Source: Deltaproteobacteria bacterium RIFOXYA12_FULL_61_11 (GTDB lineage Bacteria; Bdellovibrionota_F; JAHFAK01; YA12-FULL-61-11). Taken from it: a stretch of 49,635 nucleotides of DNA. Below the pieces are notes generated by a model. That model searched no databases and was not told the DNA's origin. It saw only the letters and a list, made by a program, of their open reading frames with translations. Position numbers and translations under genes: made by a program. Location: the NCBI GenBank assembly GCA_001799195.1, contig MGSU01000091.1:1-49635 (forward strand). The letters run 5' to 3'. Shown in pieces: positions 1-49,635 of this stretch (position 1 is its first letter; each line of letters begins with the position of its first letter).

Positions 1-170
1 AGTCCGAACCGTCATCCCAGTCGCTATCGCCCCAGTCCGAGTCCGAGCCGTCGTCCCAGTCGCTGTCGCCCCAGTCCGAGTCCGAACCGTCGTCCCAGTC
101 GCTGTCGCCCCAGTCCGAGCCGTCGTCCCAGTCGCTGTCGCCCCAGTCCGAACCACCATCATCACCCCAA
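1..170. repeat. 39/33-bp coding minisatellite encoding (WDDGSDSDWGDSD)n
   Basis: The motif 'cccagtcgct' recurs at about 16, 55, 94 and 127 (spacings 39, 39, 33). Confidence 0.8.
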
Positions 171-271
171 TCATCATCGTCCCATTGGGCCGACACAGGG
201 AATGCCGCCAACAGCATCGCGCAAAACAACGCGACACCCCATGACCGTAAGCCACGCCACTGAGCCTTCAT
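1..271 (-). CDS. Secreted Trp/Asp/Gly/Ser-repeat protein, N-terminal part (gene runs off the window start)
   Basis: Minus-strand ATG at 271 gives MKAQWRGLRSWGVALFCAMLLAAFPVSAQWDDDDWGDDGGSDWGDSDWDDGSDWGDSDWDDGSDSDWGDSD..., a signal peptide followed by WDDGSDSDWGDSD repeats. Upstream GGAGG-type RBS (plus strand 'cctcctt'). DNA repeat periods of 39 and 33 bp. Confidence 0.75.
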   Translation of the reverse strand, partial: MKAQWRGLRSWGVALFCAMLLAAFPVSAQWDDDDWGDDGGSDWGDSDWDDGSDWGDSDWDDGSDSDWGDSDWDDGSDSDWGDSDWDDGSD

Positions 272-595
272 CGGTATTTCCTCCTTGGGTTGCACTCGCA
301 CATAACGCGGCTAATTTGCATACAATGAACATACCAGTTAACATGAGAGCCACCAATTTACAATCAAACAAACAGAATTAATTTAAAATAAAAAATTCTG
401 ATTAACATATTTCCGACAAATTTGTAAATCCACCGCCTCTGTACGGTGCCGAAATGGCCACCACCAAACACTCCGATTGCTATCTGCATAAAATACATAC
501 TGTTAGTTCGGTGTCGCCGTGGCTCCAGGCGCAACACCGGAACAGAGAACCTAACTATCACCAGTGGTTGGAGCTTCTGTCCTTGCACCGATTTG

Positions 596-638
596 CGAGA
601 ACATCCCACTACTCTCGCAACGACGAGAGATGTTCTCG
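596..638. other. Composite hairpin in intergenic region
   Basis: cGAGAACAT (596-604) pairs with ATGTTCTCg (630-638); internal CTCTCG (612-617) pairs with CGAGAG (624-629); 7-nt bulge 605-611. Confidence 0.55.
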
Positions 639-818
639 GTCTGCTGAGGGAAGAACCTTCTCGCCGAAAAGTAAAATCTCGATCTTAGTAACGATGAAAC
701 CTAAGGAACGAGCAATCCCGAGAAACCTACAAAGCGGTTCGAGATGCGCGGGGAAGGGAGCAACCGCCGCAATGGCGGGGAGAGGGCCTACGCGGGAGAA
801 GCTACGTCGAGGAAGAAC

Positions 819-1730
819 TCAACCTTGGCGGCGGCGGCGAACGCCGGTCACAACCAAACCGACCGCGAGCAGACCAAACAGCAAGCCGGCAACCGCCGCC
901 TGGCTCTCGCTGCCGACCGTGGTCGCACACGTTCCGCGAGAACGCACCACGTAGTTGCAGCGATTGTAACGGCAATAGACCCGTGGGTCCCCGTGCCAAG
1001 CCCTGCACTCGCTCGGGTGCCATGCACACCATGTGTAATAGATCCGGTCGGAATAGCACCAACCGTAACCCCAGTTGTAGGGCGACCATACACACGTGGT
1101 AGTGAGGTACCCATATGGCCACACCGTCATCATTTCCCACGGATAATAGTGGTAGATCGAATACCAGCTATAGTCATAGTAGTCGTACCAGTAATAAGGG
1201 TCTGACCAATAATCATAGCCATAGTATTCGTTGTACCAGGTGTCGCCGTAGTCCCAGTCACTGTCGTACCAATAATCGTCATCCCAGTCCGAATAGAATT
1301 CGCCGGTCTCGCTGTTCCAGTCGTCATCACTCCAACCATCGTCGTAATCACTGTCGCCCCAGTCAGAGTCGCCGCCGTCATCCCAGTCGCCGTCGCCCCA
1401 ATCGGAGTCACCACCATCATCACCCCAATCGGAGTCGCCGCCATCATCCCAGCCGCCGTCACCCCAATCCGAGTCACCACTATCGCCCCAATCGGAGTCG
1501 CCCCAATCATCCCCGTCGCCCCAATCAGAGCCGCCGTCATCCCAGCCGCCATCGCCCCAGTCGGAGCCACCGTCGTCCCAGCCGCTATCGCCCCAATCAT
1601 CCCCGTCGCCCCAATCGGAGCCACCATCGTCCCAGCCGCCGTCGCCCCAATCATCCTGAGCCAAGGCCGAGCCGCCAAACACCAGGGCAAGGCTTGCCAC
1701 CATCATCAACCACGATTGACGCCAACCCAT
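819..1730 (-). CDS. Secreted Trp/Asp/Gly repeat protein with Tyr/Trp/Cys-rich domain and C-terminal TM plus Arg tail
   Basis: 303-aa ORF: signal peptide MGWRQSWLMMVASLALVFGGSALAQ, (WDDGGSDWGDG)-type repeats, aromatic-rich middle, C-terminal AAVAGLLFGLLAVGLVVTGVRRRRQG. Confidence 0.8.
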   Translation of the reverse strand: MGWRQSWLMMVASLALVFGGSALAQDDWGDGGWDDGGSDWGDGDDWGDSGWDDGGSDWGDGGWDDGGSDWGDGDDWGDSDWGDSGDSDWGDGGWDDGGDSDWGDDGGDSDWGDGDWDDGGDSDWGDSDYDDGWSDDDWNSETGEFYSDWDDDYWYDSDWDYGDTWYNEYYGYDYWSDPYYWYDYYDYSWYSIYHYYPWEMMTVWPYGYLTTTCVWSPYNWGYGWCYSDRIYYTWCAWHPSECRAWHGDPRVYCRYNRCNYVVRSRGTCATTVGSESQAAVAGLLFGLLAVGLVVTGVRRRRQG

Positions 1731-2010
1731 ACATCCTCCTTCCTTCGTTATCGTCGTAGTTCGACGTTACCTTCACACTGCGTGGCCCACTATCAAATTG
1801 CGAGCCAGTTAATAAACAACACCCGCGATATCTTTCAAAGAACCAATATCACTACATTTATTTTTATCATCTACACTAACTGCCGCTCTATCGATATCAT
1901 CGCCGTCAACATTCGGCGCCATTCCGACACCACCAGCGCCCAAGGCCACGTACTTTCAGCAGGATGCGGCCGCCGCATGGTTGCATCTCGACACCAATCA
2001 GGGATAGGTG

Positions 2011-2053
2011 CAGGGAGGAGCGGCCGAAACCACTCCTCCCTGGCTCCTCCTTT
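2011..2053 (+). terminator. Inverted repeat followed by T-rich tract, terminator-like on the plus strand
   Basis: cagggaggag (2011-2020) / ctcctccctg (2033-2042), then gctcctccttttt. Confidence 0.35.
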
Positions 2054-2139
2054 TTCCTTCTTCCAGGAACGTATCCCGGCCTCCCGTGAAAGGAGACTAC
2101 GAAGAAGTCCTCAGCGGCCCAGGGGACCGCTCTCGTTCG

Positions 2140-2895
2140 TCAGAAGTTCGCGGTGATCTTGCCGTCCGGGGTGAACATCTCCTGCATGCGCAGCTCGGGC
2201 ATCGCTTGCTCGGGGATGTTGTGCTGATCCCGAATGAAGCTCCTGAGCTTGTTGTAACCGAGGGTGATGGCACCCAGGCGGAAATGCAGGTCTTCAAGCG
2301 CGGTTTTGCTCGGCTTGAGCGAAATCATGGTCATCTCGTTGCGCGGGATGTTTTCGAAATCGAATTTGTCCTGGTCCTTGGCCCTGAGGATGAAGCGAGC
2401 CACTTCGGCCCTGCGGGTGAAGTCGAACAGGAAGTTGTCGTAGTAGAAAGGTCCATTGTGCTTTTGCACGGCTTCCTTCAAATTGGGCTTACCCGAAGGA
2501 GAGACCCCCGAGGTCTGCTTGGCCCGCTGCCACTGGATATTGCCCTGGCTGTAGCCCACCACGACCAACCCGCAGTACATACCGATCTTTCCGCGCTGTT
2601 CGGGAGTGTGCGCTCCGAATTTCTCTTTCATGGCCGTAGCGCACCGCATGAAGAGTTTCTCGTAGGTGTCACAGATGACCTCGTGGGCCTGGGTCCCGAA
2701 TTGGCTCCCGGCGCCGAGATAAACATCCGCCTCTTCGACCAACCTGACACACGTGCCGTTCTGGGAGGAATTAGTAAAACTCCCCGCCATGTCCCGTAGG
2801 TCGAGATCACTCTCGTCCAAGCCAAAGCCTCCGCTCGCGCTCGCCGTGCCAAAGGTCAAGGCCAAGCCCAACAATGCGATGATCATACGTTTCAT
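2140..2895 (-). CDS. Secreted protein of unknown function
   Basis: ORF 2140..2913; likely start MKRMIIALLGLALTFGTASA (signal peptide) at 2895. Confidence 0.7.
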   Translation of the reverse strand: MKRMIIALLGLALTFGTASASGGFGLDESDLDLRDMAGSFTNSSQNGTCVRLVEEADVYLGAGSQFGTQAHEVICDTYEKLFMRCATAMKEKFGAHTPEQRGKIGMYCGLVVVGYSQGNIQWQRAKQTSGVSPSGKPNLKEAVQKHNGPFYYDNFLFDFTRRAEVARFILRAKDQDKFDFENIPRNEMTMISLKPSKTALEDLHFRLGAITLGYNKLRSFIRDQHNIPEQAMPELRMQEMFTPDGKITANF

Positions 2896-3257
2896 GAAAC
2901 ACCTCCAAACCATTTGTTATCGAACTTGCTCTTCGCTTCCTTCATCCATTCATGGCCTGCTCAGCGCACGGCGGTGCCATATCGACACCATAGTTTTCCG
3001 AGCGGTCGAGCAGTCGCAGCCTTTCACCTCTGCACCTGGCATCGATGAACACAGCACGACGCGATATATCAACTTTTGTACCACCCTTGTCTACAACACC
3101 ATCCCCTGGCCTCGGATTGTTTATACTGTTTGATTACATTAATAATATTTATTATTATTTGCTTCTGGTATTCCATTTGGCAACACAGGAAATAATGCTC
3201 TGCAGCAGCATATTGGGGCCAAAGAGAACCCGCCTAGAGGGCGTTCTGGGATCGCTG

Positions 3258-4025
3258 TCAGGTGCCGAGGAAAGAGGCCGTGCCCTTCCAGTTCGGTCGA
3301 TACAGATCGCGGGCCAGGAAACGTCTCACCCGCTCGTCGGACGAACTCACGAACTCCTCTCGCGGGAGGTAGCTGACAAGACGGCCGCCGTCGAGCAGTC
3401 CGATTACATCGGCAATGCGCAGGGTCCCGACAATATCGTGACTGATGATCAAGAAGGTAATGCCCAAGCGCTCCTTCATCTCCAAGATCAACTGGTCGAT
3501 GGTGTCGGCCATCAGGGGATCGAGTCCGGAGTTCGGCTCATCGAAGAGGAGGAGGCGTGGGCGCAAGACGATCGCTCGGGCCAAGCCGACCCGTTTCCTC
3601 ATTCCACCGGATAGTTCGTCGGGCATGAGATCGCCGCAACCGGGTAATCCGACTAGCTCGAGAACTTCGTCGACCCTTCGCTGAAGCTCCCCATCCGTGA
3701 GGGTACCGTGATGTTGGACGGGAAAAGCCACGTTCTCGGCTACGGTCTGCGAATCGAAAAGGGCTCCGTCCTGGAAAAGCATGCCGAAGGAGTTGCGCCA
3801 GGCTCGCATCTTCGACCTGGACATTCCAAACAGGTCCTCGCCCTCGATCAGGATGCGTCCGCTATCGGGCCGCAACAATCCGGTGATGAGCTTGAGGAGC
3901 ACGCTCTTCCCCACCCCGCTCGGACCCAGTACACAGGTGGTCAGATTCGCCGCGATACGACAGCTTATCCCGCAAAGCACCTCTTTCTTCCCGAACCGCT
4001 TGGAAACCTGTTGCAGCTCGATCAT
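3258..4025 (-). CDS. mlaF: MlaF/MkL-type ABC transporter ATP-binding protein
   Basis: Walker A GPSGVGKS, signature LSGGMRKRVGLARA, Walker B LLLFDEPNSGLDP; adjacent to MlaE permeases. Confidence 0.88.
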   Translation of the reverse strand: MIELQQVSKRFGKKEVLCGISCRIAANLTTCVLGPSGVGKSVLLKLITGLLRPDSGRILIEGEDLFGMSRSKMRAWRNSFGMLFQDGALFDSQTVAENVAFPVQHHGTLTDGELQRRVDEVLELVGLPGCGDLMPDELSGGMRKRVGLARAIVLRPRLLLFDEPNSGLDPLMADTIDQLILEMKERLGITFLIISHDIVGTLRIADVIGLLDGGRLVSYLPREEFVSSSDERVRRFLARDLYRPNWKGTASFLGT

Positions 4026-4028
4026 GGT

Positions 4029-4757
4029 TCACCCGTAGAAGAGGGCTGTCACCAGGCAATTGGCCAGGATACAGACCACGCAAAGTACGATGACGGTAGC
4101 ATTGGTCGCGTTGCCTATGCCAAGAGGCCCCCGGGCCGCATGGAACCCATAATAAGCACTGACCAGACAGATCAAGACCCCGAAGACCAAACCCTTGAGC
4201 ACACCGATCCATAGGTCGCGGACCTGGATGAAGCTCCGCAGGCCTTCGAGGAAAACCAACGGGTCCACCCCGAGTTGATGGCGCGCGACAAAGAAACCCG
4301 AGGCCAAACAGAACAGATTGGAAACCAGGACCATCATCGGCATGACGAGGAGGAAGGCATAGAATTTCGGTACAACCAGATAGCCCACGGGATCCACTGC
4401 CATGACCTCCAGGGCATCGAGCTGGTTCTTCTCTCGCATGGCAGCAAAAGCTGAGGTAATACCGGCGCCTGCCTTGGCCGCAACCATGGCTCCTGCCGTG
4501 ATCGGAGCCATTTCCCGCACCCCCGCCAACCCGACGAAAACGCTGACCAACTGGTCCCCCCCGATGTTCTCGAACGCGCGATACCCCTGGATGGCCAAGT
4601 TGGAGCCGACGAACACTGCCACGACCATGACGACAACCACGGATTGGCCACCGAGAACGGTCACCTCTTCGGAGAGACGAGCAAAGCTTGGAGGAGCCAG
4701 GACCAACATGCTGCCGACCCGGACTAGGAAGGACCAAAAACGAACCAGTCCCGCCAT
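4029..4757 (-). CDS. mlaE: MlaE/YrbE family permease (second of a tandem pair)
   Basis: ...VREMAPITAGAMVAAKAGAGITSAFAAMREKNQLDALEVMAVDPVGYLVVPK..., characteristic of MlaE; start reset to MAGLVRF at 4757. Confidence 0.87.
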   Translation of the reverse strand: MAGLVRFWSFLVRVGSMLVLAPPSFARLSEEVTVLGGQSVVVVMVVAVFVGSNLAIQGYRAFENIGGDQLVSVFVGLAGVREMAPITAGAMVAAKAGAGITSAFAAMREKNQLDALEVMAVDPVGYLVVPKFYAFLLVMPMMVLVSNLFCLASGFFVARHQLGVDPLVFLEGLRSFIQVRDLWIGVLKGLVFGVLICLVSAYYGFHAARGPLGIGNATNATVIVLCVVCILANCLVTALFYG

Positions 4758-4759
4758 GA

Positions 4760-5452
4760 TCACCGCGCTCCGAGTTCGGCAAATAGGGTGGTCAAGCCAT
4801 AATTGACGACGATGAAACACAGGATCGAACCAACAACCGCTCGGTTTACCGCACGACCTACCCCGAGCGCACCACCGGTAGCCCGATACCCTTGCCAAAC
4901 CGAGACCGAACCAATGATCAGTCCGAATACCAAAGATTTGACCACGGTCGCAAGCAGATCGAGGCCGGTGATCGGGGTGAACATATTCGCCAAGAACACC
5001 CCTTCGTCCATACCGGCAATAGGCACCGCAACCAGGTAACCGCCGGCCAATCCCGAGAGCAAGGCACAAAGATTGACCACTCCGCAGGCCACGGTGATAC
5101 CAAGTACACGGGGCGCTATGAGATAGGCAAAGGGGCGAACTGCCATCAACTCGAGGGCATCGATTTCCTGCCTGATACGCATCGCCCCGAGTTCAGAAGC
5201 AACCATACTGCCGGACTGCGCCGCGACCATGATCGCGGTAACACAAGGGGAGAGTTCTCGCACTAAAGCCACAGCGAGAAGTGATCCGATCAACTGCTCA
5301 GTCCCGTATTGTCTGGTCAGGGACAAGCCCTGCAGGACGATCACGCTACCAAAAGGAGCCAGCACGGCGATGACCGGAAGCAGAGACTTCCCACACAGAG
5401 AAAGGAAGTGATGCAAATACTGGTTCACATATAAAACGGTGGATCTCGTCAT
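4760..5452 (-). CDS. MlaE/YrbE family permease (first of a tandem pair)
   Basis: ...VRELSPCVTAIMVAAQSGSMVASELGAMRIRQEIDALELMAVRPFAYLIAPRV..., MlaE family motif. Confidence 0.87.
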   Translation of the reverse strand: MTRSTVLYVNQYLHHFLSLCGKSLLPVIAVLAPFGSVIVLQGLSLTRQYGTEQLIGSLLAVALVRELSPCVTAIMVAAQSGSMVASELGAMRIRQEIDALELMAVRPFAYLIAPRVLGITVACGVVNLCALLSGLAGGYLVAVPIAGMDEGVFLANMFTPITGLDLLATVVKSLVFGLIIGSVSVWQGYRATGGALGVGRAVNRAVVGSILCFIVVNYGLTTLFAELGAR

Positions 5453-5473
5453 GCTGGGTATGGTCCTGCTGGA

Positions 5474-7042
5474 TCAGAACAAAATTTCGCAGAGTGCGTG
5501 CAGGAGGATCCATCGATGCCGCAACAAGACCCGCAAGACCCTGCCTGTTACCTCTCCATCCGCCACGTCGAAGCTGCTCCAGGACAGACAACGGCACTCG
5601 GCGCCCCGAGCGAGGGTACATGCCGCGGCCGGGAAGGCTTCTCCGGAAACCAGCTCCTGGATCAAAGCGCCAACCGGTAGTGCATAGGTGAATTCGCCAA
5701 AGCGGTAGAAAACACTGTCCTGGCTCTCGACACGATAGAGAGCAGCGCCGGTGAGAGGGCTCCCCACGGGACCTCGATAGGGTTCCAAAGCTTGCTCGAG
5801 CACCGGGTCGAACAGCTCCTCATCGAGCACAAGGGTGTGCAACATCGTCAGCGCGGAGGGGAGAAGCGCTTCGATCTTGCGTTCGAGGTTTGCTACCAAC
5901 GTTGCCAGATGGGGGATGGAGTCTACGGATTGCTCGAACAAGGCAGCCACTTCAGTACTTGCAACCTGTAACACTTCGACTGGGCTGGCCAGGACCCCGG
6001 ACGCTTCCCAGCGCTCCTGCCCGACCAAAGTGCCCTCTCCGAAAAGTATGGGTGCGGCAAAATAGAAGCTCTCAAGACCATTATAGGTGAGATCGCCATC
6101 GAGCAAACAGCGCAGGTCATGACAACGCTTGTGGTGCTTGAATAATTGCTCCCCGGCGGAAAATCGGAAGCGCCGTGCCGAAGGCAATCGTTCCAGGGTC
6201 TCGAGCAAGGAGACATAGTCGGGTTGGAAGACCTTCGGAGGGCGGGACAAGAGCCTTGTATCCACATCATCTCGTCTTCTCTGTTCCACTGCGTATTCTA
6301 CCTCTGATTCGAGGGGCTCCGCGTGTTCCTCGAAGACCGGGGCAGGGCTCGCTCCTTCACCGTAGGACAGACATAAGCCTTCGTTCTCAAAAGTGATTTC
6401 TGGTGATACTACCACAGTATCGGGTAGTGCTTCCTCCGGGACAGCTTCTACGTGAAGGGGCTGACGTGGTGCTGCACCGTCTACGCTCCGTTCAACGGTG
6501 GAGGAGGGTCCAAGTACCTCGCCCACCCCTTCAGCGCCCATTCTTTCGATCAACTCGTCCATGGCTACTCGTAATCCCGAAGCCCGCGCCTCGAGTTTTG
6601 CCATCTTTCTCGCCTCGGAATACCCCAGGCTCTCCGCAAGGTCGTCGATGCGTTGCTGCACCTGACGATGTTCGTCCTGTCGCAAGCGGCAAGACGAGGT
6701 TAGGACGAGGATGTCAACAAGGGCATCGAGCGCCTGCTCATACCAGCCTCGACGCCGACAGAGCACTGCGGAGAGTGCCAGGTTGGCAAGATCAAAGCGG
6801 TCGAGGCGAAGGGCATGGTCGAGACTGTCGGTCGCTGCCTCGAGATCCCCTCGGGACAACGCTATTCTCGCCTTACAGGCCATGACCCGAGCGCTCACGC
6901 TAGGACATCGCCGTATCAAAGCCTCACCCTCCTCGATTCGTCCTCCGTCGAGAAGGAACTCGGCCACGCTCAGAATGGCCTCGTGATCGGAAACTACTGC
7001 CTTCGCTGCCATGCCTTCCTCCGGCTCATTCGTCGCGCTCAC
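5474..7042 (-). CDS. TPR-like protein with degenerate cyclic-nucleotide-binding-like domain
   Basis: 522 aa; helical TPR-like N-terminus; FSAGEQLFKHHKRCHDLRCLLDGDL...ILFGEGTLVGQERWEASGVLASPVEVLQV resembles a CNBD fold signature. Confidence 0.6.
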   Translation of the reverse strand: MSATNEPEEGMAAKAVVSDHEAILSVAEFLLDGGRIEEGEALIRRCPSVSARVMACKARIALSRGDLEAATDSLDHALRLDRFDLANLALSAVLCRRRGWYEQALDALVDILVLTSSCRLRQDEHRQVQQRIDDLAESLGYSEARKMAKLEARASGLRVAMDELIERMGAEGVGEVLGPSSTVERSVDGAAPRQPLHVEAVPEEALPDTVVVSPEITFENEGLCLSYGEGASPAPVFEEHAEPLESEVEYAVEQRRRDDVDTRLLSRPPKVFQPDYVSLLETLERLPSARRFRFSAGEQLFKHHKRCHDLRCLLDGDLTYNGLESFYFAAPILFGEGTLVGQERWEASGVLASPVEVLQVASTEVAALFEQSVDSIPHLATLVANLERKIEALLPSALTMLHTLVLDEELFDPVLEQALEPYRGPVGSPLTGAALYRVESQDSVFYRFGEFTYALPVGALIQELVSGEAFPAAACTLARGAECRCLSWSSFDVADGEVTGRVLRVLLRHRWILLHALCEILF

Positions 7043-7288
7043 GCGGGACGGTGCGCTCTATGATAGCGAAAAGATGGGTCAATGCACACCTGAGAAAAAA
7101 TATGCCCATTCTCCGACCCTCCGCTGTCTAAAGTCCATCGAGTCGCGCGAAAGCGACCCAATGCACCGGAGAGACGCTGCGATCTCGCATGGTTGCGAGG
7201 CAATTCGTTGATCCTTCTTGACCTGAGCGAGTTGCTCTGTTAAGGGTGCGGGGTTCTTCGAGCGAGAGAACTTTTCTGAGGTAGCGCC

Positions 7289-8089
7289 ATGATACGTACC
7301 GCGGTCATTATTGCCGCTGGCAACGGCAGCAGATTCAAAGAGTTTTATCGCCCAGAAGATTTTTCAAAACCGCTCCTCAAGGTAGGGGGCAGGACGCTGA
7401 TCGATCGAATTATCTCGACGGTACAGGGCTACGGCATCGACCGCTTTATCGTGATCACCGGGTTCAACCACCACCTTCTCGAAGCCCACTTCAGTGACCG
7501 GCACGATCTCGACATCCAGTTGGTCTACAACCCGGATTGGCAGAAACCCAACGGCCTTTCCGTGTTACACGCTGCTCCCTACATCGAGGAACCTTTCCTG
7601 CTCCTCATGGCTGATCATCTCTTCAATCCCTCGATCCTGCATCGTCTGGACGACGTCGAGCTCGACCATGACGAAGCACTCCTCTTGGTCGACCACCACA
7701 TCGAAGCGGTCTACGACCTCGACGACGCAACCAAAGTCAAGTTGAACGGTCGACTCATTGCCGACATCGGAAAAGACCTGAGCGTCTATGATGCGATCGA
7801 CACCGGGATCTTCCTCTGCACCCCGGCGATCTTCACCGCACTGCATTGCGCCTCAGCCCAGGGCAAGTACTCCCTGTCCGATGGCGTCCGACAACTCGCT
7901 TCCCTCGGGCGTATGCGTACCCTGGACATACTTGCGGGGTATTGGCAAGACGTGGACACTCCGGAAGCATTGGCCCTTGCCGAGGCCCGGCTCCATCTCT
8001 TCCTCGAACCCACTATTCCGCAGCCCGAGTTCGAGACGTCGCCGGTCTCGGCAATACCCCTGGTCAGCAGACCCTCTCTTTCAGCGTAG
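7289..8089 (+). CDS. Nucleotidyltransferase resembling inositol-1-phosphate cytidylyltransferase (IPCT-type NTP transferase)
   Basis: AAGNGSRF...KPLLKVGGRTLIDRI, NPDWQKPNGLSVLHA, LLLMADHLF, DDATKVKLNGRLIADIGKDLSVYDAIDTGIFLCTPAIF. Confidence 0.7.
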   Translation: MIRTAVIIAAGNGSRFKEFYRPEDFSKPLLKVGGRTLIDRIISTVQGYGIDRFIVITGFNHHLLEAHFSDRHDLDIQLVYNPDWQKPNGLSVLHAAPYIEEPFLLLMADHLFNPSILHRLDDVELDHDEALLLVDHHIEAVYDLDDATKVKLNGRLIADIGKDLSVYDAIDTGIFLCTPAIFTALHCASAQGKYSLSDGVRQLASLGRMRTLDILAGYWQDVDTPEALALAEARLHLFLEPTIPQPEFETSPVSAIPLVSRPSLSA

Positions 8090-8383
8090 AGTCGTCGCGC
8101 CCTTCACCACCAAATACTTCTGGATCTTGGAATAGGTCGCTTGCCCGATTCCCTTCACGTTGAGGATTTCCTCAGGATTTTCGAAAGGCTTGACCTTTCG
8201 GTAATCGACGATCTGCTGAGCTTTCTTAGGACCAATGTTGGGCAAGAGTACCAATTCTTCGGTATTCGCGGTGTTGATGTTGATCTGCCCGGTCAGCGAC
8301 ACGGCAGCAAGCGCGGTGTTGCACAGCAGGGCTGCCACAAGGGCCGCCAGAATCATTCTCGAGGTAGTACGGTGGTAATTCAT
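8081..8383 (-). CDS. ComEA-like helix-hairpin-helix protein with signal peptide
   Basis: MNYHRTTSRMILAALVAALLCNTALA then INTANTEELVLLPNIGPKKAQQIVDYRKVKPFENPEEILNVKGIGQATYSKIQKYL. Confidence 0.85.
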   Translation of the reverse strand: MNYHRTTSRMILAALVAALLCNTALAAVSLTGQININTANTEELVLLPNIGPKKAQQIVDYRKVKPFENPEEILNVKGIGQATYSKIQKYLVVKGATTLR

Positions 8384-8399
8384 CTCGTGCTCCTTGTTA

Positions 8400-8576
8400 T
8401 TATTGATTTTTGTTGGCCTTGCGAACATGTAAGCGGCCGTTCACCGGCAACGCGTTCAGGGAAATGGTCAAGGACTCATCCTTGTTGACAAAGGCGATAC
8501 CCACCCTGACCCACAGACTCTTCTCGCCACCATCGCGTTCCACAATGGTGTAGACCTCGAAATAGTTACCATCCAT
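8400..8576 (-). CDS. Small conserved-looking protein (58 aa)
   Basis: MDGNYFEVYTIVERDGGEKSLWVRVGIAFVNKDESLTISLNALPVNGRLHVRKANKNQ; GGAGGAAA RBS upstream. Confidence 0.65.
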   Translation of the reverse strand: MDGNYFEVYTIVERDGGEKSLWVRVGIAFVNKDESLTISLNALPVNGRLHVRKANKNQ

Positions 8577-8710
8577 CGGCGGTTTCCTCCTGCCTGTCGT
8601 GATCAACCATCCTTGGCGGGTGGCCGACCTCATACTCAGCCTTAACGCAAAGCGAATGCCATAAAATTCAATAAGAATATCAATGAGGATTTCGGAAGAC
8701 TTCCCTGCAG

Positions 8711-8747
8711 GTCTCCGATTTCCGGAGACTTACTCTCCGGAAATCGG
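8711..8747. other. Strong stem-loop with overlapping alternative stem
   Basis: 14-bp perfect inverted repeat ccgatttccggaga (8715-8728) / tctccggaaatcgg (8734-8747), loop cttac; alternative gtctccg (8711-8717) / cggagac (8723-8729). No U-tract on either side. Confidence 0.75.
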
Positions 8748-8904
8748 TCAGTGGCTCCGATTTTCGGTCAGTTCACCGCCAGGAGAACGTGCTTCACGCT
8801 CCCGAGGTCAATCCACGGAATACAGACAACGGCTCTCTTAGCGGCAGGTAATCGCCTGTCGTACTATTGATAACAATCAGTTGTGGAAATTGTGGTAGCC
8901 GAAC

Positions 8905-8991
8905 TCAGCCGCGCTCGTCGGTGAACGGACACTTTGCCAGGGCCTTACCTTTCTTCGTCGTGGTCAGCTTGCGAATCATTGGCTTGCTCAT
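8905..8991 (-). CDS. 28-aa putative RiPP precursor peptide MSKPMIRKLTTTKKGKALAKCPFTDERG
   Basis: Not in the supplied ORF track; SD GTGAGGAG (9000-9007, minus strand), 8 nt from GGAG to ATG; starts 29 nt after the radical SAM gene on the same strand. Confidence 0.55.
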   Translation of the reverse strand: MSKPMIRKLTTTKKGKALAKCPFTDERG

Positions 8992-9020
8992 GTCGAAGTC
9001 TCCTCACGGTTCATGCCGGA

Positions 9021-10442
9021 TCAATACCATGTCGTGGGAGAAAAGTAAAGACCTCGCGAAGGAATCTCCCCTGTGGACTGCTCTCGTCTGAGTTGCCAAC
9101 AAAACAACGACAGTTCTGCTAATTCTCTGAAATACTGACAGGTATCAGAGTCCTTACCCCCCCGTACGCCGCAACGTACCCGATTGACGAAACGGCAGCC
9201 ACCCCAACACAATGACTTGATCCAACAATTCTTACAGACTGCCGAACGCGCGTTACTCACAAGCGTTGTCCGTCCCTCATGCGTGGGTTGCCATCCGCTC
9301 CGCACCGAGCCTAGGTTCAGTTCGACCTGCTCAGTGAATCGATGGCATGGAAACAGGTCCCCTTCGCTTCCTATCGCTAGGTATCCTCTCCCTGCCGAAC
9401 AAAAATCAGGTAGTGTTTCTGCCGTATCCAGTCGCTCGATAAAAGTCCCCAAATTGCCGATATTCCAGGGCTCGATTCCTCCGAACGCTGATGGCCCCTG
9501 TACGAGCATGCTCCTAAGCTGCCGGACGAGTTCGCTCAGTACTGCCGAATATCTGGCTCCAGGACACGCGGGACTGAAGGTCGCTCTTCGAACTCCACAC
9601 CCATACAACCAGGTGAGAGACGCCCCCAGGTCGAAATGATCCTCCACCAAGGTACTGCGCACCAAGACCCGTTCGGGTCCAAGCGCGGAGAGCAGCAGCG
9701 CCAATCCTCTCGTGGTTTCCTCGCTGCTCCCGCGCCCTTGGGCAGGCCAGCGTCGATGCCGATCGTGAATCTCGGGCAGACAATCGAGACTAACGGTGAC
9801 TCTGAGGTCGAGTGCCGCCAGCCTCGCGGCGATCTCGACATCGACCAGCGTGGCATTGGTGGTCAAGGCCCAGTGCACCTCCTGATCGGCCATCCCCTCT
9901 ATCAGACGTTCCATACCTGCAAGGTTGAGGAGTGGTTCTCCGCCGAACAGAGAGATCGTGGCTCCCGGCTGTAATATCGGACGCCCCTTCGGGTCCCGTC
10001 CGCGCAACCACTGCACCACAGAATCCACCGTGTCCAACGGCATCAATCCACGCGCTCTGCCATAACTTCCTTGCTGTGCATAGCAGTATGAACAGCGCAA
10101 GTTACAATCCCGAGCCAGAATTACCGCTACCGCAGACAAACCGGCTTCTCGACTCGGCCGCGGAGCATTGCCTGAGAGGAGTTGATCAAGCAAGGCTCCC
10201 TGCGAATCGTTGCCGACCGTGTTCATGTCCAACCGGGAGGTGCCACGCCCGAGTTCTTTACAATCCCGAGCAGTAGATTCATCGAGTTCATAGAGTTCCA
10301 GCGTCCTTGTGGCGAACAAGAAACTGCGCCCCCTGACGGAAAAGAGGTGGAACAGTTGTCCTCTCCACGTGGAGGTGCCCGTCTTTCCCTCGGTTCTCAC
10401 GCTCTTCCTTGCCGAGCACAACTCATCGCGAGGTTTCGCCAC
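9021..10442 (-). CDS. Radical SAM/SPASM peptide maturase
   Basis: CNLRCSYC (CxxxCxxC), SLFGGEPLL, SPASM-type Cys cluster FCSAGRGYLAIGSEGDLFPCHRF...CKNCWIKSLCWGGC...C. Confidence 0.88.
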   Translation of the reverse strand: MAKPRDELCSARKSVRTEGKTGTSTWRGQLFHLFSVRGRSFLFATRTLELYELDESTARDCKELGRGTSRLDMNTVGNDSQGALLDQLLSGNAPRPSREAGLSAVAVILARDCNLRCSYCYAQQGSYGRARGLMPLDTVDSVVQWLRGRDPKGRPILQPGATISLFGGEPLLNLAGMERLIEGMADQEVHWALTTNATLVDVEIAARLAALDLRVTVSLDCLPEIHDRHRRWPAQGRGSSEETTRGLALLLSALGPERVLVRSTLVEDHFDLGASLTWLYGCGVRRATFSPACPGARYSAVLSELVRQLRSMLVQGPSAFGGIEPWNIGNLGTFIERLDTAETLPDFCSAGRGYLAIGSEGDLFPCHRFTEQVELNLGSVRSGWQPTHEGRTTLVSNARSAVCKNCWIKSLCWGGCRFVNRVRCGVRGGKDSDTCQYFRELAELSLFCWQLRREQSTGEIPSRGLYFSPTTWY

Positions 10443-11607
10443 GCATGGCGGGGTCTTCGGGAATGCCCATCGAGAGTGGAAGCACTTCGTTGATCAATCC
10501 TTCCCCTTCAGGCGAAGGCAACGCGGTAAGGAGTTGTTCGAAATCTTTCACTCGTCGGTGAAGATTTTCCAGGTCAACAGCGGCAACAGGGTCTCGTGCG
10601 AAAAAACGGCCGATCTCGGTCCAATCGTCCTTGACCCCTTCGGCGATTGCCTGCCGGCGGTAACGATCCAACTCTTCTCGCCAGAACTGTACCTCCTGCT
10701 GCAGTCGCACCGCTTGGGACCGGTCAGTGAGAAGTCCTTGTGCAGCATTCGCCCGTAAGATCAGCTTGCCGAAATACCTACCGCGGGTGCCCGCCTCGAG
10801 GACGAACATCCCATCGTGCAGCAAGGGCACATCGAGTTTCCTCTCCCCCGTGGCATTGACGATCAGAATGGGGATCCCGGCGAGATTCGCAGGCCGTTCC
10901 AGATGGTCGAGTTCATCGGCCGAGAGACCGGAGAGCAGGATGACCACATCGCACGGCCCTCCGAGGGGGAGAGCATTGAGTGCTTCTTGAGGCGATGAAA
11001 CCAGGTACTGCTCCGGGAGCAGGGTTCCCGGAGAGAGCAAACCTGTCAGGGCTACAGAAAAGGGTCCGAGCTTGACTCGACGCACTGCAACCCAGGGTGA
11101 GGGACCGGGATGCTTGCGCAGGAGGTTGGCGCAGACGAGCGGCAAAGCCGAAGCCTCGAGCAGAGGCATGTAGTTGATGAGATCGAAAGGCCCGGGAAGC
11201 AAGGCGTCGAGAGCAAGGGGACGGAGTTGGTTCAACACTCGCTCGGCTTGGGTTAGATAGACCTTCTCTTCTCCAACGGGAATGAGTCGGGTCTTGAGTA
11301 AAGTATTGCCGGTTTCGACAAGGAGCGTGGGTCGTACGGCGCGTTCGCGTTTGATCACCGTCGCTCGCCTCGTCAAACCTCCGAGGTGGTCAGTCATGCA
11401 ACCGCAAGCCTCGAGTTCCCCCCAGAGGTTGGTCCCGTATAAGAGCACCGGAGCTTCGCTCGCTGCCTCGAGCACACTCGACCAGAAAAGCAGGGCCGGC
11501 AACAGCAGCTGGAGCCAGCTACCCCAGCGGTGCCTCCCACCAAGTTGTTGCCCTCTTCGATCAGCGGCCGAATCGCTCAAGGTGCACCTCACGTTGCTTA
11601 ACCCCAT
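10423..11607 (-). CDS. Secreted UshA/5'-nucleotidase-like metallophosphoesterase with ACGC motif
   Basis: Hydrophobic N-terminus; LYGTNLWGELEACGCMTDHLGGLTRRATVIKRERAVRPTLLVETGN; overlaps the radical SAM gene by 20 bp. Start uncertain (ORF start overlaps ftsK). Confidence 0.65.
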   Translation of the reverse strand: MGLSNVRCTLSDSAADRRGQQLGGRHRWGSWLQLLLPALLFWSSVLEAASEAPVLLYGTNLWGELEACGCMTDHLGGLTRRATVIKRERAVRPTLLVETGNTLLKTRLIPVGEEKVYLTQAERVLNQLRPLALDALLPGPFDLINYMPLLEASALPLVCANLLRKHPGPSPWVAVRRVKLGPFSVALTGLLSPGTLLPEQYLVSSPQEALNALPLGGPCDVVILLSGLSADELDHLERPANLAGIPILIVNATGERKLDVPLLHDGMFVLEAGTRGRYFGKLILRANAAQGLLTDRSQAVRLQQEVQFWREELDRYRRQAIAEGVKDDWTEIGRFFARDPVAAVDLENLHRRVKDFEQLLTALPSPEGEGLINEVLPLSMGIPEDPAMRGETSR

Positions 11608-13792
11608 CCTGAGGCCCGATTAATCCTTCTTCTTCCATACGTTCGACAATCCGCGCTGCCCGATTGTACCCGATGCGCAACCGTCGCTGTAAATACGAAG
11701 CAGACGCTTTCTTCGTTTCACGGACAACAGAACAAGCTTTTTCGTAGACTTCGTCCTCATCAGCTTCCTCCTGGACACCCTCCCCCTCACCGGTTACCAA
11801 AACGTCTTCGACTTCCGTAAGGAGCGAAAACTCGGGCCGCCCCTGCCCTCCAAGAAATCCTGTGACGGCTTCAATCTCTTGCTCGGCAATGTAAGCGCCA
11901 TGAATTCGCTGTAATTTTTGAAAACTAGGGGACAAATACAGCATGTCCCCTCGTCCGAGCAACGTCTCGGCACCCTGGGTATCGAGAATTACCCGTGAAT
12001 CGAGCTTCGAAGAGACCGAGAAGGAGATGCGCGCCTTGAAATTTGCCTTGATCAAACCGGTGAGGATGTCTGCCCGCGGAGTCTGCGTGGCCAGGATCAT
12101 GTGAATCCCCGCTGCACGAGCCATCTGGGCCAACCGAGCAATCTGATCCTCGACATCCTTGGAGGCGACAAGCATCAGATCGGCGAGTTCATCGATCACC
12201 AGTACGATGTAGGGTAACGGTTCTTCTCCCTCGCGAAGGTCCTCGGTACCTCCTGCACCACCGAAGCGCCTGTTATAGCTGGAAATGTCTCGAACGCGAT
12301 GTTCCGAAAGCAAGGTATATCGACGCATCATCTCCTTGACACACCATTTGAGCGTCGCCGCGGCTTTGCGCGGATCGGTCACCACGGGCAAGAGCAGATG
12401 GGGAATAGTCTCATAGGTCTTGAGTTCCAGCATCTTCGGGTCGATCATGATGAATTTCACTTGATGCGGCAAGCTTTTGTAGAGAATGCTGGCGATGATC
12501 GCATTGATGGTGACCGACTTCCCGGTCCCGGTCGCTCCCGCCATCAGCAGATGCGGCATCTTGACGAGATCTGCCAAGAAAACCTGCCCGTCGATAGTCT
12601 TGCCCAGCGCCAAGGTAAGGGGAGAAGTAGCGGCACGAAACGCAGGGGTCTCGAGGAGTTCACGCAGGTACACGGTTTCTCGAGCGCGGTTCGGGAGTTC
12701 GATCCCCACTGTTCCTTTACCGGGGAGAGGGGAGATGCGCACGCTCTCGGTCTTGAGATCCATGGCAAGATCATCTCCGAGTGCCATGATCTGCTTGAGC
12801 TTGATTTCCGGAGCGAGTTGATACTCGTAGAGGGTGATCACCGGCCCAGGTTGAATATTGACAACCCTCCCGAGGACTCCGAAGTCACCGAGGGTTCGCT
12901 GTAGGATCTCGGCGTTACTTCGTAACGTACTTTCATCGACCTCGGTCCCACCCTGGGGCGGGTTAGCCAGGAGGTCCAGTGGCGGCAAGGTGACGGGTAC
13001 AGTACCCGAGGGAGGATCGAGTGGAGTTCGCTGTTCCTCCTCGGGCTGATCGTCGCATTCCTCATCTTCTTCGGCTTGATCCCGGGCTGGAGGATGGGGT
13101 CGGGTCGGAACGACCGGAGTCAGTAGTATGTGGTCGGGTCTGGTCTCGGGTTGCTCCCATCCTCGAGCGAACCACGTTGCAAGGGCACGACCGAGGGCCA
13201 AGAACGCTCCGATCGACCTTCCTAGAACCGCTGCGACCACTCGCCCGAGACGCAAGACCAAACGGGCCAGGGTCACGAGACTGACCTCCAGAATTGCGAC
13301 CATCAAAGCCAGAACCCCGCCGAGGAGTAGCACCGTGGCACCGACAGTCCCGAGATTCTCTCGGAGCACCTCAGCCGATCCCTGCCCGATCCTGCCTCCT
13401 GCCGAGAGGACTAACCCCCCGAGCTGCACTTCCTCGACATGGAGTTGGAGGAACGCGGCCAGGAACACGACCACTCCGAGCAAAGCACACGGTTTGAGCA
13501 GGACGGTCCAAGGTTCGTCGTGCAAGGCAATTTGAAGAGCTCCGGCCAGTACCGCGGTCAAAAAAAGATAGGCGCTGAAACCGAGCAGCTCGAAGAGGAA
13601 ATGCGAGACCTGCACTCCGGCAGGGCCACACCAATTGTGTTGACCATGCTCGAGGAAAATGTCCCGAGGAGTATGGGTGAAGAGAGCAACCGCGAGGAAC
13701 AAACCGAGGGAAAGCAGAAGGATGAAAACAACCTCTACCCCTCGTCCGCGTCGCTCACCCACCGCCTTGTGCCTCCTCTGTCCAAGCCTCAA
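11561..13792 (-). CDS. ftsK: DNA translocase FtsK/SpoIIIE
   Basis: 4-TM N-terminus, MPHLLMAGATGTGKSVTINAIIASILYK, FIMIDPKMLELKTYETIPHLLLPVVTD, VIDELADLM, C-terminal gamma winged helix. Start uncertain (TTG at 13792). Confidence 0.95.
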   Translation of the reverse strand: MRLGQRRHKAVGERRGRGVEVVFILLLSLGLFLAVALFTHTPRDIFLEHGQHNWCGPAGVQVSHFLFELLGFSAYLFLTAVLAGALQIALHDEPWTVLLKPCALLGVVVFLAAFLQLHVEEVQLGGLVLSAGGRIGQGSAEVLRENLGTVGATVLLLGGVLALMVAILEVSLVTLARLVLRLGRVVAAVLGRSIGAFLALGRALATWFARGWEQPETRPDHILLTPVVPTRPHPPARDQAEEDEECDDQPEEEQRTPLDPPSGTVPVTLPPLDLLANPPQGGTEVDESTLRSNAEILQRTLGDFGVLGRVVNIQPGPVITLYEYQLAPEIKLKQIMALGDDLAMDLKTESVRISPLPGKGTVGIELPNRARETVYLRELLETPAFRAATSPLTLALGKTIDGQVFLADLVKMPHLLMAGATGTGKSVTINAIIASILYKSLPHQVKFIMIDPKMLELKTYETIPHLLLPVVTDPRKAAATLKWCVKEMMRRYTLLSEHRVRDISSYNRRFGGAGGTEDLREGEEPLPYIVLVIDELADLMLVASKDVEDQIARLAQMARAAGIHMILATQTPRADILTGLIKANFKARISFSVSSKLDSRVILDTQGAETLLGRGDMLYLSPSFQKLQRIHGAYIAEQEIEAVTGFLGGQGRPEFSLLTEVEDVLVTGEGEGVQEEADEDEVYEKACSVVRETKKASASYLQRRLRIGYNRAARIVERMEEEGLIGPQDGVKQREVHLERFGR

Positions 13793-13944
13793 ATAATTCA
13801 GCTCGGGTCCTGCCGCTCGGAGGCGTTCATCATACCTCAGGCATTCTGGGAGGGGAAGCAGGGGAAGAGGTCAAGGCTCGAGGCCGAAACGAGATGCTCA
13901 GAGTATCTATAGGAGAAGCAAGGACCGGGATAGTACGTGGTCGG

Positions 13945-14043
13945 TCAGTCGGATACCAGGAGTAAGACGCTGCAAAGAACGAACACGATCTGGAAGGTGA
14001 AGAACAGGGTCACCTGCGAAATTTCGCGAAGCTGCTTTTCCAT
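13945..14043 (-). CDS. 32-aa single-TM small protein MEKQLREISQVTLFFTFQIVFVLCSVLLLVSD
   Basis: Hand translation; SD GAGGAGAAACGAT-ATG; not in the supplied ORF track; about 150 nt upstream of ftsK on the same strand. Confidence 0.5.
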   Translation of the reverse strand: MEKQLREISQVTLFFTFQIVFVLCSVLLLVSD

Positions 14044-14254
14044 ATCGTTTCTCCTCACGTGTTCCTGATTGTAGGCTTCGCAAGGCCCGTGCCGAAATTT
14101 ACTGTGTTGAAATTAAATCGTAAACGATTTGCGCAACGCATTATCCGGGAACCTTCCGGCTTTCTCTGGCCAGAACGGCACCACACCGTCATTGCCCGAC
14201 CACACCCTCGATGGTACGGTGGTACGAAGGTCCTGCACTGGTGTGCCAGAACAG

Positions 14255-16228
14255 ATGCCCAGCCCTCCCCTTGTTACTCGGCCGTGCGCTTTCGTCCTCC
14301 TAGCGCTTGTTGGTATCCTCTTGTTCGCACCGACCCTCGGCCACGATTTCGTCTTCGATGACACGCTGATTATCAAAGACAATCCTCTGCTGGAACACGT
14401 AGATGAACCCTGGCTCTTCTTCCTCTCAGATTATTGGGGCAATCACTATCGGAGCGGTGATTACCGTCCGTTGACCATGCTCAGCTATGCACTCAATGCT
14501 CACTTGTTCGGAATCGATCCATTCTCCTTCCACCTCGTCAACCATATCCTGCACATACTCAACACCTTACTCTGGCTGTTCCTACTCCTCAAGCACGGAC
14601 ACAACCGCCGTCTCGCCTGGGCCGCAGCCCTTCTCTTCCTGGTTCACCCGGTGCACACGGAAGCCGTCGTCGGCATTGTCGGCCGGGCCGAGTTATTGGC
14701 GACAACCTTCTCGCTCTTGGCCTGCTGGTTCGCTTTGACCCCAGGCATCTCGACCCTGTTCTTCGCTGCCTGTCTCTATGGGTTTGCCATGCTCTCAAAA
14801 GAGAACGCCGCGATGCTGCCGGTCTATCTCGCCTTGTGGTCTTGGTATCGATATGGCCGGATGGAAAGAAGAGTGCTTGCGCTGCTTCCCTCCCTACTGC
14901 TCGTAGCTTTGTTGAAATATCAGACCCTCGGCACGCTCGGTCCCACAGGAGCGGCGGTTTTCTACCAGGGAACCGACCTCGTTACGCGATTTTGGGCAAT
15001 GTTGGAAGTCTTTCTCGTCTATACCCGATTGCTCCTCCTCCCTGTCCGTCTCTGTGCTGATTACAGCGGAATGCGTTCTACCGTAGATCCGCTCGCTCCG
15101 GTCAATCTCCTCGGTATTACCCTGCTGCTCGGTCTGATCTCCGCGATGGGGTGGACCCTGCTCCGTCGGCATCGAGCTTCTTTCGCCGTGAGTTGTGTGT
15201 TCGCCTCATTCTTGCCGATTGCCAATCTCGTACCCATGGGCACGAATCTCGGGGAGCGCTTACTGTATCAACCCTCCCTCTTCGCCTTGCTACTCGCCGC
15301 CGGCCTGTTCGGTCGCTCTCTCATGCAACATACAACCCTCTTCGCAATCGTGCTTTTATTTAGTGGGCTCACTCTCCACGCCGGCCGAGCTTGGAAGGAT
15401 TCCTACACCCTGTTCTCGCAGACGGTCTCAGTCCTTCCTCGCTCGGCAAAGGCGCAAGCCAACCTAGCCATCGCCATGTTCGAACGGAATGATCTCGACA
15501 CTGCTGCGCAGCACCTCGATACCGCGCTCGCTCTCGCACCTCTCGAACCAACCCAGGCCGCATTCCTCGCGGCCTTCCACCTCTCTCGCGACAACGCACC
15601 CCGAGCCGAAGCCTTGCTACGGAACGCCCTCGAACTCCAAGAACACCCCTTGCTCCGGTACGATCTCGGCGTAGTGCTCTTGGCGCAGAGCAGACCCGAA
15701 GAAGCCTCTCTGCAATTCCACCAAGCACAGGTTTTCCTCCAACGTCAGAGGGTCGTTGATCGTCGCCTCCTCGCCCGCTGTTATCACCAGTCTTCACGCG
15801 CAGCGCTGGCCAAAGGATTTCACGAGGACGCCGAAGCTGAGCTGCGAAGAGCAGTTGCTCTGGCACCCGAACTCACCTCTGCTCGTCAGGATCTCGGAGC
15901 GGTTTTATACCTACGAGGTTCCTTCGTCGAAGCCAAGCAACACTTCCTCGCCGCCCTGGAGGACACGACCGCGGATCAGGTCGCCCTGCTGCGCAATCTG
16001 GGGCTCTGCGACGTAGCTCTCCATAACTATGAAGAGGCGTGGACCTCATTCTCCCGTCTGCTCGAGCTGTCCCCCGAGGACGAACTCGGATTGGCCCAGA
16101 GCATTGAACTCGGGTTTCGCACCGGCCGTGTTGGTACCCTCGGTCCTCTCCTCGAACGTCTCCGTCACCGCCCCACGAATGATCCCCTGCGACAACATCT
16201 CAAACACCTCCTGCAGAACGGGCAATAA
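14255..16228 (+). CDS. TMTC-like polytopic membrane protein with C-terminal TPR repeats
   Basis: FVFDDTLIIKDNPLL...GDYRPLTMLSYALNAHLFGIDPFSFHLVNHILHILNTLL...LVHPVHTEAVVGIVGRAELLA; then TPRs. Start reset to MPSPPLVTRP. Confidence 0.8.
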   Translation: MPSPPLVTRPCAFVLLALVGILLFAPTLGHDFVFDDTLIIKDNPLLEHVDEPWLFFLSDYWGNHYRSGDYRPLTMLSYALNAHLFGIDPFSFHLVNHILHILNTLLWLFLLLKHGHNRRLAWAAALLFLVHPVHTEAVVGIVGRAELLATTFSLLACWFALTPGISTLFFAACLYGFAMLSKENAAMLPVYLALWSWYRYGRMERRVLALLPSLLLVALLKYQTLGTLGPTGAAVFYQGTDLVTRFWAMLEVFLVYTRLLLLPVRLCADYSGMRSTVDPLAPVNLLGITLLLGLISAMGWTLLRRHRASFAVSCVFASFLPIANLVPMGTNLGERLLYQPSLFALLLAAGLFGRSLMQHTTLFAIVLLFSGLTLHAGRAWKDSYTLFSQTVSVLPRSAKAQANLAIAMFERNDLDTAAQHLDTALALAPLEPTQAAFLAAFHLSRDNAPRAEALLRNALELQEHPLLRYDLGVVLLAQSRPEEASLQFHQAQVFLQRQRVVDRRLLARCYHQSSRAALAKGFHEDAEAELRRAVALAPELTSARQDLGAVLYLRGSFVEAKQHFLAALEDTTADQVALLRNLGLCDVALHNYEEAWTSFSRLLELSPEDELGLAQSIELGFRTGRVGTLGPLLERLRHRPTNDPLRQHLKHLLQNGQ

Positions 16229-16355
16229 TGCGGTACTTCATCCTTCTGGCTTCTGCTTCCTTCGACCCCAGTCGGAAGAGAACCGTATTGTCGGCTTGCC
16301 TTGGGCTCATCTCTCGTCTAGGGTCGTGGTTGAATCGTCTTCCGGGGAGTCACCG

Positions 16356-16580
16356 ATGGACCTGTCCTCTCTGCTGCTGATCGCGGTATTGGTCTTCCTC
16401 GCTTTCGAGGCCGCCTCCTTTCATTTCTATAGGGTGGCAGTGAAGGCTAAGAGCGAGGGCAAGAAATTCTTCAGCGAATCCCGCTTCTGGAACCTGGCCT
16501 TGGCCACCTTCCTTGCCCTGGTCGGAGTGTTGTTCCTCATCTTCTTCGTCAGGAACAACCAACGCTCGCCCTTGGTTTGA
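16356..16580 (+). CDS. Small two-TM membrane protein (74 aa)
   Basis: MDLSSLLLIAVLVFLAFEAASFHFYRVAVKAKSEGKKFFSESRFWNLALATFLALVGVLFLIFFVRNNQRSPLV; GGGGAG upstream. Confidence 0.6.
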   Translation: MDLSSLLLIAVLVFLAFEAASFHFYRVAVKAKSEGKKFFSESRFWNLALATFLALVGVLFLIFFVRNNQRSPLV

Positions 16581-16667
16581 GCCTTTGCCCTCTCAACGTC
16601 TTGCTACACCACCTAGCTCTGCCCATCGAGGAATTCCATGAGTGCGGCCGAACCATTGTGGGTGAGT

Positions 16668-18440
16668 TCAAACCAAGGGCAACTCCACGAAGAAAATAGT
16701 CCCATTCGCCGAATCGCTCGAGCAGAAGATCCGTCCCCCGAGATGTTCGATCAATTCCTTGGCAATGGCTAAGCCGAGTCCATGCCCCTCGGTCTTTTCA
16801 TCTGCCTTGAAGAATGGGCTGAAGACCCTCTCGAGATGGTCCTTGCTCAAGACCACTCCGCGGTTCCGTACGAAGAGGACAACCTTCTCTATCTGCCTTT
16901 TCAACCCCAAGATTATTTCGCTTTCGGGATCGGAGAATTTGATCGCGTTGTCGACCAAAGCATGGAGAATCATGACCAAGGAAGTTTTATTCCCGGAGAT
17001 GGTACCGGCTTCTTCGGGGAGCGCGAGGGTCAGGGTCAGACCCCTCTTCTGTACTTTCTCCTGGACAGTGGCCTGGACTCGATCGACAACCTCCTTGATG
17101 GAAACCGGCTCTGGAAGAGAGACATGTTCGAGTTGTTGTACTTTTATAAGCAGGAACACGTTTTTTACCAGACCCTCTGTTTTGAGGAGCTCATTGTCGA
17201 GGTAGGTTAAGAAGAGCTTTCGTTTTTCCTCGTCGGCATCCTGCCCTTCCACTACCCTGAGAAAATACAGCATTGATTTTAGTGAATTCTTCAAGGACTC
17301 GGCAAATTTTTCGGTGAAGGAATCGCGTTCTTTGAGCATCCGAGCAAAGCTGGCTTTGTTTTTCGTAAGCTCCTGTCGCAACACTTCCACTTCGGCTTCA
17401 TTCCCGCTGCCTTTTGCATTGTGGACAGCCTCGACGAGGTGATTGCACAATGCGGCGACCCTTCCGAGTTCCCCACTCTCGAAGAGATTGACCTGATCGA
17501 GCTGCTGCAGGGCCAAGCCTTCCTCGAACTTGCTCAGCAAGAGTTCGAGTTTCCGGAACCACGGTACTACTTGGAAATAGGAGAGCAGGACACTGACCGC
17601 GAAGAGGATCAAGGTCCCAATCAGGAGATAGAGGCTCTGCTTGCGCTGCTGCTCATGTAAGGGAGCTATCTCGGTAACGAGGATCGAGGAGAGCGTCGGG
17701 GTGTTGATGATGTGGACCAGTTTATCGTTCCATTGCTCGTGATACGGTAGTTTCTTCGCGAGCGGTCCGAGCAGGACCGTGATCTCATCCTCTCGGAAAT
17801 ACCCCAGACGATTCAATTCCACTTGAACCGGGTCTTCCCCCTCGAACACGATGAAATGCCTCGATCCTTGTGGAATGTTCGCCTGCTTGAGGAACATTGG
17901 ATGAAGGATCTTCTCCGTGATATATTGGGTGTTGAGCACCGCGAAGACCACATATCCAAGTTTCCCGGAGACATCCTCGATCGGTACGATGATGCGATCC
18001 CGGTCGCGCCGAGGTCGCCGATCGAAACGTTCGTTGAGTTCTGCAAGGTACCTTGTTACCTCTAACGCAGCAGGTGAAGGCTCCGCGGTATCGACCATGC
18101 GCACGATCTCGTGTCCTTGGGCATCGACAATGACCAGATTCTGGTAAAAGAGTTCCTCAGCAAGTATCCGCCGGAACACGGCGGATAACTCCGGAACCTC
18201 GCGGTTACATTCGCTGACGATCTCCTTGCCCAATCCGAGGAGTTCGTCCTCGACCCTGGCGAACACCTGCTCAGTCTGCCACAGCACGGCGCCATTGATA
18301 TGAATCTGACGCTTACCGATTTCCTGTACCTTCAGATCCATTTCCGTGGACCCAAAGCGCAGGATCATCAGGACCAAGAACAGGGTAAACAGAACACACG
18401 AGAGAATGATGGTGCCATGAATCTTGGTCGAGGTCTTCAT
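16668..18440 (-). CDS. Membrane sensor histidine kinase
   Basis: Two TM segments flanking a periplasmic domain; HATPase motifs HALVDNAIKFSD, GLGLAIAKELIEHLGG. Start reset to MKTSTKIHG. Confidence 0.85.
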   Translation of the reverse strand: MKTSTKIHGTIILSCVLFTLFLVLMILRFGSTEMDLKVQEIGKRQIHINGAVLWQTEQVFARVEDELLGLGKEIVSECNREVPELSAVFRRILAEELFYQNLVIVDAQGHEIVRMVDTAEPSPAALEVTRYLAELNERFDRRPRRDRDRIIVPIEDVSGKLGYVVFAVLNTQYITEKILHPMFLKQANIPQGSRHFIVFEGEDPVQVELNRLGYFREDEITVLLGPLAKKLPYHEQWNDKLVHIINTPTLSSILVTEIAPLHEQQRKQSLYLLIGTLILFAVSVLLSYFQVVPWFRKLELLLSKFEEGLALQQLDQVNLFESGELGRVAALCNHLVEAVHNAKGSGNEAEVEVLRQELTKNKASFARMLKERDSFTEKFAESLKNSLKSMLYFLRVVEGQDADEEKRKLFLTYLDNELLKTEGLVKNVFLLIKVQQLEHVSLPEPVSIKEVVDRVQATVQEKVQKRGLTLTLALPEEAGTISGNKTSLVMILHALVDNAIKFSDPESEIILGLKRQIEKVVLFVRNRGVVLSKDHLERVFSPFFKADEKTEGHGLGLAIAKELIEHLGGRIFCSSDSANGTIFFVELPLV

Positions 18441-18726
18441 CGTCCTCCTGACACCCCCGATCAACACGGTCCCCACTGTAGCACAGGCAGGGGATCATGC
18501 CCATCAATACCACCCACGAAAATCATGCAACTTTATATAATTACTACAACTGATCTGCCATGGAAAAGCACTCCTCCGTCGTAATATCGAGGTGCCGCAA
18601 GGTCCTGATCTCATCGCAATCCAACGGCGCAACTCCCTTGACAAGGTTAGGCGAGGCCAGATAGTATCGCTCGTTCTCGGCGGGCATTCCCGGACCGATG
18701 ACGCGACGCGACAGTACCGGACGACC

Positions 18727-19605
18727 ATGGTCTCGCGAAAAAAACTGATCCTCAAATCTCTGAACCGCGTCAATGATTTACCAACCATTTCCGAGGTCTA
18801 CCGGGAAGTCCTGGACGCTATCGATGCCGATCAGGACATCGAACAGATCGCCCAACTGGCAAAACGGGACCTCGCCCTCTCGACCAAGGTCTTGCGCGTC
18901 GTTAACTCTCCGGTGTTCAGGACCGGGGGCCGTGAGGTGACCGATATCGAGACCGGCGTGGTCCGCCTGGGTATCCTCGAATTCAAGAAACTCGTCATTT
19001 CGCTCAGCGTTATCGAGACCTTCGGCAATTTTGGGCACCGCATCGACTACCGTACCTTCTGGAAACACTGCTTGACCTGCGCATCGGTCACTGTGAAAAC
19101 CTTTGCCCTGGTCTCTGGCAAGAACCTCGGACGCAAGGTCGCCGGGGAACTCTACACCGCCGCGCTGTTGCACGACATAGGCATCATCATCCTCGATCAC
19201 TATTTCCCTGACTACTACCTTAAGGTTCTCGAAGCCGGGGACAATCCGGCCTCTCGCAAACTGCTCGATCGGGAGCTGGAGATCCTCGAGATCACCCACG
19301 AAGAAGTCGGAGAGATCGTGGCTCGCCGCTGGAACTTGCCCGAGTACATACTCGCCGCAATTCGCTATCATCATAGTATCCGCGAGTACCAAGGACGCTA
19401 TGAACCTATCGTCCGAGTGGTCAAGATCGCCAACGAGATGTGCCTCATGCAGGGAGTCGCTGGAGTGACCCCAGAGGGAGTACACCTTGTGCTAGACGAA
19501 GAGGCCCAGGAAAAGCTCAAACAAAAGAGCGCATTGTATGAAAAACTTCTGTCTTCCTTCGAGGAGGACGTGGAGAAGTCCGAGGCCATGTTGTCGCTTG
19601 TTTGA
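18727..19605 (+). CDS. HDOD domain protein
   Basis: LPTISEVYREVLDAIDADQDIEQIAQLAKRDLALSTKVLRVVNSPVFR...LLHDIGIIILDHYFPDYY. Confidence 0.85.
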   Translation: MVSRKKLILKSLNRVNDLPTISEVYREVLDAIDADQDIEQIAQLAKRDLALSTKVLRVVNSPVFRTGGREVTDIETGVVRLGILEFKKLVISLSVIETFGNFGHRIDYRTFWKHCLTCASVTVKTFALVSGKNLGRKVAGELYTAALLHDIGIIILDHYFPDYYLKVLEAGDNPASRKLLDRELEILEITHEEVGEIVARRWNLPEYILAAIRYHHSIREYQGRYEPIVRVVKIANEMCLMQGVAGVTPEGVHLVLDEEAQEKLKQKSALYEKLLSSFEEDVEKSEAMLSLV

Positions 19606-19664
19606 CGGCAACCCGGAACTCGGTTGAGAACCTGTACGATCAGCACGAGGAGACAGCACACACC

Positions 19665-21599
19665 ATGCTCAAGTACATGCGAGAAAATGCCGGATCTTGG
19701 GGCATCCGGGCGATCTTCGTAATCCTGGTCTTAGCCTTCATCGGCTGGGGTGGCGGAGGAATTTCCGATTTTTTCCAGGGTACCGATGATCTCGCCGCCA
19801 GCGTGAACGGCACCACTATCAAGCGGGCAGACTACGAGAACCGGGCTCGCCGACTCTTACAGACCTATCGATCCCAATATCGGGCCATCCTCAAGAAAGA
19901 TATTACCCCGCAAATGGAACTCGAATACAAGAAGAGTCTCCTCGAACGGATGATAGAGCGCGAACTGCTGCTGCAAACAATCGATGAGATGGGGCTTGCT
20001 ATCAGTAACAGCGCGGTCAGCGAGGCCATCAAAGCCGAGGATTCCTTCAAAGATGAAAAGACCCAGCAATTCTCGTATGAACTCTACACCCGTCTTCTCA
20101 GGGCCAATCAGCTAACCCCGGAAGCCTATGAACTCGAACGTCGGCGCGACCTTCTCATCGAGCAACTGCGCACCTCGGTCGAGGACTTCGTCAAGGTCTC
20201 CGCAGCAGAACTCGAGAGCGACTTCCTCCGGAAGAATGAACAGCTCGATCTGAACTATGTCGCTTTCTCCTCCAAGAATTTTGAGGCTCAGGTGGAACCG
20301 TCGCCAGAAGAGCTGCGCAAGACCTACGAAGAGAACGCGGCCTCGTACCAGAGCGAAGAGCAACGCAGGGTCACCTATACCGTGCTCGATCCCTCTTCCC
20401 TGATCTCCACCCTGCCCATCCCGGACGAAGCAGCCATCCTCAAGGAATTCGAGACCAAGTACAAAGGGACCAAGGATGAACCCGAGATGGTCCGGGCAAG
20501 GCACATCCTTTTCAAGACCGAAGAGGGCGCAGACAATGCTGCGGTTCTTGCGAAAGCCCAGGAGGTGTTAAGCAAACTCCGCGCAGGTGCCGACTTCGCC
20601 GACATGGCAAAACTCCACAGCGATGACGCAGCAAGCGCCCGAGATGGCGGTGATCTTGGTTTCTTCGGCCGAGATAAAATGGTCAAGGTGTTCGAAGAGG
20701 CGGCCTTCGCCCTGCAACCTGGTGCACTCAGTGAGCCCGTGCAAAGCGATTTCGGCTATCACCTCATCAAGGTCGAAGAGCGGAGGGCTGCTGTCCCCGC
20801 AACCCTTGAACGGTATCGTGAGGAAATCATCTCCTCCTTGCGGTCTAACGCAGCAGCCGAACAAGCAAAAGAACGCTTGCGCGACCTTCGGAAGACCGTC
20901 ACGGATACCCCGAATCTCTTCGAGAAACATCTCGCCGAGGCACGCTTACCCGTTCAGGTGACCCCAGCTTTCACGAAGGACGGCAATCAACCAGGTATCC
21001 CCGATGCACGGGTCTTAACCCGCACCGCTTTCGCCATCCCTGCTGTGGGACGTTTCTCCGCACCGCAATCCTCGAGTTCGGGTTCGATCTATCTGCTCCG
21101 GCTTGACGAGATCATTCCACCTGCCCCCATGTCCTTCGAGGACGCCCTCGAACGGGTCAAAAAAGACCATGTAGGTAAACAAGCCAAACTCTTGGCAAAA
21201 GCCGCTGCAGAGGATATCCTCACCCGTCTTCGCGCAGGGGAAACGTTGTCCGGAGAATCGTTCCAGATTCAAACGACCGGACCCTTCTTCTATCGTCGGG
21301 TCGCTTATCTTCCGAAGATTGGTGCGGTATCCAATATGAAGGAAAAACTGGCATCCATCACGAAAGACAAGCCCCGTATCGATGAGGTGATCGAACATCT
21401 CGACACCTATTATTGCCTGTGGTTGAAGGACCACCTCGCGGCCGATACCAAAGACTTCGAGCAGCGGAAGGATGAGATCCTCGCTACCCTCCTCCAAGAG
21501 AAGAAAACTGCATATTTCAACGAATGGAAGGAACAACTCAAGGAAAAAGCTGAGATTAACCGTTACTATCTCTTCTACGAACTTCCCGAAGAAGGCTGA
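19665..21599 (+). CDS. PpiD/SurA-like peptidyl-prolyl cis-trans isomerase
   Basis: N-terminal TM (MLKYMRENAGSWGIRAIFVILVLAFIGWG), SurA_N region, parvulin domain VRARHILFKTEEGADNAAVLAKAQEVLSKLRAGADFADMAKLHSDD. Confidence 0.88.
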   Translation: MLKYMRENAGSWGIRAIFVILVLAFIGWGGGGISDFFQGTDDLAASVNGTTIKRADYENRARRLLQTYRSQYRAILKKDITPQMELEYKKSLLERMIERELLLQTIDEMGLAISNSAVSEAIKAEDSFKDEKTQQFSYELYTRLLRANQLTPEAYELERRRDLLIEQLRTSVEDFVKVSAAELESDFLRKNEQLDLNYVAFSSKNFEAQVEPSPEELRKTYEENAASYQSEEQRRVTYTVLDPSSLISTLPIPDEAAILKEFETKYKGTKDEPEMVRARHILFKTEEGADNAAVLAKAQEVLSKLRAGADFADMAKLHSDDAASARDGGDLGFFGRDKMVKVFEEAAFALQPGALSEPVQSDFGYHLIKVEERRAAVPATLERYREEIISSLRSNAAAEQAKERLRDLRKTVTDTPNLFEKHLAEARLPVQVTPAFTKDGNQPGIPDARVLTRTAFAIPAVGRFSAPQSSSSGSIYLLRLDEIIPPAPMSFEDALERVKKDHVGKQAKLLAKAAAEDILTRLRAGETLSGESFQIQTTGPFFYRRVAYLPKIGAVSNMKEKLASITKDKPRIDEVIEHLDTYYCLWLKDHLAADTKDFEQRKDEILATLLQEKKTAYFNEWKEQLKEKAEINRYYLFYELPEEG

Positions 21600-21625
21600 G
21601 TCTCACGCTCTCTCACCACCAATCC

Positions 21626-22990
21626 TCAGGCCTGGTAACGATCATCCGAATAGCTCTCGTATCGCGTGAATTGACCGAAGAACCGTAGCTGTACTTTATC
21701 CAGCGCACCATTACGATGTTTCTCGATGAGCAGTTCGGCTCCTGTTTGATCATCGAGTTCTTTATCGAAATAGCTTTCGCGATGTAAAAAAGCGATAAGG
21801 TCGGCATCCTGTTCCAGGGCTCCGGACTCACGCAAATCCGAAAGTTTTGGGCGTTTTTCTTTCGCCCCTCGTTTCTCCAGCTCGCGATTGAGTTGCGAGA
21901 GTGCGATCACCGGAGCATCGAGTTCCTTTGCCAACTCTTTGAGGGTGCGTGATATTTCTGCAATCTCCTGCTCTCGGTTGTTGATGCTGCGCTTGAGATA
22001 GGGATCGAGTCTCACGAGCTGGAGGTAGTCAATGACGATCAAGGCGAGCCCACTCTCCCGTTTCTGCCGACGCGACCGCAGCACCAACTCGGACAGCTTT
22101 ATCCCTCCGGTATCGTCGATGAAGAGCTTGCCATCGCTAATTCTACCTATGGTGTCGATGAGTTGCTGATACTCGCGCTCGCTGAGTTGACCGGTCTTGA
22201 CGTTCTTCGCATCGATACGTCCTTCACTTGCAATAACCCTCAGGGCCAATTGCCGCGAAGACATCTCACAACTGAAGAATAAGACCGGCTGCCGTTGCAC
22301 GAGAGCTACATGCGCCGCGATGTTGAGAGCAAAAGCGGTCTTGCCCATGCCCGGGCGTGCTGCCAGAATGATCAGGTCCGAATTTTGCAAACCCGCAGTC
22401 AGACGATCGAAGTCGGTAAATCCGGTAGGTAGTCCGGTAAATGGTTGTTTGTGCTTGTACCTCTCATCGATGTAAGAAAACGTCGTCCGCAAAACCTCGT
22501 CGATGCGTTGGACTTTCTTCGCATTCTTCTGGTTTCCTAATTCATTGAGATTTTTCATGCTTGTCAGCATGAACTGCTCGACATCCTCCTCACCCTGAAA
22601 CGCTTTCTCGATCAAGGCCGAGGCTTCGTCGATCAAGGTCCGGTAGAAAGCCTTCTCGCGTATGATGCGAGCATGGTGTTCGATATTGGTCAGGTTGAGG
22701 ACTCGTTCAGAGAGAGAGGTCAGGAACTCCACCCCACCGACTCGATCGAGTTCCCCGGTCTCCCGTAGTCGATCGGACACGGTGATCAGGTCGATCTTCT
22801 CCCCCTCGGTGTGGAGCGAAAGCATGGTCCGGAATAAAACCCGGTGTGTTTCCTTGTAAAAGTCCTCGGGAGAAACCAATTCAGCAACCCGGTCGAGCAC
22901 CTCTCCCTTGAGGATGATGCCGCCGAGCACCGATTGCTCGGCTTCGAGATTCTGAGGGGGAATTCGGCCGGTGGTAGCCCCCTCGCTCAT
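21626..22990 (-). CDS. dnaB: Replicative DNA helicase
   Basis: PPQNLEAEQSVLGGI, LIILAARPGMGKTAFALNIA, FFSCEMSSRQLALR, VIDYLQL. Confidence 0.96.
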   Translation of the reverse strand: MSEGATTGRIPPQNLEAEQSVLGGIILKGEVLDRVAELVSPEDFYKETHRVLFRTMLSLHTEGEKIDLITVSDRLRETGELDRVGGVEFLTSLSERVLNLTNIEHHARIIREKAFYRTLIDEASALIEKAFQGEEDVEQFMLTSMKNLNELGNQKNAKKVQRIDEVLRTTFSYIDERYKHKQPFTGLPTGFTDFDRLTAGLQNSDLIILAARPGMGKTAFALNIAAHVALVQRQPVLFFSCEMSSRQLALRVIASEGRIDAKNVKTGQLSEREYQQLIDTIGRISDGKLFIDDTGGIKLSELVLRSRRQKRESGLALIVIDYLQLVRLDPYLKRSINNREQEIAEISRTLKELAKELDAPVIALSQLNRELEKRGAKEKRPKLSDLRESGALEQDADLIAFLHRESYFDKELDDQTGAELLIEKHRNGALDKVQLRFFGQFTRYESYSDDRYQA

Positions 22991-23430
22991 TCCTCGACGA
23001 CCCAGACCTTGATCTTCGTGGTAACATCTGCGGTAATGCGGATGGGAACACTATATATGCCAAGTTTCTTTATCGGTTCGTCGAGTTGAATCCAGCCCCG
23101 GTCGACCTCGATCCCTTCGGTAAGCAACTGTTTTTCGATGTCCATGGCGGTCACCGATCCAAAGAGCTTTTCGTTTTCCCCGGCCTTCTTGGCAATGGTG
23201 CAGGACATGCTGGCGATCTTATCAGCCATAACCTGGGCATTCTTGAGATCCTTCTTCCGTTTATGCTCCATGAGCATGGATGTATGCCGCTGGTTGCGCA
23301 CGCTGCCTTCCCTGGCCTCAAGGGCGATATTCGTCGGGAAGAGGAAATTGCGGGCATACCCACGCGCGACATTGAGAACATCGCCAACCTTGCCCAGACC
23401 TTTCACGTTTTCAGTGAGCATGACCTTCAT
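22987..23430 (-). CDS. rplI: 50S ribosomal protein L9
   Basis: MKVMLTENVKGLGKVGDVLNVARGYARNFLFPTNIALEA; 4-nt overlap with dnaB. Confidence 0.95.
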   Translation of the reverse strand: MKVMLTENVKGLGKVGDVLNVARGYARNFLFPTNIALEAREGSVRNQRHTSMLMEHKRKKDLKNAQVMADKIASMSCTIAKKAGENEKLFGSVTAMDIEKQLLTEGIEVDRGWIQLDEPIKKLGIYSVPIRITADVTTKIKVWVVEE

Positions 23431-23446
23431 CAGAAACCTCCCTCGT

Positions 23447-24352
23447 TCAGGACTGCCGGTGCAACCCCCGGAAATCAAACCACACATCGAAGACGCCAAG
23501 CAACGCCAGGACTACATTGAACTGGACAAAGGCCAGCACGTAGAGGACCGGCTTGAGCAGGGCGAACGTCTTCAGCTTTGTAAGATAAAACGCGGTGATT
23601 GACAAGCCCTGGAAGAAGTAGAGCATGCCTACTCCAACCAGCAGGTTCATACCAACGCGATCGACCCAGGGAGAATTGACCAGGAAACCCAGGGTAAAGA
23701 TCCCCAAGGCTGCCGCTACTATCCATATCAGGTTCTCGGGGAGCTGCCATTTTGAAAGATCACTCGGCAGGAACAAACCTGGGAAACGGCGGAACAAGAT
23801 TACCAAATTAAGCCAACTCAGGACAAAGGCGTTAACTAACAACAAGGAAGGAGCAAGTTCGGTGACACTGCTCAAGAACTGTTGCCGGTGTGTCTCGTCC
23901 TGGAAGAGGTGCTCGTTGGTCGTGAGCATGTGGAGTTGATCCCTGACGAGTTGCTCGAGACTCGCTTCCGAGAAGAACAGGAAATACCCACCAGAAAGCA
24001 GAAGGGTGATGCACAGGGTTATAAGGGCGAAAAAGAGCGTACCAACGAAAGACCGAGTGCGCCACGCAAACTCACCGATCAACGCGGAGTATGCGACCAA
24101 GGTCAGCGGTACTATGAGCATAGTGAGCTGCATTCCGCCCGACAGAGCAGCGCTTGCGAGCACCACCACAAGTCCGAGGCCCGCTGCACTCAGACCATAC
24201 ACTCGGCCAAAGCGGAGGTACAGATACACGACCGGTAACGGTACGAAGATCACGAGGCCAAAAGCGATGATGAAGACGAGACCAATAACAGGGATGAGGA
24301 GTTCTCTCCCTGCTGTTCCAAAACCTCGGGACAAAGTACCCTTCCCGTTCAT
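23447..24352 (-). CDS. DUF2232/YybS-like membrane protein
   Basis: Polytopic membrane protein located between rplI and rpsR. Confidence 0.7.
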   Translation of the reverse strand: MNGKGTLSRGFGTAGRELLIPVIGLVFIIAFGLVIFVPLPVVYLYLRFGRVYGLSAAGLGLVVVLASAALSGGMQLTMLIVPLTLVAYSALIGEFAWRTRSFVGTLFFALITLCITLLLSGGYFLFFSEASLEQLVRDQLHMLTTNEHLFQDETHRQQFLSSVTELAPSLLLVNAFVLSWLNLVILFRRFPGLFLPSDLSKWQLPENLIWIVAAALGIFTLGFLVNSPWVDRVGMNLLVGVGMLYFFQGLSITAFYLTKLKTFALLKPVLYVLAFVQFNVVLALLGVFDVWFDFRGLHRQS

Positions 24353-24384
24353 ATTGATGGGACGATCGAGTATGAGGATCGTTC

Positions 24385-24639
24385 TCAGTAGACCGTGGTG
24401 GAATAAGGCATCAAGGCGACATTCCGAGCTTGTTTGATGGCTTTTGCCAGAAAACGTTGGTGCTTCGCACAGGTGCCGGTTATCCGCCTCGACATGATTT
24501 TGCCGCGCTCGGTGACAAAATTGCGCAAGGTCATCGATTCTTTATAGTCGATGGTCATCGCCTCACTCGACTCGATGCAAAACTTGCATACGCGCTTGCG
24601 GAAGGTCCTGCGTTTCTTGTCCGTCTTCTTCGTGATCAT
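24385..24639 (-). CDS. rpsR: 30S ribosomal protein S18
   Basis: [62 protein letters not shown]. Confidence 0.95.
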
Positions 24640-24668
24640 AACTTGCTTACTCCTGTACCTATCCGCAC

Positions 24669-24971
24669 TCAGGCGGCGTTGTACTCACGCTCCAGCAACA
24701 TGGTCTGGTACCGCAGGACATCCTCGTCGATTTTCAGGTACCGCTCTATCTCTCGTACTAACTCAGGACCTCCGCAGAAGGTCATGAGGAAGTAATAGCC
24801 CTTGAAGGATTTTGCGATCTCATAGGTAAACTTGCGCTTACCCCATTCGTCGAACTTGACGATCTTCCCCTCTCGAGCCGCGACCAGTTCTTCGATCTTC
24901 TTGCGTATCGTCTCTTTTTTATCGTCGCTGACATCGGTCTTCACGATGTACAGACACTCGTACAGTCTCAT
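24669..24971 (-). CDS. rpsF: 30S ribosomal protein S6
   Basis: [13 protein letters not shown]...[30 protein letters not shown]. Confidence 0.94.
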
Positions 24972-25115
24972 GCCTCCTCCAAACCCAAGGGGTTGCTCCC
25001 CAGAAAGTAAGTCGATATACCACCTTCCCCGAGAATTGCAAGGATTTTCGCGGGCATCACTCAGCCTTTTGAACTTGATCGGAGTCTACGGGGCCTGGTC
25101 GAGATAAGAAACGAC

Positions 25116-25144
25116 GAGGGGGGCGGAGTTACTCCACCCCCCTC
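25116..25144 (-). terminator. Rho-independent-like terminator after groEL
   Basis: gaggggggcggagt / actccacccccctc, 14-bp stem with one wobble; followed on the minus strand by a T-rich stretch (cgtcgtttcttatc). Confidence 0.6.
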
Positions 25145-25173
25145 GAGCTTTTCGTCAATCAGGGGTCGTCAAC

Positions 25174-26862
<1,689 letters not shown>

Positions 26863-27150
26863 TTACTCCAAGATACCGAGAATATCGTCTTCCCTGAGAA
26901 TGAGATGCTCCTCGCCATCGAGCTTGATCTCGGTGCCGGCATACTTGCTGAAAAGCACCCTGTCGTTGACCTTCAGTTCCATTGCTTGACGCTCACCGGT
27001 CTCCAGGCGCTTCCCGTTCCCCACGGCTACGACTTTCCCCTCCATGGGCTTCTCTTTCGCGGTATCGGGAATGATGATGCCCCCCTTCGAGGTATCTTCC
27101 CCCCCAATCCTCTTGATCAAAACACGATCGGCCATCGGTCGAACCTTCAT
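26863..27150 (-). CDS. groES: Co-chaperonin GroES
   Basis: [48 protein letters not shown]. Confidence 0.96.
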
Positions 27151-27204
27151 ACGTCCTCCTTGTACTTTGGTTGCTGTTGACCATTCGGGTTCAAACGCGG
27201 GCAA

Positions 27205-27232
27205 CTTGTAACCACCTTGTCCGGGGAGTCAA
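27205..27232 (-). promoter_or_regulatory. Possible sigma70-like promoter of groESL
   Basis: Minus strand TTGACT-N16-TACAAG upstream of groES; no CIRCE sequence seen. Confidence 0.3.
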
Positions 27233-27495
27233 CCTCGGGGTAGAAAATTTTCTTCTTTGCGCCATTCGGGAATTCCTGTTAGGCTGAGCATCCTGTCATG
27301 TCGGGATCGTGATCATCGTCCATGCCGTTCTCCAGCATTCACCAGCGCTATGCTCTCGCTCGGAGGTCCCCAAAACGACCTCTCGAGACGAACCCAACGC
27401 ATAGGGAACGCTGGTCATCCTCTTGTGCATGCACGAAAGGACTCGTACCCCTCAGGTGGCAGTAGCAGGATTCCTGACGAGGAGAGAAACAACCG

Positions 27496-28092
27496 ATGTC
27501 GTTCATCAATTACTCGACCAAGGAAATCAACTGCAAAATCGTGTATTACGGAGCAGGCTCGAGTGGGAAGTCCACCAACTTGCAGTACATCTACAAGAAA
27601 ACGAGCCCAGAGGCCAAGGGCAAGATGGTTTCCCTCTCCTCGGAGAACGACTCCACCCTGTTCTTCGACTTCCTACCTCTCTCCCTCGGGGAACTGAAAG
27701 GGTACAAGACGCGTTTCCATCTCTATACCATCCCAGGGCAGCAGTTCTTCGCTTCGAGCCGAAAGCTGATCCTCAAAGGCGTGGATGGAATCGTCTTCGT
27801 AATCGATTCCCAGGTCGAGCGGATGGAAGCGAACCTCGATACCCTCGAGGACCTCAAAATCAATTTGAAGGAGCAGAACTACGATGTCGACAAGATCCCC
27901 TTGGTCTTCCAGTACAATAAACGAGATCTTCCCAATGTATCTGCTGCCCCGGAACTCCAAGAGCTGATCAACCCGCACCAACTGCATCCCGACTTCGAGG
28001 CCGTGGCCGTCAAAGGTCAGGGGGTTTTTGAATCTTTCAAGTCCGTAGCCAAGCTCATTATTAACGAACTCAAGCGTAAAGACCTCGAATAA
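27496..28092 (+). CDS. mglA: MglA-like small Ras-family GTPase
   Basis: MSFINYSTKEINCKIVYYGAGSSGKSTNLQYIYKKT...FFDFLPLSLGELKGYKTRFHLYTIPGQ...YNKRDLPN, close to Myxococcus MglA. Confidence 0.9.
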   Translation: MSFINYSTKEINCKIVYYGAGSSGKSTNLQYIYKKTSPEAKGKMVSLSSENDSTLFFDFLPLSLGELKGYKTRFHLYTIPGQQFFASSRKLILKGVDGIVFVIDSQVERMEANLDTLEDLKINLKEQNYDVDKIPLVFQYNKRDLPNVSAAPELQELINPHQLHPDFEAVAVKGQGVFESFKSVAKLIINELKRKDLE

Positions 28093-28162
28093 CGCTCTTC
28101 TCGCATGATTTTATTTCTGGATTTTCGTGCGCAGCGGAGGAATCGGGTAGGAATCTATTCGA

Positions 28163-29044
28163 TCAACGCGTACTGCGCGTCCGGAACAACAGCAGACCAA
28201 GGAGTAGGGTGATCCATCCCGACAGGAAGAACTCGGATCTGCCCGGCAACATCGCACATAGTCCACCCTCGGGTCTCGAAGCATCCTGGGGTTCGGGGTT
28301 GTGTTGGAGGGTTGGATCCTCGGAGAGAATACTAACCTCCTCTATATAAGGACTCGCGCTGTCGACTTCGAGACAGTGAATGGTCTGACCATAAAATGGA
28401 TACCACCGTTCTTCCTGGAGTGGAGCTTCCACTTGCTCCGGGAAGAGGTCCCCCGTGAACACGGTGTGCGTTTCAACGATCTGCCGCTCACTATCATAAA
28501 TGACGAAAACATCACCGTATTCCATGGTCCGCCACTCGATTTGACCTGCTCGGGGATCATAGACTCCCATCACGTCTCCGTGGAACTGGGTGCGCCACAC
28601 CACTTCGTTGGTCAGTGGATCGAGGACTCCATAGACACCTCCTGCCCACCGTTCGTGCCACACCATCTCACCGAAAGCTTCGACATAGAGCCCGAACACA
28701 CCACCATGCCAAGAAGTCTTCCATTCGACCTTCTTTACCGAGGGATTGTAGACCCCGTGAACCCCGGATTCCCAGGCTGCTCTCCACTCAACAGCTTCTT
28801 CAGCCGGATTGTACACACCGAAGACCCCGCCTCCCCATTGACCGCGCCATTCGACCCGCTGGAAGGCAGGATTATACACCCCATGCACGCTCCCAGCGTT
28901 CTTCAGGCGCCATTCGGTGATCCCCGTAGCCGGATTATGCACCCCGAAAACACTGCCACGGGGGTTGTTTTTGCATACAACACGGGCCTCGAGCTCGGCC
29001 CCCAGGGAACTGATGATAAGGAGTACAAGCAGGGGCCGTACCAT
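28163..29044 (-). CDS. Secreted/anchored protein with eight 21-aa repeats
   Basis: Repeats such as GSVHGVYNPAFQRVEWRGQWG, GGVFGVYNPAEEAVEWRAAWE, SGVHGVYNPSVKKVEWKTSWH; C-terminal Cys, TM and Arg tail. Confidence 0.75.
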   Translation of the reverse strand: MVRPLLVLLIISSLGAELEARVVCKNNPRGSVFGVHNPATGITEWRLKNAGSVHGVYNPAFQRVEWRGQWGGGVFGVYNPAEEAVEWRAAWESGVHGVYNPSVKKVEWKTSWHGGVFGLYVEAFGEMVWHERWAGGVYGVLDPLTNEVVWRTQFHGDVMGVYDPRAGQIEWRTMEYGDVFVIYDSERQIVETHTVFTGDLFPEQVEAPLQEERWYPFYGQTIHCLEVDSASPYIEEVSILSEDPTLQHNPEPQDASRPEGGLCAMLPGRSEFFLSGWITLLLGLLLFRTRSTR

Positions 29045-29174
29045 ACTTCGGTCCTCGTGTTGAGCGAAATCGATCTTTTGCTAGCACGCCTTGGCTCCGA
29101 TGTCAAACCGGCACACGCTTTGAATTCCCCCGATAAGATTGTTCCAACAAACCAGCATCAACAGAGGTTGTTCA

Positions 29175-29447
29175 ATGTGTTACAAGTTCTTCCGGACCAT
29201 TGTTCCGACCTACCTGTTCGGCGCTCCGAATCGCCTTTCCGTAGCACATCTGCCCCTCGTCCTGTTGTTCCTGACATACTCCTCTCTGCCTCGGCTGGTG
29301 TTCACCCTCGAGCATACGCAAACCACGTCGCTGGTCCGCAATGAGGTCTATAAGCGTCAGGAGAATTTCTCCTTCGCTATCTTAGCCGTCTTTCCTCTCG
29401 ATCGAACACTCTCGACACCATCACTTACAACAAGGAGTCTTCCATGA
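29175..29447 (+). CDS. Possible small protein, doubtful
   Basis: Frame of ORF 29139..29447 (MCYKFFRTIVPTYL...); TGA overlaps the next gene's ATG. Confidence 0.2.
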   Translation: MCYKFFRTIVPTYLFGAPNRLSVAHLPLVLLFLTYSSLPRLVFTLEHTQTTSLVRNEVYKRQENFSFAILAVFPLDRTLSTPSLTTRSLP

Positions 29448-30019
29448 GAGCCCTGGTCTTCGCTCTATGCCTCTTGCTCGGTCCACAGAGCCAGGCCGAG
29501 CAGCATCCTCTTTGCAAAGCCGAACGCCCCAGTCTGGACTCCCTCATCGGGCATCTCCGTGAGGATGCACGCCGCCAAGAGACAAGCCTTACCTCCTTGC
29601 TCCGCTTCGCCCGGTATCAGGCTCTGTTACCCGAAGTGAACGGGAAAGCGACGCGGGACAGAGATCGTAATCTCACGCTCAGCAATGGCAAATCAGGGAT
29701 TTCGACCGATATCGACCAAGATGCAGGCGTGAGTTACTCGCTTACCTTGGCATGGAACCTCGCTGAACTTCACCATAACAGTCAGACCCTTCGCTTGCAT
29801 TGGGAAATTGAAGAGGTGCTCGAGAAAGAAACCAAAGCGGTAGATCTCGCCGTGGAGTTATACCAACGCTGGGTCCAACTACGAGAGAAACTATGCACCG
29901 GCGAGGTCTCTGCCTCTACGGGCTTGGAACTACGAGCTCTCGAACACCGCCTGAATTCTCTCAGCCGGGGTTGGTTCCTGGATTGGGAGACAATCAAGAA
30001 GCCAGCTCCTTCGGAGTAA
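29444..30019 (+). CDS. Secreted protein of unknown function
   Basis: Signal peptide MRALVFALCLLLGPQSQA; AAGGAG RBS; ...LPEVNGKATRDRDRN...VSYSLTLAWNLAELHHN. Confidence 0.6.
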   Translation: MRALVFALCLLLGPQSQAEQHPLCKAERPSLDSLIGHLREDARRQETSLTSLLRFARYQALLPEVNGKATRDRDRNLTLSNGKSGISTDIDQDAGVSYSLTLAWNLAELHHNSQTLRLHWEIEEVLEKETKAVDLAVELYQRWVQLREKLCTGEVSASTGLELRALEHRLNSLSRGWFLDWETIKKPAPSE

Positions 30020-30552
30020 TGACAATGAAAATACGAACCCTATTTCCCATTGTTCTCTCGGTTTTCTATACTTGTGCCCCTCCCGACAACTCCTGGTCTT
30101 CTATCCAACAAGGAACATTGAGCATTGTTCCACACCTTACCTATACCAACATGTCTCGGCTTGACAGCGCGGCTGTCGCAGTTGAGCTCCAAGGAAGCGA
30201 ACCGTTCCTTTCTGAGAGCGTCGATCGCCGCTCGCTCACCTTCGGTGAACTGACTCCTGAGGGTGTTCACCTACTCGAAACCATCCCCGAACCGTTCTGG
30301 CCCTTTGACCTAGCCAGCCTGCAAGCTGACATGACATTGTGGCGCTCCACGGTATGGGACGATATCGTCGGGAAGGGCAACGGTTATCAGGAGATTAATG
30401 CGACCCTGCAATGGCAGGTCGAGGGAACACTCCTACGGATTCTCCTTCCTTCACTCGATCCTGCACACAGTTATCTCTTGGCAACCGACGGGATTTATTC
30501 TCTAAACCTGTATCGTTTCCTGCCCCTAGCGCTTGTGCTGACCCTTCCCTGA
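30019..30552 (+). CDS. Putative exported protein of unknown function
   Basis: ATG overlaps the previous stop (TAATG); start MTMKIRTLFPIVLSVFYTC, hydrophobic leader then Cys. Confidence 0.55.
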   Translation: MTMKIRTLFPIVLSVFYTCAPPDNSWSSIQQGTLSIVPHLTYTNMSRLDSAAVAVELQGSEPFLSESVDRRSLTFGELTPEGVHLLETIPEPFWPFDLASLQADMTLWRSTVWDDIVGKGNGYQEINATLQWQVEGTLLRILLPSLDPAHSYLLATDGIYSLNLYRFLPLALVLTLP

Positions 30553-30686
30553 GACTGAGGTCCCGAGGTTTCCCCTTCTTGCATTCGATTCCTTCCTGTG
30601 GGACATCTCTGATGCCCATCGAAACCGGGTAGATTTCGGTTGAAGTACCTCCCTAGAGGGATTCTGCCCATACACTGGAGTATTCT

Positions 30687-31454
30687 ATGGATACCATTTT
30701 CAATACTGCAGGTCGGCACACACTGCTCACAAAGATCGCCACCTTACTCGAGGCCAATGCCCACCGCTATATTCCCGGTAAAATCCTTCCTAGCATTATT
30801 CATGAACTCAACAATCAACTCAATATTATGGCCTTCGCTCTGGAACTCCTTGAAGACATGAACGTCGCTGGGGCAATATCCGATGAATCAGCCCGTAGAC
30901 AAACACAACTCGGCTATTGCACCTCTGCGCAAGAACGCATCTCCTCCCTACTCCGCGCCCTACGCGAGCTATCGCGTGAGCACCAAACTCGCCTGATAAC
31001 CTTCGACCTCGGTTCGGCCCTTGAAGAGCTTGTCCATCTCCTGTCCTGTTCTTATAAAGATCGCGTCGGTCTGACCCTTTGCCGTCGGGCAGCTATTCAG
31101 GTTTACGCCGATCCTGGGCAGGTGCGTAGAGCCGTGTTCGAACTCATCCTCAATGCTTTGGAGGTCTCTCCGAGCGGAAGCATTGTCGAGATACTCTCCG
31201 AACCGATCGCGCAACTGGCCGTGATTCGGATTGCCGATCGCGGTCCCGGGTATTCCGCTTCGCACGCCACCGAGAGCCCTCTCCACCTCGAGTCCCCGGA
31301 CCATCTCCATCTCGGCATGGGCCTTTGGTTGGCCCGGAAAACAGCCATGGAATACGGGGGTTCTGTCACTCTACACCAGCGACCGGACGGTGGTTCGGTC
31401 TGCACCTTTACCTTACCTCTCGTCTCCGCGGGAGAACCCACGAGAAGCGCTTGA
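30687..31454 (+). CDS. Soluble histidine kinase-like protein
   Basis: IIHELNNQLNIM H-box, FELILNALEVSP N-box, IRIADRGPGY, GMGLWLARKTAMEYGG. Confidence 0.78.
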   Translation: MDTIFNTAGRHTLLTKIATLLEANAHRYIPGKILPSIIHELNNQLNIMAFALELLEDMNVAGAISDESARRQTQLGYCTSAQERISSLLRALRELSREHQTRLITFDLGSALEELVHLLSCSYKDRVGLTLCRRAAIQVYADPGQVRRAVFELILNALEVSPSGSIVEILSEPIAQLAVIRIADRGPGYSASHATESPLHLESPDHLHLGMGLWLARKTAMEYGGSVTLHQRPDGGSVCTFTLPLVSAGEPTRSA

Positions 31455-31520
31455 CCTCGACGGGTCTGCCCAGTATTCTGTTTCAAGTCCAGGATAGCTC
31501 GATATCCGAACGAGGTTGTC

Positions 31521-32003
31521 ATGAAAGATGGGAAATACTGTCTCCTTGCTATTGACGATGAACCCATCATCCTCGATCAGATCAAAAACGTCTTCAACGA
31601 CCTCTACTGTGTGTACACCACCGAAGATCCAGAAACAGCGCTTTCTCTGATCCGCGAAGGCATTGTCGACCTCGTCATCTGCGATCAACGCATGCCGAAG
31701 ATCAAGGGGGTCGAGCTGCTCGCTCAAATCAAACAACTCGATGAAGATGTCGTTCGCATCCTGCACACCGGTTATGCCGACCTCAACGTAGCCATTGATG
31801 CCGTCAATATCGGTTCTATCCACCGTTACGAATCAAAACCGGTCAATGTCAAGAACCTGCGACAGGTTATCAAGAACGAACTCGAGAAAGCGCAACACAG
31901 CAAGGATGCAAAAGAGAAGGCAGCTCAAATGGAGAATATGGAAACGATGCTCGACGAGATCGAATCCATTTTCGTCGACCCGGAGGAGAAATCAAAAGGA
32001 TGA
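31521..32003 (+). CDS. Response regulator receiver protein
   Basis: LLAIDDEPIILDQI, DLVICDQRMPKIKGVELLAQI, KPV; directly downstream of the kinase. Confidence 0.85.
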   Translation: MKDGKYCLLAIDDEPIILDQIKNVFNDLYCVYTTEDPETALSLIREGIVDLVICDQRMPKIKGVELLAQIKQLDEDVVRILHTGYADLNVAIDAVNIGSIHRYESKPVNVKNLRQVIKNELEKAQHSKDAKEKAAQMENMETMLDEIESIFVDPEEKSKG

Positions 32004-32100
32004 GTTGACCTTTCCCCCCAGCAACCCTAGGTACCCCAGGAGCTTCTTTTCGGCTCGAATATTGCAAATACATTATACGCCAACGAACGAGGGCGTGATC

Positions 32101-34275
32101 ATGATGCGACGTAGGTCTTTGTTCTTCATTCTCTTCATTGCTTCATGCGAGATACTGGCCATGGCTGCACCAGCCACCCTCGATATCCCCAATCGTGCCC
32201 AAGTCTTCGTGAATACAGAGGCAATCAATGCTACCCTGCAACATCAATTGGTCGGAACCCCGCTGATCTTCGATCGCAAGACGGCTGGGACATACTGGTC
32301 GCATTTCGATGAAGCACTTACCCTAGATAATTCCACTTGCGATCAGCTAGAACTGGACCCATTTGCCCTTGAACTCGAACTCTCTGAGCTTACTCTAACC
32401 CAGATCCCCCATGAATCCGCTTTCAAGATCACCCTCGATATCGCTCGGATCGCTGCCTTGGGCCATCTCGTGGTTTCTGGTTGTCTTCCCTTCACCCTTG
32501 ACGACGATTTCACCGCCTCTATTGAGAACACCTCGGTCATCGCCGCAGTGTCACCCCAAATCCTCGATGGCACACTAACCATGAAGTTGGTGGGGAAACC
32601 CTCGATCAAGCTGGGGAAGATCAAGGTCGATTTCGACAAGGTGTGGAACGGACTGGAAGCTGTGTTGAATACCGTAATTTCCCTGCTTTCCCGCTCAGTT
32701 CTTCATGTGATCGAAGGTCGTCTTGTGCTAAAAGTTGCCGAATCCCTAGTTGGTATCTCCCTCCCCGTCGCTACCCACCTTGAAGACAAAAATCCATTTG
32801 GATTCGGCGAAGGGGGGGTAGCCTACACCTTCGACGCTTCGATCGATGCGATCCGCCCGTTGAATACTGGGATTGCGGTTGACGCTGATTTTCTGGTCAG
32901 TCTGGACCTTGCGCCGAGCGATTGCGCAATCGACCCGTCGGTCCCTCCCCGCCATAACAAGAGCAACTTCCCGACGAGAGCCTCGATCGATAACGCCAGC
33001 AGTCATCTCGCCCTTTCCATCCCCGATGGGCTTGTCAACGATGTACTCTACGAGTTCTGGCGCTCTGGACAACTCTGTATCACCAAGACCAAGGTGGACC
33101 CGATCTTCCAAAGCCACCTCAACGTGATCTTGCGAGATCTTGCAGACCTCTTGAAGATCAACCTCGTGCTATACTCCCCTCCTTTGCTCCGCTTCGGCAC
33201 CTCCAAGTACGATGGCATTGTCATCGAGTTGCGCGAGGTTGATTTGGTACTCGATTTCCAACCCGCCCTGACAGAACGTGAACTCTATGAACTCGGTATT
33301 AAACGGCTCCGACTGAAAGGAGATTTCGATCTCTACACCTCCCTGCGCATCGATAAGGCCCATAATGTGTTAAAAGTGGCCGTTGATCACGTAGAGGTCG
33401 TCGAATTGACCCTCGAGCACAATGGAGAACAGCTTACCGGCTCAAGCGGCTTTTCACCGTCCGAACTTACCGACTATCTCATCCATCACATTCTACCCAT
33501 GATCGGAGAGAAAATCGCAGAGGCTCCTCTCTTCCCTCCCACAATCTTCCCTGTAACCGACGGTTTTTTCCTCGCTCTCGACGAGGTCGTGCCGCGCGGC
33601 TCATACCTCAATGTCTTCCTTTCCTTGCTTTGGGCAGGTGATCCGGCCGTAGACAATTTCGCACCGAACACCGAGATTCTCGGTTTCGTGGACGATTTTG
33701 GGTTGTCCTGTATCGACCTCGATCCCTCTTTCTCGTCCTCGACCCAAGAAGATGCACCGGTTTTTATCGACGGAGAAGCCGAGCCTCAGACAGCAACGGT
33801 ACAACCCTCGAACATCCCTCCTGCAGCTCGTCACCTATGTACCTCATCGATACGCTTCGAGGTTGCAGGCAGCGATGAACGAAACTCTCCGCTGTTATAC
33901 GAATATCTCGTCCTCCAATGCTCTCGCTCCGGGCAATCACCTTCCGAAGACGTACTGACCGTGGACTGTACCCGTACTATCGACCTCGAAGACCTCAAGA
34001 ACAGTGGGGATCTGAGCTGGCAAACCTCTGCCGAACAGGAAATCATGCTTTCCTCGCTCTCGCCCGGAGAGGACTACCTCTTCTTGGTTCGCGCAAAAGA
34101 CAGCAATCACAATGTCGACGAAACCCCTTCCAGCGTGATGTTCAGCATGGATGAGGCTCAGAGTTCTGGATGTTCGATGCATCCCATTCCAGGATCCTCA
34201 GGCCGGAGCACTGCACTTCTCGGCTTCATCCTCGTTGTATGGTATATCTGGAGACGAGTTCGTCAAAGAGCCTGA
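32101..34275 (+). CDS. Large secreted protein with Cys-TM-Arg C-terminal tail
   Basis: Start reset to MMRRRSLFFILFIASCEILAMAAP; fibronectin-like segment near the C-terminus; tail SSGCSMHPIPGSSGRSTALLGFILVVWYIWRRVRQRA. Confidence 0.7.
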   Translation: MMRRRSLFFILFIASCEILAMAAPATLDIPNRAQVFVNTEAINATLQHQLVGTPLIFDRKTAGTYWSHFDEALTLDNSTCDQLELDPFALELELSELTLTQIPHESAFKITLDIARIAALGHLVVSGCLPFTLDDDFTASIENTSVIAAVSPQILDGTLTMKLVGKPSIKLGKIKVDFDKVWNGLEAVLNTVISLLSRSVLHVIEGRLVLKVAESLVGISLPVATHLEDKNPFGFGEGGVAYTFDASIDAIRPLNTGIAVDADFLVSLDLAPSDCAIDPSVPPRHNKSNFPTRASIDNASSHLALSIPDGLVNDVLYEFWRSGQLCITKTKVDPIFQSHLNVILRDLADLLKINLVLYSPPLLRFGTSKYDGIVIELREVDLVLDFQPALTERELYELGIKRLRLKGDFDLYTSLRIDKAHNVLKVAVDHVEVVELTLEHNGEQLTGSSGFSPSELTDYLIHHILPMIGEKIAEAPLFPPTIFPVTDGFFLALDEVVPRGSYLNVFLSLLWAGDPAVDNFAPNTEILGFVDDFGLSCIDLDPSFSSSTQEDAPVFIDGEAEPQTATVQPSNIPPAARHLCTSSIRFEVAGSDERNSPLLYEYLVLQCSRSGQSPSEDVLTVDCTRTIDLEDLKNSGDLSWQTSAEQEIMLSSLSPGEDYLFLVRAKDSNHNVDETPSSVMFSMDEAQSSGCSMHPIPGSSGRSTALLGFILVVWYIWRRVRQRA

Positions 34276-34286
34276 ATATTTTCAGA

Positions 34287-35372
34287 TCAATCAGTTAGTC
34301 CTACTGCTCCCCGTGTATAGAGTACCACTATGCTCCTACCATCCCGCATCAAAGGGGATTCATCGGTCTGAACCCTGGCATTTCCACCTCGGGGATCGAT
34401 ATAGGCCGAAGAACGATATCCTTGGAAATCCTCGACCTCGTTGAAGCCTCGAATTCCAAAACCGATACGAGCACCAAGCGATTGAAAATACTCGTTTAAG
34501 TTCTCGTGCCTCGTTGTCTTGAGCACTTCGTGCCGCCCGACCTGAAGGGAAAAAACACATTTGTCGTGCCCTGCAGCATCAATCTCAACGAACACGGAGA
34601 TATTGATCGCTCCCAGTAAACTCTCGGGAAAATAGAGGAAGGAATCTCGCAAGAGCCTCTGACAGAGGGCAAGCATCATCAGGAACCAATTTTGGGCTTC
34701 CTCGCCTCGACCAGGAACAGTTCCTCCCGCTAAGAGAATGTTGAGAACTCGCTCGTGTGCTGGAGCGACCAAGGCATGGACTGGGGAAGGGGTCGGGCTC
34801 TTCGCAAGAAGTAATTCGAGACGTTCAAGGAACAGATCTTCATCTCCCCTCAAAAAGAGTCGTTCGATTTCGATCCTGTTCCTCTCACGCTCTTTGAATT
34901 TTTGCACGGTTTCCCGGTACTTGAGTTTATGGATGCGGATGGCCTCATTGACCTCCTGTACCATTTGCACTTCCATCACCGCTTTCATCGATCGATTCCG
35001 CAGTAGATGGGCGACCAACCAGAAAAGGTCGATATTGAACAAGATTCCCCCAGAACCGAGCAAACCCAGGAATACCGGGTCATCCGCTCCGTCCGGTCCA
35101 AGGAATGGTGCAAGTATCATGAGGATAATGCTCACGAGGAGCACGGCGAGAAAACCGATAACAAAAATGAGCGTTCGCCGCCGTCTAAAAACCAAATATT
35201 TCTCTTTTATATCATCAACATCCAAAGGAGCCATGGGTTCAGGTTTTCGCTCTTCCTGAGCTTCTTGCCAATCGACAGGCACTCGGAGAGCCCCCCTGAG
35301 CAATTCGCTCTTGGCTGCAGCTAACCCCTGCCCGAGATCGAGAACCGTCTCGAGTTCAATTCGATGTCTCAT
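34287..35372 (-). CDS. Two-TM membrane protein of unknown function
   Basis: 361 aa; TM segments TLIFVIGFLAVLLVSIILMILAPFLG and FLGLLGSGGILFNIDLFWLVAHLL; coiled region KERERNRIEIERLF. Confidence 0.65.
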   Translation of the reverse strand: MRHRIELETVLDLGQGLAAAKSELLRGALRVPVDWQEAQEERKPEPMAPLDVDDIKEKYLVFRRRRTLIFVIGFLAVLLVSIILMILAPFLGPDGADDPVFLGLLGSGGILFNIDLFWLVAHLLRNRSMKAVMEVQMVQEVNEAIRIHKLKYRETVQKFKERERNRIEIERLFLRGDEDLFLERLELLLAKSPTPSPVHALVAPAHERVLNILLAGGTVPGRGEEAQNWFLMMLALCQRLLRDSFLYFPESLLGAINISVFVEIDAAGHDKCVFSLQVGRHEVLKTTRHENLNEYFQSLGARIGFGIRGFNEVEDFQGYRSSAYIDPRGGNARVQTDESPLMRDGRSIVVLYTRGAVGLTD

Positions 35373-35761
35373 GCTACTCCTCGCGAGGCTCTCAATTGGC
35401 TCAATAATATAGCAATCTGTTTCTCTTGATCCTCGTCCAGGGCAAGAAAACGAATACCCATTCCGCGGAAATCCTCTCCCTCATCTTCTATCCGTAGGTT
35501 TGCGACCACTCCTTTCACCCTTAGTTTCTCTTCCCCACCTGGTAGGTTTATTTCAAGCTGCACCTCGGTATCCAGGGGTAGGGGCAACCGTTTCTCAAGA
35601 AAAATCCCTCTTGCGCTTATATTGGTCGAATAATGAAGGTAGCGGGCTTCATCGGTTGCTTCTTCAACCCAGATGTTGACGGAGGTCCTGAACGCACTGC
35701 GACGGTCCTGGCACCGCCGATCCTGTTCGACCGGAAGATTGCGGGTTCTTCGATCGTTCAT
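35369..35761 (-). CDS. PilZ domain protein
   Basis: RxxxR in DRRSAFRTSV and NISARGIF ((D/N)hSxxG); C-terminal GMGIRFLAL. Confidence 0.83.
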   Translation of the reverse strand: MNDRRTRNLPVEQDRRCQDRRSAFRTSVNIWVEEATDEARYLHYSTNISARGIFLEKRLPLPLDTEVQLEINLPGGEEKLRVKGVVANLRIEDEGEDFRGMGIRFLALDEDQEKQIAILLSQLRASRGVA

Positions 35762-36705
35762 TGCGCATCTCCTCCTTTTACCCTACTTGCCGTTATTGAT
35801 CTCAACAACTGCCCATCGAGGGGACAGGATCGAAGATACGGTCGATACCGGCGCAAGCATAGAGGGCATTCGAGTAGCCCCGGGTCATCCTGAGAGCTTT
35901 TAACCAGACGAGATTGTAGCTCGTGCAAGGCGGCAACATTGGCCGTGGTTCGTGCTGGTCCTGGGGTGGAGAGTGCTAGCTCGAGAACTGCTTCAGCCGA
36001 CCTCCGATAACGAATCTGTCCTGTGTAATCTCCCAGAGCGGCCATTCTTTGTACCAACAGTTCGAACAGAGCGAAGCAATCCACTTGTCCGGTTGCAAGT
36101 TCGAGATGCCCTGGCGCAAAGTTCCTATGGAGGATCCGCTCGAGGATAGCAGCAAGTGCTCGCACGCGGGTCTCCCGCACCAACTTCTCGTACTCCGTCT
36201 GGTCGATTGGCTCTCCGTAGAGCACACGGGATTGTTCCTCGCCCATCCTAACAAGTCGGAGGTCGAGAACGAGCGTGATTTCTATAGCATCGCCAAGTGG
36301 TTCCTTCAATAGCTTTTGTACTGTTCTCTCCAAGCTCTCCGCAGCAGCAAGACAGGTGAGATTTTCTCGAGCCAGGGCAGACTCGAACCATCTTCGAGCA
36401 GTTTGGTTTTCTGGTTCTCGGATTCGCTGCTGTCCGGTCATCAGCATGGATGATAGCTGCAGAGCTTGCGCTTCTTGCGTCAACCCCAGTAGAATCAGCC
36501 CAATTCTGGTTCCATCCTGGAAGAATCGCGGTCCTTGCGTGAGGATCAATCCTAACGCTTGTTCAGCCGTCGCAAGATTCCCCTGCCCGAGAGCTTCCAG
36601 CCCACGAGCTTGAAAATCGAGCGGCGAACGCTGGGGTAAAGCGAACGTGGAACAAGGTAGAACACACCCGAAACACCAGAGGAAAAGCAACCCGAGCCGG
36701 ATCAT
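35758..36705 (-). CDS. Exported protein of unknown function
   Basis: N-terminal signal MIRLGLLFLWCFGCVLPCSTFA; 4-nt overlaps with both neighbours; CPLCLRRYRPYLRSCPL near the C-terminus (zinc-ribbon-like). Confidence 0.6.
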   Translation of the reverse strand: MIRLGLLFLWCFGCVLPCSTFALPQRSPLDFQARGLEALGQGNLATAEQALGLILTQGPRFFQDGTRIGLILLGLTQEAQALQLSSMLMTGQQRIREPENQTARRWFESALARENLTCLAAAESLERTVQKLLKEPLGDAIEITLVLDLRLVRMGEEQSRVLYGEPIDQTEYEKLVRETRVRALAAILERILHRNFAPGHLELATGQVDCFALFELLVQRMAALGDYTGQIRYRRSAEAVLELALSTPGPARTTANVAALHELQSRLVKSSQDDPGLLECPLCLRRYRPYLRSCPLDGQLLRSITASRVKGGDAQ

Positions 36706-38549
36706 TGTAAATGCATCTCGCGTAACTTGCGCAGAACCAACTCGAGTCGTTCGAGGGTTCCCCGAAGCTGGCCGACCCCCTCAGCCAAAACCTCGAAGAT
36801 TTCCCCGATGGCAGCATCCCGCCCCCTGTTCTGTATTGAGGGGGAAGCTCCTGCGAAAGACTCTTGGTCCAACTCGACCTCGTCCGTTGTGCGCTCTGTT
36901 CTTGTTTCCTGCAATCCCTCCAATAGACTCAGCGTAGCAGCACCCCTGCTTACTCTAGGTTCAGGTAGAATCTTTCGGGTAGAGGGGGGATCTTCTTGAG
37001 CAGGATCCAAGCCTGGAAACAGGGGTTCTTCCTCGAATGCCAGATTCTCGATCTCTTCCCCTCCGTTCTCTCCTCGGAAAGCCTCATCTATAAGCTCGTC
37101 CTCTTCAGAGTTGTGATCATCTCCCGCCCAAGGCCCTTCGACCTCGACTGAGTTACCCGTGCCCTCTGATGAATCGTCTTGGATTTCTCCTAATTCTTCG
37201 GGTAACGCAGCAACTGCCTCCTCCAACTCGAAGGTGAGACTAACGTCATTATCTTCCACTTCAACCGATTCTCCGTGGTTCCTTGGTCCTACCCTCAAAC
37301 CGTCGCTTATCTCTTTCTCGGTACTCTCAACCTCGTCGTCGAGCACTGGTCCTTCACTCACTTCTCTTTCGAGGATTACGTCTCCTTTTTCTTCTGAGTG
37401 AAAAAGTGGTTCTAGATCGAACACTACTACACCCTGTGCAACGTCTTCTTCTGACACTTCCTCATCGACAATCTTCATTTTCCCGCTTGCTGCTGCTCCG
37501 CTCGAAGGGAGGTCGCATTCAAGATCACCTCCTACTAAGGTCTGACCTTCGAGTGCGGCGAATTCTTGCTCGAGTTCTTCAGAAGAGAGTTCTCGTTCCA
37601 GGGCTTCTTGATTGACTAACTCCGCGCTCGAAATACCCGTCAAATCGTCGAGATCGACATCATCTTCTTCATCAGAAAAGGTTGGTGGAGTGATCCCTCG
37701 TGTTTCTCCTTCATCATCATCTTCAAAGATCTCGCCGGACAAAATCTTGCCCTCTTCGGCTGTTAATTCCTCTTCCGGCATCGGTTCCGCTCCGAGGTGT
37801 GAAACCTCGGACAGATCGTCTAGATCATCAAGGGCAAGGCCTTCAGCCTTGCTCCGAGAGAGGACATCTTTTGACCTCGGCGCTGAGAGTTCAGTAACCT
37901 CTTCATCCCCGATGAAAGAAATATCCTGTTCCTCGAGATCCTCGAGCACAACCATCCCTGGCTTGCTCTTCCTCCTCTCTGGTATCAACTCCTCCTCAAC
38001 CTCTGTCGCTTCGGCAAATGCACCTTCTTGGTCTTCGGCGGTAAATTCAGCCGGTATTGTTTCGTCAACTTCCTCCTCCGAAAAGAGAATTTCACCAGCC
38101 CTTTTAATCGCAATTTCGGTGGTCTCCGCCTTTCCGAGAAACAACACATCGTCTTCGTCTTGACCCTTCCAACCGAGCAGGGTCTCAAGAGTTAAATCGA
38201 GATCCTCGGCTCCTACTGGTTTATGCAGATAGTAATCGGCCCGAGCCTTCAACTTCTTGTGGCTGATAAAAGTCTCCTCCGAGGCTACTTTTGAGGTGAT
38301 GACGAGCGGAATATCCTTGAATTGTTCGTTATTTTTCAGTTTTTTGCAGATAAAAAACCCGTTCACTGTGTCTAGTTCTGCACACAAAAAGATGAGGTCC
38401 GGCAGTGCATCCGCTCGAGACTTGAGCTGTTCGATAGCCTCTAGTCCATCCCTAGATATCAAGGTTGTGATCTTTCTCTCCTCGAGAAGCTCTTCGAGTT
38501 CGGCCAGGGAGATCTCGTCTTGGTCGATCAGCATCACGGTCCTATTCAT
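36702..38549 (-). CDS. Response regulator with receiver domain and long acidic extension
   Basis: MNRTVMLIDQDEISLAELEELLEER...PDLIFLCAELDTVNGFFICKKLKNN...LHKPVGAEDL, then several hundred Glu/Asp-rich residues and an amphipathic C-terminus. Confidence 0.75.
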   Translation of the reverse strand: MNRTVMLIDQDEISLAELEELLEERKITTLISRDGLEAIEQLKSRADALPDLIFLCAELDTVNGFFICKKLKNNEQFKDIPLVITSKVASEETFISHKKLKARADYYLHKPVGAEDLDLTLETLLGWKGQDEDDVLFLGKAETTEIAIKRAGEILFSEEEVDETIPAEFTAEDQEGAFAEATEVEEELIPERRKSKPGMVVLEDLEEQDISFIGDEEVTELSAPRSKDVLSRSKAEGLALDDLDDLSEVSHLGAEPMPEEELTAEEGKILSGEIFEDDDEGETRGITPPTFSDEEDDVDLDDLTGISSAELVNQEALERELSSEELEQEFAALEGQTLVGGDLECDLPSSGAAASGKMKIVDEEVSEEDVAQGVVVFDLEPLFHSEEKGDVILEREVSEGPVLDDEVESTEKEISDGLRVGPRNHGESVEVEDNDVSLTFELEEAVAALPEELGEIQDDSSEGTGNSVEVEGPWAGDDHNSEEDELIDEAFRGENGGEEIENLAFEEEPLFPGLDPAQEDPPSTRKILPEPRVSRGAATLSLLEGLQETRTERTTDEVELDQESFAGASPSIQNRGRDAAIGEIFEVLAEGVGQLRGTLERLELVLRKLREMHLQ

Positions 38550-38579
38550 GCGTCCCTCTCTCCTTTTCCAAGTCTTACC

Positions 38580-40193
38580 TCATCCTCCCGAATTCGGGCG
38601 ATAGGTCAGGACTGAGCCTACGGCCACAAGGTGCCGGTTCAGTAGCCTATCCTTGTCCATACTCCATAAACCATAGCCGAGATCAATCTCCAACAGCAAA
38701 CCGGGCTGCCATTCCAGGGTCCATCGTGAACAACCCCCGCGCATGACAATCTCCCCTGTCCGTTCGAGGAACCCGGAGCGTCCGAGAAAACCTTCACCTG
38801 TCTGTACCACGAAAGGATCACCAGCGTGCCGTTCGTGGAACAACCATCCAACCACACGGGCCTCAGGCCGCAAGTGAAACCGTACCGTCAACCGATATCC
38901 CATCGCTGCAGGACCCAGGGATGACCCGAGAATTCTGCTATCGGCAGTGAATCCCGAGAGATGGAGTTGATGCCCATACAGTCCTGGAGAGGTCCTGACG
39001 ATCTCTGCACCGACCTCTACTGTGCCACGGACAAGAAGGTTTGCCAAATTACCCCCAAGACCATAAGATAGTGATTCCGGTCTGGAGAAAGGAAACGCTT
39101 CCTTCCCATCGGCAGGAATGGGAGAAGCTAACTCTCCGTAGAACGTGAGCATGCGAAGGAAATCCACCCTACCGTCCAAGCCCGCGATAGCGGGACTGAG
39201 AGCATACCCCTCATCATTCGTTGCAATATCTCCTACCAGGTCCCCAAGTCCTTGTCTAAACGAATATTCCGGAGAACCTTGCCCTCCAATGAGTTGAATT
39301 CTGCCCAAACCCAGTTCCAGGGCTCGCCCCGGCTTCCAGGAGCATTTCACACCGAGGATGCGACTTTGAGGATACCGCCAACGTTCCCCAGGTAGTGTTG
39401 CGAGAAAAGCAGTATACCGCACCAGACCGAGCCCGAACCCTTGAATCGGTACATCGTTACCAAGGATGATAAGCGGCCATCCGAACGGATTCCCCAACGC
39501 TTCATCACTGGTATCAAGTAGAAGCCCCCCACTCTCCAATTGCCCCCAGGCTAGGTTCTCTCTACCAATAATCAGGACATGCCCCCAGAGATTGAAACGC
39601 AGATGAGCTCGGCGTAACGCAACCGTGAAATCAAGATTCTCTTCTCGTGGTACTCTCCAGGCTAGCCGGGGTTCCAAAATTATCTCAAATAGTTCTAACA
39701 CATTGAACCAGATCGTTGTTTCAAAACCAAAAGCAGTCCCCAGTATGGGATGAACTCCATGCCCGTGCTCCGACATGGGATCGATGAGGGCTTCGACGAA
39801 TCCCGGATGATTGGTCAACGGGGCTTGTCTGTAGGAGGCATCGATCCGGACATCAAGAGTGCGTAAGAAGATCCGTTGGCGAGTCTCAGCTTTACTGCCG
39901 TCTGCATTGAAGTTCTCGAACTCAGCACGGTATTGTTCCACCATGCTTCGCAACAAGGCATCATGGTAGGCAACCAATTCAGCAGGTATTTCGATCCGCC
40001 CATGAAACGCCTCTTCTAAAAGCCGCGCGGTATAGAGCCGAGATATTGGCCGCTGCCCATGTATGTAGGAGGAAAGGGTTCCCAGGGTCTGGAGCTGTCG
40101 TAACCGCTCAAGATGATCATCTTCCAGCGCCAAGTCGGCAGCGAATAGCGTGTAACCAGAAAGGTACACCACTGCCGCAAACAGTGATCTCAC
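38580..40193 (-). CDS. Capsule assembly Wzi-like outer-membrane protein
   Basis: Signal peptide and beta-rich C-terminus; [46 protein letters not shown] resembles Wzi family. Confidence 0.6.
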
Positions 40194-41122
40194 GATCTTA
40201 GTTTCCCACGGAAAAACGCGATCGTTCGTTCCAAACCTTCTTCAACAGCGACAAGCGGCTCGTACCCTAAGACTGAACGAGCTACACCAAGATCCGGCTG
40301 CCGTCTGGTCGGGTCATCTTTGGGTAAAGGTAAGCGTTGTATTTTTGACCGAGAATCGGTCATACGTAAGATCAGTTCAGCCAACTCGAGAATGGTCCTC
40401 TCATCATCATTGCCGAGATTAACAGGTCCTTTCAGCGTTGGGTGATCCATTGCTTGAATCATACCCCGTATAAGATCATCAACATAACAGAACGACCGGG
40501 TTTGGTTGCCTTCACCATAAATGGTGAGGTCTTCCCCACGTAAAGCTTGAACAATGAAATTGCTGATAACCCTTCCGTCATCTTCTGCCATACGCGGACC
40601 ATAGGTATTAAAAATTCTGATTACCCGGATGTCCACGCCGCTGTTACGATGATAATCAAACATGAGGGTCTCGGCCACCCGTTTGCCTTCATCGTAACAA
40701 CTCCTCGGCCCTATCGGATTAACATTGCCCCAATAACTCTCGACCTGGGGGTGGACGAGTGGATCTCCGTAAACCTCGCTGGTCGACGCCTGAAGCACGG
40801 TAGCCCCAACACGTTTGGCAATACCGAGCATATGCAGGGTTCCGAGGATGTTGGTCTTGATAGTTTTTACCGGATTGTGCTGATAGTGGTGCGGGGAAGC
40901 GGGACAGGCCAGGTTGTATATCTGGTCAACCTCAAGCAGAATAGGCTCGACGATATCATGCCGTACAATTTCAAAGCCCGACCACTCGAAGAGATGGGCA
41001 ATATTGCTTTTCTTGCCAGTGAAGAAATTGTCCAGACAGATGACCTCATATCCCCGTTGTAAAAGGGTTTCGCAAAGATGAGACCCCAGGAATCCTGCTC
41101 CTCCTGTCACTAATACTCGCAT
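40190..41122 (-). CDS. NAD-dependent epimerase/UDP-glucuronate decarboxylase-like (UXS)
   Basis: [88 protein letters not shown]. Confidence 0.88.
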
Positions 41123-41157
41123 CAAACTCCCTCCTGTTTCATACAATCTGTCCGCTC

Positions 41158-42579
41158 TCATCCTTCGAGACCGAACTTCTCTAACCTCCTTTTGAACGCA
41201 TGCCGACTAATACCAAGAAGCTGCGCCGCGCGTGTGCGATTCCCGCTCGCGCGAATCATGGCTTGATCTACCAAGGCACGTTCACAATGCTCGAATAGGT
41301 CTTGTCCACTGTCGAGTCGGAGTTCGAGAACTACGCGGTCTTCTTCCTCGACCTGACCTTGCAATGGCAATCCCGTATTTCTAGGGGTTTCGAAGGTGAG
41401 CACCTCCCCCTTGGCTAAAATAACCGCTTGCTCGATGATGTTACGTAACTCACGAACATTTCCGGGGAAAGGGTAACTTGTGAGAAACCGCTCCGCCTCC
41501 GCTGAAAATCCTTTGAGGTTCCTACGGAAATCACGGTTGAACTGCTCGAGGAACCGCCTAGCGAGAAACATGACGTCTCCATCGCGCTGTCGGAGAGGTG
41601 GCAGATCAATGGTGAAAACCTTCAGACGGTAATAGAGATCTTCACGAAATAACTTTCTTTCAACCTGGAGATGCAGGTCGTTATTGGTCGCGGCCATGAA
41701 ACGTACATCTACCCGCAGATCTCGAGTTCCGCCAAGTCGGCGGAAGGTTCGCTCTTGCACTAAGCGTAACAACTTGGCCTGGAGTGGCGCTTCGAGGTCC
41801 CCAATTTCATCAAGAAAGAGAGTCCCCCCATTCGCTGCTTCGACCATTCCTGGTTTGGTGCGGGATGCATCGGTAAAGGCCCCCCGCTCATATCCGAATA
41901 GTTCGCTCTCGAGAAGATTCGCGGGCATAGTCGTGCAATCCAACGCCACGAGCGGACGCTTGCTGCGAGGGCTGAGATCATGAATCGCCCTGGCCACCAA
42001 TTCTTTGCCCGTTCCACTTTCACCCTGAATGAGTACCGTGGTGTTTTCGGTCTCGGCTACTTCACGGATCCGACAGAAAACAGCTTGCATCGCCGGACAT
42101 TCACCAAGTAAATTGCGGAAACCGTTCTGTTCACTCTGCCGTTCCCGGAATACCGATAGATCACGCTCCATGATAATGAGATCAAGGTTCTTGCGCACCT
42201 TGAAAATCAACTCTGGTAAGTCCATGGACTTGACCAAGAAATCTTTGGCGCCATGGTTTACCGCCTCTACCGCCGCCTCAACACTGCCGTAGGCCGTCAT
42301 CATCATGAAAGTAACCGGGTGTCCCTCTGCGCGAAGACGCTTGAGGAGCTCCAATCCAGTCATGTGAGGGAGGAGATAATCACAAAGAACCAAATCATAC
42401 TCTTTCCCAAGAATCTCTCGATAGGCTGTTATTCCATCATGACAACACTCGACGAGATAGCCTTCTCGCTCGAGTAACTTTCGCAACGCTCTAGCGAAAA
42501 CCTCCTCATCATCCACGATGAGTATCCTTTTCGTACTTCCCCCACGCGCGGTATTGCTCAATACAGGGTTCCTGACCAT
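41158..42579 (-). CDS. NtrC-family sigma54-dependent response regulator
   Basis: Receiver domain, AAA+ motifs [43 protein letters not shown], Fis-type HTH. Confidence 0.92.
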
Positions 42580-42588
42580 TTTACTCGC

Positions 42589-44418
42589 TCACTCAACGGT
42601 CACACTTTTAGCCAGATTGCGCGGCTGATCCACATCGGTTCCGAGCAGAACAGCGATCGAGTAAGCGAGGTATTGAAGCGGAATAACGGTGAGCAGTGGG
42701 GAGAGTACTTCAGCACACAGAGGTAGGGAAAATACTTCATCGCAGAATTGAGGAGTGCTGTGATCTCCCTCGGTGATGATCCCAATAACCTTGCCATTCC
42801 TGGCTTTGGCCTCCTCAAGATTGCTTAGGATCTTCTCGTGGGTGCGACTACCCATAGGGGCTACTACCACAACAGGCATATGTTCGTCGATTAAGGCAAT
42901 CGGGCCGTGTTTCATTTCCCCCGCTGCATATCCCTCCGCATGGATATAGGAAATTTCTTTGAGTTTCAGAGCCCCTTCTAGCGCTATGGGATAATTGATC
43001 CCTCGTCCTAGATAGAGGAAATCCCGACAATGGAAAAATCGATGAGAGATATTGTCGAGTTCTACGAGCCTATCTAGGACACTAGAAATCAGAGGAGGTA
43101 TACGTAACAATCCAAGGACAATATCGTGTTCATGCTCAAGGGGTAGTTTTCCGTTTTTGCGACCAAGATACAAGCTCAAGAGATAGAGCATTGCCAACTG
43201 GGTGGTAAAAGCCTTGGTCGAAGCAACTCCTATCTCGGGTCCGGCATGTGTGAAGAGTACATGATCGGCACTTCTGGCAATGGTAGAGTCTATCACGTTG
43301 CAAATAGCAACCGTTATTGCCCCACGCCCTTTTGCTTCGTTCATCGCCGCCAATGTATCAGCCGTTTCCCCTGACTGAGAGATGGGTACGACCAATGTGT
43401 CAGGAAGTACGATGGGGTCACGGTACCGGTATTCAGAAGAGAGATCGACTTCCACAGGTATTCTCGCCAGTTTCTCTATCAAGAATTTACCCACCATACA
43501 AGCATGACCTGCGGTTCCACATCCCAAGAGGACGACCTTTGACACCTGGCTCAATTCGGACACATTCTCGAGCTCCTCAAGGATAATCCGATTGGTGGAT
43601 TTATCTACGCGCTCCATAATGGTATCAATCAACGCTCGTGGTTGTTCGTGAATCTCCTTGAGCATGAAATGTTTATACCCGAGTTTTTCTACCATGATCG
43701 GTGACCACGTGACGTTGTGTGACGACCGTTCTACAATCTCAAGGTTCCTATCGTAAATAACCACCTTCTGTCGCGTTACCACCGCGATCTCGTCGTCCTC
43801 GAGGTGTTTGATCTCACGCGTATAGTTGACTATTGCAGGAATATCTGATGCAATGAATTGTTCATCTTTCCCACATCCGATGACCAGGGGACTGTTCCGT
43901 TTTGTGGCAATAAAACGATCTGGCTCACTCGTGGCAAGAATTCCGAGGGCGAAAGACCCTTCCAGCCGCGAAACTGCGATTTTCACAGCATGAACGAAGT
44001 CATATCCTGTGTCGAACGCTCGTTGGATGAGGTGGGCAATGACTTCAGTGTCAGTCTCAGAGTAAAATTCGTGCCCCTCGAGCATAAGGGATCGCTTTAA
44101 TTCAAGATAGTTCTCCACAATACCATTGTGCACGATAACAATATTCCCGTGACGGTGTGGATGTGCATTGGTTTCACTCGGTTTACCATGGGTAGCCCAA
44201 CGCGTGTGTCCAATGCCAAGACGCCCGGAAAGATGTCTGTCCCGGAGCTTGTCTCTTAGATTGCTGAGTTTCCCTGCACTCTTGACCACCTCAAGGTCAT
44301 CACCGGTCATCACAGCTACCCCAGCAGAATCATAGCCGCGGTATTCCAATCTCTGTAAACCTTCGAGAATCACCTCTAAGACATCGCGGTCACCAATGTA
44401 ACCAATAATTCCACACAT
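42589..44418 (-). CDS. glmS: Glucosamine-fructose-6-phosphate aminotransferase
   Basis: MCGIIGYIGDRDVLEVILEGLQRLEYRGYDSAG...; C-terminus DQPRNLAKSVTVE. Confidence 0.97.
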   Translation of the reverse strand: MCGIIGYIGDRDVLEVILEGLQRLEYRGYDSAGVAVMTGDDLEVVKSAGKLSNLRDKLRDRHLSGRLGIGHTRWATHGKPSETNAHPHRHGNIVIVHNGIVENYLELKRSLMLEGHEFYSETDTEVIAHLIQRAFDTGYDFVHAVKIAVSRLEGSFALGILATSEPDRFIATKRNSPLVIGCGKDEQFIASDIPAIVNYTREIKHLEDDEIAVVTRQKVVIYDRNLEIVERSSHNVTWSPIMVEKLGYKHFMLKEIHEQPRALIDTIMERVDKSTNRIILEELENVSELSQVSKVVLLGCGTAGHACMVGKFLIEKLARIPVEVDLSSEYRYRDPIVLPDTLVVPISQSGETADTLAAMNEAKGRGAITVAICNVIDSTIARSADHVLFTHAGPEIGVASTKAFTTQLAMLYLLSLYLGRKNGKLPLEHEHDIVLGLLRIPPLISSVLDRLVELDNISHRFFHCRDFLYLGRGINYPIALEGALKLKEISYIHAEGYAAGEMKHGPIALIDEHMPVVVVAPMGSRTHEKILSNLEEAKARNGKVIGIITEGDHSTPQFCDEVFSLPLCAEVLSPLLTVIPLQYLAYSIAVLLGTDVDQPRNLAKSVTVE

Positions 44419-44422
44419 AGGG

Positions 44423-45370
44423 TTACCTCTGTCCGCGCCAATTGACTAGCGAATCGTTCGACACTTCTCCGTCAATTACGCTATTTGGGCCTAGTATGCA
44501 ATTCCTGCCGATTCTTGCTCCTCTGTATAAATAACAACCTGGATAAATAACACTATCTTGTCCTATCTTAACTTCAATTTCAATATGAGTTGTCTTGGGA
44601 TCGAGTATGGTAACTCCTGCAGAGAGGTGTTCATCAATGATTCGATCATGAAGACAAGCAGCAACACGGGTAAGGTCGTCACGTGTGTTAACCCCGAGCA
44701 TCTCTCGCTCGTCCTCAAGGAGAAATAGTCCTGCAGTACCTCGAGCGGCTGCCAGCGCAATTACATCGGTAAGATAGTATTCTCTCTGGATATTTTCGGT
44801 GGTTAATTGTTCCAAAGAACCTAGCAAAAAGGGCAAATCAAATAAATATATTGATGAATTCACTAAATTCAGACCCCGAGTTACCGTATCTGCGTCTTTG
44901 TATTCTACGATACGTTGCGGTTTTCCCTTCTCGTCTAATAGTACTCGGCCATATCCCCCGGGTTCTTCTAGCCTCGCCGCGACAAGACACACCTCTTCTT
45001 CTTCCTCACGAGCAAGCAAACGCTCGAGGGTACCAACGCTGACTAACGGGCAATCCCCGGGAACTACCAATACCCGTGTTCCCTGCTCTAGAAGGAATTT
45101 CCGAGAGCACATGACCGCATGACCGGTTCCGAGTTGTTGTTCTTGGAATATCGTAGAAATCTTCCCTACCACGGAATCTAGTATAGAGTGGACCCGCTCC
45201 GCCTGATGTCCAATCACACAACCGATAGAACCACGCACTACTTTTTGTAGTGTATGTATGAGGTGCTCAAGAATAGAGGCCCCATACACAACATGCAAGA
45301 CCTTTATTTCAGATGATTTCATCCTTGTACCTTGTCCTGCCGCTAGTATTAGAGTCGTGCATGAATTCAT
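44423..45370 (-). CDS. glmU: Short GlmU-like N-acetylglucosamine-1-phosphate uridylyltransferase (315 aa)
   Basis: LILAAGQGTRMKSSEIKVLH, LGTGHAVMCS, GDCPLVS, EYYLTDVIALA, VNTRDDLTRV; ends soon after the first left-handed-beta-helix-like segment. Confidence 0.82.
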   Translation of the reverse strand: MNSCTTLILAAGQGTRMKSSEIKVLHVVYGASILEHLIHTLQKVVRGSIGCVIGHQAERVHSILDSVVGKISTIFQEQQLGTGHAVMCSRKFLLEQGTRVLVVPGDCPLVSVGTLERLLAREEEEEVCLVAARLEEPGGYGRVLLDEKGKPQRIVEYKDADTVTRGLNLVNSSIYLFDLPFLLGSLEQLTTENIQREYYLTDVIALAAARGTAGLFLLEDEREMLGVNTRDDLTRVAACLHDRIIDEHLSAGVTILDPKTTHIEIEVKIGQDSVIYPGCYLYRGARIGRNCILGPNSVIDGEVSNDSLVNWRGQR

Positions 45371-46182
45371 TTTCCCTCCACAAGCTGTTCAGGGAAGATT
45401 AGCGTCACAGTGGTTCCTTTCCCTGGGCTTGAGCACAATTCAAGATGTCCCCCAATATCTTGCATGAAGCGCTTCGCTAGGTACAATCCAAGCCCTGTCC
45501 CTCCGGCCTTTCCAGAGCTGAAGAATGGCTCAAAGACTCGTTCTAACACTTCGGAGGTCATGCCAATCCCACCATCTTCTACGACTACTGCGCCTCCACC
45601 AACTCGTTTCTCTACTGTGACCTTGATTTTCCCATCATTGTTGCGAACAGCTTGGCAAGCATTGAGGAGTACATTACAGAGCACCTGATCAGCTCTTCCC
45701 CTGTCTAGTATTAATTCTATAGTCTCGAAAGCTCGTTTGTGTTCAATAATTCTATTTCTATTATCTAATTCTTTGATGAAAGTAATCCCGGACGCAACAA
45801 ATTCGTCAAGGTCGACCTGTTTCAAGAGCGTCTCCTCTCCGGTAGAAATTCTTCTCATGGTTTGTATAGTTTCTAAAGCTCGGTGAGATACCATTTTACA
45901 ACTTTCCAGGAGCTTCCCCACATCAGTGAGCATATATTCCAGGTCATGTTCAGACCGAAATCTCTTCAATATTTCATTATCCTCTGGTTCGACCCGGCTT
46001 TTTCCTACAAGGTTGATAAATCCGACAATGGCTTCTCGGTATTCATCCAAGACCTGTAGATTCGCCAGTATCGCATGCAGCGGATTGTTCAGTTCGTGGA
46101 TCAGTCCAGCTGCATGTAACCCTAGCCAAGCCAGTTTTGCAACCCGTACCTCGTCCAATTCTCCTAGCTCTTTCGTTTCCAA
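45367..46182 (-). CDS. NtrB-like soluble sensor histidine kinase
   Basis: AAGLIHELNNPLHAILANLQ, LLNACQAVRNNDGKIKV, VVEDGGIGM, GGTGLGLYLAKRFMQDIGG. Confidence 0.87.
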   Translation of the reverse strand: METKELGELDEVRVAKLAWLGLHAAGLIHELNNPLHAILANLQVLDEYREAIVGFINLVGKSRVEPEDNEILKRFRSEHDLEYMLTDVGKLLESCKMVSHRALETIQTMRRISTGEETLLKQVDLDEFVASGITFIKELDNRNRIIEHKRAFETIELILDRGRADQVLCNVLLNACQAVRNNDGKIKVTVEKRVGGGAVVVEDGGIGMTSEVLERVFEPFFSSGKAGGTGLGLYLAKRFMQDIGGHLELCSSPGKGTTVTLIFPEQLVEGK

Positions 46183-46193
46183 TTTCTCTCCGT

Positions 46194-47495
46194 TTATTGT
46201 TGAAATAATGCTTCAGTAAATTCTGAGGCATTGAAAGGTCTCAGGTCATCCATTCGTTCCCCAATCCCTATGTATTTAACCGGTATACCAAGCTCATCGA
46301 CAATCCCAATGATGATACCACCTTTAGCAGTTCCATCGAGTTTTGTTAACACAATGTCAGTGACTCTAGTAGCTGATCTGAACTCTTTCGCCTGAACAAT
46401 GGCGTTTTGCCCGGTTGTTGCATCTAGTACTAAAAGAACTTCATGCGGTGATCCAGGTAGAACCTTCTCGCTTGTTCGTTGCATCTTGCTCAGCTCTTCC
46501 ATAAGGTTCTTCTTTGTATGCAATCGCCCCGCAGTGTCGATAATTAGTACATCATATGCATTATTCTTCGCGTTGTTCACGGCTTCGAATAAGACAGAAG
46601 AAGGATCAGCACCTTCATGCTGTTTAACAAGCTCAACACCGACAACTTCGCACCAACGTTCTAATTGTTCAATAGCTGCCGCCCTATATGTATCCGCTGC
46701 CGCAACTAAGACCTTTCGTCCTTGATTAAGATGTAATTTTGCTAATTTTGCGATTGTTGTCGTTTTACCCGCTCCATTAACCCCTACCATAAGAATTACC
46801 TGGGGCTTCTCAATTAATTCATAGGTGGATTTCTTCGACGATAGTATTTCACAAATCTGTTGCACAAGGAGTTCACTGATGGTCTCAACCCGATCATGTC
46901 TATCAATGTGTGCATTTATTTTCTCGAGGAGTTTGTGGGTAGTACGAACCCCAAGATCTGCTGTTATTAGTGTCTCTTCTAGCTCCTCAATCATTTGATG
47001 GTCTACCGTTGTTTTTCCCTTCAGTAGAGCTTCTATTCGCTTTATAAAACCTCGTCGGGTTGCTTCTAACCCTTGGCGTAGTCGTTGAATGTAATTGTAT
47101 TCTTCTTTGTTCTCTCTGTTCAGATCAGGAGGGCCATGTTCTTGCTCTGTTCTCTCGTCTTCGCTTTCCTCATCTTCTCGTGCTCCCTGTTCTTCAACGT
47201 CTTCCCGATGACTTGCAAGTTCCTCCAGGTCCACTGCTTTCTGTATTTCTGGACTCTGTTCTACTTTCAGTCCCTCGTCCACTCCAGTTTCGTCTTCCCG
47301 TTGTCTCCTTACATTACCTCGTCTTGACTCTTCTTGTTCTTGATCCTCTTCTTTATTTATTAGAATGAAAATAATAAGGATTAAGCAGAAAAGAACAGTG
47401 TAAATGAGGGAGAATAGGAGAAATTGGTCATCCATAACCATAGATTCCCACCTCTCGTAACCAAGATAGTTTGCTATGGATTCAAGTATATTCAT
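46194..47495 (-). CDS. ftsY: Signal recognition particle receptor FtsY
   Basis: MVGVNGAGKTTTIAKLAKL, AADTYRAAAIEQLERW, DTAGRLHTKKNLMEEL, TKLDGTAKGG, GIPVKYIGIGERMDDLRPF. Confidence 0.96.
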   Translation of the reverse strand: MNILESIANYLGYERWESMVMDDQFLLFSLIYTVLFCLILIIFILINKEEDQEQEESRRGNVRRQREDETGVDEGLKVEQSPEIQKAVDLEELASHREDVEEQGAREDEESEDERTEQEHGPPDLNRENKEEYNYIQRLRQGLEATRRGFIKRIEALLKGKTTVDHQMIEELEETLITADLGVRTTHKLLEKINAHIDRHDRVETISELLVQQICEILSSKKSTYELIEKPQVILMVGVNGAGKTTTIAKLAKLHLNQGRKVLVAAADTYRAAAIEQLERWCEVVGVELVKQHEGADPSSVLFEAVNNAKNNAYDVLIIDTAGRLHTKKNLMEELSKMQRTSEKVLPGSPHEVLLVLDATTGQNAIVQAKEFRSATRVTDIVLTKLDGTAKGGIIIGIVDELGIPVKYIGIGERMDDLRPFNASEFTEALFQQ

Positions 47496-47705
47496 GATGC
47501 TCTCTATCCTTGAGGCTCACTTTAGCCTTCGGTCGGTTGGGAAATCCCACCCAGAAACGTTTCGTTTGTAGTTGTCGGTGTAGAAAATGTCAACGAGAAA
47601 ACTAATAGTACAGTATACATTCAGAATCGATTTTCTTGCTATGAATTAGTTCCTGTTACATGATGGTGACTTTTCTTATGTTGTCACCCCTGATAAATCT
47701 CCTCG

Positions 47706-48220
47706 TCAAGCAGCGTACTCTTCACACACAATCGAAGGAACGGCTCGAAAGATGTGGAGGAGGATAGTAAAATACGGAAAAAGAAAAGTCCTCCCCCGGG
47801 AGAGAACGGCGAGGAGCTTATTGAGGTTGTACCCTGCTCCGCTGAGCAGGGCATTGACCCGATCGCCGGAGGAGTGGCGATAGAAGTTGCGATCCATGCG
47901 ATGATCGGTTTTCAGATGGCCGATGATGGGTTCGACGGCGGCCCGACGTTTCCACCAGCGACGTTCCCACGCTGAAGGCGCCTTCTTCCTGCGATCGACG
48001 ATGTGGACCTTCACCTCACCTTGGTATCCGGACCCGCGATAACCTAGATCGCAATACGCATGTTTGGGCGTCACCCCAGTCAACCGGCCGACCTGCTCAA
48101 GAGCTGCAGCCAAGGTGTGCCCATCATACGGGTTGTTGGGACACACCAAACTGCCCACACACCAATTGCCGACCGCGGTCGCCGCCACAGAAACATTGAC
48201 CCCGAACTCGTACTTCTTGC
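47706..48220 (-). mobile_element. IS5-like transposase remnant, C-terminal part
   Basis: KKYEFGVNVSVAATAVGNWCVGSLVCPNNPYDGHTLAAALEQVGRLTG...AVEPIIGHLKTDHRMDRNFYRHSSGDRVNALLSGAGYNL; recognisable similarity stops at KKYEFG. Confidence 0.72.
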
Positions 48221-49500
48221 GTAAGCGCGTAATTATCCCCACCCCGAGCAACAAACTTTCGTGATTTTGGCTCTCCTGACCAAGCCGAGGGTGCGTCGAC
48301 GAGAAGACTTCATCGTATCCCGGTCCAACCGGCATGCGTGGGAACGGACGAGGTACGGTGGATGGAGGATCAGAGGGTGAAGGCCTGGACGAGCGGTGTA
48401 TTGGCGGCGAAGGGCAGAAGCAGTTCGTAGTCCGCGAGGCTGGCGGCGTGGGGGAGTTTGGTGAAGAGGTAGACCAGGTAGCGGTAGGGATCGAGACCGT
48501 TCATCTTTGCGGTTTCGATCAGGGAGAAGAGGGCGGCCGAGGCGTCGGCCCCCTCGGGCACACCGGCGAAGAGCCAGTTGTTGCGGCCGATGACAAAGGG
48601 GCGGATGGCCCGTTCGACGGCATTGTTGTCGATTTCGACGTGCCCATTCTCGACGTAGCGGCTCAGCCGGGGCCACTGGTTGACGGTATAGCTGATCGCT
48701 TTGCCCAGGAGACTGGTCGGATCAACCTGCGGTTGGACCTCGTGGAGCAGGGCGCGCAAGCTCGTCAGGACCGGGACTGCTTCCGCTTGGCGGAGGGCTT
48801 TGCGCAGGTCCGGCGACAACGCTGCTTCGCGAGCCTTCTTCTCCACCGCGTACAGTTGCTGGAAGAGTTTGAGGAACTGTGCCGCCATGGTCGGTTTGCC
48901 CTTCTGTTTGCCGCTCTTATGTGCCAACTCGGCAAGGGCCACAAAGTTGCGCCGCGCGTGGGCCATACACCCATACAGGGTGAGGCCCGGAAGGGTCTCC
49001 AGCCGGTTGTAACCATCAAAGCCATCGCACTGGACCCCGCCGCGATAGCCTTGCAGGAACTCCACGGCCACGGTGCCCGAGCGAGTTGGCCGGTACTGGT
49101 AGAGCACGGCGCGCTGCTCGGGGACACCCCCGAGGAAGACCCACATGTACGAACGCTGCCGGGCGGTTCGCCCGGGTTCCTCCAGTACCTGGAGTACCGT
49201 TTCGTCCGCTCCGATCACCGGCCCCTCCAGGATCGCGTCCGCGAGTAGGTTGGGCAGCGGTTGCACCGCCTCACCCACCTTCATCGCCCAGGTGCATAAG
49301 GTCCGTCGCGTCACCTCAATCCCATGGCGGGCAAGGATCTTTTCCTGGCGGTAGAACGGCAGATGGTCACAGAACTTCCGGACCATCACGGAGGCCAGAA
49401 GGCCAGGGGTAGCGATCGACCGGGGGATGAGCTCCGGTTCCCGCGGTGCCATTTTCACCGCGGTGTCTTCGCTTCCCTCACAGCGAGGACACGCATACCC
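48221..49500 (-). mobile_element. IS66-like element inserted in the IS5-like transposase gene (one end visible)
   Basis: 5'-GTAAGCGCG at 48221, matching the IS66-family GTAA terminus, at the point where IS5 similarity ends; contains an IS66 transposase frame. Confidence 0.55.
48370..49500 (-). CDS. IS66 family transposase (TnpC), N-terminus not recognisable
   Basis: GYACPRCEG...PELIPRSIATPGLLASVMVRKFCDHLPFYRQEKILARHGIEVTRRTLCTWAMKV...VIGADETVLQVLEEPGRTARQRSYMWVF...IDNNAVERAIRPFVIGRNNWLFA. Confidence 0.88.
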   Translation of the reverse strand, partial: GYACPRCEGSEDTAVKMAPREPELIPRSIATPGLLASVMVRKFCDHLPFYRQEKILARHGIEVTRRTLCTWAMKVGEAVQPLPNLLADAILEGPVIGADETVLQVLEEPGRTARQRSYMWVFLGGVPEQRAVLYQYRPTRSGTVAVEFLQGYRGGVQCDGFDGYNRLETLPGLTLYGCMAHARRNFVALAELAHKSGKQKGKPTMAAQFLKLFQQLYAVEKKAREAALSPDLRKALRQAEAVPVLTSLRALLHEVQPQVDPTSLLGKAISYTVNQWPRLSRYVENGHVEIDNNAVERAIRPFVIGRNNWLFAGVPEGADASAALFSLIETAKMNGLDPYRYLVYLFTKLPHAASLADYELLLPFAANTPLVQAFTL

Positions 49501-49635
49501 TTTGTGCCAATGAAGAGTGAGACAGAAATGGAGGTTAAGTTTATTGTAGAGGAGAGGGCGGGAAGGAGCACGAAGGATGAAGAAGCAAGAGAAGGAAGCA
49601 ACGAGAGCCGGGTCACCGGAGGGAGACCGGAGGTC

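Follow-up and report, generated by a model that had tools for sequence, protein, structure and literature searches.

Acidic-aromatic repeat proteins with a probable C-terminal sorting tag in Deltaproteobacteria bacterium RIFOXYA12_FULL_61_11

Introduction

MYXO-CTERM proteins of Myxococcota (TIGR03901, such as TraA) have an N-terminal signal peptide and a short C-terminal signature composed of an invariant Cys, a single transmembrane (TM) helix and an Arg-rich end, and one such tag is found on many unrelated proteins of a genome in which type II secretion system (T2SS) genes are also present. In Myxococcus xanthus, these proteins are cleaved by the CPBP protease MrtX, surface anchoring follows, and their display is thought to run via the T2SS (PMC11980579). 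A related model, archaeomyxosortase MrtA (NF040590), describes archaeal enzymes. With regard to repeat composition, RTX proteins are extracellular and rich in Asp and Gly, which form Ca2+-binding nonapeptides, and in CsgF, another surface protein, aromatic residues spaced along a disordered region act as stickers (PMC10133297).

Here we analyze a family of acidic, aromatic-rich repeat proteins that resembles each of these systems in some respects. The window examined is the entire contig C91 (49,635 nucleotides) of an assembly of 4.64 Mb in 342 contigs, which is about 87% complete. A preliminary description of this DNA had reported two tandem secreted proteins at its beginning; both genes are real and lie on the minus strand, but only one of them (copy A) is whole and the other (copy B) is truncated.

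Results

Organization of the repeat proteins

Copy A (819..1730, minus strand) is a complete gene encoding 303 aa, as judged from its ORF, signal peptide, ribosome-binding site (a GGAGG Shine-Dalgarno sequence at 1735..1739) and purifying selection. Its product consists of a signal peptide (residues 1-24, 1659..1730; assigned by eye, with an inferred cleavage between ALA and QDD), acidic Trp repeats recognized by composition and spacing (residues 25-140, 1311..1658), a Tyr/Trp-dense region with six conserved Cys defined by alignment with a paralog (residues 141-266, 933..1310), and a C-terminal part with Thr-Cys, a TM helix and RRRR (residues 267-303, 822..932), all on the minus strand. This anatomy is the one previously described, and residue counting reproduced exactly the 35 Trp, 30 Tyr and 7 Cys that had been counted by hand; six of the Cys lie in the Tyr/Trp domain and the seventh in the C-terminal part. 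The mature protein contains 25% Asp, 18% Gly, 14% Trp and 12% Tyr and has a net charge of about -59, and residues 26-140 (115 aa) comprise 47 Asp, 35 Gly, 18 Trp and 13 Ser. Within the repeats, aromatic residues are 4 to 9 residues apart and never neighbours, a regularity reached by none of 20000 composition-preserving shuffles. Together with Trp and Tyr contents far above those of the 26 other window genes (means of 0.7% and 2.3%, respectively; highest Trp content 2.3%), this spacing bears out the view that such acidic and aromatic repetition is unusual. A small secreted protein for which a family search gave no match is encoded directly upstream of copy A (2140-2895, minus strand).

Copy B is represented by its 5' part (2..271, minus strand; ATG at 271), which is preceded by the Shine-Dalgarno sequence AGGAGG (280..285) and encodes a signal peptide (residues 1-28, 188..271; by eye, with an inferred cleavage between VSA and QWD) and about 60 aa of repeats. 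It is truncated because base 1 of the window is the end of the contig, which falls inside a repeat; a search across the assembly did not find the remaining 3' part, as expected where an assembler halts in a repeat. A third, complete paralog of 273 aa, also with a Shine-Dalgarno sequence, is located on contig C320 and shares 68% identity with copy A over the shared part. All seven Cys of copy A (six in the domain and one in the tag) are kept in the C320 paralog, and the number and length of the repeats differ among copies. The small secreted genes that flank the two loci have little in common beyond signal-peptide residues. Elsewhere in the window, we observed transposase-like ORFs at the opposite contig end (47706-49458, minus strand; by eye) and a radical SAM protein that weakly matches a SPASM domain (9021-10442, minus strand).

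Selection on the protein and a shared upstream element

Considering that tandem DNA repeats are present and that open plus-strand ORFs span the region, the repeats might represent low-complexity DNA expanded by slippage without meaning, or the antisense strand might carry the real gene. However, comparison of copy A with the C320 paralog gave a dS of about 1.08 and a dN of about 0.16 (Fisher p = 6e-11), and two internal repeats differ from each other at 8 of about 13 synonymous sites versus 3 of about 62 nonsynonymous sites (p = 1e-5). Few nonsynonymous and near-saturated synonymous changes, both in the core shared by the paralogs and between repeats within the gene, imply that the protein sequence has long been kept by selection. 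Moreover, it is the minus strand that bears Shine-Dalgarno sequences and signal peptides, and the paralogs keep an upstream element. Slippage or a gene on the antisense strand is thus extremely improbable, and the plus-strand ORFs across the region of copies A and B are best read as antisense shadows.

The upstream element, TTAACTGGTA-N4-CATTGTATG, precedes the start codons of copy B (319..341, minus strand) and of the C320 paralog by about 46-70 bases; the full element is common to these two only and was found nowhere else in the genome at up to three mismatches. Its first part, TTAACTGG, which is half of the element, also precedes copy A by about 75 bases (1805..1812, minus strand) and occurs in the window only there and upstream of copy B. 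Since at least two matches to TTAACTGG were obtained in 14 of 100 shuffles, the number of occurrences is weak evidence by itself, and the weight lies with their positions. Scans for sigma-70 promoters and terminators gave no excess over shuffles. The element has outlasted the synonymous sites, which suggests that it may have a regulatory function.

A C-terminal tag shared by unrelated proteins

The C-terminal TM helix with an Arg tail noted in the preliminary description is present in copy A, but what had been overlooked is that, together with the adjacent Cys, it corresponds to a tag found across the genome. Copy A ends in AVAGLLFGLLAVGLVVTGVRRRRQG, i.e., a TM helix followed by Arg, and the modelled helices cover residues 3-19, within the N-terminal signal peptide, and 274-302. 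Against the NCBIfam model TIGR03901 (cut-off 20), copy A scored 22.0 bits in the genome search and 17.6 bits in the whole-protein scan, and the C320 paralog 18.9 bits in the genome search. The tag motif is RGTC in copy A and RGSC in the C320 paralog, its Cys being one of three invariant alignment columns. When nine C-termini were combined in a tag profile, it matched about a dozen ORFs in the genome, mostly unrelated proteins, that end in Cys, TM helix and Arg; this count was obtained by searches only and includes the nine seeds (or halves of them). Subtilase-like and Cys-rich proteins (by eye) are among the tag bearers, and the best match of the profile in one genome of the same class (G001) had an E value of 0.09. 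A tail common to many unrelated proteins is the mark of a sorting system, and the C-terminus of copy A is probably a MYXO-CTERM-like tag (Gly-x-Cys, TM helix and Arg) that would lead to anchoring at the outer surface.

Two of the tagged ORFs unrelated to copy A are located in the window. One (28163..29044, minus strand) encodes a secreted protein of 293 aa with repeats of about 20 residues (GVFGVYNPA..VEWR) and the tag GGLCAMLPGRSEFFLSGWITLLLGLLLFRTRSTR, for which no significant family match was found. The other (31795..34275, plus strand), whose true start is uncertain, could encode as many as 826 aa, with the tag SSGCSMHPIPGSSGRSTALLGFILVVWYIWRRVRQRA at the end, and has no Pfam or NCBIfam match.

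Some tagged ORFs on other contigs also contain acidic-aromatic stretches. The mature part of a tagged ORF of 890 aa on contig C68 starts with QWDDDDDWGDDDSDFGDGEFDDDWGDG (with QWDDDDDWGDD at its N-terminus) and has some of the Trp replaced by Phe, the spacing being similar, and tagged ORFs on contigs C297 and C2 include stretches such as YWYEDDYEEYDFYDNDPLYYDDDFYYYDD and WDFYYDDEYREFYDEDGYEEFYGEEEEEEWD. The feature retained in these stretches is the recurrence of aromatic residues at short intervals within an acidic linker, a pattern that would satisfy the requirement for a sticker-and-spacer arm. As in CsgF, aromatic residues are spaced along a region that may be disordered, whereas there is no sequence relation to CsgF and the aromatic and acidic contents are far higher here. 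In the C68 ORF (L050, 157-2829, plus strand), a single frame encodes two successive units, both of them secreted and tagged: the first comprises a signal peptide, the WDDDDDWGDD stretch, Gly-Tyr repeats and a tag with an Arg end, and the second, which follows with no intervening stop, has its own signal peptide, additional Gly-Tyr repeats and its own tag. The product resembles a polyprotein that joins two sorted surface proteins. A second such arrangement (unit, tag GCGMVGKTEPANAGAFLFWVMIGLLFGLQRRRR, in-frame signal sequence, unit, tag) was observed on contig C141 (L044, 67-1659, minus strand).

Candidate sorting and secretion machinery

No match to the myxosortase MrtX (NF040593) was found at E <= 1 in this genome, of which 87% is covered. 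There are four CPBP matches, one of which, on contig C97 (L036, 1084-1800, plus strand), aligns with the MrtA model over 167 of its 194 positions, with a score (47.6 bits) far below the family cut-off of 200. Its gene adjoins a thioredoxin-like lipoprotein gene and, on the opposite strand, a second CPBP gene. The MrtA-like match is missing in G001, a genome without tags, and the C97 protein is the best candidate for the sorting enzyme. For type II secretion, GspD was detected at 482 bits (cut-off 351), and a GspC_delta gene (187 bits, cut-off 150) is separated from the C320 paralog by a single small gene.

The proteins described here are therefore similar to MYXO-CTERM proteins in their signal peptide, their short C-terminal signature with an invariant Cys, a single TM helix and an Arg-rich end, the presence of one tag on many unrelated proteins of the genome, and the presence of T2SS genes. 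They differ in that the tag is mostly Gly-x-Cys-(Gly/Ala) rather than Gly-Cys-Gly-Cys, in that scores fall on both sides of the family cut-off, and in that an MrtA-like CPBP protein is found instead of a recognizable MrtX. Since MrtX was searched for and not found, copy A may work like a MYXO-CTERM protein but is not a proven member of that family.

Search for relatives and structure prediction

Comparison of the repeat and Cys regions with Pfam, PHROGs, NCBIfam and PDB identified no relative and matched no characterized repeat family; Pfam gave no match at E <= 10 and PDB two chance matches only (E of 8.5-8.7). Relatives of the family were found in 0 of 97 other genomes by protein search and 0 of 385 other genomes by profile search, and none were found in viral contigs, in plasmids or in the GTDB species genomes, the last of these scanned with short conserved peptides, which reach close relatives only. 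Tyr-rich matches of 15 residues in Lachnospiraceae from the GTDB species genomes were rejected as composition, and the matches of a DNA pattern for three WGD motifs in other genomes look like unrelated G-rich or simple repeats. The repeat family is an orphan within the databases and genomes covered. Structure prediction, which had been proposed in the preliminary description, was carried out in two AlphaFold runs and yielded no usable model (pLDDT of 39.8 and 35.2) and no order in the repeats. Such low confidence with a two-sequence alignment is consistent with disordered repeats but is no proof of them and, with only two sequences aligned, says nothing firm about the Cys domain.

Discussion

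Based on these features, a pathway may be proposed for copy A, copy B and the C320 paralog. The Sec signal peptide would be cleaved just before Gln (ALA/QDD in copy A and VSA/QWDDDD in copy B), and by homology the Gly-x-Cys, TM helix and Arg tail would retain the protein in the inner membrane, where the tag Cys would probably be lipidated and a myxosortase-like CPBP protease, for which the MrtA-like C97 protein is the best candidate, would remove the TM helix. Export by the T2SS would then bring the protein to the outside of the outer membrane, to which it would be attached by its lipid. We consider cleavage, sorting and surface anchoring of the three proteins likely, and surface anchoring of the tagged repeat proteins appears to be a well-supported inference. 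What the anchored proteins would do there is more tentative. A C-terminal anchor implies that the six-Cys Tyr/Trp domain lies near the membrane, where it might serve as a disulfide-stabilized base, and that the acidic arm is outermost. This distal Asp/Gly/Ser arm, with Trp every 5-9 residues, might be disordered and act as a brush of stickers and spacers, touching matrix polysaccharide, neighbouring cells or its own kind weakly at many points and so giving a coat that is adhesive or cohesive through multivalency. Of the functions considered, this is the one that we favour, at less than even odds; adhesion is a guess in keeping with the sequence, and the strongly negative arm could equally repel surfaces. 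For the account as a whole, in which these are sorted, surface-anchored acidic-aromatic coat proteins, we see about even chances.

Two other functions rank close behind an adhesive coat. With Asp at about a quarter of the mature protein, a net charge near -59 and recurring DGxD-like clusters, the proteins may instead be surface-anchored polyanions that bind Ca2+ or other metals (as a charge brush, in metal sequestration or in mineral templating), with Trp and Tyr packed round the acidic sites; the surface location would be the same as for the coat. However, GGxGxD of RTX nonapeptides (GGxGxDxUx, HemolysinCabind) and the DxDxDG loop of EF-hand, dockerin and thrombospondin-3 proteins are absent from every copy, again with no Pfam match at E <= 10. 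Although the repeats are extracellular and rich in Asp and Gly as in RTX proteins, their spacing is irregular and a C-terminal membrane tag takes the place of a type I secretion signal, and a Trp every 5-9 residues, maintained by purifying selection, would be superfluous for the mere binding of metal or charge, which makes metal binding rather unlikely. The six-Cys Tyr/Trp domain might also be the working part, binding a glycan, a protein or a partner surface, with the acidic repeats only solubilizing or spacing it, considering that no other part is as well conserved as this domain (copy A and the C320 paralog are 75-81% identical in it and keep all six Cys) and that repeat number and length vary between copies. 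Such a role is unlikely, since the C-terminal anchor would place the domain by the membrane and the repeats outermost, the reverse of the usual stalk-and-tip adhesin, and neither a relative nor a usable fold was found for it. A redox-active or electron-conducting surface protein working through Trp/Tyr chains and Cys, a role that the preliminary description had rightly marked as speculation, along with adhesion and metal binding, would be in keeping with the high Trp, Tyr and Cys content but found no support: the haem motif CxxCH is absent, no redox genes neighbour the locus in the window, the even number of Cys in the domain is as expected for disulfides, and long Gly/Asp linkers would not fix aromatic residues in contact. 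We regard this role as very improbable.

Returning to the coat of sorted, anchored proteins, a broader and speculative scenario, which we would put as possible but doubtful, is that a lineage-specific myxosortase variant, comprising the Gly-x-Cys tag and the MrtA-like protease, builds the coat from several proteins of the sticker-and-spacer type, of which some would be synthesized as polyproteins of two units, with an internal tag leading directly into a second signal peptide. If the proposed account of these proteins holds, sorting by C-terminal tags would extend to a sparsely sampled lineage in which another enzyme is the candidate, and a natural extracellular material of extreme Trp, Tyr and Asp content would be added to those described. 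As the repeat family is an orphan, its function would be new knowledge.
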